Below, one piece after another: positions 1 through 64,000 of a stretch of 64,000 nt of DNA (positions are counted from its first letter, which is position 1; each line of letters starts with the position of its first letter). Below the pieces are notes generated by a model, which saw only the letters and a list, made by a program, of their open reading frames with translations, was not told the DNA's origin and made no database searches. A program made the position numbers and the translations under genes. Location of the stretch: positions 55,018-119,017 of the forward strand of contig JAHEIL010000015.1 of assembly GCA_024639405.1 (NCBI GenBank). The letters are read 5' to 3'. Source of the stretch: Crocinitomicaceae bacterium. GTDB lineage: Bacteria > Bacteroidota > Bacteroidia > Flavobacteriales_D > Crocinitomicaceae.

Positions 1-1292
1 ATATTTGGAATTTCCATGATTTCATCCATGATTTTGCTTTGAATTTGACCTTGCTTGTAAGCAACACTGTAACGGATTTCACTAAAGGTAACTTGAGAAT
101 ACAAAGGCATCCATTTATCTGGATGTAATGCGCTGAATTTTGCTTCAATTTTCTTGCGTAATAAAAATGCAGGATCTGCAACATAATCTCGCATTACGTA
201 ATAGTTTTCTAACGACAAATCTTGTAATGCATCACCATCAGGTTTACGCTCTCTACTGTACTCATCAAAAATTGCTTCCCAATTATGATTGTGTTTCAGC
301 ATTAAACCATTTAAGACTGTACAATCTTCAAAACCAGCATTCATTCCTTGTCCATAAAACGGTACTGTTGCATGAGCCGCATCGCCCATTAACGCAACTT
401 TTCCACTTGTCCATGGATAACAACGAACTATTGCTAGAGAAGACAAGGGATGGTCTTCCCATGCATCAGCGATATTTGGCATCATTTCATAAAAATCAGG
501 GAATACCGATTTAAAGAAATTATCTACCGCTTCTTTACTTGTTAATTTATCAAATGCATGTTCGCCTCCAGTGTGTGGCATAAATAAGGTACACGTAAAC
601 GAACCATCTTCATTTGCTAATGCAATTACCATAAAACGACCGCGCGGCCAAATATGTAAAGCATTTTTATCCATTCGGTAAGTCCCATCTGGATTGGGTG
701 GCAATAAAATTTCACGGTAACCATCAGCAATGAAATTCTGACTGTAATTAAAACGATCTAATTTCTGCATGGAGTTGTAGCGAACTGCTGAAAAAGCACC
801 ATCTGCTGCGAAAATTACATCTGCATATGCTTCAATGTCTTCTCCTGTTTGGGTATTCTTCAAATAAACAATGCCATTTTTCAAGTCCACACGTTTACAG
901 TCATGGTTGTAATGAATGGTTGCATTGCCGTGTTTTTCAGCAATATCCATCATGGTTGCATTCACTTTTCCTCGAGAAACTGAATAAATCGCTTCATCTT
1001 CTTTCCCATATTGTTGGAAAGTTAGATTTCCTGCTAAATCATGCATCATTCTTCCATACATTGGAATCGCAATTTTTCGAATTTCATCACCTACTCCAAC
1101 AGCATCTAATGCTTTCCAACCTCTATTTGAAAGTGCAAGATTAATTGATTTTCCAGCAGAAATTTCAGCTTTACGAATGTCTGGGCGACGTTCATAAATC
1201 GTAACCGAATATCCAGCCTTCGACAAATAAACTGCCCACAAAGAACCCACTAAACCTGCTCCTACAATGATTACTTTTTTATTATTTTCCAT
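1..1292 (-). CDS. kmo: Kynurenine 3-monooxygenase, 3' end cut by window edge
   Basis: FAD-dependent aromatic hydroxylase that converts L-kynurenine to 3-hydroxykynurenine with NADPH and O2. The ORF track misses it because it has no stop inside the window. I translated it from the ATG at 1292 and the frame is open to base 1, giving about 430 residues, so only a short C-terminal tail is missing. The N-terminus has the Rossmann FAD motif VIIVGAGLVGS followed by an acidic strand end (YERRPD). The second FAD/substrate region GDAAHATVPFYGQGMNAG is near residue 310, as in class A flavoprotein monooxygenases. kynU, the next enzyme, lies upstream on the same strand. Together they make 3-hydroxyanthranilate for catabolism or quinolinate/NAD synthesis. 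Assignment is firm; I cannot see the 3' end. Confidence 0.93.
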   Translation of the reverse strand, partial: MENNKKVIIVGAGLVGSLWAVYLSKAGYSVTIYERRPDIRKAEISAGKSINLALSNRGWKALDAVGVGDEIRKIAIPMYGRMMHDLAGNLTFQQYGKEDEAIYSVSRGKVNATMMDIAEKHGNATIHYNHDCKRVDLKNGIVYLKNTQTGEDIEAYADVIFAADGAFSAVRYNSMQKLDRFNYSQNFIADGYREILLPPNPDGTYRMDKNALHIWPRGRFMVIALANEDGSFTCTLFMPHTGGEHAFDKLTSKEAVDNFFKSVFPDFYEMMPNIADAWEDHPLSSLAIVRCYPWTSGKVALMGDAAHATVPFYGQGMNAGFEDCTVLNGLMLKHNHNWEAIFDEYSRERKPDGDALQDLSLENYYVMRDYVADPAFLLRKKIEAKFSALHPDKWMPLYSQVTFSEIRYSVAYKQGQIQSKIMDEIMEIPN

Positions 1293-1306
1293 ATTTTAAT
1301 TTTTTT

Positions 1307-1448
1307 GACTAAAAGATTTTAAGACTGAAAGACGTTATGACTAAATCTTTATTCTTAAAAAAATCTAACTAATCACTAACAAACTAATGCCTCTTTCCTA
1401 ACTAACTAATATTTAACTAATGCCTAATTTCTAACAAACTAATGCCTC
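1307..1448. repeat. Short tandem and direct repeats in the kynU-kmo spacer
   Basis: The 158-bp gap between kynU and kmo is built from short repeats. Three imperfect copies starting GACTaAAaGA follow one another with an exact 16-bp step (1307, 1323, 1339). An 18-bp direct repeat CTAACAAACTAATGCCTC occurs at 1376-1393 and 1431-1448, with an 11-bp partial copy at 1415-1425. I see no clear promoter, hairpin or small ORF here. Function is unknown; slipped-strand duplication is the simplest origin. Confidence 0.6.
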
Positions 1449-1450
1449 AA

Positions 1451-2731
1451 TCATTGTATCGCTTTTTCCAACAACTGACCAAACCAATAACAATCTTCAA
1501 AAGAATTGTATAATGGTGCAGGCGCTATTCTGATTACATTTGGTTCTCTCCAATCGGCCACTACGCCTTCAGCAGATAATGCGTCAAACAATGCTTTGCC
1601 TTGACCCTTTGCCATTATAGACAATTGGGCGCCACGTTTTGTTTTGTCCCGCGGAGTAATAATTTCAAATTGAACACGTTCGCTATTTTGTTTTGAAATT
1701 GAATCAATTACAAACTCCATGTAAGCCGTCATCAAATCTCTTTTTTGGCCTATGCGATCCATTCCTGCTTCTTCAAAAATTTCTAACGAAGCTAAATGTG
1801 CGGCCATACCCAATACGGGTGCATTACTCAATTGCCAACCTTCAGCACCTTTCATTGGATTAAATCCAGGCTGCATTAAAAAACGTGTTTCTTTGTCATA
1901 TCCCCACCAACCTGCAAAACGCGGTAATTCTGGTTTGTATGCATGGCGTTCGTGAACAAACATACCACTTACACCACCTGGGGAAGAATTCAAATATTTA
2001 TACCCACACCACGCTGCGAAATCTACGCCCCAATCGTGCAGTTTTAAATTAATATTTCCTGCCGCATGGGCCAAATCAAAGCCAACCACTGCACCAATTT
2101 TGTGTCCTGCTTTGGTGATCTTCTCCATGTCAAACAATTGTCCAGTGTAATAATTAACACCACCAATCATAATCAATGCAATTTCATCTGCATGTGTTTC
2201 AATTGCTGCTAAAATATCTTCTTCATGAATCAATTGTTCACCCGTTCTTGGAGCAATTTCAATCAAATGTTCAGCAGGATCTAAACCATGAAATTTTACT
2301 TGTGATTCCAACGCATATTGATCTGATGGAAAGGCTTTTGCTTCGCACAAAATTTTAGTTCGTTTCCCTTTTGGCTGGTAAAACGAAACCATTAATAAAT
2401 GTAAGTTGGTCGTCAATGAATGCGTAACAACGACTTCAATCGATTTCGCTCCAACAACTTTTGCGGCCATTTCAGTTAAATTCTCGTGGTAAGCAAACCA
2501 TGGTCGTTTCGCTAAAAAATGTCCTTCAACACCATACTCAGCCCACGCATCTAATTCTTCTAAAATATAATTTTTAACCGTTTTGGGTTGTAAACCCAAA
2601 GAGTTTCCAGTAAAATAGCGAATTTCTTTTTCATGGAAAGTTGGAAAACAAAAACGCTCTCTAAATTGTTTTAAACTATCTTTTTGATCTAACTGTTGCG
2701 CAAAGGCCAATGTGTTTTCAAAATGCATCAT
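1451..2731 (-). CDS. kynU: Kynureninase
   Basis: PLP enzyme (fold type I, aminotransferase class V) that cleaves kynurenine or 3-hydroxykynurenine to anthranilate or 3-hydroxyanthranilate plus alanine. The 426-aa length is normal. Residues FTGNSLGLQPK near 40 are the typical N-terminal signature. FDLAHAAGN near 218 holds the Asp that contacts the PLP pyridine nitrogen. WCGYKYLNSSPGG near 241 contains the likely PLP-binding Lys245. Two adjacent ATGs open the gene; either can be the start. It is divergent from hemL (52-bp gap) and upstream of kmo on the same strand, so a two-gene kynurenine unit is likely. Confidence 0.95.
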   Translation of the reverse strand: MMHFENTLAFAQQLDQKDSLKQFRERFCFPTFHEKEIRYFTGNSLGLQPKTVKNYILEELDAWAEYGVEGHFLAKRPWFAYHENLTEMAAKVVGAKSIEVVVTHSLTTNLHLLMVSFYQPKGKRTKILCEAKAFPSDQYALESQVKFHGLDPAEHLIEIAPRTGEQLIHEEDILAAIETHADEIALIMIGGVNYYTGQLFDMEKITKAGHKIGAVVGFDLAHAAGNINLKLHDWGVDFAAWCGYKYLNSSPGGVSGMFVHERHAYKPELPRFAGWWGYDKETRFLMQPGFNPMKGAEGWQLSNAPVLGMAAHLASLEIFEEAGMDRIGQKRDLMTAYMEFVIDSISKQNSERVQFEIITPRDKTKRGAQLSIMAKGQGKALFDALSAEGVVADWREPNVIRIAPAPLYNSFEDCYWFGQLLEKAIQ

Positions 2732-2750
2732 TAATTAATATTTTAATTGC

Positions 2751-2758
2751 TAGCTTTG
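2751..2758 (+). promoter_or_regulatory. Bacteroidota -7 element (TAGCTTTG) for hemL
   Basis: Matches the TAnnTTTG -7 consensus of the Bacteroidota primary sigma factor. It lies 26 bp before the hemL ATG, which places transcription start near 2765. That position argues against the TTG start at 2766 used by the ORF track. No clear -33 TTG was found. Confidence 0.55.
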
Positions 2759-2783
2759 TACTTTCTTGGCAAATATACACATT

Positions 2784-4088
2784 ATGGAAACGAAAAAAGA
2801 CATCAAACGGACAACTTCTGAAGCATTATTTGAAAAATCGAAAACCTATTTTCCAGGTGGTGTAAACTCTCCTGTTCGTGCTTTTAAATCTGTTGAAGGT
2901 TCTCCACTTTTTATTAAAAAAGGAGATGGTTGTATGATTTGGGACGAAGATGACAACCAATTCATTGATTTTTGTTGTTCTTGGGGACCTTTGATTTTAG
3001 GTCATAATCATCCAAATGTGTATGCTAAAATTGTTGGAGCTTTGCAAAATGGAGCCAGCTTTGGAGCGCCAACACGCTTAGAAAATGAATTGGCGGAATT
3101 AATATTGTCACGCAACCCTTTCATCGACAAAATTCGTTTTGTCTCTTCTGGAACTGAAGCTGTAATGTCGGCTTTAAGAATGGCGAGAGGTTATACAGGA
3201 AAAAATAAAGTCATCAAATTTGAAGGATGCTACCACGGACATTCAGATTCGCTTTTAGTGAAAGCTGGAAGTGGATTGGTAACGCTTGGTTCATCTTCGA
3301 GTGCAGGCGTGCCAGAAAGTTTCGCAAATGAAACGTTGGTATTGCCTTTAAATGACATTGATGCTTTGAAAAAATGCATTGCTGATCACAAAGCAGACAT
3401 TGCTTGTGCGATTATTGAACCAATCCCTGCTAATAATGGTTTATTGTTACAAGAACAAACCTTTTTATTGGCTTTACGTGAATTATGTACAGAACATGGA
3501 ATTTTATTGTTCTTTGATGAAGTAATTTCTGGATTTAGAGTTGCCTTTGCGGGTGCGGCTGAATATTATGGAATTACACCAGATATTGTTACGTATGGTA
3601 AAATCATCGGAGGTGGATTACCAGTTGGTGCTTATGGCGCTCGTGCGGAAATTATGGCAACTATTTCTCCAGACGGACCCGTTTACCAAGCTGGAACTTT
3701 ATCAGGAAATCCAGTGGCAATGGCTGCAGGAATTGCACAATTAACAGAATGTGCTAAACCAGGTTTTTACGAAGAACAAGAAGAACGAACCTTGTTTTTT
3801 GTCAATGCTATCAATGCGCACGCAAAAAGCCACAACTATAATTTTGAATTGGTAACGATTGGATCAATTTTCTGGTTGTCATTTGATGGAAAAAAACGCA
3901 TTCATGCATCAGAAGAAATCAATCCTGACATGACTGGTTTTAAAAACATTCACCGTGAATTATTAAAACGAGGCGTTTATTTAGGTCCTAGTGGATACGA
4001 AGTTGGATTCATTTCAGCTGCGCACACAAAAGAAGTATTAACGGAAGCGATCCAAGCATTTTGTGACGCGTTGGATGCTATTTTTTAA
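2784..4088 (+). CDS. hemL: Glutamate-1-semialdehyde 2,1-aminomutase
   Basis: PLP enzyme of the C5 haem/tetrapyrrole pathway, turning glutamate-1-semialdehyde into 5-aminolevulinate. I start it at the ATG (434 aa), not the TTG six codons upstream, because family proteins begin a few residues before the conserved SEALFEKSKTYFPGGVNSPVR region and the promoter leaves no room for a leader before the TTG. SSGTEAVMSALRMAR binds the PLP phosphate; FDEVISGFR holds the pyridine-contacting Asp; YGKIIGGGLPVGAYG contains the Schiff-base Lys273. hemA and the other haem genes are not in the window. Its last 11 bases overlap the convergent lipoprotein gene. Confidence 0.96.
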   Translation: METKKDIKRTTSEALFEKSKTYFPGGVNSPVRAFKSVEGSPLFIKKGDGCMIWDEDDNQFIDFCCSWGPLILGHNHPNVYAKIVGALQNGASFGAPTRLENELAELILSRNPFIDKIRFVSSGTEAVMSALRMARGYTGKNKVIKFEGCYHGHSDSLLVKAGSGLVTLGSSSSAGVPESFANETLVLPLNDIDALKKCIADHKADIACAIIEPIPANNGLLLQEQTFLLALRELCTEHGILLFFDEVISGFRVAFAGAAEYYGITPDIVTYGKIIGGGLPVGAYGARAEIMATISPDGPVYQAGTLSGNPVAMAAGIAQLTECAKPGFYEEQEERTLFFVNAINAHAKSHNYNFELVTIGSIFWLSFDGKKRIHASEEINPDMTGFKNIHRELLKRGVYLGPSGYEVGFISAAHTKEVLTEAIQAFCDALDAIF

Positions 4089-4353
4089 CCGATAAACAGG
4101 CTTTTTTTCGCTCTAACATTGCTTGGCCGTCCATGTGAACGTATTCCAAGCATTGTTCTTTTTTTAGTTTTTTTAAGCGCACCAATTTTTTTGCTTTGGC
4201 TTCTGTGATGGTAGTCGTTAATAAATCGTTGCTCAGTTCATTCAATTGTTCACTGGTCTTTAAACACGTACAAAATTGTGTGTCTTTTGAAGAACATGCC
4301 GAAAGTACAATCAGCGAAAAGGATAAAATTACTACTTGTTTCAAACGAATCAT
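4078..4353 (-). CDS. Small lipoprotein of unknown function
   Basis: A 91-aa protein with a clear lipoprotein signal: basic start, hydrophobic stretch, then the lipobox LSAC with the lipidated Cys at about residue 20. The mature part is Lys-rich with four further Cys, including a CTC motif. I do not recognise the family. It overlaps the end of hemL by 11 bp head-on and lies downstream of two secreted-protein genes on the same strand. A separate small envelope protein is the safest call. Confidence 0.7.
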   Translation of the reverse strand: MIRLKQVVILSFSLIVLSACSSKDTQFCTCLKTSEQLNELSNDLLTTTITEAKAKKLVRLKKLKKEQCLEYVHMDGQAMLERKKACLSVKK

Positions 4354-4383
4354 TGCATTGGAATTATAAACGTGTGTCCAAAA

Positions 4384-4893
4384 CTACAAATTAATCAACT
4401 TATAACGCGTTTCTCCAACAACAATAAAGTACAAACCTGGTGAAAGAATAAATGGAATGCGTTGACCCGTAGCATCTTCAATCACATAGTCAACTTCTTT
4501 TGATAACGTGAAAACTCCGTTGCTGGTTGGGTTGGGAAAGATGGTTAAATTAGTAGAGTTAGTTTCTTCGATTCCATCAGTAGTAAAACACCATAATACA
4601 TTAGTAATAAAAATAGCCGAATCAATTGTTCCACAAACACTATCTTGAACCACATAGGTATATACATATTGGCCTGGAATATTAATTGAAATTGAATTCA
4701 CTCCAACTATTGGGTTTCCTGATGGATTAAACCAATTCCCATTCGTTGCAGCGCTGTCCGATAAAAATGTATTTACGATAAATGGTTCATTTCTACAAAC
4801 TTCAACAAGTGAATCCTCACCTGCAGATGCACATTGCGAAAATGATAATTGTGCAAAAGAAATTACACTGCAAAAAACAATTAAGTGCTTCAT
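4384..4893 (-). CDS. Secreted protein with a short T9SS type A-like C-terminal domain
   Basis: 169 aa with a signal peptide ending near LSFSQC. The mature protein begins with a short Cys-containing beta-rich segment resembling PKD/Ig-like modules (VEVCRNEPFIVNTFL). It ends with IFPNPTSNGVFTLSK, then GLYFIVVGETRYKLINL. That is the pattern of a type A T9SS sorting domain, although the middle part is shorter than usual. Export through the outer membrane by T9SS is inferred. Its start is 2 bp from the stop of the upstream gene, so the two are probably cotranscribed. No enzymatic domain seen. Confidence 0.72.
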   Translation of the reverse strand: MKHLIVFCSVISFAQLSFSQCASAGEDSLVEVCRNEPFIVNTFLSDSAATNGNWFNPSGNPIVGVNSISINIPGQYVYTYVVQDSVCGTIDSAIFITNVLWCFTTDGIEETNSTNLTIFPNPTSNGVFTLSKEVDYVIEDATGQRIPFILSPGLYFIVVGETRYKLINL

Positions 4894-4895
4894 TA

Positions 4896-5360
4896 TTAGC
4901 CTTTTTTGATTGTTTTCATTTTGCGCTCTTCGATGATTTTTAACTCACGTTTTTCGCCTTTCCCTTCCATTGGTGGTAAACGATCTGCTTTTTCAGCTAA
5001 TTTTATTTCAGCTGCTTCGCCAGTTAACACTTCCACTTTTTGTTGACCGTTTATCGTTGTTATAACCGTTACCGTTTTCTCCCCATTTTCTTCTTTTACA
5101 GAAATTTCTTCCCGCACATCTCGGTCTTCCTGAACGCTTTCAAATTCTTTTAATTTTTCAGCAATCGCTTCTCCTTTATACGTTTCGATGGTTTCAACAC
5201 CGTTATTAATCGTTTTAATTGTCAAAACACGTTCGCCATTGTTTTCCTCTAAAAAAACTTCCTTTTGAATCGATTGCTTGATTTCTTTTTTTTGTTCTTG
5301 TGCAAAGACAGCAATAGAACTAAAAAACATCGCTGATACTAAAATAATAACCTGTTTCAT
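4896..5360 (-). CDS. Periplasmic or secreted two-repeat protein, unknown function
   Basis: I moved the start from 5390 to the ATG at 5360 because MKQVIILVSAMFFSSIAVFAQ is a complete signal peptide, while the ten residues before it are not typical. The 154-aa product is highly charged. After the signal come two aligned 33-residue repeats, about residues 38-70 and 89-121, each ending in a GEA motif (YKGEAIAEKL and LTGEAAEIKL). Each looks like a beta-hairpin followed by a short helix. The Lys/Glu-rich tail ends the protein. Family not recognised. Likely operon with the T9SS-type protein downstream. Confidence 0.65.
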   Translation of the reverse strand: MKQVIILVSAMFFSSIAVFAQEQKKEIKQSIQKEVFLEENNGERVLTIKTINNGVETIETYKGEAIAEKLKEFESVQEDRDVREEISVKEENGEKTVTVITTINGQQKVEVLTGEAAEIKLAEKADRLPPMEGKGEKRELKIIEERKMKTIKKG

Positions 5361-5478
5361 AAGTAACTCTTTATACCTACAATAATACAACTTTAATCTG
5401 TCATTTTCAAACCTTTGAATTCAGAAAATTGAAATTTTTAGTTCAAAATCACTACTTTTAAAGTCTAAAAATTTTTCC

Positions 5479-6606
5479 ATGTCAAAATTACCACACGTTG
5501 GAACAACGATTTTTACTGTGATGTCAAAACTGGCAACTGAATACAACGCTATAAATTTATCCCAAGGCTTTCCAAATTTTCCAGTTGATAAAGAGTTAAC
5601 AAAAATCTTAGCAACAAGCGCAACAGAAAATGTACATCAATACATGCCAATGGCAGGATTTCAACCTTTATTGGAAAACATAGGAAAATCCATTGAAGAG
5701 AATTATGGTCGTAAAAACAATCCTTCCACTGAATTATTAATTACAGCTGGTGCAACACAAGCAATTTTTACCATCATTCAAGCAATTGTTCATACAGGAG
5801 ATGAAGTCATCATTTTAGACCCAAGTTACGATTGCTATGAACCACCTATTATTTTAACCGGCGCTGTTCCAATTCGCGTTCCTTTGAGCGATGATTTTTT
5901 GCCGAATTGGGAATTAATTGAACAACATATTTCTGAAAAAACAAGCTTACTAATTATTAATAATCCACACAATCCATCCGGTCGAATTTTTACAGAAACA
6001 GATTTTCAAGCATTGGAACAACTATTGGATAAATACCCGAAAATTCGCTTACTTTCTGATGAAGTTTATGAGTACATTACCTTTGAAAAAAAGCATATAT
6101 CCGTAAATTCTATTGAAAATTTGCGAAAAAAGAGCTTAATTGTCTCTTCTTTTGGAAAAACATTCCACATTACTGGATGGAAAATTGGATATATTATTGC
6201 GCCTGAAGTGTTGTTAAATGAAGTAAAAAAAGTACATCAGTTTTTAGTTTTTTCAGTCAACAGTGTGGCACAATATACCTTGAGTAAATACTTAGAAAAA
6301 GTCGACGTAAAAAGTTTAGGAACTTTCTATCAAACAAAAAGAGATTTGTTTAGAAAATTACTAGCGGGAAGTAGATTCAGATTATTGCCATCAGAAGGTT
6401 CTTATTTTCAAGTAGTAGATTACAGCGCTATTTCTAAAGAGAAAGATACGGATTTTTGCATTCGCTTAGTGAAAGAACATGGCGTTGCAGCGATTCCATT
6501 ATCTGTATTTAATAACAATGGAAAAGACCAACACCTCATCCGTTTTTGTTTTGCGAAAGATGATGAAACACTCATTAAAGCCTGTGAAAAATTATGCAAG
6601 ATTTAA
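5479..6606 (+). CDS. Methionine aminotransferase (YbdL-like, class I/II)
   Basis: Fold type I PLP aminotransferase, 375 aa, of the YbdL/KAT branch that transaminates methionine and aromatic amino acids. Seen: NLSQGFPNFP at the N-terminus, a hallmark of this branch; NNPHNPSGR near 161; LLSDEVYEYI with the pyridine-contacting Asp; SSFGKTFHITGWKIGY with the Schiff-base Lys227. It overlaps the nitrilase-family gene by 13 bp. That pairing is familiar: glutamine-dependent transamination makes 2-oxoglutaramate, which an omega-amidase removes. The most likely role is the last step of methionine salvage. A role in kynurenine transamination is possible, given kynU nearby, but not shown. Confidence 0.9.
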   Translation: MSKLPHVGTTIFTVMSKLATEYNAINLSQGFPNFPVDKELTKILATSATENVHQYMPMAGFQPLLENIGKSIEENYGRKNNPSTELLITAGATQAIFTIIQAIVHTGDEVIILDPSYDCYEPPIILTGAVPIRVPLSDDFLPNWELIEQHISEKTSLLIINNPHNPSGRIFTETDFQALEQLLDKYPKIRLLSDEVYEYITFEKKHISVNSIENLRKKSLIVSSFGKTFHITGWKIGYIIAPEVLLNEVKKVHQFLVFSVNSVAQYTLSKYLEKVDVKSLGTFYQTKRDLFRKLLAGSRFRLLPSEGSYFQVVDYSAISKEKDTDFCIRLVKEHGVAAIPLSVFNNNGKDQHLIRFCFAKDDETLIKACEKLCKI

Positions 6607-7364
6607 GAATTACAACTGTTCAGGCCAATCAAATTTGGGAAGATAAAAAGGATAACCTAGCAAATTATGAACGTTTGCTGAAGGATATTAAGCCAAGCGA
6701 TCTCATTATCTTCCCTGAAATGTTCCACACCGGTTTTAGTATGAATGTTGAGGCATTAGCTGAAAACCTAGAAAATTCACTGGGAATAAATTGGTTGAAA
6801 AATTGTGCTAAAACAAAAAATTGTGCTGTTTACACGTCTTTGATCATCGAAGAAAATGGATTGTTTTTTAACCGTGGAGTTTTTATTGAACCTACAGGCA
6901 ATCTATTCATTTATGATAAAAGAAAATGCTTTAGTTTGGCGCATGAAGATGATTTCTTCACTGCAGGAAAAAATGAAGTTATTATCGAATACAAAGCTTG
7001 GAAGCTACAACTTCAAATTTGCTATGATTTACGATTTCCAGAAATTGTGCGCAACAGAATAGAAAACAATTCTCCCGCATACGACGTCATTCTCTACGTG
7101 GCGAATTGGCCAAAAAAACGAGCGGAGCATTGGAAAGCGTTGTTAAAAGCTAGGGCAATTGAAAATCAATGTTATGTTGTAGGTGTGAATCGTGTAGGCA
7201 CAGATGGCAAAGGGTTGGAATATTCAGGAGATTCTTCCTGTTTTTCAGCATTAGGCGAATTAGAAATGAACTGCAATGATGTGGAACAAATTCAACAACA
7301 TACAATAACAATGAAAGATCTTTCCGAAATCAGAAATAATATACCGTTTTTAAAAGATCGATAG
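6594..7364 (+). CDS. Nitrilase-family omega-amidase (YafV-like)
   Basis: Carbon-nitrogen hydrolase of 256 aa. The catalytic triad is readable: Glu42 in FPEMFHTGF, Lys109 in YDKRKCFS and Cys143 in LQICYDLRFPE. The YafV/Nit2 branch hydrolyses 2-oxoglutaramate or 2-oxosuccinamate to the 2-oxo acid and ammonia. The 13-bp overlap with the upstream aminotransferase suggests translational coupling and supports the omega-amidase reading over a generic amidase. Cytosolic; no signal peptide. Confidence 0.9.
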   Translation: MQDLRITTVQANQIWEDKKDNLANYERLLKDIKPSDLIIFPEMFHTGFSMNVEALAENLENSLGINWLKNCAKTKNCAVYTSLIIEENGLFFNRGVFIEPTGNLFIYDKRKCFSLAHEDDFFTAGKNEVIIEYKAWKLQLQICYDLRFPEIVRNRIENNSPAYDVILYVANWPKKRAEHWKALLKARAIENQCYVVGVNRVGTDGKGLEYSGDSSCFSALGELEMNCNDVEQIQQHTITMKDLSEIRNNIPFLKDR

Positions 7365-7420
7365 AGTTTTAAAGGTAGTATTTATTTATTCTATTGTCCT
7401 TTACTTTTCGTTTAATAACT

Positions 7421-7428
7421 TATATTTG
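7421..7428 (+). promoter_or_regulatory. Bacteroidota -7 element (TATATTTG) for the T9SS cargo gene
   Basis: Exact TAnnTTTG match 20 bp before the ATG at 7449. A TTG at 7394-7396, 24 bp upstream, could be the -33 element. Strong A/T-rich leader follows. Confidence 0.6.
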
Positions 7429-7448
7429 CTAAAATTAAAATCATAACT

Positions 7449-9281
7449 ATGAAAAAAGTATACTTAAGTATGGTGGTTTTAGGTTTAGGCGCATCGATTT
7501 CTTTCGGACAGTACGCACCTAAAACTTTAACAGCAAATGACATGAGTCGCGTTGCGCCAAAAGCAACTGAAAACCATGCAACAACAAAAGCAGTTGGAAC
7601 AACATTCTACACGAATGATTTTTCAAATGCGGCATCTTGGACAATCAATAACAGTGGTCAAACTGGTGCAAAATTTGGTTGGACAATCGACGCTAATAAA
7701 GATGGTTGGTGGGCTCCAGCTACTGCTATTGCTTCTACTTCAGAAGGAAACTTTGCTGAGTTAACAAATGGTGATCCAACATTAACTACTCCATCTCAAG
7801 CATTGGATGTAACATACACAATGACGACAGCACAACCAATTAGTTTAGCGACTTCAGGAACGCAAGTTTCTTTAGAATTTTTACAATTTGGGGCACGTTT
7901 TAACGATTTGCAAGAAATCCAAATTTCTACGAATGGTACGACGTTTATTCCTGTTGGGAACAACAATGATTTCACTGTATTGTCTTCTACTGGAGGCGCT
8001 GCATATCCAAATCCTTCTACAAAAACAATCAACTTAGCACCTTATTTATCAGGAGCAACACAAGTTTGGATTCGTTTTTCTTGGACAACAAATTTCCCAA
8101 CACAAGCAACAAATGCAAATGTTTGGATTACTTACGGTTGGTACATCGACGATGTTAAATTAATGACAAACGCAGATTACGATTTATCAGTAGACGGAAC
8201 ATACTGGGGAACTGCTGGTTTGAATTACTACCAAATTCCAACTTCACAAATTGCTCCAATTGACTTTACTGCAAATGTTTCAAATATTGGAACACAAGCA
8301 ATGACAAACGTTAAATTAAACATTGATGTGAACAGTGGAGCTGCAACTGGATCTAGTACACCTGTTACAATTGCATCTCAAGCAGATGATAGTTTAGCAA
8401 TTGCTACTTCTTATACACCAGCTGGAATTGGTACTTATAATATTACTCGTACATTAACAGCTACCAATACGGACGATGTACCGACAAACAACACCTTTGC
8501 TCCAATAACTTTTTCTGTAAATAATTACATCTACGCTAGAGACAATGGTGTTTACGCTGGAACAACTTCTAACGGAACAGATGGATTTGAAGTTGGTAAC
8601 TTTTTTGATATTTGGTCTGATCAAATGGTGCAAGGAATCAATACACGTATTGCAACTGGAACACCAGTAGGAACTGAAGTTTACGGTAAAATATATTACG
8701 TTGATACTGCAACAGGTGATTTTACATACTTAACTGAATCAGATCCTTTCACAGTAACAACAGCAATGTTGAATACAGACAAATTAATTGTGTTACCAGA
8801 TCCAGTTCAATTAACTGCAAACACTACTTACGTAGTTGTAGTTGGAACATTAAGTCCAAATTTAAAAATTGCAAACGCTGGAACATCATACAAACAAACA
8901 TCATTTATTTTTGATAGAGGTGTTATCGATGCTCAAAATCCTGATGGAACTTGGTTCTACCAAACAGGTACACCAGTTGTTCGTTTGAACTTTGACCCAA
9001 CCTTATCGATCAATGAAAACAGTGCATTCGCAACAGTTGGAAATGTATATCCAAACCCAACATCAGGTGAAGCAACTATCAACTATTCTTTAGTTAACGC
9101 TGCGAAAGTAGATGTGAAAGTAGTTGATATTACTGGTAAAACAATTTACTCTTCTACAGTTGCTCAAAACGCTGGTGCTAATAAAGTAACATTTGATGCT
9201 ACTGCATTTACAAGTGGTGTTTATTATGTAACAGTTGCTACTGAAGGTTCTACAGTAACTAAAAAATTGATCAAAAAATAA
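7449..9281 (+). CDS. T9SS type A cargo protein with CARDB-like domain
   Basis: 610-aa secreted protein. A signal peptide (ends near SFGQ) is followed by a jelly-roll-like N-terminal region, about residues 45-235, rich in Trp and aromatic beta-strand pattern, resembling choice-of-anchor/MAM-like modules. A CARDB-like beta-sandwich follows (about 245-355), then an unnamed beta region, and last a type A sorting domain starting NVYPNPTSGEATINYS and ending KKLIKK. It is expected to be moved across the outer membrane by T9SS and anchored or released. No catalytic motif seen; an adhesin or matrix role is only a guess. The CARDB-like and following region resembles that of the PA-domain protein at 58.6 kb. 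A strong terminator follows. Confidence 0.85.
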   Translation: MKKVYLSMVVLGLGASISFGQYAPKTLTANDMSRVAPKATENHATTKAVGTTFYTNDFSNAASWTINNSGQTGAKFGWTIDANKDGWWAPATAIASTSEGNFAELTNGDPTLTTPSQALDVTYTMTTAQPISLATSGTQVSLEFLQFGARFNDLQEIQISTNGTTFIPVGNNNDFTVLSSTGGAAYPNPSTKTINLAPYLSGATQVWIRFSWTTNFPTQATNANVWITYGWYIDDVKLMTNADYDLSVDGTYWGTAGLNYYQIPTSQIAPIDFTANVSNIGTQAMTNVKLNIDVNSGAATGSSTPVTIASQADDSLAIATSYTPAGIGTYNITRTLTATNTDDVPTNNTFAPITFSVNNYIYARDNGVYAGTTSNGTDGFEVGNFFDIWSDQMVQGINTRIATGTPVGTEVYGKIYYVDTATGDFTYLTESDPFTVTTAMLNTDKLIVLPDPVQLTANTTYVVVVGTLSPNLKIANAGTSYKQTSFIFDRGVIDAQNPDGTWFYQTGTPVVRLNFDPTLSINENSAFATVGNVYPNPTSGEATINYSLVNAAKVDVKVVDITGKTIYSSTVAQNAGANKVTFDATAFTSGVYYVTVATEGSTVTKKLIKK

Positions 9282-9305
9282 GCAACTTATTTTTATATCT
9301 TTGAA

Positions 9306-9331
9306 GGGTCGACTTAGTCGGCCCTTTTTTT
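9306..9331 (+). terminator. Rho-independent terminator after the T9SS cargo gene
   Basis: Eight-bp stem GGGTCGAC / GTCGGCCC (one G-U pair) with a TTA loop, followed by seven T. The T-run ends directly at the ATG of the next gene. Confidence 0.9.
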
Positions 9332-9754
9332 ATGTTGTTTTCTGCAGGATATACCGGCTTATTCGTTAGCAGCTTTTTAAGCGCTACCATTCTTCCATTT
9401 AGTTCGGAAGGGATCTTGTTGCTTTTGTTGAAATCAGACTTCAATCCATTTCTTTGCTTAGTATTTGCTACCATTGGAAATAGTTTAGGTGGCTTAACCA
9501 ATTACACCATTGGCTATTTTGGTAACCCGCTTTGGCTAAAAAAAGTCGGAGTTACAGAAGGAAAAATTCTATCTTTTGAAACAAAGGTTCAACGTTATGG
9601 CGTATGGTTGGCATTCTTTTCTTGGATTCCAATTATTGGTGATCCCTTATCAATTGCACTTGGTTTTTTTAAAACATCATTCTGGAAATTTACTTTTCTA
9701 ATGGTTTTGGGTAAATTCATTCGCTACTTCTTTATTTGTTATTGGTTTTTTTAA
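9332..9754 (+). CDS. YqaA/DedA-like (VTT-type) small membrane protein
   Basis: 140 aa, almost wholly hydrophobic, with about four membrane segments. GDPLSIALGFF follows a WLAFFSWIPIIG stretch, matching the re-entrant/proline-glycine core of the DedA/VTT superfamily, closest to the short YqaA group. NSLGGLTNYTIGYF near residue 50 is also typical. These proteins are linked to lipid flipping and membrane homeostasis, but the exact substrate of this one is unknown. The only good ATG sits directly after the terminator T-run of the previous gene, so no leader or ribosome site of its own is visible. A TTG one codon later is an alternative start. Confidence 0.75.
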   Translation: MLFSAGYTGLFVSSFLSATILPFSSEGILLLLLKSDFNPFLCLVFATIGNSLGGLTNYTIGYFGNPLWLKKVGVTEGKILSFETKVQRYGVWLAFFSWIPIIGDPLSIALGFFKTSFWKFTFLMVLGKFIRYFFICYWFF

Positions 9755-9821
9755 ACCTTTCAACAATGAAATTTATTTCAATGATTCAAGCATTATTACG
9801 ATATTTGTAAAAAATTAAATC

Positions 9822-10832
9822 ATGTCAAAAGTTACAACATTAAACGAATTCATTTTAGAAGGTCAAGCTGCGCATAGTTTTGCGACAGGAGAATTAACGC
9901 GCATACTCAACGATATTGCTGTTGCTTCTAAAATTGTAAGTCGTGATGTTCGTCGCGCTGGTTTAGTTGATCACATTCTTGGCGCACAAGGAAATACGAA
10001 CGTGCAAGGCGAAGAACAACAAAAATTAGATGTTGTAGCAGATGAACAATTCATCAAAGCATTTGAATATGGCGGAGAAGTTTGCGGCATTGCATCGGAA
10101 GAAAATGATGATTTCGTAGCGTTTCAATCTGAAACTTCAAAAAATGGAAAATATGTCGTTTTATTTGACCCATTAGATGGTTCATCAAATATTGATGTAA
10201 ATGTTTCAATCGGAACAATCTTTTCAATTTACAAGCGCGTTTCTACCATTGGTGAAGAAGCAACCTTTGAAGACATGATTCAAATGGGTAACCAACAAGT
10301 AGCGGCTGGATATGTTTTATACGGTTCTTCAACCATGTTGGTTTATACAACTGGTGATGGTGTCAACGGTTTTACTTTAGACCCTTCCATTGGTGAATTT
10401 TGTTTGTCGCATCCGAATATGAAAATGCCTGTAAAAGGTCGATTGTATGCCATGAATGAAGGAAACATCAACATCTGCGAAGAAGGATTAAGAGATTACA
10501 TCGCTTATTGTCAGAGTTCAGAAAATGATTACCAAGCACCTTATTCTGGAAGATACATTGGCTCACTTGTAGCTGATTTTCACCGCAACATGATCAAAGG
10601 TGGTATTTATATTTATCCAGAAACGACAACTGCTCCAGAAGGAAGATTACGCTTGTTATACGAATGCAATCCGTTGGCGTTTATCGCTGAACAAGCTGGT
10701 GGTTTAGCAACAACAGGTAGAAAGCGCATCATGGATATTCAACCCCAACAATTGCATGAACGCGTTCCTTTTTACATCGGTTCAAAAAACATGGTTGAAA
10801 AAGCAATGAGTTGCATCGCTGCAAAAAATTAA
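9822..10832 (+). CDS. fbp: Fructose-1,6-bisphosphatase class I
   Basis: Gluconeogenic enzyme that hydrolyses fructose-1,6-bisphosphate to fructose-6-phosphate with Mg2+. 336 aa, full length. [13 protein letters not shown] near residue 113 is the metal-binding signature of class I enzymes, with SEEND just upstream. [19 protein letters not shown] and the C-terminal [19 protein letters not shown] are conserved substrate-site regions. GATATTTG at 9800-9807, 15 bp before the ATG, is one mismatch from the -7 consensus. It stands alone, with mfd 66 bp downstream behind its own promoter. Confidence 0.97.
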
Positions 10833-10873
10833 TTTACTGTGCTTTTTTATCCAAATAACTAATAAAATCAACG

Positions 10874-10881
10874 TAATTTTG
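10874..10881 (+). promoter_or_regulatory. Bacteroidota -7 element (TAATTTTG) for mfd
   Basis: Exact TAnnTTTG match 17 bp before the mfd ATG at 10899, giving a very short leader of about 10 nt. Confidence 0.55.
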
Positions 10882-10898
10882 CACCTTGAAAAAAAGGA

Positions 10899-13800
10899 AT
10901 GGATTTAAAAACACTCAAGCAATCTTTCTCGCAACTTCCTCAAATTGATGCTACCGCAACTCAACTTCAAAAAAGTGGAACACATGTTCAATGGAAAGGA
11001 TTGGTTGGGTCATCCAAAAGCATTTGTGCGGCTGTTTTAGCTGAACAAACACCAGGTCACCATCTTTTTATTCTACCAGACAAAGAACAAGCAGCCTATT
11101 TTTTAAATGATTTAGAAGAGTTATATCCAGAGGATAAACGCATTCTGTTTTACCCGGCTTCATACCGTGTTCCATATCAATTAGAAGAAACAGACAATGC
11201 AAACGTTGTTGCACGTGCTGAAGTTTTAGAAAAAATTAATTCTGGAAAAAATGGTTGGATTGTCACCTATCCAGAGGCACTTTTCGAAAAAGTTCCAACC
11301 AAAAAAAACTTAACTAAAAATACCCTTCGCGTAGATGTTGGGAAAACCTATTCGATCGATTTTATCAATGAATTGTTATTAGAATACCACTTCGAACGCG
11401 TTGATTTTGTTTACGAACCGGGTCAATTTTCAATTCGTGGTGGAATTGTTGATGTTTATTCCTATTCCAACGAACACCCTTATCGTATCGAGTTTTTCGG
11501 AGATGAGGTTGAATCCATTCGAACGTTTGATGCTAGCTCACAATTATCCATCGGTAATTTTAACTATTTCAATGTCATTCCAAACGTTCAAGGACAACTA
11601 AACTTAGAAGGGAACGGAACATTTTTTGAGTTTTTAGGTCAACAAGCCATTCTTTGGATTTCTTCCTTTGATCAATTGACAACAATTTTAGAAAAAGAAT
11701 ACGATAAAGCTGTTCAAATTTATACGGATTTATCCGACACAGTTAAACGGACTCTTCCAAGCGACTTGTTTTTACATCCAACGGAGGCAAAAACTACTAT
11801 TGAAGCTTATTCCTGCATTGAATGGGGTGCTGATTACCATTTCAAAGGAACAGAAATTCATCAATTTGATTTTTTACCACAACCAAGTTTCAATAAAAAT
11901 TTTGACTTATTAAGAACTGATTTAATTGCGCGAACAGAATTAAAATTTACGAATTTAATATTCTCCAATCAACCGAAACAAATCGACCGACTTTTTCAGA
12001 TTTTTGAGGATATCGGAGGCGGAGTGGAAGTTAAACCGATGCATTTAGCCTTGACAGAAGGATTTATTGCTCCTACATTAAAATTAGTATGTTTTACAGA
12101 TCATCAACTGTTTGAACGATACCATCGCTTTCGCTTAAAAGAAGGTTTCCGCCAAACCAAACAAGCCTTAACATTAAAAGAAATTTACAACCTCCAAAAA
12201 GGTGATTATGTAACACACATTGATCACGGTGTTGGACAATTTTCAGGCTTAGAAACCATTGATGTAAATGGAAAACAACAAGAAGCAATTCGCTTAGTTT
12301 ACAAAGATGGTGATGTTTTGTATGTAGGAATTCACTCGTTGCATCGCATTTCAAAATTTACGGGCAAAGATGGATCCGTTCCTAAAATGAATAAATTAGG
12401 AACGCAAGCATGGGCGACCCTTAAAAATAAAACAAAGAAAAAAATAAAAGAATTAGCATTTGATTTAATTCAATTGTATGCAAAACGCAAAAGTCAAGCT
12501 GGTTTTGCGTTTTCACCTGATTCTTACCTCCAAAACGAATTGGAAGTTTCTTTCATGTACGAAGATACGCCTGATCAATTCAAAGCGACACAAGCTATAA
12601 AAACGGATATGGAGTCGCCAACTCCTATGGATCGCTTAATCTGTGGTGATGTTGGTTTTGGCAAAACAGAAGTCGCAATCCGTGCTGCTTTTAAAGCAGT
12701 TTCAGATAGCAAACAAGTTGCTGTTTTAGTGCCAACAACTATATTATCCATGCAGCATTTCCGCAGTTTTAAAGAACGCTTGAAAGATTTTCCATGTACA
12801 GTGGATTACATCAATCGCTTTAAATCGGCCAAAGAAACAACGGCAACATTAAAAAAATTAGCAGAAGGCAAAATTGATATCTTAATTGGAACGCATGCTG
12901 TAGTTGCTGAACGGGTTAAATTCAAAGACCTCGGATTAATGATTATCGATGAGGAACAAAAATTTGGTGTTGCTGTAAAAGACAAGCTTAAAACCTTACG
13001 CGCTACTGTTGATACGTTAACCTTGACTGCTACTCCAATCCCAAGAACATTGCAATTTTCGTTGATGGGTGCGCGTGACCTAAGTATTATCAATACGCCT
13101 CCTCCCAATCGTCAACCCGTTTTAACTGAAATCATTCAATTCAACGAAGAAACATTACGCGATGCAATTGCTTATGAAGTAAGTCGAGGTGGGCAAGTTT
13201 TCTTCGTTCACAACCGATTGGCAAATATCAAAGAAATTTCTGGTATGATTCAACGCTTGTGTCCAGGAGTACGAGTTGGAATTGGCCATGGTCAAATGGA
13301 TGGAAAAGCCTTGGAAAAGATCATGTTCGATTTTATCAATGGTGAATACGATGTTTTATTAGCAACAACAATCATTGAATCTGGAATCGATATTTCTAAT
13401 GCCAATACGATCATAATCAACGACGCACATAATTTTGGATTAAGCGATTTACACCAATTAAGAGGGCGTGTTGGGCGAAGCAATAAAAAAGGATTCTGTT
13501 ATTTGGTTGCACCGAAATTTAGCATTTTAACATCCGATTCTCGAAAACGATTGGAAGCTTTGGTTCAGTTTTCAGACTTAGGTTCTGGATTCAACATAGC
13601 AATGAAAGATTTAGACATTCGTGGAGCTGGGAATATGTTGGGTGGCGAACAAAGTGGTTTCATTTCAGAAATTGGTTTTGAGATGTATCAAAAAATACTC
13701 AATGAAGCAATCGATGAATTGAGAGAAAGTGAATTCAAAGAATTGTTTGAAGAAAGAACAACTGATTCCTTATTGAATTTTGTTAAAGATTGCATCCTTG

Positions 13801-14234
13801 AAACAGATTTGGAAGTTCGTATTCCAGACGATTATGTGAACAATGTAAACGAACGACTAAGTTTATACCAGGAAATGGACAACTTGAAAAACGAAGAGGA
13901 ATTAAGTGCTTTTGGAGCGAAATTAATCGATCGATTTGGTCCTTTGCCACGTCAAGTAAATGAGTTAATTGTTTCCTTTAAATTAAGATGGTTGGCTCAA
14001 AACTTAGGCTTAGAACGCCTCGTTATCAAAGGAGGAAAAATGGTGGGCTATTTTATTCAAAATCCACAATCTCCTTTTTATGAAACAGCAACGTTTACAC
14101 AATTGCTAAACCATATTCAACGCAATGCTCAAAATTGTAAAATGAGCGAACAAAATGATCGCTTACGAATCATCTTTTCAGACGTGAAACACATTAAACA
14201 TGCGTTCGAAATATTAGAAAATTGCATCGCTTGA
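10899..14234 (+). CDS. mfd: Transcription-repair coupling factor
   Basis: Superfamily 2 translocase that removes RNA polymerase stalled at lesions and recruits UvrA. 1111 aa, normal size. Order seen: an N-terminal UvrB-homology region (VYEPGQFSIRGGIVDVYS is the classic Mfd/UvrB motif, near residue 170); an RNA-polymerase-interacting domain (LQKGDYVTHIDHGVGQFSGL near 430); Walker A GDVGFGKTE near 580; the DEEQ box IIDEEQKFGV near 684; TATPIPRTLQ motif III; the helicase C domain with RGRVGRSNKKG; the RDLDIRGAGNMLG-type TRG region (here KDLDIRGAGNML); and the C-terminal TRCF domain. It is probably transcribed alone; no terminator hairpin was seen after it. Confidence 0.97.
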   Translation: MDLKTLKQSFSQLPQIDATATQLQKSGTHVQWKGLVGSSKSICAAVLAEQTPGHHLFILPDKEQAAYFLNDLEELYPEDKRILFYPASYRVPYQLEETDNANVVARAEVLEKINSGKNGWIVTYPEALFEKVPTKKNLTKNTLRVDVGKTYSIDFINELLLEYHFERVDFVYEPGQFSIRGGIVDVYSYSNEHPYRIEFFGDEVESIRTFDASSQLSIGNFNYFNVIPNVQGQLNLEGNGTFFEFLGQQAILWISSFDQLTTILEKEYDKAVQIYTDLSDTVKRTLPSDLFLHPTEAKTTIEAYSCIEWGADYHFKGTEIHQFDFLPQPSFNKNFDLLRTDLIARTELKFTNLIFSNQPKQIDRLFQIFEDIGGGVEVKPMHLALTEGFIAPTLKLVCFTDHQLFERYHRFRLKEGFRQTKQALTLKEIYNLQKGDYVTHIDHGVGQFSGLETIDVNGKQQEAIRLVYKDGDVLYVGIHSLHRISKFTGKDGSVPKMNKLGTQAWATLKNKTKKKIKELAFDLIQLYAKRKSQAGFAFSPDSYLQNELEVSFMYEDTPDQFKATQAIKTDMESPTPMDRLICGDVGFGKTEVAIRAAFKAVSDSKQVAVLVPTTILSMQHFRSFKERLKDFPCTVDYINRFKSAKETTATLKKLAEGKIDILIGTHAVVAERVKFKDLGLMIIDEEQKFGVAVKDKLKTLRATVDTLTLTATPIPRTLQFSLMGARDLSIINTPPPNRQPVLTEIIQFNEETLRDAIAYEVSRGGQVFFVHNRLANIKEISGMIQRLCPGVRVGIGHGQMDGKALEKIMFDFINGEYDVLLATTIIESGIDISNANTIIINDAHNFGLSDLHQLRGRVGRSNKKGFCYLVAPKFSILTSDSRKRLEALVQFSDLGSGFNIAMKDLDIRGAGNMLGGEQSGFISEIGFEMYQKILNEAIDELRESEFKELFEERTTDSLLNFVKDCILETDLEVRIPDDYVNNVNERLSLYQEMDNLKNEEELSAFGAKLIDRFGPLPRQVNELIVSFKLRWLAQNLGLERLVIKGGKMVGYFIQNPQSPFYETATFTQLLNHIQRNAQNCKMSEQNDRLRIIFSDVKHIKHAFEILENCIA

Positions 14235-14289
14235 ATGAAATAATTGTTAAAAAATTACATGATTTGTGTATAACTTTAAATAAAATGTG

Positions 14290-14297
14290 TATATTTG
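14290..14297 (+). promoter_or_regulatory. Promoter -7 element (TATATTTG) of rimP-nusA-infB
   Basis: Exact TAnnTTTG match with TTTG at 14263-14266 as a possible -33 element (23-bp spacer). Transcription would start near 14304 and run through the hairpin at 14327-14351 before reaching rimP. Confidence 0.65.
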
Positions 14298-14326
14298 CAG
14301 TGTATTTATGCAAAAAAGACAAGGAT

Positions 14327-14351
14327 GAGGGGACGAAAGTCCCCTCTTTTT
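14327..14351 (+). terminator. Terminator-like hairpin in the rimP leader (possible attenuator)
   Basis: Perfect 8-bp G/C-rich stem GAGGGGAC / GTCCCCTC closed by a GAAA tetraloop, followed by five T. It lies between the promoter and the rimP ATG (14359), not behind a gene, since mfd ends 93 bp upstream and the promoter sits between. It should cause partial termination, yielding a short RNA of about 45-50 nt. It could therefore set or regulate expression of rimP-nusA-infB. It could also serve as an mfd terminator. Confidence 0.75.
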
Positions 14352-14358
14352 ATACCAT

Positions 14359-14835
14359 ATGATTAGTAAAAAAACAGTAGAGGCATTAATTAACGAGCGC
14401 ATCGCAGAATTAGCGAGTGGTTTGTTTGTGGTAGAACTTACGATATCATCAAACAATGTAATACACGTAGAATTAGACAAAAATCCAGGAAATGTATCTG
14501 TAATGGATTGCATGTCTGTTTCAAGAAATGTGGAGCATAATTTGGATCGAGAAGAAGAAGATTTTGAACTGCATGTTTCGTCTGCAGGATTGGATAAACC
14601 GCTGCGTGTTTTAGCTCAATATGAAAAAAACATTGGTCGTGGTGTGAAAGTAGTTTTCCACAACGGCAAAAAATTAGAAGGAACGTTAATTGCTGCTTCA
14701 GCAAACGAAATAACACTTGAGACTACCCGTCAAGAAAAACCAGAGGGTAAAAAGAAAAAAGAAACAATTGTAGAACAACATGTTTTGCAATTAGAGGAAG
14801 TAAAGGAAACAAAAATTATAATTACATTTAAATAG
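14359..14835 (+). CDS. rimP: Ribosome maturation factor RimP
   Basis: Assists 30S subunit maturation. 158 aa, full length. The N-terminal alpha/beta domain contains VVELTISSNNVIHVELDK and VSVMDCMSVSRNVEHNLD. The central signature FELHVSSAGLDKPLR is the conserved RimP motif, followed by the SH3-like C-terminal domain (GRGVKVVFHNGKKLEGTL). First gene of the conserved rimP-nusA-infB order; nusA starts 6 bp after its stop. The Lys-rich stretch near residue 130 is a lineage insertion. Confidence 0.95.
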   Translation: MISKKTVEALINERIAELASGLFVVELTISSNNVIHVELDKNPGNVSVMDCMSVSRNVEHNLDREEEDFELHVSSAGLDKPLRVLAQYEKNIGRGVKVVFHNGKKLEGTLIAASANEITLETTRQEKPEGKKKKETIVEQHVLQLEEVKETKIIITFK

Positions 14836-14841
14836 GTAAAC

Positions 14842-16077
14842 ATGAACAGCCTTGAATTAGTTGAGTCATTTTCGGAATTCAAAGAATTGAAAAGCATTGA
14901 CAAACAAACAATGCAACATGTGTTGGAAGACGTATTCCGAGCAATGTTAAAAAAGAAATTCAATACAGATGAGCACATTGATGTTATCGTAAATATCGAT
15001 AAAGGAGATGTTCAAATTTTCTTGAACAAAGAAATCGTAGATGACGGTGAAGTAGAAGATCCTAATACAGAGATTGCGTATTCTGACGCTATTAAAATTG
15101 AACCTGATTTTGAAATTGGTGAAGAAGTAACAGAAGAGTTTAAGTTCGGTGATTTTGGTCGTCGTAATATTTTGTCTTTACGTCAAAACTTGATTTCTCG
15201 CATCATGGAATTAGAGAAAGATAACATCTACAAAGTTTACAAAGAACGTATTGGAGAAATTATCACAGGTGAAGTTTACCAAGTTTGGAAAAAAGAAATT
15301 ATGGTATTGGATGATGAAGGAAATGAATTAATACTTCCTAAATCAGAACAAATTCCTTCAGATTACTTCAAAAAAGGTGAAACTGTTCGTGCAGTTGTTG
15401 CGAAAGTAGACATGCGTAACAGTAGCCCTGTAATTATTCTTTCAAGAACTGCTCCTGAATTTTTAGAGCGTTTATTCGAATTAGAGGTTCCAGAAGTGTT
15501 TGATGGTTTAATTACTATTAAACGCATCGTTCGTGAGCCAGGGGAAAGAGCAAAAGTAGCTGTTGAATCTTACGATGACCGTGTTGATCCAGTTGGAGCA
15601 TGTGTTGGAATGAAAGGTTCTAGAATTCATGGAATCGTTCGTGAATTACGCAATGAAAATATTGATGTCATCAACTACACGAATAACTCACAATTATTAA
15701 TTCAACGTTCGTTATCTCCAGCTAAAATTTCATCTATTGAAATTAGCGAAGAAGATAAAAGAGCAAAAGTTTTCTTAAAACCAGACCAAGTTTCTTTGGC
15801 AATTGGTAAAGGTGGACATAACATCAAATTAGCTGGAAAATTGTGTGGCTATGAATTAGATGTTTACCGTGAAGGAGAAGTGGATGTTGAAGACGTAGAT
15901 TTAGAAGAATTTGCTGATGAAATCGATAGCTGGATCATTGATGAATTAAAAGCTGTAGGATGCGATACTGCAAAATCTGTTCTTCAAATTGGTATCAATG
16001 ATTTAATTCAACGAACTGATTTAGAAGAAGAAACAATCGAAGAAGTATTTAAAATTCTTCGCGCTGAGTTTGAATAA
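14842..16077 (+). CDS. nusA: Transcription termination/antitermination factor NusA
   Basis: Binds RNA polymerase and modulates pausing, termination and antitermination. 411 aa, the short form without the acidic C-terminal repeats of E. coli. Order: N-terminal polymerase-binding domain (1-130), S1 domain (about 135-200, GEIITGEVYQVWKKEIMV), then two KH domains (VGACVGMKGSRIHGIVREL near 252 and KPDQVSLAIGKGGHNIKLAG near 314). A helical acidic tail follows. Sits between rimP and infB in the usual order. In E. coli NusA feeds back on this operon; here the leader hairpin makes similar control possible. Confidence 0.97.
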   Translation: MNSLELVESFSEFKELKSIDKQTMQHVLEDVFRAMLKKKFNTDEHIDVIVNIDKGDVQIFLNKEIVDDGEVEDPNTEIAYSDAIKIEPDFEIGEEVTEEFKFGDFGRRNILSLRQNLISRIMELEKDNIYKVYKERIGEIITGEVYQVWKKEIMVLDDEGNELILPKSEQIPSDYFKKGETVRAVVAKVDMRNSSPVIILSRTAPEFLERLFELEVPEVFDGLITIKRIVREPGERAKVAVESYDDRVDPVGACVGMKGSRIHGIVRELRNENIDVINYTNNSQLLIQRSLSPAKISSIEISEEDKRAKVFLKPDQVSLAIGKGGHNIKLAGKLCGYELDVYREGEVDVEDVDLEEFADEIDSWIIDELKAVGCDTAKSVLQIGINDLIQRTDLEEETIEEVFKILRAEFE

Positions 16078-16145
16078 TTTTCAGATTCATTGTAACAAAA
16101 TAAAATAACTACTGTAAAAAGTAAAAACGAAGGACACATCATTAT

Positions 16146-18950
16146 ATGGCCGGAAAACCAATAAGATTAGGAAAAGCAGCTGGGGAACTCAATGTGGGTA
16201 TCCCTACGCTGGTTAGCTTCCTAGAATCAAAAGGAGTAAAAATCGACACGAACCCCAACACAAAGTTGGAAGGAGAACAATTCGATCTACTCAGACAAGC
16301 ATTCGCTGCAGATCAGTCAATGAAAGAGCAATCTAAATTCTCTGGTGTGACTCGCGAAAAACGTGAAACAATTTCAATCCGTGACACAAAAACGGAAGAA
16401 AAACCACAAAGAAATTCAGATGATGATGATTCTGAACCAATGAATGTGGAAGAAATTAAACGAAGTGTTTTGGAAGAACCTCAAAAAGCAGTTGCTGAAA
16501 AAACTGTTGCTCAAGAGGCTCCAATTGCTGAAAAAGAAATCCCTGCTGAGTCAGATGTGAAAACAATTGGTGAAGGGGATGTTCAAGTTCAAGTAATTGG
16601 AAGAATTGATTTAGATAAAATCAATTCTAAAACACGTCCTGACAAGAAAAAAGGAGGAAAATACGAAGCGCCAAAACAAGCGGTTGTATATACGCCAAAA
16701 GTAGAAGAAAAAACTCCTGAAGAAATTCCGACTCCAGAAGCAGAAGCGCCTAAAGAAATTGAAACAATTCGTGTTGAACGAAGAGTTTTATCTGGTCCTA
16801 CTGTATTGGGTAGAATTGAATTGCCAGTTGATAAACCAAAAACACCAGGTCAAAAACCAGGTGGCTTAAGTAATGCTGATCGTAAAAAACGTAAACGCAT
16901 TAAAAAAGTGGAAGGCGGAGCACCAAATACAGGAGGAACTCCTCAAGGTGGAGCTGCTGGAAACAAACCTGCTGGTCAAGGACAAGGACAAGGAAATAGA
17001 AACTTTAAGAAAGGTGGTCCAAATACTAAATTTGAGAAACCTGAAATTAAAGAGCAAGATATTCAAAAAGAAATCAAGGATACGTTAGCACGTCTTTCAA
17101 ACCAAGGTGGTAAATCCAAAGCTTCTAAAAACCGAAGAGCAAAACGTGATGTTGTTGCGATGCGTCGTCAAGAAGAAATGGCTGCTGCTGAAATGGAAGA
17201 AAAAGTATTGAAGTTAACAGAATTCGTAACTGTTTCTGAACTTGCTTCGATGATGAGTGTTCAACCAACTGCCGTGATTTCTGCATGTATGTCACTCGGT
17301 ATTTTTGCATCAATCAACCAACGTTTAGATGCTGAAACGATTCAAATCGTTGCAGAAGAATTTGGTTATGAAGCTGAATTTGTTAGTGCTGAAGTACAAG
17401 ATGCAATTCCACAGCAAGAAGATAAAGAAGAAGATTTAGTGGATCGCCCACCTATTATTACGGTGATGGGTCACGTAGATCATGGTAAAACTTCTTTATT
17501 GGATAAAATTCGTAACGCAAATGTAACGGAAGGTGAAGCTGGAGGAATTACACAACATATTGGAGCGTATTCTGTAACGTTGAAAGATGGTCGTAAAATG
17601 ACTTTCTTAGATACACCGGGACACGAAGCCTTTACAGCGATGCGTGCACGTGGTGCGCAAGTAACCGATGTTGCAATTATTATTGTTGCGGCTGACGATG
17701 ATGTAATGCCTCAAACAAAAGAAGCAATATCGCATGCACAAGCAGCTGGTGTTCCAATGGTTTTTGCCATCAATAAAATTGACAAACCGGGAGCAAATCC
17801 TGATAAAATTAGAGAACAACTTTCTCAAATGAATATTTTAGTGGAAGATTGGGGTGGTAAATTCCAAGTTCAAGAAATATCTGCTAAACAAAACTTAAAT
17901 ATTGATGCCTTATTAGAAAAAGTTCTTTTAGAAGCAGAAATGTTGACGCTTAAAGCAAATCCTGATAAAAACGCCATAGGAACTGTTGTTGAATCTTCAT
18001 TAGACAAAGGAAAAGGATACGTTACGAACATGCTTGTTGAAGCCGGGACATTAAAAGTTGGAGACATCGTATTGGTTGGAAGAAACTATGGTCGTGTGCG
18101 TGCAATGCACGATGAACATGGTAAAAATCTTCCACTAGCTGGTCCTTCACAACCCGTTTCAATTTTAGGAATCAATGGCGCACCAAGCGCAGGAGATAAA
18201 TTCCACGTAATGAATGATGAGCGTGAAGCGAAATCAATCGCAACGAAACGTGAACAATTGTACCGTGAACAAGGGCTTAGAACTACGAAACACATTACAT
18301 TGGATGAAATTGGTCGTCGTTTGGCAATTGGAGACTTTAAAGAATTAAACATCATTGTGAAAGGTGACGTTGATGGTTCGATTGAAGCACTTTCTGATTC
18401 TTTATTGCGTTTATCAACCGAAGAAATTCAAGTAAATATCGTACACAAAGGAGTTGGTGCCATTTCTGAGGCAGATGTCAATTTAGCATCTGCATCTGAC
18501 GCCATCATTATTGGATTCCAAGTTCGTCCATCTCTTTCAGCTCGTAAATTAGCGGAAAATGAACAAATTGATATTCGCCTTTACTCTGTCATCTACAAAG
18601 CAATTGACGAGATTAAAGCAGCAATGGAAGGAATGTTATCACCTGATATTGAAGAAAAAATCATCGGTTCTGCTGAAATTCGTGAGACATTTGAAATTAC
18701 GAAAGTTGGAACAATTGCAGGTTGTTATGTATTAGATGGTATCATTAAACGTACATCTAAAATACGTGTAATCCGTGATGGAATTGTTATTCATACAGGT
18801 GTATTAGGATCCTTGAAACGATTCAAAGACGACGTGCGTGAAGTGAAAAACAATTACGAATGTGGATTGAACATCGATAAATTCAACGATATCAAAATCA
18901 ATGACGTTGTTGAAGCATTTGAAGAAGTTGAAGTTGCAAGAAAATTGTAA
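16146..18950 (+). CDS. infB: Translation initiation factor IF-2
   Basis: GTPase that positions initiator tRNA on the 30S subunit. 934 aa. An N-terminal IF2_N-type helical domain (about 1-55) is followed by a long low-complexity charged linker (about 60-350, with Gly/Gln/Lys-rich stretches near 255-300) and a second IF2_N-like domain (about 355-405). Then comes the G domain with G1 GHVDHGKTS near 440, G3 DTPGHEAF near 489 and G4 NKID near 543. After it come domain II, the IF-2 domain and domain IV ([12 protein letters not shown] near the end). The linker varies between lineages. A strong terminator follows, closing the operon. Confidence 0.97.
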
Positions 18951-18966
18951 CTATCACATAAGATTG

Positions 18967-18998
18967 AAAAAGCCCTTTTAGTTTAAAAGGGCTTTTTT
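18967..18998 (+). terminator. Terminator of the rimP-nusA-infB operon
   Basis: Ten-bp perfect stem AGCCCTTTTA / TAAAAGGGCT with a GTT loop, A-run before and T-run after, 17 bp past the infB stop. Confidence 0.93.
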
Positions 18999-19051
18999 GT
19001 TTAATTTAACAGATTAAAGAAAATAACAATTCTTAGTTTAGGAGAAATCAG

Positions 19052-19059
19052 TAACTTTG
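19052..19059 (+). promoter_or_regulatory. Bacteroidota -7 element (TAACTTTG) for tatA
   Basis: Exact TAnnTTTG match 23 bp before the tatA ATG and just after the infB terminator, so it likely drives tatA-gatA and the genes beyond. Confidence 0.65.
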
Positions 19060-19082
19060 TACTAATTAAAAAAATTAAAACC

Positions 19083-19274
19083 ATGATTTTAGGAGCAATG
19101 CTTAGTCCAGGCCATATCATTTTAATATTGGCTGTCGTTTTATTATTATTCGGAGGGAAAAAAATTCCAGAATTAATGAAAGGTTTAGGCCAAGGAGTTA
19201 AAGAGTTTAAAAATGCATCTAAAGGTGAAGTAGATTCTAAAGAAGAATCTAAACCAACTGAAGAGAAAAACTAG
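19083..19274 (+). CDS. tatA: Twin-arginine translocase subunit TatA
   Basis: Small membrane protein that forms the translocation pathway for folded proteins with TatC. 63 aa. One short N-terminal membrane helix ([13 protein letters not shown]) is followed by the conserved [21 protein letters not shown] amphipathic helix and a charged tail. The FG hinge and KIPEL are diagnostic of the TatA/E family. tatC is not in the window. gatA follows 14 bp downstream, probably in the same transcript. Confidence 0.94.
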
Positions 19275-19288
19275 TTAACACTTTTTTC

Positions 19289-20695
19289 ATGTATAAATCA
19301 TTTGCTGAAGTAAAAAATGCCCTTGCTTCGGGTAGTTCTGTTTTGGAAATCGTTGAAAGTTATTTAACGAATATCAACCAACATGCCCATTTAAATGCTT
19401 TTTTAGAAGTATTTGAACAATCAGCAAAAGAAAATGCACTACTTGTTGATGAAAAAATAAAAAAAGGAACAGCAGGACGTTTAGCAGGCATGGTGATTGG
19501 TCTAAAAGACAATCTAGCTTATAAAAATCATAAGGTATCTGCCGCTTCCAAAATATTAGAAGGATTTGAATCCATATACACTGCAACAGCTGTTCAACGT
19601 TTAATTGATGAAGATGCCATTATTATTGGCCGTTTAAATTGCGATGAATTTGCGATGGGTAGTTCTAATGAAAATTCAGCATTCGGCCCTGTAAAAAATC
19701 ACTTAAACACCAACTGTGTGCCTGGTGGTTCTTCAGGTGGCTCTGCAGTCGCAACGGGTGCAAATCTTTGTACTGCATCACTCGGAAGTGATACAGGTGG
19801 TTCGATTCGTCAGCCAGCTTCATTTACAGGAACATATGGTTTAAAACCAACCTATGGTAGAATTAGTCGCTATGGATTAATCGCATATGCTTCTTCATTT
19901 GACCAAATTGGCCCTATCACCAATACGCTTGAAGATGCAGCGCTGTTATTAGAAATAATGGGAGGAGATGATGAATACGATGCTACTGTTTCTTCTCAAC
20001 CAATTGAAAAATTCAGCACTTTTGAACCTGTTAAACCACTGAAAATTGCAGTAATTTCTGAAAGTTTAGAAGCAAAAGGAATTGATGTTGAAGTAAAACA
20101 ACACATGGATGCACTCATTTCCAAATTAAAAGAAAACGGAAATACGGTTGAAAATGTTTCCTTTCCATATTTGGATTATATGGTTCCTACTTATTACGTT
20201 TTATCAACAGCGGAAGCATCATCCAATTTAGCACGTTTTGATGGCGTACATTTTGGTCATAGAAGTCAAAATGCACAAGGCGTAGAAGCAACGTATAAAA
20301 AATCGCGGTCAGAAGCTTTTGGTCCTGAAGTTCAAAGAAGAATCATGGCTGGAACATTTGTCTTGTCGCATGGTTACTACGATGCTTACTATACGAAAGG
20401 TCAAAAAGTACGCCGCATTTTACAAAATAAAACCAACGCTATTTTTAAGGAATACGACATTATATTATTGCCAACAACACCTTCTACAGCGTTTGAATTA
20501 AATGCTGTAAAAGATCCTATTAATATGTACCTGCAAGATATTTTTACGGTTCACGCAAATTTAACAGGTAATCCTGCCATTTCTTTACCATTGGGCAAAC
20601 ATTCAAACGGCATGCCATTTGGTGTTCAAGTAATGGCCAATCATTTTGACGAAAAACAATTGTTTAATTTTTCGCATTATTTAGAAAATTTATGA
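19289..20695 (+). CDS. gatA: Asp-tRNA(Asn)/Glu-tRNA(Gln) amidotransferase subunit A
   Basis: Amidase-signature glutaminase subunit of GatCAB, which converts misacylated Glu-tRNA(Gln) or Asp-tRNA(Asn). 468 aa. The Ser-cisSer-Lys triad is visible: Lys73 in GLKDN, cis-Ser148 in PGGSSGGSAVA and nucleophile Ser172 in SDTGGSIRQPA. The substrate region YGLKPTYGRISRYGLIAYASS confirms GatA over other amidases. gatB and gatC are elsewhere. Its stop overlaps the start of the lytic transglycosylase gene by 4 bp (ATGA), suggesting coupled translation. Confidence 0.95.
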   Translation: MYKSFAEVKNALASGSSVLEIVESYLTNINQHAHLNAFLEVFEQSAKENALLVDEKIKKGTAGRLAGMVIGLKDNLAYKNHKVSAASKILEGFESIYTATAVQRLIDEDAIIIGRLNCDEFAMGSSNENSAFGPVKNHLNTNCVPGGSSGGSAVATGANLCTASLGSDTGGSIRQPASFTGTYGLKPTYGRISRYGLIAYASSFDQIGPITNTLEDAALLLEIMGGDDEYDATVSSQPIEKFSTFEPVKPLKIAVISESLEAKGIDVEVKQHMDALISKLKENGNTVENVSFPYLDYMVPTYYVLSTAEASSNLARFDGVHFGHRSQNAQGVEATYKKSRSEAFGPEVQRRIMAGTFVLSHGYYDAYYTKGQKVRRILQNKTNAIFKEYDIILLPTTPSTAFELNAVKDPINMYLQDIFTVHANLTGNPAISLPLGKHSNGMPFGVQVMANHFDEKQLFNFSHYLENL

Positions 20696-22236
20696 AGTTA
20701 ATAACGCTTAGTTTTTTTGTTATTCTTACTTGTTTTGGTGTTTTTGCTCAAAAACCAGCACACCTCGTTCGACCTGGAGATACATTAAAAAGCGAAGCTT
20801 TTATCAATACAATTGAACAAAGTTTACAGTTGTTTTTAGCTGATTATGCTAATAAGAACGAATATGATTCAATCATCAGCGCATTAAAGTACGAGCCGGG
20901 TCAAATTCCTCAATTTTCGGATGAAGAATATTGCACACGCTTAAAAAAAATGAATGAAATGACACCGTTTCATTTAGATTGCAATCAAGCAACCTTAAAC
21001 ACCATTCGCTTTTTTGCACAAAACAGAAGAGGATTTGCGCGTATTGTATTAGGAAGATCTACACTTTTCTTTGACATGTTTGAAGAAAAATTAGCTGAAT
21101 ATGGATTACCAATAGAATTAAAATTTCTTTCAGTCATTGAAAGCGGTTTGCGACCTCAAGTGAAATCGAGAGCTGGTGCTTTGGGCTTATGGCAATTTAT
21201 GTATAAAACAGGTTTATATTTTGATTTAAAAGAAAACTCATACTTAGACGAACGAATGGACCCTGTAAAAGCAACAGATGCTGCATGTCGTTATTTAAAA
21301 CAATTATACGGAATTTACGGCGATTGGAACTTAGCTTTAGCAGCTTACAATGCTGGGCCAGGAAATGTAAATAAAGCGATTAGACGTTCTGGAAATAAAT
21401 CTACTTATTGGGAAGTTCGACCATTTTTACCTGCTGAAACACAGCAATATGTTCCCAATTTTATTGCAGCTGCTTATTTACTAACTTACCATGCTGAACA
21501 TAACATCATTCCAATGGATGTTAAAGTTCATTATGCACAAATTGACACCATGTGCTTGTCAAGAAGTGTTCACATGTCATCTATCTCAAAATTGGTAAAT
21601 TGGCCAATAGAAGACATTAAAAGTCTAAATCCTGTTTACAAAACGACTTTCATTCCATATACTAAACCAAATCAATGTATTTCTGGTCCGCTAGAAAAAA
21701 TTGGATTATTAGTAAGCATGGAGGATAGCTTGTATGAAATTGAACATTTAATAGAAAATCCGCCAATTATTGCACCGCCAATTGACACGACATCAACCAT
21801 TGTTTCAACTGATAGAGACTCAAGTTCATCCATCAATCCATTCGACAACCAACAACCTGTTGTGCAGGACGTAATTAGTTACCATAAAGTAAAAGTAGGT
21901 GATAATATGCGTATTATTGCTTCTAAATATAACGTAACCATTGAACAATTAATGGAATGGAACGCGCTTAGAACAACCAATATTTATGTAGGACAACGCT
22001 TAAAAATTAAAGCAGGAAATGCACCAATTATTTCAGATACGCCAGTACAAATTCCGAAACCTGTTGAAGTTGAAAGGCCAAGACGAGAAGTTAAAAAGTA
22101 TTACAATGTTAGAGCAGGAGATAATTTTTCAAAAATTGCGAATCGATATAATTTGACACAAGACCAATTGGAACGTTTAAATCCTAGGATAAATGTCAAT
22201 CGATTAACAGTTGGTCAAAAACTACGGATCAAATAA
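20692..22236 (+). CDS. Membrane-bound lytic murein transglycosylase D-like, two LysM domains
   Basis: Peptidoglycan-cleaving enzyme, 514 aa. A signal peptide ends near FGVFAQ. The SLT (goose-lysozyme-like) domain spans about 130-265, with catalytic Glu150 in FLSVIESGLRP, then GALGLWQFM and AAYNAGPGNV, all hallmarks of MltD. Two LysM modules bind glycan: about 397-440 (YHKVKVGDNMRIIASKYNV) and 470-514 (YYNVRAGDNFSKIANRYNL). The linker is Pro/Ser-rich. No lipobox Cys is present, so it is likely periplasmic rather than lipid-anchored. Overlaps gatA by 4 bp. Confidence 0.93.
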   Translation: MKLITLSFFVILTCFGVFAQKPAHLVRPGDTLKSEAFINTIEQSLQLFLADYANKNEYDSIISALKYEPGQIPQFSDEEYCTRLKKMNEMTPFHLDCNQATLNTIRFFAQNRRGFARIVLGRSTLFFDMFEEKLAEYGLPIELKFLSVIESGLRPQVKSRAGALGLWQFMYKTGLYFDLKENSYLDERMDPVKATDAACRYLKQLYGIYGDWNLALAAYNAGPGNVNKAIRRSGNKSTYWEVRPFLPAETQQYVPNFIAAAYLLTYHAEHNIIPMDVKVHYAQIDTMCLSRSVHMSSISKLVNWPIEDIKSLNPVYKTTFIPYTKPNQCISGPLEKIGLLVSMEDSLYEIEHLIENPPIIAPPIDTTSTIVSTDRDSSSSINPFDNQQPVVQDVISYHKVKVGDNMRIIASKYNVTIEQLMEWNALRTTNIYVGQRLKIKAGNAPIISDTPVQIPKPVEVERPRREVKKYYNVRAGDNFSKIANRYNLTQDQLERLNPRINVNRLTVGQKLRIK

Positions 22237-22268
22237 GCGTTGAAACTTTAAACGAATCTTTGTAAGCC

Positions 22269-23030
22269 ATGACGTCTAAAAAAATTACAGCTGCGATTAT
22301 TTCGTTTAATGAAGAACGAAACATTGAACGTTGTATAACCTCATTGTTGGATTGCGTAGACGAAATACTAGTTGTTGACTCCTTTTCAACTGATAAAACT
22401 GAAGAAATTTGCCAGAAATACAACGTTCGTTTTATACAAAATCCTTTTCAAGGTCACATTGAACAAAAAAATGTTGCATTAGAACTTGCTACGCACGATT
22501 GGGTGCTGTCTTTGGATGCGGATGAAGCACTTACGCCAGCTTTAAGAGAAAGTGTCTTAAACACTAAAAATGAAACTGATTTCGGCGGGTACAAACTCAA
22601 CAGACTAACAAATTATTGTGGGAAATGGGTACATTATTGCGGTTGGTATCCAGATACTAAAATTAGATTGGTCAATAAACAGCATGCTAAATGGCAAGGC
22701 GTGAATCCCCACGATCGTTTGGATGTATTAAACAATGCAAAAATTGGACAATTAAAAGGAGATTTGTTACATTATTCGTATTATACCAAAGAAGATCATT
22801 TTAAACAAATTCATTATTTTGGCAACATCGCAGCCAATGAATTAATTAAAAAAGGTAAAACTGCCTCTCTCTTAAAAATAGCAGTTAAAACAAGTGCACA
22901 ATTCTTCAAAAGTTTTGTTTTAAAACGCGGATTTTTAGATGGAAAAACAGGATTTTTAATTTCCATTCGAAGCGCTTACGCAACTTATATAAAATACTCA
23001 CTTGTCAGAAAATTAGCTGCTGAAAAATGA
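22269..23030 (+). CDS. Glycosyltransferase family 2 (WaaE/KdtX-like)
   Basis: GT-A fold enzyme of 253 aa. AAIISFNEERNIERCITSLLDCVDEILVVDSFSTD is the nucleotide-binding start, and LSLDADEAL carries the DxD-like metal site near residue 80. The sequence matches the WaaE/lgtF group that adds glucose to the LPS inner core. No membrane segment. Its stop overlaps the next gene (GT9) by 4 bp, so both probably build LPS core. Activity on a specific sugar cannot be read from sequence. Confidence 0.88.
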   Translation: MTSKKITAAIISFNEERNIERCITSLLDCVDEILVVDSFSTDKTEEICQKYNVRFIQNPFQGHIEQKNVALELATHDWVLSLDADEALTPALRESVLNTKNETDFGGYKLNRLTNYCGKWVHYCGWYPDTKIRLVNKQHAKWQGVNPHDRLDVLNNAKIGQLKGDLLHYSYYTKEDHFKQIHYFGNIAANELIKKGKTASLLKIAVKTSAQFFKSFVLKRGFLDGKTGFLISIRSAYATYIKYSLVRKLAAEK

Positions 23031-24028
23031 TTCCAAATAGAATTTTAATTTCACGAACAGATAGTATTGGAGATGTAATGTTAACATTGCCAATGTGTGT
23101 ATGGATTAAAAAACAATACCCTCAGGCTAGACTAATTTATTTAGGGAAAAATTATACCAAACCCGTGGTGAATTGCTTTTCAATAGTAGATGAATTTATA
23201 GATTGGAATACATTTGAACAACTTCCAAGTGTTGAAAAATTAAATCAGCTGAAGGCATTAGAAATTGATACGATTATTCATGTTTTTCCCAATAAAGAAA
23301 TTGCACAATTAGCTAAAAAAGCTAAAATTAAACATAGAATTGGAACTTCGCACCGAGGCTTTCATTTTTTGACCTGTAATTATAAAGTTAATTTTACACG
23401 TAAAAATGCCAAAGAACACGAAGCACAATTGAATTTTCACTTACTGAAGCCATTAGGGTTAACAAACATTCCTTCGCTGGAAGAAGTCAATAAAATGACA
23501 GAATTCTTCTCTGTTCCTTCAATTGAATTGCCAAATAATCTTACCATTCCAACCAAAAAAAGCATCATCTTACATCCTAAATCTCAAGGAAGTGCTGTTG
23601 AATGGCCAATAGAATCATACATTAGATTAGCAGAAAAACTTGCACAAAACAATTGGACAGTTTATTTTACAGGAACAGAAAATGAAGGGGTGCTATTTCG
23701 AGAATTACTTCCTTCGAATCAACATATCATTGATTTAACAGGAAAACTAGATTTAACTGAATTAATCGTATTCATTTCAAAAGTTACAGCGTTGGTTGCT
23801 TGTTCTACAGGTCCATTGCACATCGCTGGATTTGTTAATACACATACCATTGGATTGTTTTCACCAAGAATTCCGATTCATCCTGGAAGATGGCAACCAT
23901 TAGGCAAAAATGTTACTATAGTGGTAAATGATCCTATGTGTAAAGAATGTGGCAAAAAAAATAAATGCACCTGCATTCAAAAAATCAGTGTTGATACGGT
24001 CTTCCATAAAATTACATCCAACAATTAA
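23027..24028 (+). CDS. Glycosyltransferase family 9 (heptosyltransferase-like)
   Basis: 333-aa GT-B fold protein. RILISRTDSIGDVMLTLPM at the N-terminus and STGPLHIAGFVNTHTIGLFSP near residue 262 are the family-9 signatures (the second contacts the donor sugar-nucleotide). The C-terminus has a Cys cluster, MCKECGKKNKCTC, which is often seen in Bacteroidota homologues and could bind metal. Likely LPS core assembly together with the upstream GT2 gene. The next frame overlaps its 3' end. Confidence 0.9.
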   Translation: MIPNRILISRTDSIGDVMLTLPMCVWIKKQYPQARLIYLGKNYTKPVVNCFSIVDEFIDWNTFEQLPSVEKLNQLKALEIDTIIHVFPNKEIAQLAKKAKIKHRIGTSHRGFHFLTCNYKVNFTRKNAKEHEAQLNFHLLKPLGLTNIPSLEEVNKMTEFFSVPSIELPNNLTIPTKKSIILHPKSQGSAVEWPIESYIRLAEKLAQNNWTVYFTGTENEGVLFRELLPSNQHIIDLTGKLDLTELIVFISKVTALVACSTGPLHIAGFVNTHTIGLFSPRIPIHPGRWQPLGKNVTIVVNDPMCKECGKKNKCTCIQKISVDTVFHKITSNN

Positions 24029-24827
24029 AGCGCTAAGTAAATATATCGTTTACACGCATTTACACATTGGATTATCAGCAGGATTTATAACATTAGGTAC
24101 TGCGTATCATGCAACGATAACTAATTACTTTTTGTATGGAATCACTGCTTTTTTTGCAACAATTAGCGTCTATAATTTTCATGGTGTCTATAAAGCAGAA
24201 CTGTTAAAATCATCCGCTAAACATACGTGGATTTTTAGGCATCATTTATATATAAAATGGTTAATTACAGTAAGCACTTCGATTACGTTACTTCTCTTAA
24301 TGTTTTTACTTAAAAAACCATTCATTGTATTGCCACTACTTTTTGTAATTGGATTTATCAGCTTTTATTATGTTATTCCTTTTAAAGGAAGTCCGTTGAG
24401 AGAACAACCTTTTATGAAAGTTATTTATGTAGCTGCAACATGGACTAGTTTTTTGTTGATTTTTCCAGCATTAAATGAAGGAATCAATGCCTTACATTGG
24501 GGTGAAATTTGTGCATATTTTTGTTTATTTGTAGCTATTGCCTTACCTTATGATCTAAGAGATGTTTCCATCGATCAACAAAAGTTTAAAACAATTCCTT
24601 CTTCTATTGGAAGCAAAAAAACGATGCTTTTTTCAATAACTGCTTTCTTAATATCGGGGACTTTAATTCTTTCAACAGATAGAACCGCGATCTATAATCC
24701 AATTTTTTGGAGCGTTATTGGAAGTAACGTTTTGTTGCTACTTGCTGTTTTTTATAGGAAAAAAGAACCTTATTATGCGCTTTTAGATAGTGCTTTTGGA
24801 ATGATTGGTCTAATTTATTTTTGGTAG
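23988..24827 (+). CDS. UbiA-like polytopic membrane protein, start uncertain
   Basis: About 280 aa with eight or so membrane helices. LPYDLRDVSID matches the second Asp-rich motif (DxxDxxxD) of UbiA prenyltransferases. At the first motif position the protein has SVYNFHGVYKAE, which keeps the Asn but lacks the acidic residues. So the fold is probably UbiA-like while prenyl transfer is doubtful. No ATG is placed well: the track start (23928) lies 100 bp inside the GT9 gene, and GTG at 23988 or TTG at 23991 are alternatives that I prefer. Expression is likely coupled to the glycosyltransferases. Confidence 0.6.
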   Translation: MLIRSSIKLHPTIKALSKYIVYTHLHIGLSAGFITLGTAYHATITNYFLYGITAFFATISVYNFHGVYKAELLKSSAKHTWIFRHHLYIKWLITVSTSITLLLLMFLLKKPFIVLPLLFVIGFISFYYVIPFKGSPLREQPFMKVIYVAATWTSFLLIFPALNEGINALHWGEICAYFCLFVAIALPYDLRDVSIDQQKFKTIPSSIGSKKTMLFSITAFLISGTLILSTDRTAIYNPIFWSVIGSNVLLLLAVFYRKKEPYYALLDSAFGMIGLIYFW

Positions 24828-24840
24828 TTGATTAATTCCG

Positions 24841-24848
24841 TAACTTTG
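24841..24848 (+). promoter_or_regulatory. Bacteroidota -7 element (TAACTTTG) for the 24.9-kb small gene
   Basis: Exact consensus match 20 bp before the ATG at 24869. Confidence 0.55.
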
Positions 24849-24868
24849 TAAAAGAAATCTCAATTGTG

Positions 24869-25132
24869 ATGAAAAATTATTCCATAAACTTGAAAAAAAC
24901 GCTTCTATTTATAGGTGTTTTTAGTTGTATAATAATCAACCAAGAACTTTTTGCGCAAGGTTGTTCACAATGTAAATTACTCGCAGAACAAGGGAGTGAA
25001 ATCGATGAAAATTCATTTGGATCAACCATCAATTTTGGCATTCTATATTTGATGCTAATCCCTTATTTTTTGCTTTTATTCCTTTTCAGAAAAAGAATTA
25101 TTGGTTTTTTTAAATCCTTATTCAACAATTAA
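24869..25132 (+). CDS. Small membrane protein with CxxC motif, unknown function
   Basis: 87 aa from the ATG at 24869; the track uses a GTG one codon earlier. A signal-like first hydrophobic stretch ends near LFAQ. It is followed by GCSQCKLLAEQ, a CxxC motif outside the membrane, then a second membrane helix (FGILYLMLIPYFLLLFLF) and a basic tail. Similar small proteins occur in other Bacteroidota, but I know of no function. It has its own promoter, and its stop touches the stop of the convergent PorP/SprF gene with no gap. Confidence 0.7.
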   Translation: MKNYSINLKKTLLFIGVFSCIIINQELFAQGCSQCKLLAEQGSEIDENSFGSTINFGILYLMLIPYFLLLFLFRKRIIGFFKSLFNN

Positions 25133-26164
25133 TTACCTCCAACGCTTTTTAAATAACGCGTGGTTTAAATTTGTATAAGAAAGCGAAAATTCTAAGGAAC
25201 CGCCATAATATGCTTTCCGCATAATGGATGTTGTTATATCATATGAAACATTAAACTTAAATCCTTTAAATTGCAATGCAAGAGTTGGGGAAACAGCATC
25301 ATTTACTCTGTAATATGCCCCAAATCCAATATAGGCATCTTGAGAAAATCCAGTAATAGAAGCGCCGTCATTCAAACGATAGCGCATAATTAATCCTAAA
25401 ATTGTTTCCAAATGAGGCCCTTGTATAAATTGCAATACATTACCATCTATGGCCCAATCTCTATTTGGAAGATCAGCTACTACACCAGCGTGTAAAACAT
25501 ACTTTCTAAACAAACGATTGCCATCTACCGTTGTAAAACGCATCAATGGTTGATTCACGTGATATACCGAAAAACCTGCTTGAATTTTAAAGTTATTATT
25601 CCGTTGGAAAGACGATTTATTTACGTCATACTCATAATAAATTCCTGATGATGCATCAAAATAACTCATTATATTCAACGTGTTTTCTTCACCAGATAAC
25701 TGTGTTTGGTCAAATTGATAACCGTTCCACTGTGACATAAATTTTAAGGCTGATATAGAAGCAGAGCGCATGCCAAAACCACTTTGAATTCCCAAAGATA
25801 AACTATGACCTGTTCTTCCAAATGGTAAAATTCCATTTAAAGTTAATGAACCAGTTTGACTTCCAAATTTGGAATCTCCACCAATATCGTTGTTAAATAA
25901 AATTCCAATTCCTAAATGGGCTTTGTCGTTTAATTTTGATTTTCCAATGTTAAAATCCGCCCCTATCGAAGTAGTAGTAAACTGTGTCCCTGCCCCTAAC
26001 CATTGATTACGATGGTTAATGATAACACGTTCCCAACCATTATAAACTCCAGCTGCGCCAGGATTGATTAATAATGGCGTATGAAATGTTTGTGTAAAAT
26101 GTAAATCTTGTGCAAAGAAAGTCGCTGACAAAAATGCACAACATACGAACAAATAATATTTCAT
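25133..26164 (-). CDS. PorP/SprF-family T9SS outer membrane protein
   Basis: 343-aa beta-barrel with a signal peptide (ends near FFAQ). QDLHFTQTFHTPLLINPGAAGVYNGWERV followed by NHRNQW is the family signature. PorP/SprF proteins work with T9SS to secrete or anchor partners that carry type B (CHU_C) C-terminal domains. Here the partner is very likely the 1022-aa CHU_C protein encoded 3 bp upstream on the same strand. That pairing is well known for sprB-sprF in Flavobacterium. The gene ends flush against the convergent small membrane gene. Confidence 0.92.
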   Translation of the reverse strand: MKYYLFVCCAFLSATFFAQDLHFTQTFHTPLLINPGAAGVYNGWERVIINHRNQWLGAGTQFTTTSIGADFNIGKSKLNDKAHLGIGILFNNDIGGDSKFGSQTGSLTLNGILPFGRTGHSLSLGIQSGFGMRSASISALKFMSQWNGYQFDQTQLSGEENTLNIMSYFDASSGIYYEYDVNKSSFQRNNNFKIQAGFSVYHVNQPLMRFTTVDGNRLFRKYVLHAGVVADLPNRDWAIDGNVLQFIQGPHLETILGLIMRYRLNDGASITGFSQDAYIGFGAYYRVNDAVSPTLALQFKGFKFNVSYDITTSIMRKAYYGGSLEFSLSYTNLNHALFKKRWR

Positions 26165-26167
26165 CTC

Positions 26168-29100
26168 TTAACGTATTAAAGTTATGTTTCCAGATAATAT
26201 TTCAGAAGTCCCATCTTTCATTTGCACCTCCAAGACATATGCATATACACCCATGTTGCATGCTTCGCCCTTATAAGTTCCGTCCCATTTTAAATTTTTA
26301 TCTGAAGAATTCACGAGTAAATTACCCCATCGGTCAAACAACTGAAAAGTAAAGGATTTTACATTATTACCAACGATTATTGTTAAATATTCATTGGCAG
26401 TATTGCCCGATCCATTAGGTGAAAAACCTGTTGGAACTTGAACACCTTTCACACAATCAATAGAAGAATAATCTGGATCGCAAGGATCTAACGGATCAGA
26501 ATTACCTGTTACCTCAGCGCCATCTGTTAAACCATCGCCATCCGTATCAGGATTGTTAGGATCTGTTCCTAAAGTTGCCTCAATCGCGTCAATTAAACCA
26601 TCTCCATCTGTGTCTATTTGACAGCCTGGCAAAGAATTATCTGGGTCACACGGATCTAATGGATTAGAACCATTCACATTTTCTAAACCATCATTTATTC
26701 CGTCGCCATCTGTGTCGGGATTTGTTGGATTTGTGCCCAATGTTGCTTCTTGACTATTAATTAAACCATCATTATCTTGGTCACAAGGACCAGCATTTAC
26801 ATTAGGAACACACGGGTTGGTGTTTTCTGGATCTAATTCATTGCTTACACCGTCTCCATCTGTATCAACTGTTGACGATTCAAACGCATCTATAATATCA
26901 TCTCCATCTGTATCCAATGGAGCAGCAGGATTTCCACCAACTTCTGCATTATCATTTTCTCCATCGCCATCAGAATCTGGATTATTTGGGTCTGTTCCAG
27001 CAATCGCTTCATTCGCATCACTTAAACCGTCACCATCAGCATCTACAATTGGAACATCTGGCACAAATACTGCCACAATATTTTCAACGCCAGTAATTGT
27101 AATGCTATTTGTATCACTATTAATAGGCGCTACCATAGGTCCTGTTGTATACGTCCAATGATCAAAAACATAACCTGTATTTGCTTGAGCAATTAAATTT
27201 GTTGCAATCCCACCATAATATTGAGTATTCCAAGGATATGTTGGCGCCCAAATCGAATTTACTTTAATCGATCCAGCTCCAGCAGGTTGAACATTAAATG
27301 TCGTGTTAAATGGTCCAGTAACATCATAACAATCAATCATTCCTTGTTGCAATGCTATACATCGAGTATTGATGAACGTTTTCATAGCTAAAACCTTTGA
27401 TTGCCAATCTGCAAACGTTCCTCCCCATTTAGTAACTTGACCTTGCATTTCTGGAGAAATCTCGTTGACCATACTATCAAGCAATTGATTCATGTATGCA
27501 CATGAAAAGTAGGTGTTTACCAAATCAATGTAACGCGTTACATAATATTGTTCAACTACTGGATTTTCTAATATTAATTTTTTCAAGATAGCTGTATGCC
27601 CTTGCCCACCAGGATTTGGTAAGTTTTCAGCGTTACAAGGGTCTGCATTTGCTGATGCATCCGGAATCCCTGTATAATTAGTGTAATGTCCAAACGTTGC
27701 ATCCATATCCCAAAGCGTGTAACGCCATTTTTTCTTGTCTCCTAAAGGATCTAAACCGCGCCACCATGCTGTATTCCAATTCAACCAATCTTGGTTTACA
27801 ACATATGAATTGAACATAAAATAATCACACAAGGATTGCCAATTGAAAACACTGTCAACGTAATTAAAATTAGCGGCAACACCCATATTGTTGGTTGCTA
27901 TGTAATTTTTTAAGGCATTCCAATTCGTTAATGCATTTGGAGCGCCATATTCTTGCCAGGTTCCTCCCCATGTTTTTAAATATTCTAAATTGAATTTATC
28001 TTGATCAAAATAATAATCTGTATAATCATGGTCATCAGCTTTTTCTCGAATTTCGTAAACCCCCCAATATTGACCATTTAGGTAAACAACACACGGGCGC
28101 CATGTTCGTTCATCTAATTTCATGTCTGCCCGAATAGAAAGTGTATGAACAAAAGCATCGCGAATGTGTGCACCATCTTCAAAAGAATAATTATCGCTCG
28201 CTGCAGGCTTTAAAATTACACGTTGAAATTTGTCACGCGTACTTTCTGGGAAAATTTGATGTTCCAATTCAGCTGCATAGCCAAATTGATCGCGCGTTAT
28301 GTAATCGAATCCTCTTTGCGGGTATGCCCAAGAATCATTTCCGTGTTTGTTAAAATCACCTTGTCCTTCATCAATAAAAGCACCATTCTCTTCAAATAGT
28401 TCAAAAGCTCCTACAGTAGGTGTTTGATTGCCGTTTGCCATCAAATTATAAACCCCTTGACTACAAACCGATACTACAGGAACGGTATGCGTCACATTTA
28501 TAAAGTAAGAATTTGTTTCAATAAATGATGGTTGGTTTGTGCTAAATGCCGCTGCTCTCAAAACGGTTGTTGCGGTAATATTTATTGGACCTGTGTAAAG
28601 CGTTGATGTAACAGTTGGAGTTGTACCATTTGTTGTATATCGAATAGAAGCTGAGGCATCAGAACAAGTAATTGTTGCAGTTTGAGCTCCTGAATAAAAA
28701 CCTGGCGCTAAACTAATAACAGGTGTAGGCGTGTAAAAATTTTGTCCACCTGTATTGGCATTATTAGGGGTAGGAGTTGTGAATAATTTCCAAGTAGCTG
28801 CTCCGTTGGTTTCTCTACCGACAGAGTGATCGGCCTTCGTTAAGTGAATTATTTTAATAGAATCTACAACAGCTCCTGAAGGATTTGATAAAATTATCCA
28901 ATCAAATTTTGTTTGTTTAAGGTTGAAATTTGGGTGCAATTGATTCGCGTTTACCAAATTACGCTTTGAACAAAAAGCCATGATATAACCATTCGCATTA
29001 ATTGTTCCTGATGGAATTTGCCATTTCGTTAAATTTGTTGCTTTATCAGATAAATAATAACCTGTTAAATTTACTGATGTTGCTCCTGCGTTGTAAATTT

Positions 29101-29236
29101 CTATCCAATCTTCTTTCTCTCCATATGCATCTGAAGGGCCAGAAATATTCGAACAAGAATATTCATTTATATACAATTGAGCAGAGCCAAATAAAGGTAT
29201 AACAATCAAAAGTAGTAATAGAAATTTATTTTTCAT
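26168..29236 (-). CDS. Giant surface protein: LTD, CotH kinase, TSP3 repeats, CHU_C type B sorting domain
   Basis: 1022 aa from the ATG at 29236, chosen because [20 protein letters not shown] is a full signal peptide; the track start is eight codons upstream. Domain order: lamin-tail domain (about 20-155, INEYSCSN...EDWIEIYN); a chitobiase/HexA C-terminal-like beta domain (about 165-250); a CotH kinase-like domain (about 255-620, with [13 protein letters not shown] and [12 protein letters not shown]); and an InlB-like B-repeat (about 640-725). Then come Ca2+-binding thrombospondin type 3 repeats of DTDGDG units (about 730-925) and the CHU_C gliding-motility C-terminal domain (about 930-1022). 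T9SS cargo. CotH domains phosphorylate proteins in spores; the target here is unknown. Partner SprF follows. Confidence 0.9.
26450..27060 (-). repeat. Ca2+-binding TSP3 repeat-coding region
   Basis: Imperfect DNA repeats that encode DTDGDG(L/I)(I/T)D-type units, with near-identical stretches such as [14 protein letters not shown]. They are within the CotH/CHU_C gene and explain the repetitive DNA; this is not an independent element. Confidence 0.85.
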
Positions 29237-29381
29237 CTGTTGCTTTTTAATTAAAATCAAGCGTTTTTAATCCAATAATCAGTATCAATATTACAAAATA
29301 ATTTCATGAAATATTGACTTTTAATTAATATTAGACGTTTATTAAGTAATTTAGTTGTTTAAATAATCAAATCATTTCAAC

Positions 29382-29780
29382 ATGAAAAAATTATATTTTA
29401 TTGGATCTTTTATAATATTGGCACTGTTATTTACTGGTTGTTCTAAAAATGAAGGAGTCGGTGGGAGCTCAATAATTAAAGGGAAAATTACTGAAACAAA
29501 ATACAATTCATCGGGCGTGGCAACTGCTACGTATCCTGCTTCAGATTTTGATGTTTACATTATTTATGGTAGCGGTAACACTTTTTACAACGATGATATA
29601 AAAACGAGTTACGACGGTAGCTACCAATTTAAATACTTAGAAAAAGGTGATTACACTATTTTCGTATACGAAGATTGCCTCACATGCCCAAGTGGGAAAA
29701 AAGAAATTTTGGTTTCTACAACCATTGAAAACAATGGCGACACCAAAGACTTGGGAACGATCGATGTAAAAAAATATTAA
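29382..29780 (+). CDS. Lipoprotein with carboxypeptidase-regulatory-like fold
   Basis: 132 aa. The lipobox LFTGC places the lipidated Cys near residue 20. The mature part (KGKITETKYNSSGVATATYPASDFDVYIIYG ... GSYQFKYLEKGDYTIFVYEDC) has the beta-sandwich pattern of carboxypeptidase regulatory-like or SpaA/CarboxypepD_reg domains. These occur widely in envelope proteins. Two Cys (CLTC) lie near residue 97. The DUF2490 gene follows after 1 bp, so the two form an operon. Precise function unknown. Confidence 0.75.
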   Translation: MKKLYFIGSFIILALLFTGCSKNEGVGGSSIIKGKITETKYNSSGVATATYPASDFDVYIIYGSGNTFYNDDIKTSYDGSYQFKYLEKGDYTIFVYEDCLTCPSGKKEILVSTTIENNGDTKDLGTIDVKKY

Positions 29781-29781
29781 G

Positions 29782-30453
29782 ATGAAGTTACTTGTTATTC
29801 TTTTCATTGTTTTTCCTCTTTTTGTTTTCGGACAAACGAGTGAAAAACTATGGATTGACCTTGGTGTAAAACATGAATTGACTAAAAAATTGAGTGTTGA
29901 AGCACATGTAACAAATCGACTATATTACAATGGTGTTCAAACTTTTTTTCCAGCTGTATTAATAAAATACAAACTGCGTAAATGGTTTGTTCCTTCACTA
30001 GAATATAGAGGGATTTTCTCGGAAAATAAATTTGAAAATTACGATTTTAAAAATCGCCTAAATGCCAACCTTGAATTCAAAAAAGAATACAAAAGATTTA
30101 CCTTTTCGGGGCGAATTCGCTATCAATTTAGCTTTGACAAATTGTATGAAACGACCGATTATAATGCAGAATTTGATCAATCAATACGGATCAAACCAAG
30201 TATAAAATACAAAATCAAAAAAAGTAAATTTACACCATTGGTGAGCATCGAATACTTTTACAACCCTAAATTTGAAGAAAATGGAAGACAATTTGTTAAA
30301 TACCGTTTTTCTGCTGGAACAGATTTTGAGTTAGATAAGATAAATAGTTTTTCGTTTGCCTATATTTTAGACCAACAATACAATGTTGCTGATCCAAAAA
30401 GACAGCATATCTTATCGATTTCTTATACACGAAATCTAATTAAAAAAGACTAA
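29782..30453 (+). CDS. DUF2490 outer membrane protein
   Basis: 223 aa with signal peptide (ends near FVFGQ). Alternating aromatic and charged beta-strands (KLWIDLGVKHELTKKLSVEAHVTNRLYY ... SFAYILDQQYNV) and the terminal aromatic pattern fit the DUF2490 beta-barrel family. Function is unknown for the family. Cotranscribed with the lipoprotein gene upstream. Its stop is 2 bp from the stop of the convergent gldH gene. Confidence 0.8.
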   Translation: MKLLVILFIVFPLFVFGQTSEKLWIDLGVKHELTKKLSVEAHVTNRLYYNGVQTFFPAVLIKYKLRKWFVPSLEYRGIFSENKFENYDFKNRLNANLEFKKEYKRFTFSGRIRYQFSFDKLYETTDYNAEFDQSIRIKPSIKYKIKKSKFTPLVSIEYFYNPKFEENGRQFVKYRFSAGTDFELDKINSFSFAYILDQQYNVADPKRQHILSISYTRNLIKKD

Positions 30454-30455
30454 AC

Positions 30456-30923
30456 TTATTTAACTTCTTCGACTATTAACGACACATCTAACACCTCATC
30501 TACCAATGATTGTGTTATTCCTTGCTCTAAAATAAAGACATATTTTCCTTTTTGAGGCAATTTACGTTTATTAAAATTTAAGGTGTGCTCAACAATTGTT
30601 CCAGTTTTTGTTCCAATCCAAGCGCCATCTGGATATGTTGTTTTTATCTCAAAAGCTTCTCTTGCGGTTTGTTTTTTAGGTGTTTTTGTATTCAAATAAA
30701 CCCATAAATTACTGTACTTGTAATCTGTTGTAGTGCGCAACGTTAAAGTAAAATTATATGCTTTTGTAGTATCTTGAATGTCAACCACAAAAATAGGTTT
30801 CACATTTTGCTTCCAAACTTTGTCTTTAAACGTATACGCCTTTTCATACGTTGGTAAATTACTGCAAGCAGTAATTAATAAAACTCCAACGATGAAAGCA
30901 AATATTTTACGCACTTTGTTCAT
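30456..30923 (-). CDS. gldH: Gliding motility lipoprotein GldH
   Basis: Outer-membrane-associated lipoprotein required for gliding in Flavobacterium and connected to T9SS. I start at the ATG at 30923 (155 aa), because MNKVRKIFAFIVGVLLITAC is a proper lipoprotein signal with lipobox ITAC; the track start lies 26 codons inside ricT. The mature part (YEKAYTFKDKVWKQ ... YPDGAWIGTKTGTIVEHTL ... GKYVFILEQGI) matches GldH. It overlaps ricT by 17 bp, as is common in this order. A penicillin-binding protein gene usually follows in relatives but is absent here. Confidence 0.9.
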   Translation of the reverse strand: MNKVRKIFAFIVGVLLITACSNLPTYEKAYTFKDKVWKQNVKPIFVVDIQDTTKAYNFTLTLRTTTDYKYSNLWVYLNTKTPKKQTAREAFEIKTTYPDGAWIGTKTGTIVEHTLNFNKRKLPQKGKYVFILEQGITQSLVDEVLDVSLIVEEVK

Positions 30924-32214
30924 TACTCGATGGATTTTCAGGTGAGTTTGGACGTTTCTTTTTAAATGGACGTTTGTTTTTACGTTTTGCCACTGGCGCA
31001 CCTTCTTGTGTTGGAGCGGTAGGCGTTGAAACAGGTCGTGCCGTTGGCGTTGAAGCTGTTGCTATTGATGCACCATTTTCGATTGGACGCTTATTAACTG
31101 GTTTTTTCTTTTTCTTTTTAGCTTTGAAAGCATGTTCAAATCGATTCAAGCTATCTTGTCCTACTACATTGGAATAGTCAGGCTCTTTCACCTCAACAAC
31201 TTCTTTAAACTCAACCAATTCAAATGGTTTTTTACCGTCTGCATTTAGTTTAGCAACTTCGCGCACACGTTCTGGAGAGAGTGCCACTAATCCACTGTTA
31301 TCTCCTTCGTAAGCATACCACATTTGACGTTTAAAAACATCTGTTTTTATATGATAAGCATTCCCTTTTTCTGTTCTCAATTTTGTGTCTGTTTTTGGAA
31401 ACGATTTTATTTCGTCCAAATACATGTCCAACTCATAATTCAAACAACACTTCAGTTTTCCGCATTGTCCGGCTAATTTTTGCGGATTTAAAGACAATTG
31501 CTGGTATCGAGCCGCCGAAGTAGAAACCGATCTAAAGTCAGTTAACCACGTTGAACAACACAATTCTCTTCCACACGAACCAATCCCTCCCAAACGAGAA
31601 GCTTCTTGACGAGAACCAATTTGACGCATCTCCACACGGATTTTAAATTGATCCGCCATGTCTTTAATCAACTGACGGAAATCGACACGTCCTTCGGCTG
31701 TATAGTAAAATGTTGCCTTCGATAAATCTCCTTGGTATTCAACATCTGAAATTTTCATTTCAAGATTTAAATTGACAGCTAAGGTGCGTGATTTGTACAT
31801 CACTTCTTTTTCCAATGCGCGTGCTTTCGACCATTTATCGATGTCTTCTTGCGTAGCAATACGCACAATTTTTTTCGCTTCCATTGGCTTGAAGCCAGGC
31901 GCTTTTTTCTTTACCTGAATTTTGGCTAATTCACCAACAACAGAAACAACACCAATATCGTATCCTGGACTAGTTTCAACAACGATGACATCTCCCACAT
32001 GAAGGCTAAATCCTTTAGCATTTCGAAAAAAACTTTTTCTACTGTTTTTAAATCGAACTTCTACTATATCGTATGGGCTTTGACCGCTTGGTAACGCAAC
32101 ATTTGCTAACCAATCAAACACCTCAAGTTTGTTACATCCTCCAGAACTACAATTGCCATTATTCTTACATCCGCGTGGAGTCCCTCCTCCACTACTGCAA
32201 TTTGAACAACTCAT
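30907..32214 (-). CDS. ricT: RicT/PSP1-family protein (YaaT-like)
   Basis: 435 aa. In Bacillus the RicT-RicA-RicF complex binds Fe-S clusters and tunes RNase Y processing; a similar role here is inferred. The PSP1 domain spans about 130-260 with GIGSCGRELCCSTWL and QCGKLKCCLNYE, Cys pairs typical for the family and consistent with Fe-S binding. The N-terminus is Cys/Gly-rich (MSCSNCSSGGG ... GCKNNGNCSSGGC), a Bacteroidota feature. The C-terminal 90 residues are a Lys/Pro-rich tail. It overlaps gldH by 17 bp; holB lies about 100 bp upstream. Confidence 0.88.
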   Translation of the reverse strand: MSCSNCSSGGGTPRGCKNNGNCSSGGCNKLEVFDWLANVALPSGQSPYDIVEVRFKNSRKSFFRNAKGFSLHVGDVIVVETSPGYDIGVVSVVGELAKIQVKKKAPGFKPMEAKKIVRIATQEDIDKWSKARALEKEVMYKSRTLAVNLNLEMKISDVEYQGDLSKATFYYTAEGRVDFRQLIKDMADQFKIRVEMRQIGSRQEASRLGGIGSCGRELCCSTWLTDFRSVSTSAARYQQLSLNPQKLAGQCGKLKCCLNYELDMYLDEIKSFPKTDTKLRTEKGNAYHIKTDVFKRQMWYAYEGDNSGLVALSPERVREVAKLNADGKKPFELVEFKEVVEVKEPDYSNVVGQDSLNRFEHAFKAKKKKKKPVNKRPIENGASIATASTPTARPVSTPTAPTQEGAPVAKRKNKRPFKKKRPNSPENPSSNEQSA

Positions 32215-32316
32215 AATTCTTTTATTTTTCGTAAAAATACAAAATAAATAACAGACCTTTTTTATTAAATGAAGAAGTTACAAACGAATTATCGTTGATT
32301 TTAAAAATGAAAATGC

Positions 32317-33435
32317 TTACGCAAAATGGATATATCGCATAACATTGAAACATAAATTGGTAAACAACAACTTTGCGTGAGCATTACGATCAATGTGGTA
32401 ATGTGCATCGTTGAAAGTTTTCATGAAATCATGGATGTTATTGCCTGTTATAAATTTGGCAAAGTTTTTAAGAAAAGCTTCTTCCTCTTCTGAAATTTTA
32501 GTCAATTGATTGTCGGTGTAGTTGCGCAACAAACTTTGACGAAACATGTGTAAGCAATAGTTAAGAAATGTTTTTTGATGATCTCGTGAAAATGATGTAA
32601 GCGTTTCAGCCCAATCCATCATCGCAATTACATCTTTTTTATAACAAACACGCATTAATTGTATAAACAAATCTCGGTTCTGTTCTTGTGCATCTGAAGC
32701 AGACAACAATTCCAATGCTTCTACAACATCGCCGTCAACTCTTCCAACAACACTGTCAATCAAAACTTGTGAAAAACCACCTTTATTTCGCAAAAATAAA
32801 CTTAAATCATCGGAAATTATTCGAGGAACCTTTACTAATTGTGTTCTCGATAAGATCGTTGGTAAAAGCTTTTCTTGATTTTCTGCGATTAATAAAAACA
32901 ATGTTTTAGCAGGTGGTTCTTCTAAAATTTTCAACAGTTTATTCGAGCAAGTCGGATTCATTTCTTCCGCCATCCAAATAATCATTATTTTATAACCGCC
33001 CTCGTAAGATTTTAAAGCTAATTTTTTTAAAATCTCTTGACTCTCATCCGAACCAATAATCGGTTTCCTGCCTTTTGGATCTATAAAACTTCCCCAATGA
33101 CTTAAATCGAAATACGGCGTTTTTTTTAATTGTTCGCGCCACAAATCCAACGCGCCATTTGATGTTTTATGTTGTGCCAAAACAACTGGAAACGTAAAAT
33201 GTAAATCGGGATGTTGTAAGTCACTAACTTTTTTACACGCTGGACAAACACCGCAACTATCCATTGCCTGTTTGTTTTCACAAAACAAATACTGTGAAAA
33301 AGCCAACGCCAATGCCAAGGAACCATAGCCGTTTTTACCTAAAAACAATTGAGCGTGACTCACTTTTTCTTGTTCAATTTCTTGAATAAAATGATGTTTC
33401 AGTTCACGTTGCCCGATGATGTCTTGGAATTGCAT
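32317..33435 (-). CDS. holB: DNA polymerase III subunit delta prime
   Basis: Clamp-loader subunit, 372 aa. I use the ATG at 33435 (MQFQDIIGQRELKHHF), the normal start of the family; the track start adds 31 non-conserved residues. The AAA+ domain has a degenerate Walker A (LFLGKNGYGSLALALAF), the zinc-binding Cys set C-GVCPAC, and EEPPAKTLFLLIAE with the SRTQ sensor region near residue 178. delta-prime normally lacks ATPase activity, which agrees with the missing GKT. Upstream lies an unrecognised secreted-protein gene, then ricT downstream. Confidence 0.92.
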   Translation of the reverse strand: MQFQDIIGQRELKHHFIQEIEQEKVSHAQLFLGKNGYGSLALALAFSQYLFCENKQAMDSCGVCPACKKVSDLQHPDLHFTFPVVLAQHKTSNGALDLWREQLKKTPYFDLSHWGSFIDPKGRKPIIGSDESQEILKKLALKSYEGGYKIMIIWMAEEMNPTCSNKLLKILEEPPAKTLFLLIAENQEKLLPTILSRTQLVKVPRIISDDLSLFLRNKGGFSQVLIDSVVGRVDGDVVEALELLSASDAQEQNRDLFIQLMRVCYKKDVIAMMDWAETLTSFSRDHQKTFLNYCLHMFRQSLLRNYTDNQLTKISEEEEAFLKNFAKFITGNNIHDFMKTFNDAHYHIDRNAHAKLLFTNLCFNVMRYIHFA

Positions 33436-33472
33436 GGTGTAAAAATAAGAAAAATCGAATACTTTTGAAGAC

Positions 33473-34912
33473 TTATAGGTTTTGATACGTTTTTTGAAAT
33501 TCATCACGCCTTTTTTGTTGATCTTCACATTTTTTGCGCTGAAAATCTATAAATCCCGGTTGATAATACATCCATTTTTTGATGTGATACAACTGGTCTT
33601 TGTTTTTTAGAGGACGAAAAATTAAACGGCGCCAATGTTGAGATGGCTTCGCAAGGCGAATGGAATAACACTTTTCCAATTCTATCGAATCTTGTTGAAA
33701 ACGAACGCCCAAAGTCATCCAGCCAGGATAAAGCGCGATTTTTTCTTGACAATAATCGTAATAAGCATCTAAAACGCCTGGTAATTTTAACACTTCTTGC
33801 AATACAATTTCAAGCGAACCTTCGTTTTCATGTGGATTATAAGTGTTATTTTTTCGAATAATGGCACTAATTTGACGATCAATTTTGGTCGTTTTGTACT
33901 GCTTAAAATCATTTATTTTTTGTTCGCCCTCAGAAAAAGCTTCGTAAAAATAACATGTAGGTTGTCTATCTTTTAATGCATCTGAAACAGCTTTTGTGAA
34001 TTCCAAAAACGGTAGTCGCTCATCAATTTGATTGTTTAAAAAGTGTGTGTTGAGCGCATTATAACCTCCAAAATTTCTACTTGCTTCCTGAAGATTGAAA
34101 TCAGGTGTTTTATCAGTTAATACCACATTGCTTAATAAAAGTGTGTGTAAAAAACAGAAGCTTTCAGGTGTTTTTAACGCAGCAATTTGATCTAAATACC
34201 AGAAAACAGATGATGGTTGCGCTTCTTCATTGTTGAAAAAATCATGCACTAAACTATCTAAATGCGTTTGTGGATTTTTATGCAAAAACAATAAATTATA
34301 AAGAGAATTCACCCGTAAATAATTAGAATTAGAGAGTTCATACACTTCCTTTACATGAACTTGGGACTTCAACTCCTCTTTCAATCGTTTTGTTTTTTTT
34401 ATTTTCTTTGGTTTTTCTAGCTCATAATAATAATACGATGAAGCCATATAATTGATGAATTTAGCACGTATTGTTTCATATACTTTCGTGTTAAAATCGA
34501 TTGTGGTTAAAAGATTAAACGTGTCTTTTAAATAATAGTGATTCAAGGCTTGATAACCTCCATGTGAACGAATTGTTTGTGCTAAAGTTATAACTGAATT
34601 TTTTTGCGTAAAATCCAATGGGCGACAACATAAATCTGCTAATAAATAAAAAGATTCTCCAGAACGAACCCAGGCGATTGAATCTACCAACTTAACCAAA
34701 TAAACAGAATCGTATTGAGCTGGTTTAGCCAACTGTTGAACCATTCTAGGAACAAAATTTTTGGAGTTTTTTTGAAATGTTGCTGCACCCAATTGTTTCC
34801 AATCTTGAAGATAAGAAATGTTCTCATCAGAAATATATCCAAACATTTTTTGTGCGGATGCTGAAAAGCACAACAAGACTACAAAAACAAAGAAGGCTCT
34901 TCTCAACAACAT
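33473..34912 (-). CDS. Unrecognised secreted protein with internal duplication
   Basis: 479 aa with a signal peptide ending near CFSASAQ. I do not recognise a family. The body is mostly helical and carries two related segments, about residues 75-144 and 239-308, aligned around SIAWVRSGESFYLLADL ... GGYQALNHYYL and QIAALKTPESFCFLHTL ... GGYNALNTHFL. This suggests ancient duplication of a HEAT/TPR-like unit. The C-terminus has an aromatic, Lys-rich region. It is upstream of holB on the same strand. Likely periplasmic; function unknown. Confidence 0.65.
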   Translation of the reverse strand: MLLRRAFFVFVVLLCFSASAQKMFGYISDENISYLQDWKQLGAATFQKNSKNFVPRMVQQLAKPAQYDSVYLVKLVDSIAWVRSGESFYLLADLCCRPLDFTQKNSVITLAQTIRSHGGYQALNHYYLKDTFNLLTTIDFNTKVYETIRAKFINYMASSYYYYELEKPKKIKKTKRLKEELKSQVHVKEVYELSNSNYLRVNSLYNLLFLHKNPQTHLDSLVHDFFNNEEAQPSSVFWYLDQIAALKTPESFCFLHTLLLSNVVLTDKTPDFNLQEASRNFGGYNALNTHFLNNQIDERLPFLEFTKAVSDALKDRQPTCYFYEAFSEGEQKINDFKQYKTTKIDRQISAIIRKNNTYNPHENEGSLEIVLQEVLKLPGVLDAYYDYCQEKIALYPGWMTLGVRFQQDSIELEKCYSIRLAKPSQHWRRLIFRPLKNKDQLYHIKKWMYYQPGFIDFQRKKCEDQQKRRDEFQKTYQNL

Positions 34913-35024
34913 AGTTTAAAATTGATTCAAATTTAAACTATTTCGTAGTTCAATTAAAGTTTTGCGTGTTTATCTTATGTTAAAAATTTACGCAACTCCT
35001 GATTTTAACTTATTTTCGCATTCC

Positions 35025-35909
35025 ATGTTTGAAAAATATAAATTCCACATACTCTTACACGCCATCATATTAATGTGGGGATTTACAGGTATTTTAGGTA
35101 AATTAATTCACTTAGATGCGTTGTATTTGGTGTGGCATCGTGTAGCAATTGCGCTTATTGGACTTTTATTGTATGTGATTCTAACTAAAAAATCATTCCG
35201 CATTCATTCAAAAATAGAATTCGCTAAAATTGCAGGAGTTGGTATGTTGGTTGCACTGCATTGGTTATTTTTTTACAAATCCATTCAGCTTTCAACAGCC
35301 TCTTTAGGTATTTTATGTTTGTCAACTACCACACTTCATGTTGCTTGGTTAGAACCACTTGTGATGAAAAGAAAGTTTTCATGGTTAGAGTTGGTGTTGG
35401 GACTTGTAGTAATTTATGGAATTTACTTTGTTTCTTCTGACTTCAAAACCAATGATTTCGAAGCGCTTATTTATGGATTATTTGCAGCCCTTTTTGCAGC
35501 TTTATTTTCTGTATTTAATGGAAAAATTGTTCAAAAAACACCTTCTTACAAAATGTCTTTTTACGAACTGTTAACTGCGCTAGTATTTCTTTCACTTGTA
35601 ATGATTTTCAATGGAACATTAAACTCATCGTTGTTTGAAATGTCAATTAGTGATTTTTTATGGTTGTTGTTTTTGGGTTTGTTGTGTACATCTTTTGCAT
35701 TTTTAGCAACCATCGAGGTAGTAAAAAAATTAGGCGCTTTTACTGTTTCATTAAGTATCAACCTAGAGCCTGTTTATACGATTTTATTGGCAATTTTTTT
35801 ATTACATGAACACACGGTATTAGGAATACAATTTTACATTGGAAGCCTGATAATCATCTTCGTTGTTATTGCGAATCCAATTATAACTTATTATTTTAAA
35901 AAACGTTAG
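35025..35909 (+). CDS. EamA/DMT-family transporter
   Basis: Drug/metabolite-transporter superfamily, 294 aa from the ATG at 35025 (the 21 upstream residues of the track are not hydrophobic or conserved; an ATG at 34977 is a second option). Ten helices in two EamA halves: GFTGILGKLI near the start, ALHWLFFYKSIQLSTAS in the first half, and LEPVYTILLAIFLLHEHT at the end of the second, both family landmarks. TATTTTCG at 35011-35018 looks like a variant -7 element. Substrate unknown. Stop overlaps the GH3 gene by 4 bp. Confidence 0.85.
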   Translation: MFEKYKFHILLHAIILMWGFTGILGKLIHLDALYLVWHRVAIALIGLLLYVILTKKSFRIHSKIEFAKIAGVGMLVALHWLFFYKSIQLSTASLGILCLSTTTLHVAWLEPLVMKRKFSWLELVLGLVVIYGIYFVSSDFKTNDFEALIYGLFAALFAALFSVFNGKIVQKTPSYKMSFYELLTALVFLSLVMIFNGTLNSSLFEMSISDFLWLLFLGLLCTSFAFLATIEVVKKLGAFTVSLSINLEPVYTILLAIFLLHEHTVLGIQFYIGSLIIIFVVIANPIITYYFKKR

Positions 35910-37423
35910 TGTTTTGCTAAAAAAGCAAGCCATTTTTCAGTTTGCGCAACATTCATTACCCTTGGCACTTTGTTTTGTGCCCCTGCTTTCCCTATCGATT
36001 CCATAAACGCATAAAAGGTGTCAACAGGTAATAGTTGAGCAACTGGAGTTTTTAGCGTGTGTTTTCTAACAGCAAAATAATCATCGTTTAATAAACCTAA
36101 TTCTTGATCCACTGCTGCTAGCAATTCATCTGCCTTTACTTGATCGTTTGTTCCAAAAAACCAAGAGTGTCGTTGATGGTCCGTATCAGCAAATAAGCAA
36201 AATTCTGTGATTTCAATGTTTTTTGCGCGTGCAACAGTTTGTACAGCTGTTACAATATTATCCAATGATAAATGCTCCCCACACAAGCTTAAAAACTGTT
36301 TAATTCGTCCTGTAATTTTAATAGAACGCTCTTCAACATTCGTAAAACGAACCAAATCTCCCAACATATAACGCCACAATCCAGCATTGGTTGTTAGGAC
36401 AATTGCGTAATCAATATTCTCTTTTACTTGACTCAATGTAAACGCTTTGTACGCGTCGATTAAGTTTCCATTTTCATCAAAAAACTCATTTGTAAATGGA
36501 ATAAATTCATAAAAAATTCCGGCATTTAACAACAGTTGCATCCCGTTGCTATGAATAGTTTTTTGATAGGCAAAATATCCTTCGCTTGCTAAATAAGTGT
36601 CTAATAAAAACACTTCTTTTGAAGTTACTTTTTTCAAGCGTTCTTTGTACGGCTCCATGTAAACTCCGCCATGCAAATAAACTTGAAAATTGGGCCAGAT
36701 ATCATGAATGGAATCCAATTTATAATGTTCAATTATTTTTTCTAGTAACAAAATACACCAGCTTGGAACACCTGCAATGATTCCAATGTTCCATTTTGGT
36801 GCTTCTTGAATCATTAATTCTAATTTCTTGTTCCAATCTTTTAAATTCGTGATTCGAACTCCTGGCTTTGTAAAGGGCGTTACAACAAACGAAGTGTGTT
36901 TTTTTAAAATTCCACTCAAATCACCCTCAATATGTGTTTTCTTTTTTATCAACTTTGTACTTCCGCCTACAGCCAAAATTTGACCTGTAAAAAAGGTGTT
37001 GGGAAGCTCTAATTCATGTAATGTTGAAAGTTGTTTTACAGAAGTTTTTTGAAACGATCGTATCATGTCTTCAGTAACAGGAATTCTTTTAGAAGGCGAA
37101 CCAGAAGTTCCTGAAGACAATGCAAAATGCTTGATTCTTCCAGGCCATGTAAAATCACGTTCACCCAAAATTGAATGAATCAACCATTCTTTATAAAAAG
37201 TATCGTAATCAGTTATAGGAACGTTTTGCTGAAACAAAGAAACGCCGTCTTTACTTTTTAAAATTTTATGAAACAAATGTTTTTTACCAAATACCGTATC
37301 GGCTGCTTTAAAAACTAATTTTTCTAACGTTTTTAATTGGTTTTTGTATTCTTTTCCTTTATTGAAATTACGTTTATAGGTAATTTCAGTAGTTTTTTTT
37401 ATTAATCTTCCGATGATTGCCAT
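35906..37423 (-). CDS. GH3-family acyl-adenylate (auxin-responsive promoter) protein
   Basis: 505 aa. Members form acyl-adenylates and link small acids to amino acids; plants use them on auxin and jasmonate. ALSSGTSGSPSKRIPVTEDMI near residue 110 is the nucleotide-binding P-loop of the ANL-like fold; LTTNAGLWRYMLGDLVRFTN and GRIKQFLSLCGEHLS are conserved motifs near 355-400. Full length. Bacteroidota often carry one or two GH3 genes of unknown substrate. Its 3' end overlaps the convergent EamA gene by 4 bp. Confidence 0.9.
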   Translation of the reverse strand: MAIIGRLIKKTTEITYKRNFNKGKEYKNQLKTLEKLVFKAADTVFGKKHLFHKILKSKDGVSLFQQNVPITDYDTFYKEWLIHSILGERDFTWPGRIKHFALSSGTSGSPSKRIPVTEDMIRSFQKTSVKQLSTLHELELPNTFFTGQILAVGGSTKLIKKKTHIEGDLSGILKKHTSFVVTPFTKPGVRITNLKDWNKKLELMIQEAPKWNIGIIAGVPSWCILLLEKIIEHYKLDSIHDIWPNFQVYLHGGVYMEPYKERLKKVTSKEVFLLDTYLASEGYFAYQKTIHSNGMQLLLNAGIFYEFIPFTNEFFDENGNLIDAYKAFTLSQVKENIDYAIVLTTNAGLWRYMLGDLVRFTNVEERSIKITGRIKQFLSLCGEHLSLDNIVTAVQTVARAKNIEITEFCLFADTDHQRHSWFFGTNDQVKADELLAAVDQELGLLNDDYFAVRKHTLKTPVAQLLPVDTFYAFMESIGKAGAQNKVPRVMNVAQTEKWLAFLAKH

Positions 37424-37504
37424 ACCTCAAACTTTATAGAAGCAAAAGTAGCCTATTTTAAATGCAATTCTGTTTTTAATCGTGTTATCTTTTTGATAAA
37501 TCTG

Positions 37505-37512
37505 TATATTTG
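37505..37512 (+). promoter_or_regulatory. Bacteroidota -7 element (TATATTTG) for the universal stress protein gene
   Basis: Exact consensus match 30 bp before the ATG at 37543. Confidence 0.6.
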
Positions 37513-37542
37513 TAATGAAAATAAACTTTCAACTACAAAACA

Positions 37543-38364
37543 ATGGATAAGAAAACATTTATCGTTCCTCACGATTTTACACCTGTTGCTGATATTGCCT
37601 TAGAGCATGCAATCGCTACTGCAAAAATTTTAGATGCTAAAATACTTGTCCTACACCTTGTTGGTAAAGAAAAAAATATTGCAGATGCGGAAGTAGAATT
37701 GCTAAAAATCATTGCTAAAAATGAAACAGCTGGTGTTGAGCTTGTTTCAAATATCCGTGTTGGAAACATTTTTGATGATATTGGTGAATTTGCTGCAGAA
37801 AATAAAGCTGAATTAATCTTTATGGGCACACATGGTGCTCATGGTTGGCAACATTTAACAGGAAGTCATGCGTTGAAAGTAATTACCAATTCAAGTGTTC
37901 CGTTTATTGTTGTGCAAGAAAAAGGTGTAAAAGCTACTGGATACGATGACATTGTTGTTCCAATGGATTTGAACAAAGAAACAAAGCAAAAATTAGCCAT
38001 TGTAGCAAATTTAGCTGTTTACTTTAAGTCGCGTGTTCACGTAATTACTCCTGATGAATCTGATGAATACTTGCGCCATCAAATTCAGGCTAATATCTTA
38101 TTTGCAAATAAATTCTTTTCAGAAAAAGGTATTGAAATAACAACGACAATTGTTCCAAGTTCTGGTTTTGACAAAGAAGTTGTGAAATTAGCAGTGAAAT
38201 GTGACGCCGATTTAATTGCTATTATGAACTTAAACAGAAACAACTTTTTGGGAGTGATAACAGCGACTTACGAACAATACATCATTACAAATGATGCGAA
38301 AATACCTGCATTAGTAGTAAATCCAGTTGAAGGACCTTATGGAACGAGCTTCTTATTTGGTTAA
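37543..38364 (+). CDS. Universal stress protein, two UspA domains
   Basis: 273 aa with tandem Usp folds. The first (about 1-130) has the ATP-binding Gly motif MGTHGAHGWQHLTGSHALKVI. In the second (about 140-270) the corresponding site reads LNRNNFLGVITATYEQYII and lacks the Gly pattern, so it probably does not bind nucleotide. Cytosolic; role in stress survival is inferred from the family. Its stop codon overlaps the stop of the convergent cyclase gene (shared TTAA). Confidence 0.88.
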   Translation: MDKKTFIVPHDFTPVADIALEHAIATAKILDAKILVLHLVGKEKNIADAEVELLKIIAKNETAGVELVSNIRVGNIFDDIGEFAAENKAELIFMGTHGAHGWQHLTGSHALKVITNSSVPFIVVQEKGVKATGYDDIVVPMDLNKETKQKLAIVANLAVYFKSRVHVITPDESDEYLRHQIQANILFANKFFSEKGIEITTTIVPSSGFDKEVVKLAVKCDADLIAIMNLNRNNFLGVITATYEQYIITNDAKIPALVVNPVEGPYGTSFLFG

Positions 38365-39914
38365 TCCAAGTATTCGCTATTTGCTAATTTTAAATTGATT
38401 TCTTCTGTATTTCTCACTTTTTTGGTGAGGCGTGATTCTATTGCTGTTTTGGTGAAATACCGGTGTTTCTTTAAAAAATCAACTTGCATTTCATCCCATT
38501 TTCGATCGCTATTAATCTTTTCAAAGCGACGCAATTCCAACCTTAAATTGTCGGCGATTTCATGAAAATCGTCTCTTCCTAAGTAATCTAAATCGGCATC
38601 ACAAATAATTTCTTCCAATAAATTTATTGGTTGGTGAGGAAACGATGTTACACGAATCAATTGTTGAACCTGTTCAATATGTTGTTCATTAAATCCGTGT
38701 TTTGGTAATATTTCTGCAGCAAAACGTTCGCCTATAGATTCGTTTTTATCATATTGTTCAATAAATCCTGCATCGTGTAACAAGGCCGCAGCTTTTAAAA
38801 GCAACAAAGATTCGTCATAAACACCTTCTTTTAAAGCAATTCTTTCGGTTGCTTTTAACACATCAAGTGTGTGATTGACACTGTGATAATATAGCTTTTT
38901 AGATAATTGATTTTCTAAAAGTTGAATAATTTCTTTTTCAGCCGCATAATAATTAATTGGTGAAGAATGATACAAGTTGAATAATTGGTGAAAAAGTGCG
39001 TTTGGAACTAAACCTAAACCATCAACAGATAACAAGGGTTTTATTCGTTCAACAGTATACATTTCAAGCGCCCCTTTGCTTTTGGATAAAGCTTGACCTT
39101 TGTAAACACATTCAAAAAACGGTTCAATGTATGCAAACGTACTTCCTGTAATTGTTACTTTTCCTGGTTCTCCCAACATTTCCATACGTTGTGCATGATT
39201 TACTGTAGCGCCCCACACATCAAAAGCCAAACGCTCACTTCCAATTACACCTGCGGTTACTTCGCCTGTATTAACGCCAAGTCTCAATTCCCAATAATCT
39301 GTATTGTTAATTTGACCTTCGTTTTTATGGATGCGCATAAATTCTTGTATTTGTAAAGCTGCAACACATGTATCTACTGCATTTGTATTGTTTTCAACAG
39401 GTGTTCCGCCAGCACACATATATGCGTCACCGATTGTTTTTATTTTTTCAAGCTTGTTTTTTACAATTATCTCATCAAATTTTCTAAAATAAACATCTAA
39501 CTTTTCAACTAGTTCTGTTGGACTCATTCGCTCGGCAATTTTTGTAAAACCAACAAAATCTGTAAAAATTACAGAAACCATTTTATACGATCTGGCTAAT
39601 ACTTTTCCTGTTAACATTAATTCATCCACCATCGCAGACGGAATTACGTTTTTTAAAATGTTTTCTGTTTTATCCTTTTCAATTTGAAGTAATTCTTGTT
39701 GCTCTTCTAGTTTTCTTTTTTTCTCTTCTAATAAGCGACGTTGTTTTTCAATTTTTATGTTTTGAATTCGTATTTCTCTTGTGCGTTCAGCAATTTTCAT
39801 TTCTAACAACACCTGTTTTCTTCTTGAAATATCAATTCTTTTAATAATAAAAATAATAACAGTTAATATAAGAACTACCGAAAATATTACCCAAAACCAC
39901 CACTGATTGAACAT
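38361..39914 (-). CDS. Membrane adenylate cyclase fused to an HD hydrolase domain
   Basis: 517 aa. A single N-terminal membrane helix (about 5-25) is followed by a long coiled coil (28-90), then a class III cyclase domain (about 105-290) and an HD phosphohydrolase domain (about 335-460). The cyclase site is complete: metal-binding Asp119 (FTDFVGFT) and Asp163 (IGDAYM), substrate-determining Lys159 and Asp232 (FDVWG), which indicate ATP rather than GTP, plus Asn239 and Arg243. The HD domain shows H344/H348, H380-D381 and D439. So one protein may both make a cyclic nucleotide and hydrolyse a phosphoester. The N-terminus FNQWWFW resembles the end of a lost two-component-type sensor. Promoter TAACTTTG lies just upstream. 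Confidence 0.88.
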   Translation of the reverse strand: MFNQWWFWVIFSVVLILTVIIFIIKRIDISRRKQVLLEMKIAERTREIRIQNIKIEKQRRLLEEKKRKLEEQQELLQIEKDKTENILKNVIPSAMVDELMLTGKVLARSYKMVSVIFTDFVGFTKIAERMSPTELVEKLDVYFRKFDEIIVKNKLEKIKTIGDAYMCAGGTPVENNTNAVDTCVAALQIQEFMRIHKNEGQINNTDYWELRLGVNTGEVTAGVIGSERLAFDVWGATVNHAQRMEMLGEPGKVTITGSTFAYIEPFFECVYKGQALSKSKGALEMYTVERIKPLLSVDGLGLVPNALFHQLFNLYHSSPINYYAAEKEIIQLLENQLSKKLYYHSVNHTLDVLKATERIALKEGVYDESLLLLKAAALLHDAGFIEQYDKNESIGERFAAEILPKHGFNEQHIEQVQQLIRVTSFPHQPINLLEEIICDADLDYLGRDDFHEIADNLRLELRRFEKINSDRKWDEMQVDFLKKHRYFTKTAIESRLTKKVRNTEEINLKLANSEYLD

Positions 39915-39930
39915 TCTATTTAATTTTATA

Positions 39931-39938
39931 CAAAGTTA
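39931..39938 (-). promoter_or_regulatory. Bacteroidota -7 element (TAACTTTG) for the cyclase gene
   Basis: Exact match on the minus strand, 17 bp before the ATG at 39914. It supports this ATG as the real start, with no longer N-terminal sensor domain. Confidence 0.6.
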
Positions 39939-40020
39939 GAAATCTTCAAGTCATACCTATTACAATGTTTCTTTTTCTTTTAATTCATCTCAATTTAACA
40001 AATTGTTTCTTTTTTAGAAT

Positions 40021-40028
40021 TAACTTCG
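40021..40028 (+). promoter_or_regulatory. Variant -7 element (TAACTTCG) next to the rnr start
   Basis: One mismatch (TTCG for TTTG) from the consensus, only 4 bases before the rnr ATG at 40033. If used, the mRNA would be nearly leaderless. Confidence 0.35.
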
Positions 40029-40032
40029 CTGT

Positions 40033-42168
40033 ATGCCAAAGAAAAGTTCAAATAAATCCAATAAATTAAAAAACTCACTAAGTCATGTTGTGCGTTCTGT
40101 TTTTGAAAAAAATAACAGCAGCGAGTTGTCTCATAAACAAGTTTGTACGCTTATTGATGTTCGTGAAAACGCATTACGAAAATTGGTCTTTGATATTTTA
40201 GAAAATCTTGTTCAACAAGGTGTAATTATAAAAAGAGGTCATGGAATATACAAAGCCTCTAATTCAGACACAGGATTAATCGGTGTTATAGAATTAACAA
40301 ATCGTGGTGCAGGTTTTGTTGTTTCTGATGATTCTGAAACAGATATTTACATTGCTCCTCAAAACACAGGTCATGCTTTAAATGGCGACACCGTTAAAGT
40401 TCGTGTTTTTAAACATGGTAAAACTAGAAAAGAGGGAGAAATCATTACTGTTATTCAACGCGAACGCTCTCAATTTGTTGGTACAATCGAATTACAAGAT
40501 AAATTTGGTTTTTTAATACCTGATAATTTAAAAACAGGTACAGATATTTATATTCCAAAAGAAAAATTAAATGGCGCAAAAAATGGGGATAAAGCACTTG
40601 TTAAAATAACTATTTGGCCTAAATCTTCCAAAAATCCATACGGTGAAGTATTACAAGTATTAGGTAGACCAGGAACCAACGATACTGAAATGATTAGTAT
40701 CCTAATGAATCAAGGTATTGAAACTGTTTTTCCATCTGAAGTTCTTCAAGCTGCTGAAAAAATTGGGATAGAATTAGATCCAATGGAAGTTGCAAAAAGA
40801 AAAGATTTTAGAAATACGACTACTTTTACAATTGACCCACTTGATGCGCGTGATTTTGACGATGCATTATCAATAAAAGAATTAGAAAACGGACATTATG
40901 AAATTGGTGTTCACATCGCTGATGTAAGTTATTATGTTACCGAAGGTAGCCCGATGGACGAAGAAGCGCTTAAACGTTCTAATTCTGTTTATCTAGTAGA
41001 TCGTGTAGTACCAATGCTACCCGAACAATTATCCAACTTAGCATGCTCACTTCGTCCTAATGAAGATAAATTTAGTTTTTCTGCCGTTTTTGAAATGGAT
41101 GAAAAGGGAAAAATTTACAATGAATGGTTCGGTAAAACTGTAATCCATTCTAACCGAAGATTTACCTACGAAGAAGCACAAGAAATTATAGAAGGTAAAA
41201 AAGGTGACTTTGAAAAAGAAATACATATTTTCGATAAAATAGCTAAAATTTTGCGAAATAAACGTATGAAAAATGGTGCTTTAAGTATTGAATCTGAAGA
41301 GATGCGATTTGTTTTGGATGAAAATGGGATACCAATTGATGTTAAAATTAAAACATCAAAAGACGCGCATAAATTGATTGAAGAATTTATGTTATTAGCA
41401 AATAAACAAGTCGCATTATTTGTTGCTAAACCTAAAAAAAACAGTGATAAAATTCCTTTTATTTACCGAGTCCATGATAAACCAGATCCAGCAAAAATTG
41501 CCTTATTTAATGTGTTTATTGATAAATTTGGTTATAAATTATCATTTAATCACCCAGATGAAATTTCAAAAAGTATCAATTTATTATTAAATGATATTCG
41601 TTTAAATAATGAATATTCTTTGATACAAACAATGGCAATTCGTTCAATGGCTAAAGCAACATATGAAACAAGTAATATTGGACATTATGGTTTAGCGTTT
41701 GACTATTACACGCATTTTACTTCTCCAATTAGACGTTATGCAGATTTAATGGTGCACCGAGTACTTCAAACGATTTTAACAGGCGGTAAAATTAATTATA
41801 GCTCTTACCTTGATGATATTTGTAAACGAATTTCTAGAATGGAGCGAAAAGCAGTTGAAGCAGAACGTGAATCAATAAAATACTTCCAAACACTCTATGT
41901 TAAAGATAAAATTGGTTTAACTACAACAGGTACAGTTTCTGGAATTGCAGAATTTGGATTATTTGTTAAAATGGATGAAAACTATTGTGAAGGCATGATT
42001 CCTTTATTAGATATTCCAGGTGATCGTTTTTATTTCGATAAAGAAAAGTATCGAATTATTGGAGCTCGAACAGAAAAAGAATACAATTTTGGTGATAAAG
42101 TAACAGTAAAAATTAAAGAAGTTAACACCAAAAAAAGACAAATTGATCTAACGCTTGTTATAGATTAA
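40033..42168 (+). CDS. rnr: Ribonuclease R
   Basis: Processive 3'-5' exoribonuclease able to degrade structured RNA. 711 aa: N-terminal winged-helix/cold-shock-like OB domains (about 20-215), the RNB catalytic domain (about 255-590) with DPLDARDFDDALSI holding the metal-binding Asp residues, and a C-terminal S1 domain (about 630-710, GTVSGIAEFGLFVKMDENYCEGMI). HFTSPIRRYADLMVHR near 570 is the RNase II/R signature. Its last 11 bases overlap the convergent response regulator gene. Confidence 0.96.
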   Translation: MPKKSSNKSNKLKNSLSHVVRSVFEKNNSSELSHKQVCTLIDVRENALRKLVFDILENLVQQGVIIKRGHGIYKASNSDTGLIGVIELTNRGAGFVVSDDSETDIYIAPQNTGHALNGDTVKVRVFKHGKTRKEGEIITVIQRERSQFVGTIELQDKFGFLIPDNLKTGTDIYIPKEKLNGAKNGDKALVKITIWPKSSKNPYGEVLQVLGRPGTNDTEMISILMNQGIETVFPSEVLQAAEKIGIELDPMEVAKRKDFRNTTTFTIDPLDARDFDDALSIKELENGHYEIGVHIADVSYYVTEGSPMDEEALKRSNSVYLVDRVVPMLPEQLSNLACSLRPNEDKFSFSAVFEMDEKGKIYNEWFGKTVIHSNRRFTYEEAQEIIEGKKGDFEKEIHIFDKIAKILRNKRMKNGALSIESEEMRFVLDENGIPIDVKIKTSKDAHKLIEEFMLLANKQVALFVAKPKKNSDKIPFIYRVHDKPDPAKIALFNVFIDKFGYKLSFNHPDEISKSINLLLNDIRLNNEYSLIQTMAIRSMAKATYETSNIGHYGLAFDYYTHFTSPIRRYADLMVHRVLQTILTGGKINYSSYLDDICKRISRMERKAVEAERESIKYFQTLYVKDKIGLTTTGTVSGIAEFGLFVKMDENYCEGMIPLLDIPGDRFYFDKEKYRIIGARTEKEYNFGDKVTVKIKEVNTKKRQIDLTLVID

Positions 42169-42907
42169 ATATCATGTCAATTGTTAATTCATCTTCTTTT
42201 AAGATCTTAATTACTTTAAAAATATCTTTAAAATAAATGGTAGGATAATCAATTCGCTGAACTTTTAATTGATTAATTAAATAAAGGTCTGAAAGCAGTA
42301 TGAAGATATCTCCAGTTTTTTCTTTAATTTCATTAATTGAACAGTGTAATTTATACGTTGAACTATTTGTATAAATTACGATTTCAGATTGAATCGCTTC
42401 TATGAAATAAATATCCCCTAATTGAATTTTAACAATTTTATTTTCAGATTTTATAAATAATGTATCATTAATTATTTTTGAATGATCCATGATTGAATAT
42501 AATAAATTACGCTCTTTTATTAATTCATCTTCTTTTTTAAACTTATACAAAGCCATTTCTATAGCAGTTTGAAGTTCAATTTCTTTAAATGGTTTTATAA
42601 TATATCCAAACGGTTCACATTTTTTTGCTCTACTTAACGTAACTTCATCTACATATGCAGTTAAAAAAATAATTGGAATGGTAAAAGATTTCATTATTAA
42701 TTCAGCAGTGTCTAAACCTGTTAATTGACCTTGAAGCATGATATCCATTAAAATTAAATCAGGCTGCTGGTTTTTAATCATAGTTAAAGCAACTTCTCCA
42801 GAAGCAGCAATACCAATAACAAAAAATCCTAATTTTTGTAAACTATGTTGAATATCACTTGCAACAATTGCTTCGTCTTCAACGATGAGAATGTGGTTTT
42901 TTAACAT
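42158..42907 (-). CDS. Orphan response regulator with LytTR-like output domain
   Basis: 249 aa. The receiver domain (1-120) is complete: acidic pocket near residues 11-12, phospho-acceptor Asp55 in ILMDIMLQG, Thr83 and Lys105 in IKPF. The C-terminal part (about 150-249) has the LytTR outline, with GDIYFIEAIQSEIVIYT and a final IFKVI strand. But the strongly conserved F(V/I)R(I/V)HRS(Y)(I/L)VN segment reads FILLSDLYLINQLK, so DNA contacts may differ. No histidine kinase is adjacent. Promoter TATATTTG is just upstream. It may act through protein contact rather than DNA. Confidence 0.85.
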   Translation of the reverse strand: MLKNHILIVEDEAIVASDIQHSLQKLGFFVIGIAASGEVALTMIKNQQPDLILMDIMLQGQLTGLDTAELIMKSFTIPIIFLTAYVDEVTLSRAKKCEPFGYIIKPFKEIELQTAIEMALYKFKKEDELIKERNLLYSIMDHSKIINDTLFIKSENKIVKIQLGDIYFIEAIQSEIVIYTNSSTYKLHCSINEIKEKTGDIFILLSDLYLINQLKVQRIDYPTIYFKDIFKVIKILKEDELTIDMIFNL

Positions 42908-42928
42908 GATTTTTTGATTAACTTAATT

Positions 42929-42936
42929 CAAATATA
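42929..42936 (-). promoter_or_regulatory. Bacteroidota -7 element (TATATTTG) for the response regulator gene
   Basis: Exact minus-strand match 22 bp before the ATG at 42907. Confidence 0.6.
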
Positions 42937-43544
42937 CAACTAAAATTTACAGGAAAATTTCTTTCTTTTAAAAATGATTTAACTAATTAATAATGAGTTG
43001 TTTAATTTGTTTTAAAATGAATATACAATTTCTTTTTTCATTTTGCAACTACTTACTTCTTCTTTACTTATTTATATAAAAGAAAAAAAATATTATTTAA
43101 ATAACTTTTTATTCTTCTTTATTAGCACTGTTGATATGTTTATATATATTTTAAAAAAACTTGTTTTTAAAGATTTTAACAAAATAATTAAAGTTATTAA
43201 TTAGAAATAAACAGGTTAATATATTGATAGCTATAATTTTAATCAAGCTATTCACAATTTTGTAAAAAAGACAATTGTTTATATTTTATTTTTAAAGTAA
43301 TATTAAAAAGCGTGTTTTACTTGTTCATTACTTTGCTAAAAAAAGGTCAAACTTTTCTTGTGGATTTAAAAAATAAGTTGGTTTGAAATTATATATTTAA
43401 TATCCTATTAATTTGTTTCAATACTTTTAAACACTAATTAACATTAAAGTAATAGTTCTTGTTAAATACTTTCTTGGTTTTACTCGATAATAGCTTATTT
43501 TTTTCTTTCATTGTTTAAAACTTGATGGAATTGTTCATATAAGT
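42937..43544. other. AT-rich intergenic region without a recognised gene
   Basis: About 660 bp lie between the divergent response-regulator and rpiB genes, much longer than other gaps here. It is extremely A/T-rich with poly-A and poly-T tracts. I found no convincing ORF, hairpin terminator or tRNA. A weak inverted repeat (ATAGCT ... AGCTAT, 43226-43252) is the only structure noticed. Promoters for both flanking genes lie at its ends. Possible uses are curved regulatory DNA or an unannotated RNA. Confidence 0.5.
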
Positions 43545-43552
43545 TACCTTTG
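43545..43552 (+). promoter_or_regulatory. Bacteroidota -7 element (TACCTTTG) for rpiB
   Basis: Exact consensus match 15 bp before the ATG at 43568. It overlaps the TTG start proposed by the ORF track, which argues against that start. Confidence 0.6.
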
Positions 43553-43567
43553 TTAAAATTTGTAATT

Positions 43568-44005
43568 ATGTATAAAAATATTATTCCTATTGGTGCTGAT
43601 CATGCTGGTTTTGAATTAAAAAATCAATTAATATCTTTTTTAGAAGAAAAAGGTTTTACAGTAAAAGATTTTGGATGCTATTCAGAAGATAGTATTGATT
43701 ACCCTGATTTTGGTCATCCAGTTGCTGAAATGGTTGAAGCAAATGAAGCAATGTTAGGTATTGTTATTTGTGGTTCAGGTAATGGAATAAATATGACAGT
43801 GAATAAACACAAAGGAATTAGAAGTGCTTTGTGTTGGAATACGGAGTTAGCTGCTTTAGCTCGTCAACATAATAATGCAAATATTTTAGCTTTACCTGCT
43901 CGTTTTATTTCAACCGAATTAGCATTAGAGATGGTAAATACTTTCTTAACAACTTCATTTGAAGGAGGCCGTCATCAAAATAGAATTGATAAAATTCCTT
44001 GTTAA
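43568..44005 (+). CDS. rpiB: Ribose-5-phosphate isomerase B
   Basis: Interconverts ribose-5-phosphate and ribulose-5-phosphate in the pentose phosphate pathway. 145 aa from the ATG at 43568, since the TTG six codons upstream lies in the promoter. IPIGADHAGFELKNQL at the start, GIVICGSGNGINMTVNKHKGIRSALCWN with the catalytic Cys near residue 68, and HNNANILALPARFI are the LacA/RpiB signatures. Cytosolic and probably transcribed alone. Confidence 0.95.
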   Translation: MYKNIIPIGADHAGFELKNQLISFLEEKGFTVKDFGCYSEDSIDYPDFGHPVAEMVEANEAMLGIVICGSGNGINMTVNKHKGIRSALCWNTELAALARQHNNANILALPARFISTELALEMVNTFLTTSFEGGRHQNRIDKIPC

Positions 44006-44061
44006 TTTTTAGTAAATGCAACTTTTTTTGTATCATTTATGTCTATCAATAGATACTTTGT

Positions 44062-44598
44062 ATGGATGATGCAACGCTAATTAAAGAATGTGTGAAAGGA
44101 AACGCAAAAGCACAACGCTTTTTGTTTGAAAAGTTCGCACCTAAAATGTTAACTGTTTGTATTCGTTATGCGAAAAATAAAAGTGATGCAGAAGATGTTT
44201 TGCAAGATGCTTTTATCAAAGTATTTAATAAAATAAGTGAATTTAAAAAAGAAGGTTCTTTGGAAGGTTGGATTAGAAGGATTATGGTAAATACTTCTTT
44301 AGATCAAATTAGAAAAAACAGTAAATTTTCGAATGATACAGATTTAGAAGCTGTATCTTATAAATTAGAAAACAATGATTTTACGTTTGAAAATCTAGTT
44401 TCTGAAGATTTATTAAAACTAATTAATTCAATGCCTAATGGGTATAGAATTGTCTTTAATATGTTTGCCATTGAAGGTTACTCTCATCAAGAGATAGCTT
44501 CAACTTTAGGTGTTACAGAAAACACATCCAAATCCCAGTACTTAAGAGCAAGAAGTTTTTTAAAAAACGAATTAGAAAAAATACATTTTGAAAGATAA
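44062..44598 (+). CDS. ECF-type RNA polymerase sigma factor
   Basis: 178 aa. Region 2 (about 20-80: FEKFAPKMLTVCIRYAKNKSDAEDVLQDAFIKVFNKI) binds core polymerase and the -10 element. Region 4 (about 118-172: GYRIVFNMFAIEGYSHQEIASTLGVTENTSKSQYLRARSFLK) is the helix-turn-helix for -35 recognition. No region 1 or 3, so group IV. It overlaps the next gene by 11 bp. That gene encodes a membrane protein with an anti-sigma-like N-terminus, so the sigma factor is probably held inactive by it. An inverted repeat TCTAT-CA-ATAGA lies just before the start. Confidence 0.92.
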   Translation: MDDATLIKECVKGNAKAQRFLFEKFAPKMLTVCIRYAKNKSDAEDVLQDAFIKVFNKISEFKKEGSLEGWIRRIMVNTSLDQIRKNSKFSNDTDLEAVSYKLENNDFTFENLVSEDLLKLINSMPNGYRIVFNMFAIEGYSHQEIASTLGVTENTSKSQYLRARSFLKNELEKIHFER

Positions 44599-45433
44599 AG
44601 ATTACATAAAAGACCTGTTTAAAGATTCTCTAGAAAACTTAGAATCTCCTGTTCGGCCAGAACTTTGGAACGCGGTGTCTTCGTCAATTAGCACATCCTC
44701 TACACCTGCTGTTGGTTCAACTATTTTCTCTACTTCTAAACTAATAATAGCTTCTGTTTCTCTTATTACAATTGGAAGTTTTACGTATTATCTTTCAACA
44801 GATTCAACTCCTCAAAAAACGTTTGATTCATCTCAAAAAATTAATAAATCTTCATTAGAAGTGATGAATCAAGCTAGTAGAAAAGAGAAAAAATCTGCTG
44901 ATATTTATAACATTAAGAAGATCAATTCTAATAATCAACTCGATTTTAGCAATCAATCATACGAGTTACCAGTTGTTGATTTTACAAACTCACCTATTAT
45001 TAATACTGTAGTTTCCAATTCAAACAACCCTGTTTTGGAAAACCATTCTTCGGAATTAGTTTCTAATATTATTGAACAAAAACCGAATCAAACTCCCGTT
45101 TCAACCCCTTTAATTGAAGAAACAAATCAATCGATTAATAATATTGAAACAACGGATCATCAATTTGTTTTACCAAATGTGTTTACACCAAACAATGATG
45201 GTTCAAATGATAAGTTTGAAATCAAAGGATTAAATTTGACAGATTTTAGTTTGGTTATTATTAATTCCAAAAACGAAACGATTTTCCAAACAACCGAGAA
45301 TGATTTTTCTTGGGATGGTCGTCTACAAAATGGTGATTTAGCTCCTTCCGGAAATTATATCTATTACATTGTAGGTAAAACCATAAGTAAAAAAGATTAC
45401 ACAAAGATATCTCAACTATCCATTATATATTAA
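44588..45433 (+). CDS. Membrane anti-sigma-like protein with C-terminal CHU_C domain
   Basis: 281 aa, starting at a TTG inside the sigma gene; no ATG lies near. The cytoplasmic N-terminus (about 1-45, DLFKDSLENLESPVRPELWNAV) resembles the short anti-sigma regions found beside ECF factors in Bacteroidota. One membrane helix follows (about 50-70), then a low-complexity Ser/Asn/Thr-rich periplasmic linker (about 75-185). At the end is a gliding-motility-associated C-terminal (CHU_C) domain, about 190-281: LPNVFTPNNDGSNDKFEIKG, then FSWDGRLQNG. CHU_C is normally a T9SS type B sorting signal on secreted proteins. Here it is tied to the inner membrane. The role as secretion or surface sensor is inference. 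A terminator follows. Confidence 0.82.
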   Translation: MKDKDYIKDLFKDSLENLESPVRPELWNAVSSSISTSSTPAVGSTIFSTSKLIIASVSLITIGSFTYYLSTDSTPQKTFDSSQKINKSSLEVMNQASRKEKKSADIYNIKKINSNNQLDFSNQSYELPVVDFTNSPIINTVVSNSNNPVLENHSSELVSNIIEQKPNQTPVSTPLIEETNQSINNIETTDHQFVLPNVFTPNNDGSNDKFEIKGLNLTDFSLVIINSKNETIFQTTENDFSWDGRLQNGDLAPSGNYIYYIVGKTISKKDYTKISQLSIIY

Positions 45434-45440
45434 TTAAAAA

Positions 45441-45467
45441 AGCCCTTAAGTAATTAAGGGCTTTTTT
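45441..45467. terminator. Bidirectional terminator between the sigma operon and tRNA-Cys
   Basis: Nine-bp perfect stem AGCCCTTAA / TTAAGGGCT with a GTAA loop, A-run on the left and T-run on the right. It can stop transcripts from both sides. Confidence 0.92.
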
Positions 45468-45470
45468 GTG

Positions 45471-45541
45471 AGGTTTCGAGCGGATTCGAACCGCTGTACA
45501 CAGTTTTGCAGACTGGTGCCTAGCCGCTCGGCCACGAAACC
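45471..45541 (-). tRNA. tRNA-Cys (GCA)
   Basis: Read on the minus strand, the sequence folds into a full cloverleaf: 7-bp acceptor stem GGTTTCG / CGAAACC, D arm GCCGAGCGGCTAGGC, anticodon loop CTGCAAA with anticodon GCA between CAGT and ACTG, and a T arm with GGTTCGAATCC. Discriminator base is U73, as expected for tRNA-Cys. CCA is not encoded. It lies 40 bp downstream of folB on the same strand, with its own variant promoter possible. Confidence 0.96.
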
Positions 45542-45552
45542 AAATTGGATTG

Positions 45553-45560
45553 CGAAGATA
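45553..45560 (-). promoter_or_regulatory. Variant -7 element (TATCTTCG) before tRNA-Cys
   Basis: Minus-strand TAnnTTCG, 11 bases upstream of the tRNA 5' end. Same TTCG variant as before rnr and the EamA gene. Initiation here would fit a short precursor. Confidence 0.4.
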
Positions 45561-45581
45561 ATAAAAAATTATTAAATTAAC

Positions 45582-45935
45582 TTATTCTTCTATTATTATT
45601 GCTACGTTATCTACATCTCCATTGATTGGAGGACAGATTTTAGTAACTTTAATTTTTAAGTAATCGATATTCTTAATTTCTTGTTTAATTCTATAGATAA
45701 TGCGTTGACCAACATGTTCTATTAATTTTGATCGAATTGCCATTTCTTCACAAACAATTTTATTAATATCAACATAATCGATTGTTTGTGTTAAATCATC
45801 ATTTTTTGCAGCAAGCGAAAAGTTTGTATTTAACATAACATCAACCAAATAGTTTCCACCAATTTTACCTTCTTCTTCTAAGCATCCGTGAAAAGCATAA
45901 ATTTTTATTCCATTAACTTCGATGGTATGTTTCAT
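45582..45935 (-). CDS. folB: Dihydroneopterin aldolase
   Basis: Folate pathway enzyme of 117 aa that cleaves dihydroneopterin to 6-hydroxymethyl-dihydropterin and glycolaldehyde. VNGIKIYAFHGCLEEEGKIGGNYLVDV contains the conserved YAFHG...E active-site start, TIDYVDINKIV the substrate-binding Tyr, and KVTKICPPI the conserved Lys near the C-terminus. The FolB tunnel-fold length fits. It lies 6 bp after gltX on the same strand and upstream of tRNA-Cys; this order is probably one transcript. Confidence 0.93.
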   Translation of the reverse strand: MKHTIEVNGIKIYAFHGCLEEEGKIGGNYLVDVMLNTNFSLAAKNDDLTQTIDYVDINKIVCEEMAIRSKLIEHVGQRIIYRIKQEIKNIDYLKIKVTKICPPINGDVDNVAIIIEE

Positions 45936-45941
45936 AGAAAA

Positions 45942-47459
45942 TTAATTTCCTTTAATTGTTGTAAGCCCTTGATTCATACGTTCTAAGCACTCTTCTTTTC
46001 CTAAAAAATTAGCAATTTCAAACATACTTGGCCCCATACCTTTTCCTGTTAATAATAATCTGAAGTTAGGCAATACATTTCCAATTCCCAAATTTCGTTC
46101 TGCTAAGAAATTTTTAAATTCACTTTCAATCGTTTCTGTTGTAAAGTTTTCAATTTCCGACAAACGATCTTTCCAAGCGGTTAAAATTTCGGGTGTTTCT
46201 ACTTTCCACTTTTTAGCAATTGTTTCTGAATCATAATTTAAAGGGCGTTCCAATAAGTAAGCTCCTTCCACCAAAATGTCTTCTAAAAACGTTGCGCGCT
46301 CTTTCATTAAACCACAAACTACTGATAATTGATTGATATCAAATTTATTAGCATGTTGTTCATTTAATAAGCTTGCAAGTTCATCATTTGAGGTGTTTCT
46401 TAAATAGTTTTGTTGAAACCATTTTGTTTTGTCCGGATCAAATTTTGCTCCAGCTTTAGAAACACGATCAAGTGTAAATGCTTCGCTAAGTTCTTCTAAG
46501 CTAAAAATTTCTTGTGTTGTACCCGGGTTCCAGCCCAAGAAAGCAAGCATGTTAATAAACGCACCGTTGAAATATCCTTTCTCACGGTAACCGGAATACA
46601 ACTCCCCTTCTGCTGTTGTCCAATTTGTTGGAAATACAGGGAAACCTAAACGGTCGCCATCTCTTTTAGAAAGCTTGCCATTTCCATCTGGACGTAATAG
46701 CAAGGGTAAATGAGCAAATTGAGGTGCCTCCCATCCAAATGCTTCATACAGCATAATGTGAAGTGGTGCTGACGGTAACCATTCTTCGCCACGAATTACA
46801 TGACTAATTTTCATTAAATAATCATCCACAATATTTGCCAAATGATAGGTTGGCATTCCATCACTTTTAAATAAAACTTTATCGTCAAGATTATTAGTAT
46901 TAACAACTACCCAACCACGAATAATATCTTCAAAACGAATGTCTTTGTTGCGCGGCATTTTCATACGAATAACATACGGCGTGCCTTCTGCCAACAATTC
47001 TTCAACTTGATCTTTTGATAGTGTTAAAGAATTTCTTAAAGTCGTTCGCGTAACATGATTGTATTGCCAGTTTGGCATTCCCATTTGTTTTGCTTTTTCA
47101 CGCATTAGTTCTAGCTCTTCAGCAGTATCAAAAGCATAATAAGCTTTATCTTCTTGAACCAATTGTTCAGCATATGGTTGATACAAGTGTTTTCTTTCCG
47201 ATTGCACATAAGGCCCGAATTCTCCACCTAATCCTGGTCCTTCCGTTGGACTAATTCCACACCACGCAAGCGCATCCATTATGTATTCCTGGGCACCAGG
47301 TACAAATCGTGTTTGATCTGTATCTTCTATTCTTATTAAGAAAGTCCCATTGTTTTTTTTAGCAAATAGATAATTGTAAAGCGCCGTTCTTACACCGCCC
47401 ATGTGTAATGGACCGGTTGGAGAAGGAGCAAATCGTACGCGAACAGGTTTGTTATTCAT
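45942..47459 (-). CDS. gltX: Glutamyl-tRNA synthetase
   Basis: Class I aminoacyl-tRNA synthetase, 505 aa. The HIGH-type motif is PSPTGPLHMGGVRTALYNYLFA; the KMSKS-type loop is GNGKLSKRDGDRLGFPVFP near residue 260. The C-terminal anticodon-binding helical region follows. TATCTTTA at 47474-47481, 14 bp before the ATG, is one mismatch from the -7 consensus. GatA is encoded in this window; if GatCAB is complete, this enzyme may also charge tRNA(Gln) with Glu. Likely cotranscribed with folB. Confidence 0.96.
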   Translation of the reverse strand: MNNKPVRVRFAPSPTGPLHMGGVRTALYNYLFAKKNNGTFLIRIEDTDQTRFVPGAQEYIMDALAWCGISPTEGPGLGGEFGPYVQSERKHLYQPYAEQLVQEDKAYYAFDTAEELELMREKAKQMGMPNWQYNHVTRTTLRNSLTLSKDQVEELLAEGTPYVIRMKMPRNKDIRFEDIIRGWVVVNTNNLDDKVLFKSDGMPTYHLANIVDDYLMKISHVIRGEEWLPSAPLHIMLYEAFGWEAPQFAHLPLLLRPDGNGKLSKRDGDRLGFPVFPTNWTTAEGELYSGYREKGYFNGAFINMLAFLGWNPGTTQEIFSLEELSEAFTLDRVSKAGAKFDPDKTKWFQQNYLRNTSNDELASLLNEQHANKFDINQLSVVCGLMKERATFLEDILVEGAYLLERPLNYDSETIAKKWKVETPEILTAWKDRLSEIENFTTETIESEFKNFLAERNLGIGNVLPNFRLLLTGKGMGPSMFEIANFLGKEECLERMNQGLTTIKGN

Positions 47460-47613
47460 CCTTTAATTTTTTGTAAAGATACAGACATTTAGGGATTTTT
47501 TTGTGACCAAATAGATGTTTTGTACAATCATATTTGTTTATTCTTCTGAAAAGTAGCTTATTTTTAGTTTTTTAGTTTTAATTTAGTCCTTTCATCATCA
47601 ATGTACGTTATTA

Positions 47614-50600
47614 ATGGAATCTTTTGAACAATTATTGGATCAAATTGATGGTTTTATTCGTAAATATTACAAAAACCAACTATTGCGTGGCCTTTTGCTA
47701 TTTGTAACTGTTTTTTTATTTTCCTTTTTATTTACTACAGTTTTCGAATTTACGCTTCGATTTAATACATTTATAAGAGGCTTGCTGTTTTTTAGTTTCC
47801 TGCTTACGAATGGTTTTTTGTTGTACCGTTTTTTTTTAGTTCCGTTTTTCAAATTAACTTCTTTTGGTAAACGAATTTCTCGTGAGCAAGCTGCTGATAT
47901 CATTGGAAAATTTTTTCCAGCTATTTCGGATCGTTTGAAAAACACACTTCAGCTTCAAAATGATTTATTAGAGAATGTGGGTAACATTGAGTTGTTAAAA
48001 GCAAGCGTCAATCAACGTTCTAACGCATTAAAATTAGTTCCTTTTCACACAGCGATTAATTTGAGTGAAAACAAACGTTATCTTAAATTCTTATTACCTG
48101 TTTTCTTATTGTTTATTCTTATAGGAATTGCCGCTCCTCATGTTTACAAAGATAGTGTTGAACGAGTTGTTCATTTTACTAAAATCTATAAAGAAAAAGC
48201 ACCATTTACGTTCGTTTTAACAGATAATAGTTTTACTATTGAAGAGGGTAAAGATTTAAAAATCGTTGTTTTAGTTGCAGGAAAAATACTTCCTGAAAAT
48301 GTATATCTTTCAAGTGAAAACGGTAAGTTTTTAATGAAAAAGACAGGCAAAAACACGTTTTCTAGCACAATAAAAAAAGTAAAAGCTTCTGGTTTTTTTC
48401 ATTTTGAAGCGAATGATTTTCTTAGTGATTCATACAAGATTAATGTGTTTGGAAAAGCTACAATTGGAAAGTTACAAGCCACGTTAATTTATCCAACGTA
48501 TTTAAATCGTTCTAATGAAACAATTCAAAATGTTGGTGATTTAACTATTCCAGAAGGAACACAAGTAAATTGGTCTGTACTGTCAAAAAACAGTAAATAC
48601 GTTGACTTTATTTCAAATGGAAAACGGTTTCATTTTAGTAAAAACGGTTTCAAATTAAGCCAAACTTACAAGAATTCAAGTATTATTAAGTTGAATTATG
48701 CGAATTTATACTTTCCTAAAGTAGATTCTACGGTGTTTAATGTTACTGTAGTGAAAGATGCCTATCCTTCGATTCAAGTATCACAATTGAAAGATAGCAT
48801 GTCTGATGGGCTTCATTATTTCAAAGGTTTAGCTTCCGATGATTACGGTTTAACTCATTTGAAGTTTGTCTATTCAATTATTAATGAAAAAGGGATTGTT
48901 AAAACGAACGTCTTGCCTGTTCAATCTGTTTCTGGCACCGAGAACACATTTGATTTTGCGGTTGATTTTAGAAGAGAAGCCGTTCAATTAAATGATCGAA
49001 TAGACTACTATTTTGAAGTGGTTGATAATGATGGTGTAAATGGAAATAAGAAGGCACGGTCTTCTGTTTATTCCTATAAACTTCCGTCATTAGATGAGTT
49101 AAACGAAACAAGAGATGAAGATCAGCAACAGATAAAAGCGAATTTGGATGATTTGTTGAAGCGCTCCAAAGATTTCCAAAAGAATTTGCAAAAATTAAAG
49201 AAGGAAGCTTTAAACGCTAAGACTTCAGATTGGAACAAAATGAACCAATTGAATCAATTGAAAGAAGAACAAAAAAGCATTGTTGAATCACTAGAAAAAT
49301 TGCAAAATAAAATCGATAAATCTTCGAAGGAACAAAACCAATTGTCTGAAATTGACAAACAACTTTTAGAAAAACAAGAGCAAATAGATAAATTGTTAGA
49401 ACAATTAATGGATGATGAACTTAAGAAACTACTAGATGATTTACAAAAGTTGTTACAAGAAAATGATAAAGACGAACTCAAAGATAAACTAGATAAATTA
49501 GACCAATCTTCTGAAAAAATGAAGAATCAATTGGATAGAAGTCTTGAAATGCTTAAAAAATTGCAATTAAATGAAAAAATTGATGCCATTGAAAAAGAAT
49601 TGAGAAGCCTGTCAAAAGATCAAAAGGATTTAAAAAATGAAACGTTAAAGAACGATACGCCTAAAGATAAGTTAGAAGATAAACAGCAAAAAATTAATGA
49701 TCAATTTGACCAACTCAAAGAAGATTTAAAAGAGATGGAGAAGCTGAATGAGGAGTTAAGTGATAAGATGGATATTAAAACCCCTGAAGACCTTAAAAAC
49801 GACACAGATCAAAACCTACAAGAGGCTAAAGAACAATTAGAAAAGAATAAAAAGAATAAAGCAACCGAAAAACAAGAGAAAGCTTCTGATAATTTGAAAA
49901 AAATGGCTGATCAATTGAATCAACAACAAGAGGAGGCAAATAAGCAAGAAGAAGAAGAAGACATTAATTCATTGAGAGCAATTTTAGACAATTTACTAAC
50001 ACTTTCTGTAGGTCAAGAATATTTATTGGTCAAGTTTCCTAAATTAAATTCAAATGATCCACTTTATAAACGATTAAGCAGGAAACAGCGTTCAATTATT
50101 GATGAAACAAAAATGGTTCGTGATAGTTTATTAGCACTTGCTAAGCGTCAGCCAAAAATAGCTTCTTTTGTAGATAAAGAACTAAACACTTTAAATTCTA
50201 ATCATAAATTATCTTTGGAAGATTTAGATGAACATGATCTAAGAAAATTGAATATTCATCAACAGGCCGCAATGACTTCTTTTAATAATTTGGCTTTATT
50301 ACTTAATGAATCACTTCAAAGTATGCAACAACAAATGCAAATGAAGATGGATGGAAACGGAAGTTGTTCTAAACCTGGCAAAGGAAAACCTAAACCTGGT
50401 GGTTCTTCTCCGGGAGACATGAAACAACTTTTAAAGAAACAATTGGATCAATTAAAAAAAGGGTCCAATCCAGATGGGAAACAACCTGGTGATAAAGACG
50501 GACAAGGCACCAAACCTGGCGGTTCCTCAGTTTCTAATCCTTTTGGATTAAGCAATAAAGAAACTGCAAAAATGGCTGCAGAGCAAACAGCATTGCGTAT

Positions 50601-50973
50601 GAAATTAGAAGAACTAAAAAACCAGTTGAATAAAGAGGGTAAGGGTAAAGGAAACCAATTAAATCCACTAATTAATGAACTTGAAAAACAAGAAAAGGAT
50701 TTGATCAATCGAAACTTTTCTAACGATTTAATTGAACGTCAAAAGAACATATTAACACGATTATTAGAGTCTGAAAAAGCATTAATGGAAAGAGGGTTCG
50801 AAGAAAAAAGAGAATCTAAATCAGGAAATAATCTTCCAAATGGTAACCAAATTCGATTTGATGAGTATAACAAACAAAAGTTAAAACAAATTGAATTATT
50901 GTACACTGTTGATCCAGTTTTTAAACAATATTATTTGGACAAGGCAAATCAATATTTCAATCAAAACTTTTAA
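47614..50973 (+). CDS. DUF4175 family membrane protein with long coiled coil
   Basis: 1119 aa. Two to three membrane helices at the N-terminus (about 22-72 and 152-172), then a periplasmic beta-rich region (about 185-500), a very long Lys/Glu/Gln coiled coil (about 500-800) and a Gly/Pro/Lys-rich tail with repeated KPGKGKPKPGG-like units (about 910-980). The family is annotated DUF4175; function is unknown. The position before an RsbW-like ATPase, ybeY and mnmG is common in Flavobacteriia. No signal peptidase site; likely inner membrane. Confidence 0.85.
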   Translation: MESFEQLLDQIDGFIRKYYKNQLLRGLLLFVTVFLFSFLFTTVFEFTLRFNTFIRGLLFFSFLLTNGFLLYRFFLVPFFKLTSFGKRISREQAADIIGKFFPAISDRLKNTLQLQNDLLENVGNIELLKASVNQRSNALKLVPFHTAINLSENKRYLKFLLPVFLLFILIGIAAPHVYKDSVERVVHFTKIYKEKAPFTFVLTDNSFTIEEGKDLKIVVLVAGKILPENVYLSSENGKFLMKKTGKNTFSSTIKKVKASGFFHFEANDFLSDSYKINVFGKATIGKLQATLIYPTYLNRSNETIQNVGDLTIPEGTQVNWSVLSKNSKYVDFISNGKRFHFSKNGFKLSQTYKNSSIIKLNYANLYFPKVDSTVFNVTVVKDAYPSIQVSQLKDSMSDGLHYFKGLASDDYGLTHLKFVYSIINEKGIVKTNVLPVQSVSGTENTFDFAVDFRREAVQLNDRIDYYFEVVDNDGVNGNKKARSSVYSYKLPSLDELNETRDEDQQQIKANLDDLLKRSKDFQKNLQKLKKEALNAKTSDWNKMNQLNQLKEEQKSIVESLEKLQNKIDKSSKEQNQLSEIDKQLLEKQEQIDKLLEQLMDDELKKLLDDLQKLLQENDKDELKDKLDKLDQSSEKMKNQLDRSLEMLKKLQLNEKIDAIEKELRSLSKDQKDLKNETLKNDTPKDKLEDKQQKINDQFDQLKEDLKEMEKLNEELSDKMDIKTPEDLKNDTDQNLQEAKEQLEKNKKNKATEKQEKASDNLKKMADQLNQQQEEANKQEEEEDINSLRAILDNLLTLSVGQEYLLVKFPKLNSNDPLYKRLSRKQRSIIDETKMVRDSLLALAKRQPKIASFVDKELNTLNSNHKLSLEDLDEHDLRKLNIHQQAAMTSFNNLALLLNESLQSMQQQMQMKMDGNGSCSKPGKGKPKPGGSSPGDMKQLLKKQLDQLKKGSNPDGKQPGDKDGQGTKPGGSSVSNPFGLSNKETAKMAAEQTALRMKLEELKNQLNKEGKGKGNQLNPLINELEKQEKDLINRNFSNDLIERQKNILTRLLESEKALMERGFEEKRESKSGNNLPNGNQIRFDEYNKQKLKQIELLYTVDPVFKQYYLDKANQYFNQNF

Positions 50974-50992
50974 GTTGTATTGAATTTATTTT

Positions 50993-51406
50993 ATGAGGGA
51001 AAATTTTGTTCTTGTTGATTCTTTAGAAATTGATTCTGATTTCTCTTCTATCAATAATGTTGAACTTTTTATTGATGAAATGTGTTTGAAATTATCTGTC
51101 TCAGATGACTTATACGGTAATGTTTTAATTGCTGTATCTGAAGCTGTAAACAATGCCATTCAACATGGAAATCAATTTTCTAAAACATTAAAAGTAACAT
51201 TAAATGTGTGTGACAGTGAGCAAGTGTTTAATTTCTCTGTTAGTGACAAGGGAAATGGTTTTGATGTTACTAACCTACCCGACCCTACCTCACCAGAAAA
51301 TGTTTTAAAGGAAAATGGCAGAGGTGTTTTTTTAATGAAAAATTTAGCTGATGAAGTTGAGTTCTTAGATAACGGTTCTTTAGTAAATTTGTATTTTAAT
51401 AAATGA
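50993..51406 (+). CDS. RsbW-like histidine-kinase-type ATPase (anti-sigma/serine kinase family)
   Basis: 137-aa stand-alone HATPase_c_2 domain. The N box is AVSEAVNNAIQHGN (near residue 47) and the G1 box is VSDKGNGFDVTNLPDPTSPENV, followed by GRGVFLMKNLADEV. Such proteins phosphorylate anti-anti-sigma factors or bind sigma factors. No cognate STAS-domain protein is adjacent, so the target is unknown. The stop overlaps ybeY by 4 bp. Confidence 0.85.
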   Translation: MRENFVLVDSLEIDSDFSSINNVELFIDEMCLKLSVSDDLYGNVLIAVSEAVNNAIQHGNQFSKTLKVTLNVCDSEQVFNFSVSDKGNGFDVTNLPDPTSPENVLKENGRGVFLMKNLADEVEFLDNGSLVNLYFNK

Positions 51407-51837
51407 TCGATTTTAATATTGTTGATGTAGAATTACCTTTTAACTGTGATGAAAAGTTTGTATCATGGATTACTTTTGTTGTTTTAAATGAAAAAAAAGA
51501 ATTAGGTCCTATTTCCTATGTTTTTACTTCAGATTCTTATTTGTTGGATATTAACAAACAATATTTGAATCATGATTATTATACAGATATTATAACTTTT
51601 GATTATACTGATGAAGGCTGTGTTTCTGGTGATTTGTTTATTTCTTATGAGCGAATAATAGATCATTCATCACAGTTTAATGTTGATATATTTGAAGAGT
51701 TTTTGCGTGTATGTGTTCATGGTGTCCTTCATTTGTTGGGCTACAAGGATAAGCGGCCAGAGGAAGAAGAATTAATGAGAAAAAAAGAATCCTATTATAT
51801 TCAAGAATATGTTTCACGTGAAACATATTCTATTTAA
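51403..51837 (+). CDS. ybeY: Endoribonuclease YbeY, altered third zinc ligand
   Basis: 16S rRNA-processing endoribonuclease, 144 aa. The metal motif reads HGVLHLLGYKDK: His106 and His110 are present, but the third His of the usual HGxLHLxGYDH motif is replaced by Asp116. I believe the same GYKD form is common in Bacteroidota homologues, so activity may be retained with another ligand. DIITFDYTDE and VSGDLFISYERI are conserved. The last residues VSRET are encoded by a perfect parS site, so the C-terminal tail may have been shaped by that DNA. Confidence 0.88.
   Translation: MIDFNIVDVELPFNCDEKFVSWITFVVLNEKKELGPISYVFTSDSYLLDINKQYLNHDYYTDIITFDYTDEGCVSGDLFISYERIIDHSSQFNVDIFEEFLRVCVHGVLHLLGYKDKRPEEEELMRKKESYYIQEYVSRETYSI
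51810..51825. promoter_or_regulatory. parS centromere site 1 (ParB binding)
   Basis: Perfect match to TGTTTCACGTGAAACA, the ParB consensus. The surrounding bases extend the palindrome to 26 bp (51805-51830). Lies inside the ybeY 3' end. Confidence 0.93.
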
Positions 51838-51840
51838 TTT

Positions 51841-51856
51841 TGTTTCACGTGAAACA
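51841..51856. promoter_or_regulatory. parS centromere site 2 (ParB binding)
   Basis: Second perfect TGTTTCACGTGAAACA, 15 bp after the first, between ybeY and mnmG and ending 8 bp before the mnmG ATG. It sits where a ribosome site would be. Confidence 0.93.
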
Positions 51857-51864
51857 TTTGTCTT

Positions 51865-53733
51865 ATGTTAAAATCTTATGATGTAATTGTAGTTGGTGCT
51901 GGTCACGCTGGATGTGAGGCTGCTAATGCTGCTGCAAAACTTGGCAGTTCTGTTTTGTTGTTAACAATGAACATGAACACCATTGCTCAAATGAGTTGTA
52001 ATCCAGCCATGGGTGGTGTTGCTAAAGGTCAGATTGTGCGTGAGATTGATGCGCTTGGTGGTGGTTCAGGCTATGTAAGTGATAGAAGTGCTATTCAATT
52101 TAGAATGTTGAATTTATCTAAAGGTCCAGCAATGTGGTCGCCAAGAACTCAAAACGACAGAATGTTGTTTGCTGAAGAATGGCGCTTGTTATTAGAGCGA
52201 AATCCCAACGTAGATTTTTGGCAAGATATGTGTTCTGGTTTAATTGTTGAAGGCGATTCAATTGTTGGTGTTAAAACTTCTTTGGGAATTTCTATTTATG
52301 GTAAATCAGTTGTGCTTACTAATGGTACTTTTTTAAATGGTTTAATTCATATTGGTGAAAAACAATTTGGTGGTGGTCGCGCAGCCGAAAGAAATTCAAC
52401 AGGTATAACTGAAGATTTAATTTCGTATGGTTTTGTTTCAGGAAGAATGAAGACAGGAACCCCGCCCAGAGTGGATGGCCGTTCTTTAGATTATTCAAAA
52501 ATGGAAGTTCAAGATGGTGATTTCAATCCATCAACTTTTAGTTTTATGCATACCAAACCTTTGGATAAGCAAATACCGTGTCATATAACTTATACTAACG
52601 AAGAAACACATGATTTATTAAGAACAGGTTTTGATCGTTCTCCAATGTTTAATGGTGCTATTAAAAGTACTGGTCCAAGATATTGTCCTAGTATTGAAGA
52701 TAAGATCAATCGTTTTGCAGATCGTGATCGTCACCAAATTTTTGTTGAACCTGAGGGTTGGAACACAGTTGAGATTTATGTAAATGGATTTAGCACGTCA
52801 TTACCTGAAGAAGTGCAATTAAAAGCAATGCATGCAATTCCTGGTTTCGAACATGCAAAAATGTTTCGTCCTGGTTATGCAATTGAATATGATTACTTCC
52901 CTCCAACACAATTGAAGCATACTTTAGAAACAAAGTTAATTCATAACTTATATTTCGCTGGTCAGATAAATGGAACAACTGGTTATGAAGAAGCAGCATC
53001 ACAGGGATTAATGGCAGGGATTAATGCTCATAGAAAAATTAACGATCTTTCTCCCTTTATTCTTAAACGTAATGAAGCATACATTGGTGTTTTAATAGAT
53101 GATTTAATCACAAAAGGTACAATTGAGCCTTATAGAATGTTTACAAGTAGAGCAGAGTTTAGAATTTTACTACGTCAAGACAATGCTGATGTAAGGTTAA
53201 CACCATTGGCTCATGCAATTGGTTTGGTAGATAATGAGCGATTAGACAATGTTGATTTGAAGATTTCTAAAACCAATGAAATTATATCAAAGTTAAAATC
53301 TATTGGTGTAACTCCTGATTTTGCAAATTCTATTTTGCAAGAAAAAGACTCTACTTTGCTTACACAACAAGTAAAATTATCTTCATTAATTACACGTCCT
53401 CAACTTCAAATGTCTGATATTATCCGTATGTCTGATGATTTTTCTATGCAATTAGATCAAGACAACATTGCAACCATCAGTGCTTTAGAACAAGCTGAGA
53501 TTTTAATGAAATATGAAGGGTATATTGAGCGCGAGCAAGAACAAGCTAATAAAATGTTGAAACTTGAAGATGTGAAAATCCCACAGACAATAAATTATTC
53601 ATCTATTAAAAGCTTAAGCTTGGAGGCTAAAGAAAAACTATCTAAGGTTTCTCCTGTTACAATTGGTCAAGCAGCACGTATTAGTGGTGTTTCACCAAGT
53701 GACATCTCAGTTTTATTGATTCACATCAATTAA
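51865..53733 (+). CDS. mnmG: tRNA uridine-5-carboxymethylaminomethyl modification enzyme MnmG (GidA)
   Basis: FAD-dependent partner of MnmE, modifying wobble uridine 34. 622 aa. The dinucleotide-binding motif is VVGAGHAGCEAANAAAKLGS, followed by SCNPAMGGVAKGQIVREIDALGG and the second GidA signature RPGYAIEYDYFPP. The C-terminal helical domain (about 540-622) binds MnmE and tRNA. In many bacteria mnmG lies close to oriC; the parS sites that flank this gene on both sides agree with that. Confidence 0.97.
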   Translation: MLKSYDVIVVGAGHAGCEAANAAAKLGSSVLLLTMNMNTIAQMSCNPAMGGVAKGQIVREIDALGGGSGYVSDRSAIQFRMLNLSKGPAMWSPRTQNDRMLFAEEWRLLLERNPNVDFWQDMCSGLIVEGDSIVGVKTSLGISIYGKSVVLTNGTFLNGLIHIGEKQFGGGRAAERNSTGITEDLISYGFVSGRMKTGTPPRVDGRSLDYSKMEVQDGDFNPSTFSFMHTKPLDKQIPCHITYTNEETHDLLRTGFDRSPMFNGAIKSTGPRYCPSIEDKINRFADRDRHQIFVEPEGWNTVEIYVNGFSTSLPEEVQLKAMHAIPGFEHAKMFRPGYAIEYDYFPPTQLKHTLETKLIHNLYFAGQINGTTGYEEAASQGLMAGINAHRKINDLSPFILKRNEAYIGVLIDDLITKGTIEPYRMFTSRAEFRILLRQDNADVRLTPLAHAIGLVDNERLDNVDLKISKTNEIISKLKSIGVTPDFANSILQEKDSTLLTQQVKLSSLITRPQLQMSDIIRMSDDFSMQLDQDNIATISALEQAEILMKYEGYIEREQEQANKMLKLEDVKIPQTINYSSIKSLSLEAKEKLSKVSPVTIGQAARISGVSPSDISVLLIHIN

Positions 53734-53735
53734 CT

Positions 53736-53751
53736 TGTTTCACGTGGAACA
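53736..53751. promoter_or_regulatory. parS centromere site 3 (ParB binding)
   Basis: On the minus strand TGTTCCACGTGAAACA, which fits TGTTNCACGTGAAACA exactly. Lies in the 26-bp gap between the convergent mnmG and ispG stops. Confidence 0.85.
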
Positions 53752-53759
53752 GCAAGAAA

Positions 53760-55691
53760 TTAAATTTTCGGCTCAATCCAGTCACCATTTTCTTTAATTA
53801 AATTAATTAATTCTTTAACAGCTTCTTCTTCAGGAACATTTTTCTTTACAACTGTTTTCTCTTTGTATAAGTGTATCTTTCCGATTCCCGTTCCTACGTA
53901 TCCATAATCAGCGTCAGCCATTTCACCAGGACCATTTACGATACAACCCATAATTCCAATTTTTATTCCCTTCAAGTGACTCGTTTCTTTTCTGATTTTT
54001 GCTGTAGTTTCTTGTAAATCAAATAATGTTCTTCCACATGATGGACAAGAAATATATTCAGTTTTAGAAATCCTTGTTCTTGTTGCTTGTAAAATTCCGA
54101 AAGATGTTGAATTTATTAATTGTGACGATACATTTCCTGTTATCCACAGTCCATCACCAAAACCATCAATAAAACTAATTCCTAATTCACTTGAAGTAAA
54201 TAATTGGAATTGCTCTTCTTCACTTAGTTCTGTTGAAAGTTTCAAAACAACAGGGTTGTTTATATTTTTTTTCGCAAAATTTATATGAAAATTTCGGTTT
54301 AAATGATTTGATTCGTTTAGTGTTCCTTCAATTAGAAGGATACTGTTTGGGTAGTTTTTAATGACATCTAAATTTGTTTCTTGTTCTTTATTGATACGAA
54401 CAAAGGATTTAACAGCAGGATCAATCGTATGAACTTCTTCTATATTGATAAGAGGATAGAACCCTTTTTTGTTGGCGTAATTTTGTTTCCAATTCTTAAA
54501 ACTGCATATAACACCAAGTGTTCCTGGTAATTCAATATTTATTTCTTGATCTCCAATGTAAACAAAGTCAGCCGCTTGATCCATAATATTCCACTTATCA
54601 AGTGGAATAGAATAGGCATAACCAAACCCAAAAAAATGTGCAGGTTTGATATTTGTAATTTTTGATAAATCGGCTACAACAACGGGTACATTTTTGCCAC
54701 CAACTGTTTCAACTGCGATGCTTTTTCTTCGTTGGTAGTCAAAAGGTGAATATGGAAGTTCTTCCGAAGATGAAATCGCTTCAAATGGTTTGTAATTGCT
54801 AAATTTCTGAATTAATTTTTGAGCAACTGGTATTTCTTTTTCTGGATCTTCAGTTAATGAAACGCGAATAGTGTCGCCAATTCCATCTTCTAATAAAGCG
54901 CCAATTCCAACTGCAGATTTAATTCTTCCGTCTTCTCCGTCTCCTGCTTCTGTAACGCCTAAATGTAATGGATAAACACGTTTGTTTTCAATCATTTTCG
55001 CGCACAATAAGCGATATGCTTGAACCATAACAAGGGAGTTGCTCGCTTTCATAGAGATTACGAGGTTATAAAATTCATTTTTCTCACAAACACGAATGAA
55101 TTCGAAAGCAGATTCAACCATTCCTTCAGGCGTATCTCCATAACGACTTAAAATTCGATCTGATAGAGAACCATGATTCGTTCCAATACGCATTGCAGTA
55201 TTGTGTTTTTTGCACAATTCAATTAATGGAATAAATTTTTCTTCTATACGTTTTAATTCTTCAGCATAAGAAGCGTCAGTAAAATCTATTTCTTCAAATT
55301 TTTTCTTATCGGCATAGTTGCCAGGGTTTACACGAACCTTTTCTACAATTTTTGCTGCTATTTCAGCTGCATTTGGTGTAAAATGTATATCCGCAACTAA
55401 AGGAACTGTAAAACCTAATTTTGATAATTTTTCTTTGATTTGAACCAATGCTTCAGCTTCTTTTTTGCTAGGTGCTGTTAATCTAACCAACTCACACCCT
55501 TCCTTTATCATTCTAATTGATTGATTAACAGAGCCTTCAATGTCTAAAGTGTCGGTGGTTGTCATTGATTGTACTCGAATCGGATGATTTCCTCCTAATT
55601 CTAACATTCCGATTTGAACACCTATAGTTTTCAATCTTTTTCTTTCAAAAAGGTCAACACAATAGTTTTTTGTTGTTTTAAAATCAATCAT
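53760..55691 (-). CDS. ispG: 4-hydroxy-3-methylbut-2-en-1-yl diphosphate synthase, long form
   Basis: Fe-S enzyme of the MEP isoprenoid pathway (also called GcpE), 643 aa. The length shows the three-domain form with a large insert between the TIM-barrel (about 1-280) and the C-terminal Fe-S domain (about 545-643), as in plants, Chlamydia and Bacteroidota. Fe-S Cys are in ISCPSCGRTLFDLQ and IGIMGCIVNGPGE. VRVNPGNYADKKKF and VISMKASNSLVMVQAYR lie in the barrel. Convergent with mnmG; upstream bases carry a degenerate parS half-site. Confidence 0.95.
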   Translation of the reverse strand: MIDFKTTKNYCVDLFERKRLKTIGVQIGMLELGGNHPIRVQSMTTTDTLDIEGSVNQSIRMIKEGCELVRLTAPSKKEAEALVQIKEKLSKLGFTVPLVADIHFTPNAAEIAAKIVEKVRVNPGNYADKKKFEEIDFTDASYAEELKRIEEKFIPLIELCKKHNTAMRIGTNHGSLSDRILSRYGDTPEGMVESAFEFIRVCEKNEFYNLVISMKASNSLVMVQAYRLLCAKMIENKRVYPLHLGVTEAGDGEDGRIKSAVGIGALLEDGIGDTIRVSLTEDPEKEIPVAQKLIQKFSNYKPFEAISSSEELPYSPFDYQRRKSIAVETVGGKNVPVVVADLSKITNIKPAHFFGFGYAYSIPLDKWNIMDQAADFVYIGDQEINIELPGTLGVICSFKNWKQNYANKKGFYPLINIEEVHTIDPAVKSFVRINKEQETNLDVIKNYPNSILLIEGTLNESNHLNRNFHINFAKKNINNPVVLKLSTELSEEEQFQLFTSSELGISFIDGFGDGLWITGNVSSQLINSTSFGILQATRTRISKTEYISCPSCGRTLFDLQETTAKIRKETSHLKGIKIGIMGCIVNGPGEMADADYGYVGTGIGKIHLYKEKTVVKKNVPEEEAVKELINLIKENGDWIEPKI

Positions 55692-55709
55692 TTTTCTAAA
55701 ATTATGTTA

Positions 55710-55725
55710 ATTAACACGTGAAACA
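55710..55725. promoter_or_regulatory. Degenerate parS-like half-site
   Basis: The right half GTGAAACA is perfect and the CACGTG core intact, but the left arm has three mismatches. It sits 19 bp upstream of the ispG ATG. Listed only because three better sites lie within 4 kb. Confidence 0.35.
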
Positions 55726-55824
55726 AAAATAGATATTATAATGTTTATGAGGAATTATTACTAATAACAAATCATTGTTAATAGTCAAACACAATTAATT
55801 GAATAAAGATTAAAGTTAATTGTG

Positions 55825-55832
55825 TAAATTTG
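55825..55832 (+). promoter_or_regulatory. Bacteroidota promoter (-33 TTG, -7 TAAATTTG) for the desaturase gene
   Basis: Exact -7 match 19 bp before the ATG, with a TTG at 55799-55801 and a 23-bp spacer. Confidence 0.62.
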
Positions 55833-55851
55833 AAAAAATTAAATGATTTAG

Positions 55852-56958
55852 ATGAATTTTTCCTCAGTTACATTTGCAAAAAATCAAAACGAAGAGTTTT
55901 ATAAAGTTTTGCGTCAAAGAGTTAGTGAATATTTCAAAACAAACAACATTTCTAGGTATGCCAATGCTAGTATGGTCGTTAAAACGATTGTAATGCTTGG
56001 GCTGTATATTACTCCTTTTATTTTGTTATTGACAATTGCTGAAAATCCTTGGTTTATTTTTGCATTGTATGTAGGAATGGGAGTTGGAATGGCTGGTTGT
56101 GGACTTTCTGTTATGCACGATGCTAATCATGGAACATTTTCAAAAAATGAGAAAGTCAACAAATTTGTAGGTTATATCATGTTTTTATTGGGAGGAAGTG
56201 ATGTAAATTGGCGTATTCAGCACAATGTGTTACACCACACATATACAAACGTAACCGGAATGGATGAAGATATTGATCCAGGAATTATTATGCGATTTTC
56301 ACCTCATGAAAAGAGAAGATTCATGCACCGTTTTCAACACATATATGCCTGGTTTTTGTATGGATTAATGACATTTATGTGGTTCTTGACGAAAGATTAT
56401 AAACAAGCGATTCGTTACGAGAAAATGGGGTTGACTAAAACACAAAACATTACGTTTAAACGTCATATTTTTACATTAATCATTGCTAAATTATTATATG
56501 GTGGTATTTTAATTGGGTTACCAATATTATTTACAGGGTTAAGTTTCTGGGTTAGTTTTTTAGGGTTTTTCTTGATGAATTTTGTTTCAGGATTAATTTT
56601 GGCAGCCATTTTCCAACCGGCTCATGTTGTTCCAACTTCTGATTATCAAATACCAGATGAATCAGGCAACATCAATGCTGACTGGGCCGTGAATCAATTA
56701 TTCAATACAGCTAATTTTGCACCGAAAGCAAAATTACTTTCATGGTATGTTGGTGGTTTAAATTATCAAGTTGAACACCATTTGTTTCCAAACATTTGTC
56801 ATGTTCATTATGCTAAATTGTCTAAAATTGTTAAAGAAACGGCAGCTGAATATAACTTGCCATATCATTCTTACAAAACATTTGCAAAAGCAATCGCAGA
56901 ACATACAAAAATGTTGTATCGTTTAGGAAATTATGATGAAGCTCCTGCGATTCATTAA
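55852..56958 (+). CDS. Membrane fatty acid desaturase (acyl-lipid/acyl-CoA type)
   Basis: Di-iron membrane enzyme, 368 aa, introducing a double bond into acyl chains. The three His boxes are complete: HDANHGTF (about 89-96), HNVLHHTYTN (about 124-133) and QVEHHLFP (about 307-314). Two pairs of membrane helices lie between them. The sequence is of the linoleoyl-CoA/DesA3-like branch without a cytochrome b5 domain. Role is likely membrane fluidity control; regiospecificity cannot be read. MmcQ and S4 genes follow closely on the same strand, perhaps one operon. Confidence 0.92.
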   Translation: MNFSSVTFAKNQNEEFYKVLRQRVSEYFKTNNISRYANASMVVKTIVMLGLYITPFILLLTIAENPWFIFALYVGMGVGMAGCGLSVMHDANHGTFSKNEKVNKFVGYIMFLLGGSDVNWRIQHNVLHHTYTNVTGMDEDIDPGIIMRFSPHEKRRFMHRFQHIYAWFLYGLMTFMWFLTKDYKQAIRYEKMGLTKTQNITFKRHIFTLIIAKLLYGGILIGLPILFTGLSFWVSFLGFFLMNFVSGLILAAIFQPAHVVPTSDYQIPDESGNINADWAVNQLFNTANFAPKAKLLSWYVGGLNYQVEHHLFPNICHVHYAKLSKIVKETAAEYNLPYHSYKTFAKAIAEHTKMLYRLGNYDEAPAIH

Positions 56959-56964
56959 CTGGAA

Positions 56965-57318
56965 ATGATTCTAGAAGAATTTTATGAATATTGTTTAAGA
57001 AAGCCTTTTGTTACAGAAGGCTTTCCTTTTGATCAATCAACACTTGTGTTAAAAGTTGGTTCAAAAATGTTTGCTTTAGCGGATGTTGATGCGTTTGATG
57101 GTGTAAATTTGAAGTGTGACCCAGAGCGTTCGATAGAATTAAGAGAAACTTATTTTGGCATTCAGCCAGGCTATCACATGAATAAAAAGCACTGGAATAC
57201 GGTTTCAACCAATTCAGATGTATCCAATGATTTATTAAAAGAATTCATAGATCTCTCGTATAATTTAGTGTTTCAATCTCTAACAAAAAAAGAACGCAAT
57301 GAGCTTGAGATGGGATAA
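56965..57318 (+). CDS. MmcQ/YjbR family protein
   Basis: 117 aa with the CyaY-like YjbR fold: FVTEGFPFDQSTLVLKVGSKMFAL at the N-terminal half, NLKCDPERSIELRE and GIQPGYHMNKKHWNTV, the family signature. Members bind DNA weakly or have unknown function. Begins 6 bp after the desaturase gene and overlaps the S4 gene by 20 bp. Confidence 0.88.
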   Translation: MILEEFYEYCLRKPFVTEGFPFDQSTLVLKVGSKMFALADVDAFDGVNLKCDPERSIELRETYFGIQPGYHMNKKHWNTVSTNSDVSNDLLKEFIDLSYNLVFQSLTKKERNELEMG

Positions 57319-57676
57319 ATATATTTGGGCTGTTCGTCTTGAAAAAACAAGATCGCAAGCATCCGAAGCCCTCTCAAAAGGGCGAATTAAAATCAACCAA
57401 TCTCCTGTTAAGCCATCAAAAGAACCAAAAGTTGGAGACACCATTCAAATTTCAAAAAACACTGCTGTGTTTTCATATAAAGTAATTGCTTTGTTGGAAA
57501 AAAGAGTAGGAGCAAAGTTAGTAGCAGATTATTTAATTGACACTACACCTCTTGAAGAGCTTGAAAAATACAAAACGTATCAACTCGCACAAGCTGTTTA
57601 CCGACAAAATGGTTCAGGTAAACCAACCAAACAAGACCGAAGAAATTTAGATGAATTTCTTGATAATTGGGAATAA
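57299..57676 (+). CDS. S4-domain RNA-binding protein (HslR-like)
   Basis: 125 aa. The S4 fold is at residues 1-65: RWDKYIWAVRLEKTRSQASEALSKGRIKINQSPVKPSKEPKVGD. The basic C-terminal tail (TKQDRRNLDEF) matches the Hsp15/HslR family, which rescues stalled 50S subunits carrying peptidyl-tRNA. Cotranscription with the overlapping YjbR gene is likely. Confidence 0.9.
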   Translation: MSLRWDKYIWAVRLEKTRSQASEALSKGRIKINQSPVKPSKEPKVGDTIQISKNTAVFSYKVIALLEKRVGAKLVADYLIDTTPLEELEKYKTYQLAQAVYRQNGSGKPTKQDRRNLDEFLDNWE

Positions 57677-57741
57677 TTTAATGCAATTGTAACTTTTTTA
57701 TGGTTTTGAAGTCTAAAGGAAGAACTTAAATAAAAAAGAAC

Positions 57742-58563
57742 ATGAAAAACAAGATTACATTTGCAGCATTGGTTTTTACCAGTACTTTTTTTGCACAAGA
57801 AAAAAAAGAAAGTGATACTACTCGAATCAATATGGGTGAGGTAGAAATTCTTTTGATCGACCATTCTAAAGACAAAAAAGAAGAGAAAGAAACCAAAGAC
57901 ACTCTTACTTACGTAACAGGAAAAGATAACAAATTCGGAAGAAAAGAGGCGCATTGGGCAGGAGTTGATTTTGGATTTAGAACAATGTTAAACGATAATT
58001 TTACTCCAGACTTTGAAAACAATGTTTTTTTGGAGAATAATATTGCGCAGTCTATGGTGTGGAACATTAATTTTTTAGAACGTAAATTTCCAATTATTCA
58101 ACATCATTTAGGTTTTACAACTGGTTTAGGTTTTAGTTTTACGCAGTTTGCGTTCAATAACAATTATATCATCAATACAACTGGCCCAGAAATTACAGCT
58201 GCTGTAGATCCAATTTATACCTATTCTAAAAATAAATTAAACGCAACTTATTTAACGTTGCCATTGTTATTAGAGTTTTGTAGCAGTAACTATGAAGATG
58301 AAGGGTTTTATTTTAATGCTGGAGTTGTTGGAGGGGTGAAAATCTATTCTCGCATTCACCGTGAAGGTTCATTTGATGGAAAAACGTTTGATGAATCTGT
58401 TAAAGGAGATTATGAAATTAATCCATTTATTTTGAATTCAGCAGCAAGAATTGGCTACAAAGGATTGGGATTGTTTGTTGATTATAGCTTATTAAGCTAT
58501 TTTAAGCCAAACAAAACAGATAACGTGCATCCGTTAGCCTTTGGGTTGTCTTTAAATTTTTAA
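57742..58563 (+). CDS. Outer membrane beta-barrel protein, PorT-like
   Basis: 273 aa with signal peptide (ends near TFFAQ). A charged N-terminal stretch (about 20-70, Lys/Glu-rich) is followed by a beta-barrel of roughly eight strands, e.g. HLGFTTGLGFSFTQF and YLTLPLLLEF, ending in F. Such small barrels often stand near regulatory operons in Bacteroidota. Precise role unknown. The terminator at 58577 follows. Confidence 0.75.
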   Translation: MKNKITFAALVFTSTFFAQEKKESDTTRINMGEVEILLIDHSKDKKEEKETKDTLTYVTGKDNKFGRKEAHWAGVDFGFRTMLNDNFTPDFENNVFLENNIAQSMVWNINFLERKFPIIQHHLGFTTGLGFSFTQFAFNNNYIINTTGPEITAAVDPIYTYSKNKLNATYLTLPLLLEFCSSNYEDEGFYFNAGVVGGVKIYSRIHREGSFDGKTFDESVKGDYEINPFILNSAARIGYKGLGLFVDYSLLSYFKPNKTDNVHPLAFGLSLNF

Positions 58564-58576
58564 GTGCTTAAAACGC

Positions 58577-58610
58577 AAAAAAGGCAGGAATATAGATTCC
58601 TGCCTTTTTT
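58577..58610. terminator. Bidirectional terminator between convergent genes
   Basis: Fifteen-bp stem around GGCAGGAAT / ATTCCTGCC with an ATAG loop, six A before and six T after. Serves the barrel-protein gene and the T9SS cargo gene. Confidence 0.95.
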
Positions 58611-58632
58611 ATGCATTCTAAATTAAAGAATC

Positions 58633-60408
58633 TTATTTTTTTACTACTTTGAATTGAGTCGCTTGACCGTTTGCTAAAGTAACGTTGAATAAGTATACTC
58701 CACTTTCTAAGTTGTTCATTGCAATTGGAGCTTTACCATTTACGATGTTTATAGATGATGTAGCAACATCTTTACCAGAAAGATCAACAATTGAAATGGT
58801 AGCTTTTCCTTCTGCATTGATAGACAATGTGACATCGCCATTAGTAGGGTTAGGATAAACAGCCCCTTCAATTGCAGCATTTTCATTAATACCAACTGTA
58901 TTTGCTTCAGCACGAACAATTATACTTGGTTGAGTATCTGCTCCAAAACCAGCTACATTCCAAGGATTAGTAGCAGCAGCATCAACAACATAAAGTGGGT
59001 TGATAGCTTCAGCGTATTCATTTAAATTTGCACTGTAGTTATATGCATTACTAATTCCTAAGAAGATTTTGTTTTCAGAAGGACTAACACAGAATAAATA
59101 TCTTTTGTTATCTTCTAATTCAAAAATTGTATTGAAAGATGCATAAACAGATGTATCAGAAGTTGTTGTATTAGGATAATAATAAGAATTAGACGCTAAT
59201 TGATTGTTAAATACAGAATTGAACGAACCTGCATTTGTAAACGCAACATCATTTAAATCTGTAAAAACATCAGCCCATTCATAAGCAGTAACTGTAAATT
59301 CTTGACCGCTTAGAGTGATGCTATCAGAAGCATTAACTGCAAAATTAAAGTAAATTCCTTCTGCCATCAAACGACTTGCGTTAGCATCTTTGTAATGAAT
59401 ACACTGCATATAACTAGTATAAGTTGTACTTCCTGGTCGAGAACCATTACCTGATTCAGGAGTGAAGCTTACTGTGTCTAATTTAGAGTAACCTAATAAA
59501 GAGTCAGAAACATAAAATTCGTATGACAAATTATTATCAGCAGCATAATCGTCTGTATTTGTTCCTGTTGTTGTATACGTTAATGTATAACGACCAGCAG
59601 GGTAGCTAGCAGGTGCAAAGTCAGGTAAAACAAAATCCAAAGAGTCTCCAACAGGAAGTGCTGCAGGAGTAGAAGATTGGTTATAAACTGTTGCGCCATT
59701 TCTTGTTACTTTCGCATTAACAACAACATTTGTTTGAGCATTTGTTCCGAAATTACGTACCATTCCTTTAACTTTAAACGAATAATCAGAACCATTTTGA
59801 GCAATTACACTGTTTACTGCACTTAATTTAGAATAGGTTACTTCACCATTAAGCATTCCAAAATCATTTGGATAGAATCCGTTTTTATTACCAATAAATG
59901 CAGTAACTGTTCCAGATTGCATTGCAGCAATTAAATTAGCTCCGTCAAGAGTATTTAGCATTACAACTGGAATGGTAACTTGACCACCCATTGCTCCACC
60001 ACCCATTGCAATAACTGTATTGTCGCGATTGATAACAATTACAGCTACAGCTCCAGCTTGTTGTGCATTGTAAGCTTTCATACCAAATTCACATGTATTA
60101 CGGCGTAATACTGCAATTTTACCAGCATATGCATTTACAGGAGATGGATTACAACCTTCTTCAGCTAATAAATTACCAAAAGTTGCATTAGTACCTGGCG
60201 TACCATCATTTACCATTATCAATGTATCTTCTACAAAAGTACCTGGTGTTAAAAAATTTGGAGTAGTCCAAGCGCCACCAGCTGGATCTGCCCATGTGAA
60301 GTTGTAGTTACCAGCAATAGATGAAGGAGCTGTTACTGCACAGATTACTTGAGAATTAGCCCAAAAACCAACTCCAACAAGTGTCAAAGAGAGTAATAAT
60401 TTTTTCAT
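58633..60408 (-). CDS. T9SS type A cargo protein with protease-associated (PA) domain
   Basis: 591 aa. Signal peptide ends near FWANSQ. A PA domain lies at about 60-165: GKIAVLRRNTCEFGMKAYNAQQAGAVAVIVINRD. Next is a CARDB-like region (about 195-305), then an unnamed beta region, and a type A sorting domain beginning AVYPNPTNGDVTLSI and ending FKVVKK. PA domains often accompany peptidases, but no protease domain is present, so the protein may bind or hold substrate. Surface or released. The CARDB-like module and the region after it resemble those of the 7.4-kb cargo protein. Confidence 0.86.
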   Translation of the reverse strand: MKKLLLSLTLVGVGFWANSQVICAVTAPSSIAGNYNFTWADPAGGAWTTPNFLTPGTFVEDTLIMVNDGTPGTNATFGNLLAEEGCNPSPVNAYAGKIAVLRRNTCEFGMKAYNAQQAGAVAVIVINRDNTVIAMGGGAMGGQVTIPVVMLNTLDGANLIAAMQSGTVTAFIGNKNGFYPNDFGMLNGEVTYSKLSAVNSVIAQNGSDYSFKVKGMVRNFGTNAQTNVVVNAKVTRNGATVYNQSSTPAALPVGDSLDFVLPDFAPASYPAGRYTLTYTTTGTNTDDYAADNNLSYEFYVSDSLLGYSKLDTVSFTPESGNGSRPGSTTYTSYMQCIHYKDANASRLMAEGIYFNFAVNASDSITLSGQEFTVTAYEWADVFTDLNDVAFTNAGSFNSVFNNQLASNSYYYPNTTTSDTSVYASFNTIFELEDNKRYLFCVSPSENKIFLGISNAYNYSANLNEYAEAINPLYVVDAAATNPWNVAGFGADTQPSIIVRAEANTVGINENAAIEGAVYPNPTNGDVTLSINAEGKATISIVDLSGKDVATSSINIVNGKAPIAMNNLESGVYLFNVTLANGQATQFKVVKK

Positions 60409-60470
60409 AATTAATTAATTTTAGTTTGTGCTAAAGTATAAAAAAATTAACAATTATTTATTATTCAATA

Positions 60471-60500
60471 AAAAAAAGCCGATTCTTAAGAGTCGGCTTT
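60471..60500 (-). terminator. Terminator of the sdh operon
   Basis: On the minus strand an 11-bp stem AAAGCCGACTC / GAATCGGCTTT with a TTAA loop and a T-run, 24 bp after the sdhB stop. Confidence 0.9.
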
Positions 60501-60523
60501 GGAAAAATTATTTTGGTGTAGTA

Positions 60524-61288
60524 TTATTCCGCTGTAATCATTGCTTTCATAAACTCTCTATTCATGCGGGCAATGTTTTCTAAAGAAATACCTTTTGGAC
60601 ATTCAACTTCACAAGCTCCCGTGTTTGTACAGTTTCCAAATCCTTCTTCTTCCATTTGGCGCACCATGTTTAAAACACGATTTGTTGCTTCTACTTTTCC
60701 TTGAGGTAACAAAGCATATTGAGATACTTTTGCACCAACAAATAACATAGCAGAACTGTTTTTACAGCTTGCTACACATGCTCCACATCCAATACATGCA
60801 GCAGCTTCAAATGCTTTATCAGCATCTGCTTTTGGAATTGGTGTTGCATTAGCATCGATTGTATTTCCTGATGTATTGACAGAAACAAATCCTCCCGCTT
60901 GTTGAATACGGTCAAATGCGCTTCTATCAACTACTAAATCTTTGATTACTGGAAATGCTTTAGATCTCCATGGCTCGATATAGATTGTTGCACCATCGTC
61001 AAATTTGCGCATGTGTAATTGACATGTTGTAACTGCGTTGTCTGGACCATGAGCACGTCCATTGATATACAATGAACACATTCCACAAATTCCTTCGCGG
61101 CAATCGTGATCAAAAGCAATCGGCTCTTGACGCTCATTGATTAATTGTTCATTTAATTGATCCATCATTTCAAGGAAAGAACTATCCGTTGAAACATTGT
61201 CCAATTTATACGTTTCCATTTTTCCTTTTGTATTTGCGTTTTTTTGACGCCATACTTTCAGGTTTACGTTGATGTATTTTGATGCCAT
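60524..61288 (-). CDS. sdhB: Succinate dehydrogenase/fumarate reductase iron-sulfur subunit
   Basis: 254 aa. Carries the electron path of complex II. [2Fe-2S] ligands lie in [20 protein letters not shown] (about 63-82); the [4Fe-4S] cluster in [13 protein letters not shown] (about 172); and the third cluster in [15 protein letters not shown] (about 220), with the Cys pattern typical of Bacteroidota. Last gene of the sdhC-sdhA-sdhB order read on the minus strand, followed by a terminator. Confidence 0.95.
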
Positions 61289-61322
61289 AACTTACTAATT
61301 TTTAACAGTGTGACCGTTAGGA

Positions 61323-63335
61323 TCACTTATAATTTCTAGCTGCAATTTTAATGAATTCGTATTTCAATTCTTCTTTGTGTAATACTTCATCGTTGATATT
61401 ATCTCCTTTGTATTCCCAAGCTCCAACAAATGAGAAGTTTTGATCATCTCTCAATGTTTCTCCTTCTGCATCTTGGTACTCTTCTCTAAAGTGTCCTCCA
61501 CACGATTCATTACGTTGTAAAGCGTCCATCGCCATTAATTGACCCAATTCAATTAAATCAGCAACTCTTAATGCTTTCTCCAATTGTGGATTCAATTCAT
61601 CCGCAGATCCAGGAACATAAACATCTTTATTGAATTCTGCTTTTAATTCAGCTAATTCAACGATTGCTTCGTTTAATCCTTTTTCATTACGACCCATTCC
61701 AACTTTATTCCACATAATCAACCCAAGTTTTTTATGGAAATAATCAACAGATTTAGTTCCGTTGTTTGCTAAGAACGTATTGATTAATTCTTTCACACGT
61801 GTTTCAGCTTCATTGAATTCAGGTAAATCAGTTGAGATTTTACCTGTTCTAATTTCATCAGCTAAGTAGTTTGAAAGTGTATACGGTAATACAAAATATC
61901 CGTCCGCCAAACCTTGCATTAAAGCAGAAGCACCTAAACGGTTTGCGCCATGATCTGAGAAGTTCGCTTCACCTGTAACAAAGCAACCAGGAATTGTTGA
62001 TTGAAGATTGTAATCCACCCAAACACCACCCATTGTGTAATGCACAGCTGGATAGATTTTCATAGGTGTTTCGTATGGATTTTCGTCAGTAATTTTTTGG
62101 TACATGGTAAATAAGTTACCATATTTTTCTTCCAACCATTGTTTTCCTAAAGCTGTTACTTCTTCTGGAGTAGGGTTGTGATTACCTTTCGCATAAGCAG
62201 CTTGTCTTCCTTTGGTTTGAATTTCCGTAGAAAAGTCAAGGTAAACACCTTCATTTGTATCGTTTGATTCAATACCACGACCTTCGTCACACACTTCTTT
62301 TGCAGCTCTTGATGCAACATCACGTGGCACTAAGTTTCCAAAAGCAGGGTATTTTCTTTCTAAATAATAATCTCTTTCATCTTCCGCTAATTCAGTTGGT
62401 TTTAATTTACCAGCTCTAATCGCTTCCGCATCTTCTTTCTTTTTTGGAACCCAAATTCTACCTGAGTTACGTAAAGATTCAGACATCAATGTTAATTTTG
62501 CTTGGTTCGTTCCGTGAACAGGAATACACGTTGGGTGTATTTGAACATAACAAGGATTGGCAAAATACGCACCTTGTTTGTGTGCTTTCCAAGCAGCAGT
62601 TACGTTACTTCCCATTGCATTTGTAGACAAGAAATAAACGTTTCCATAACCACCAGATGCTAGTACTACAGCGTGTGCTGAATGGCGTTCGATCTCACCT
62701 GTTACCAAGTTACGTGCAATGATTCCACGTGCTTTTCCGTCAACTTTAACGATGTCTAACATTTCATGGCGGTTGTACATTTTAACACGACCTAAACCAA
62801 TCTGACGAGATAAAGCTGAGTAAGCTCCTAATAATAATTGTTGACCAGTTTGTCCAGCAGCATAGAACGTACGTTGAACTTGCGTACCACCAAATGAACG
62901 ATTGTCTAATAAACCTCCGTATTCACGTGCAAAAGGAACACCTTGTGCAACGCATTGATCAATGATGTTTCCAGATACTTCTGCTAAACGGTGAACGTTT
63001 GCTTCTCGTGCTCTATAATCTCCACCTTTGATTGTATCGTAAAACAAACGGAAAATTGAATCACCGTCATTTTGATAATTTTTAGCAGCATTGATACCAC
63101 CTTGTGCAGCAATAGAATGCGCTCTACGAGGTGAGTCTTGAAAACAAAAAGCTTTTACATTGTAGCCCATTTCTCCAAGAGAAGCTGCCGCAGAAGAACC
63201 TGCTAAACCAGTTCCAACAACAATAATGTCGATTTTAGGACGATTGTTTGGTGCAACTAATTTTAAATGATCTTTGTAATCGGTCCATTTCTGAGAAATA
63301 TGACCTTCTGGTATTTTAGAATCTAATGTTGACAT
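61323..63335 (-). CDS. sdhA: Succinate dehydrogenase/fumarate reductase flavoprotein subunit
   Basis: 670 aa. The FAD motif is [39 protein letters not shown] contains the His that carries covalent FAD. Substrate-site residues are in [26 protein letters not shown] and [14 protein letters not shown]. The family (B-type, as in Bacillus and Bacteroidota) can run either succinate oxidation or fumarate reduction. Located between sdhC and sdhB in one operon. Confidence 0.96.
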
Positions 63336-63353
63336 ATCTATAATGGATTAATG

Positions 63354-64000
63354 CTATTTAGTAAAAAAGATATAAAGAGGAATCAATGCGAATGCTGCTG
63401 GAACAAGGATTGAAAATAATTTTCCAAACAATTTAATTCCTGCGTTGTATCGTCTGTGGTTGATTCCTAATGATTGAAATGCAGATGAAAATCCGTGCAT
63501 TAAGTGAAATGCTAAAACAATCATTGCCAATACGTAGAAGCCAACTGCTAAACCAGCTTTATCGTTTGCTTTAACAGCTGTTGTATCTTTACCGAAGAAA
63601 GCAACTGTTAATGAATACAAATCTTTGTATCCTTCGCCCATTTTAACATCTACTTGTTTGTTGAAGAATTCGCTTCCATTTCGGATTTCCATTTGTGCTT
63701 CGCCCATTTGAGATTTTTCAAATGCACTTACTGGGAAATAATTATCAGAATGCGTAATGTACAACGATTGAGGTGTTTTTGATTGTGGGTCAACTACAGT
63801 AATCGTATGCAATGGCATTGGATCTGAAGAGTGTTTCATTTTCCACCAGAAATTCGACATGTGAATAACGATGAAAATCAAAATGATACTTCCTAAAACA
63901 GCCATTTGACGTGCAAATGATTTTGAATTTGCGTTTGGCTTGTTGTAAGCATATCCAATCGGACGCGCTTTTTTGTTTTGGATTGTCAATAAAATTCCAT
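63354..64000 (-). CDS. sdhC: Succinate dehydrogenase cytochrome b subunit, 5' end cut by window edge
   Basis: Haem b558 membrane anchor of complex II. The frame is open to the window end, and in homologues this part lies after the first two helices, so the TTG start of the ORF track (63989) is an artefact. Seen: SNFWWKMKH (third-helix His region), HLMHGFSSAFQSLGINH near the C-terminus with haem-ligand His, and a final helix. Between them lies a loop of about 75 residues rich in polar residues, longer than I expect for this family. Confidence 0.85.
   Translation of the reverse strand, partial: GILLTIQNKKARPIGYAYNKPNANSKSFARQMAVLGSIILIFIVIHMSNFWWKMKHSSDPMPLHTITVVDPQSKTPQSLYITHSDNYFPVSAFEKSQMGEAQMEIRNGSEFFNKQVDVKMGEGYKDLYSLTVAFFGKDTTAVKANDKAGLAVGFYVLAMIVLAFHLMHGFSSAFQSLGINHRRYNAGIKLFGKLFSILVPAAFALIPLYIFFTK

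Follow-up and report, generated by a model that had tools for sequence, protein, structure and literature searches.

The locus described here lies within the window, a stretch of 64,000 nucleotides of DNA from a Crocinitomicaceae bacterium, and consists of two overlapping genes on the forward strand. The first (44062–44598, +) encodes an ECF sigma factor of 178 amino acids, in which Sigma70_r2 (62.8 bits) and Sigma70_r4_2 (55.2 bits) were both recognized above the Pfam cut-off. The second (44588–45433, +) begins with TTG, at a position homologous to the start of its orthologues, and encodes a putative anti-sigma factor of 281 amino acids. The two open reading frames share 11 bp; both coordinates and Pfam agree with the original prediction of an ECF sigma gene and an overlapping partner. 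The sigma factor adjoins its partner gene, and the label ECF21 is applied from this context and not from a class model. A predicted ECF-type promoter of the operon, TGCAACTTTTTTTGTATCATTTATGTCT (TGCAAC, an 18-nt spacer and GTCT), is located at 44017–44044 (+), 17 nt 5′ of the ATG of the sigma gene. Directly 3′ of the partner gene, at 45436–45467 (+), a probable intrinsic terminator was read in the sequence, consisting of the hairpin AAAAAAGCCCTTAA-GTAA-TTAAGGGCTTTTTT and a run of T. This hairpin was not reported by a pattern scanner for terminators because its stem extends into the T stretch. A tRNA-Cys gene is present on the opposite strand, 3′ of the gene pair and the hairpin, and there is no PorP/SprF-like gene beside the pair at the locus. 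Near the sigma locus is a response regulator gene (42158–42907, −), which by its sequence probably has a LytTR DNA-binding part and the 3′ end of which overlaps a ribonuclease R gene (40033–42168, +); a tie of this response regulator gene to the sigma locus is not evident.

The partner protein opens with a 47-residue segment ahead of its membrane helix, and no Sec signal peptide was found at its N-terminus, as judged by hydropathy and the helices modeled by AlphaFold. These helices comprise residues 5–16 and 24–35. The two-helix segment (residues 5–35; 44600–44692, +) is presumed, from the AlphaFold model, conservation and a profile match, to bind sigma on the cytoplasmic side of the membrane; V22 and W27 within it are invariant in the 18 rows of alignment A2. 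There is one hydrophobic segment in the protein, a single transmembrane helix near residues 52–71 (44741–44800, +), the hydropathy of which is modest in the window copy (mean 1.61 vs. a family median of 2.05). The positive-inside comparison of lysine and arginine residues around this helix gave 59 vs. 60 and is neutral as to topology. The helix is followed by a disordered tether, approximately residues 72–190 (44801–45157, +), with pLDDT below 50 over most of its length and for nearly all of residues 39–185. The protein ends in a CHU_C-type domain (residues 195–281; 45170–45430, +), which lacks the NRWG motif discussed below. Its fold was modeled with confidence by AlphaFold. PF13585 scored 54.3 bits at residues 195–268, against a cut-off of 27, and TIGR04131 (‘T9SS type B sorting domain’) scored 40.5 bits, against a cut-off of 35. 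PF13585 was likewise recognized in each of the 18 rows of alignment A2. The architecture originally proposed, with an anti-sigma-like N-terminus, one membrane helix, a long linker and a CHU_C domain, is thus borne out by AlphaFold, hydropathy and the two domain models.

With respect to the tether, its length is 117–136 residues in 22 close orthologues, in which its mean identity is 22%, compared to 55% for the N-terminus and 48% for the CHU_C domain. The shortest among 60 measured has at least 117 residues. An extended polypeptide spans 0.34 nm per residue, and a tether of 117 residues, fully extended to approximately 40 nm, is long enough to cross the periplasm. The retention of length without sequence suggests that the tether may serve as a spacer.

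The pairing of the two genes was surveyed in 60 related genomes, 26 of them of the same genus. Full-length orthologues of the partner were found in 22 of the 26 genus genomes and in two sister genera (n = 24), and the four genus genomes without one are 64–85% complete. In 23 of the 24 orthologues the end of the sigma gene abuts the start of the partner or runs into it, the two being separated or overlapping by a few bases; in the remaining one (L031) the contig end falls at the sigma position. Four more distant short CHU_C proteins, from other genera and families, likewise follow this sigma factor. In a wider scan of named genomes with a sigma profile, 38 of 79 sigma-adjacent partners carried CHU_C, as called by a profile trained on cargo domains only. 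Fluviicola chungangensis (L043), a culturable relative, is among the bacteria with the pair. The conserved pairing rules out a chance juxtaposition of the two genes. A second such pair in the same genome was looked for at eight CHU_C loci (L001–L008), which had no sigma-like open reading frame within their short flanks.

The remaining partners among the 79 were 20 long proteins, 19 short ones and two that were cut off or unclassified. OMP_b-brl_2 was recognized in 11 of the 20 long partners, and related sigma factors are thus paired with partners tipped by a β-barrel. When the CHU_C set was compared to the barrel set, the N-terminal 36 columns matched with an E-value of 8e-8 (hhalign), and profile comparison with the short set gave a match over 68 columns, including the transmembrane helix (E 5e-9). 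The AlphaFold model of a barrel-tipped relative (L069) has helices at residues 4–16 and 23–34, a transmembrane segment at 40–65, disorder from 68 to 240 and a barrel at 262–489. On the sigma tree the window sequence falls within a supported clade of 17 CHU_C-paired sigma factors, and the CHU_C tip may have had a single origin; the three tip types require seven changes on this tree. The third kind of tip is that of the short partners of Sphingobacteriaceae (L065, L068, L073, L079, L091, L096, L097, L104 and L105; 226–264 amino acids). These retain the N-terminus and the transmembrane helix; at the C-terminal end, where neither barrel nor CHU_C is present, a conserved stretch of acidic residues precedes an INLG-like motif.

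The layout seen in the two AlphaFold models, apart from the tip of the window protein, is that of the Dma proteins of Bacteroides. Dma2 has an anti-sigma domain, a transmembrane helix, a disordered tether and a β-barrel, and adjoins an ECF21 sigma factor; Dma represses Das (PMC13088901). The likeness extends to the adjacent ECF sigma gene, the N-terminal anti-sigma segment, the membrane helix, the long disordered tether and a C-terminal module facing the outer membrane. Homology is drawn through the barrel-tipped relatives found in this analysis, and the B. thetaiotaomicron Dma was matched by the description of its layout. Since the N-termini are homologous and the layouts match, the window protein is regarded as a Dma-like protein with a replaced tip. 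The architecture is very probably of this kind, with the barrel swapped for CHU_C. The outer-membrane β-barrel that marks a Dma is not present at the C-terminus, and the protein is not filed as one.

It is apparent that the genome has a type IX secretion system (T9SS) with type B cargo, since it contains an intact SprA in one piece, nine PorP/SprF-like genes above the cut-off and 27 CHU_C domains above the cut-off. A normal pair of cargo and shuttle is present in the window, where a PorP/SprF gene (25133–26164, −; TIGR03519, 145 bits) lies directly downstream of a type B CHU_C gene encoding 1030 amino acids (26168–29260, −). Type B tags require PorP/SprF shuttles, and orphan tags without an adjacent shuttle gene can share one (PMC12618676).

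The CHU_C tip of the anti-sigma proteins differs from the tags of true cargo. A motif of NRWG type, N-R-W-G or a near form in the first β-hairpin, was present in 40 of 40 cargo CHU_C domains and in none of 64 anti-sigma CHU_C domains, the latter including a few from a genome reached twice. The window tip has INSKNE where NRWG would stand. A glycine in the last strand is found in 97% of cargo domains vs. 25% of anti-sigma domains, and the two groups share the FTPN-DG-ND, WDG and G-Y-Y positions. In Flavobacterium johnsoniae secretion depends on every one of five conserved motifs in a type B tag (PMC12618676), and NRWG is presumably one of these five. The original prediction had taken CHU_C as the usual export signal. 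This is contradicted by the absence of the NRWG core and by the N-terminal segment that stands in place of a signal peptide, and the same two features rule out that the partner is a normal T9SS cargo protein. Without the NRWG core found in cargo tags, the tip is probably not exported and, judged from its sequence, is probably a docking version of the tag. Docking without export would suit a fixed sensor. Alternatively, having lost NRWG, the tip may be out of all contact with the T9SS. The tip shows no special likeness to the tags of the predicted regulon, with a best identity of about 30%. A tree of CHU_C domains gave one split between anti-sigma and cargo domains, with a support of only 42, and a fold search with the AlphaFold model found Ig-like structures in general, among them the T9SS protein PorZ, and nothing decisive.

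The link of the pair to secretion comes from the recurrence of the sigma promoter motif before type B cargo genes. TGCAAC-N18-GTCT (GTCA in one case) precedes the sigma gene at an unchanged spacing in each of the 27 pairs examined, the copy in this genome being at C9:99034–99061. The presence of one motif before the sigma gene and before its predicted targets is a sequence-level sign of an autoregulated operon. A strict form, TGCAACYTTTT-N13-GTCT, gave 37 matches in the 26 genus genomes and none with the reversed control. In four genus genomes the relaxed motif gave 42 matches, compared to 24 for the reversed control. Four of the 42 precede the sigma/anti-sigma operon and ten precede other CHU_C cargo genes, where 0.21 were expected (P 1.2e-14; orthologous cargo genes are not independent in these counts, though several different cargo types are involved), and these 14 make up most of the surplus of 18. 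Within this genome alone, three of 17 non-sigma matches precede cargo genes (P 5e-5). In most sister genera the strict motif matches the sigma promoter alone, and in relatives with short partners a CATCTT form gave 12 matches in 10 genomes, some of them before the sigma gene. A match at 26233–26260 (−) of the window, 68 nt ahead of the PorP/SprF-like gene and within the coding sequence of the preceding CHU_C gene, was taken as chance because none was found at the orthologous genes of two relatives (G006 and G025).

Among 15 non-sigma target regions of sufficient length to be judged, 14 had a CHU_C gene and the other a gene with a type A T9SS tag and a loose motif. The targets include a secreted protein of about 124 amino acids followed by a CHU_C protein of 810–980, a protein of 148 amino acids followed by a CHU_C protein of about 647 and a PKD/CHU_C protein of about 600, and there are others besides. 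The strict motif also precedes genes for two choice-of-anchor-L CHU_C proteins of other genera, which belong to the same class as one target in this genome. Two of the three cargo tags in this genome are 61% identical to each other, for which reason these two may share one shuttle. Among the targets of the strict motif that were examined, none was recognized as a gene of the T9SS machinery. It is likely, as a prediction from the motif, that the regulon of this sigma factor consists of type B T9SS cargo; a weak point is that TGCAAC-N18-GTCT might be common to other ECF sigma factors. A regulon unrelated to secretion or surface proteins would have spoken against the original prediction, and the predicted targets are T9SS cargo. 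Two kinds of gene in these regions deserve separate mention. The small secreted-looking proteins L165:183-554 (124 amino acids) and L168:198-641 (148 amino acids), encoded downstream of the sigma motif and ahead of the CHU_C cargo gene, had no match in Pfam or NCBIfam and recur in relatives of the genus; they are possible cargo partners or chaperones. The type A cargo gene L167:259-1593, on contig C16 of this genome, has its loose motif 48 nt before the start, and may belong to the same regulon or represent a chance match.

A mechanism can be outlined in which sigma binding, topology, docking partner and direction of signaling are all inferred. The two genes would form a self-activating operon, and the two-helix N-terminus of the partner would keep sigma in the cytoplasm. 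One transmembrane helix would fix the partner in the inner membrane, and a disordered tether of about 120 residues would let the CHU_C tip reach the outer membrane. Free sigma would transcribe its own operon and type B cargo genes from TGCAAC-N18-GTCT promoters. The tip, lacking NRWG, would dock at a type B receptor, either a PorP/SprF-like shuttle or the SprA translocon, probably without being exported. Vacant receptors would capture the tip, and a pull or proteolysis would then strip the anti-sigma segment from sigma and turn on the cargo genes; when the receptors are filled by cargo the tip would be displaced and sigma held again. The combination of a tag-like tip and tag-bearing targets suggests that cargo synthesis may be coupled to type B secretion, and such coupling is plausible. 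A sigma/anti-sigma pair, a cargo regulon and some form of T9SS feedback, taken jointly, are somewhat favored, and the chances that the tip docks at the T9SS appear evenly balanced. The release of sigma on receptor vacancy is suggested tentatively, by argument rather than from data. The whole reading, that an inner-membrane anti-sigma factor with a non-exportable mimic of the tag reads the vacancy of a type B receptor or translocon and gates the cargo of that receptor, is put forward more tentatively still.

The main alternative, possible though rather doubtful, is that the protein is a Dma-like envelope sensor and nothing more, in which CHU_C is an outer-membrane-facing anchor that replaces the barrel and the signal is not T9SS occupancy. 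The signal would instead be the state of the outer membrane, the spacing of the envelope or a surface ligand. Homologous partners do have a barrel at the same place, and the loci affected by Dma1 and Dma2 concern vesiculation and polysaccharides (PMC13088901). Both the conserved length of the tether and the loss of NRWG agree with such an anchor. The motif targets, however, are T9SS cargo genes, which would be unexpected if the T9SS were not involved.

The original prediction was that the tip could dock on an idle T9SS or on a PorP/SprF protein and that sigma would be freed when the system is blocked or busy. The anatomy required is the same as that of the vacancy model, and in Porphyromonas gingivalis the tag-bearing protein PorA has been proposed to act through PorXY-SigP so that T9SS expression rises as T9SS operation declines (PMC7712824). 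The idea of a feedback on secretion gains from the motif before cargo genes, which ties sigma to secretion. Its direction is another matter: sigma is predicted to switch on cargo genes and its own operon, no machinery gene having been recognized among the strict-motif targets examined, and to make more cargo while the system is blocked would amount to positive feedback and worsen the blockage. Release triggered by blockage is disfavored for this reason and is improbable, whereas release triggered by vacancy is favored over it because it gives stable control. A fully functional type B tag, passed through SprA and presented at the cell surface by a shuttle with its N-terminus in the inner membrane, so that both membranes are spanned, would agree with the retained FTPN-DG-ND, WDG and G-Y-Y positions and with the length of the tether, but it is very improbable given the loss of NRWG and, mostly, of the last-strand glycine, the finding in F. 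johnsoniae that secretion ceases once any one of the five tag motifs, to which NRWG presumably belongs, is mutated (PMC12618676), and the prospect that a stuck substrate would occupy a translocon.

The proposed system has partial counterparts among those already known. The flagellar anti-sigma factor FlgM reports on a secretion machine, gating late cargo through sigma-28, and is itself exported. The resemblance is an analogy only, without homology, and the partner described here is membrane-anchored and probably not exported. It differs from Dma in the CHU_C domain that replaces the β-barrel, and in predicted targets that are T9SS cargo rather than the vesiculation and polysaccharide genes of Dma. 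In the PorA/PorXY-SigP system of P. gingivalis, a protein with a T9SS C-terminal domain also feeds an ECF sigma factor concerned with the T9SS. PorA, in contrast, is a surface protein with a signal peptide and an Ig-like domain; it is no anti-sigma factor and acts via a two-component system, and SigP controls machinery genes (PMC7712824). The type B cargo of F. johnsoniae, SprB and its relatives, has the same CHU_C/TIGR04131 C-terminal domain (PMC12618676), whereas the partner has a transmembrane anchor and is without signal peptide, NRWG or an adjacent shuttle gene. In the SM6 regulon of Flavobacterium psychrophilum, ECF-type promoters, T9SS genes and one ECF sigma/anti-sigma pair also occur together; there, a CGT box precedes the T9SS machinery genes GldN and PorU (PMC9723704). 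No description of a CHU_C-tipped anti-sigma factor was found in the open-licence literature.

The published links found between ECF sigma factors and the T9SS, SigP in P. gingivalis and SM6 in F. psychrophilum, concern machinery genes. For the matching of cargo production to the capacity for secretion, the locus offers a candidate sensor and its sigma factor, together with a promoter motif and a small predicted regulon of cargo genes. The idea of an anti-sigma factor that reaches across both membranes is widened from β-barrels to exchangeable tips. One motif, NRWG, separates sensor-type CHU_C domains from true cargo tags, and such sensors are currently annotated as T9SS cargo. If the proposal is correct, these bacteria may match the production of cargo to its secretion by means of an altered copy of the cargo tag carried on an anti-sigma factor.
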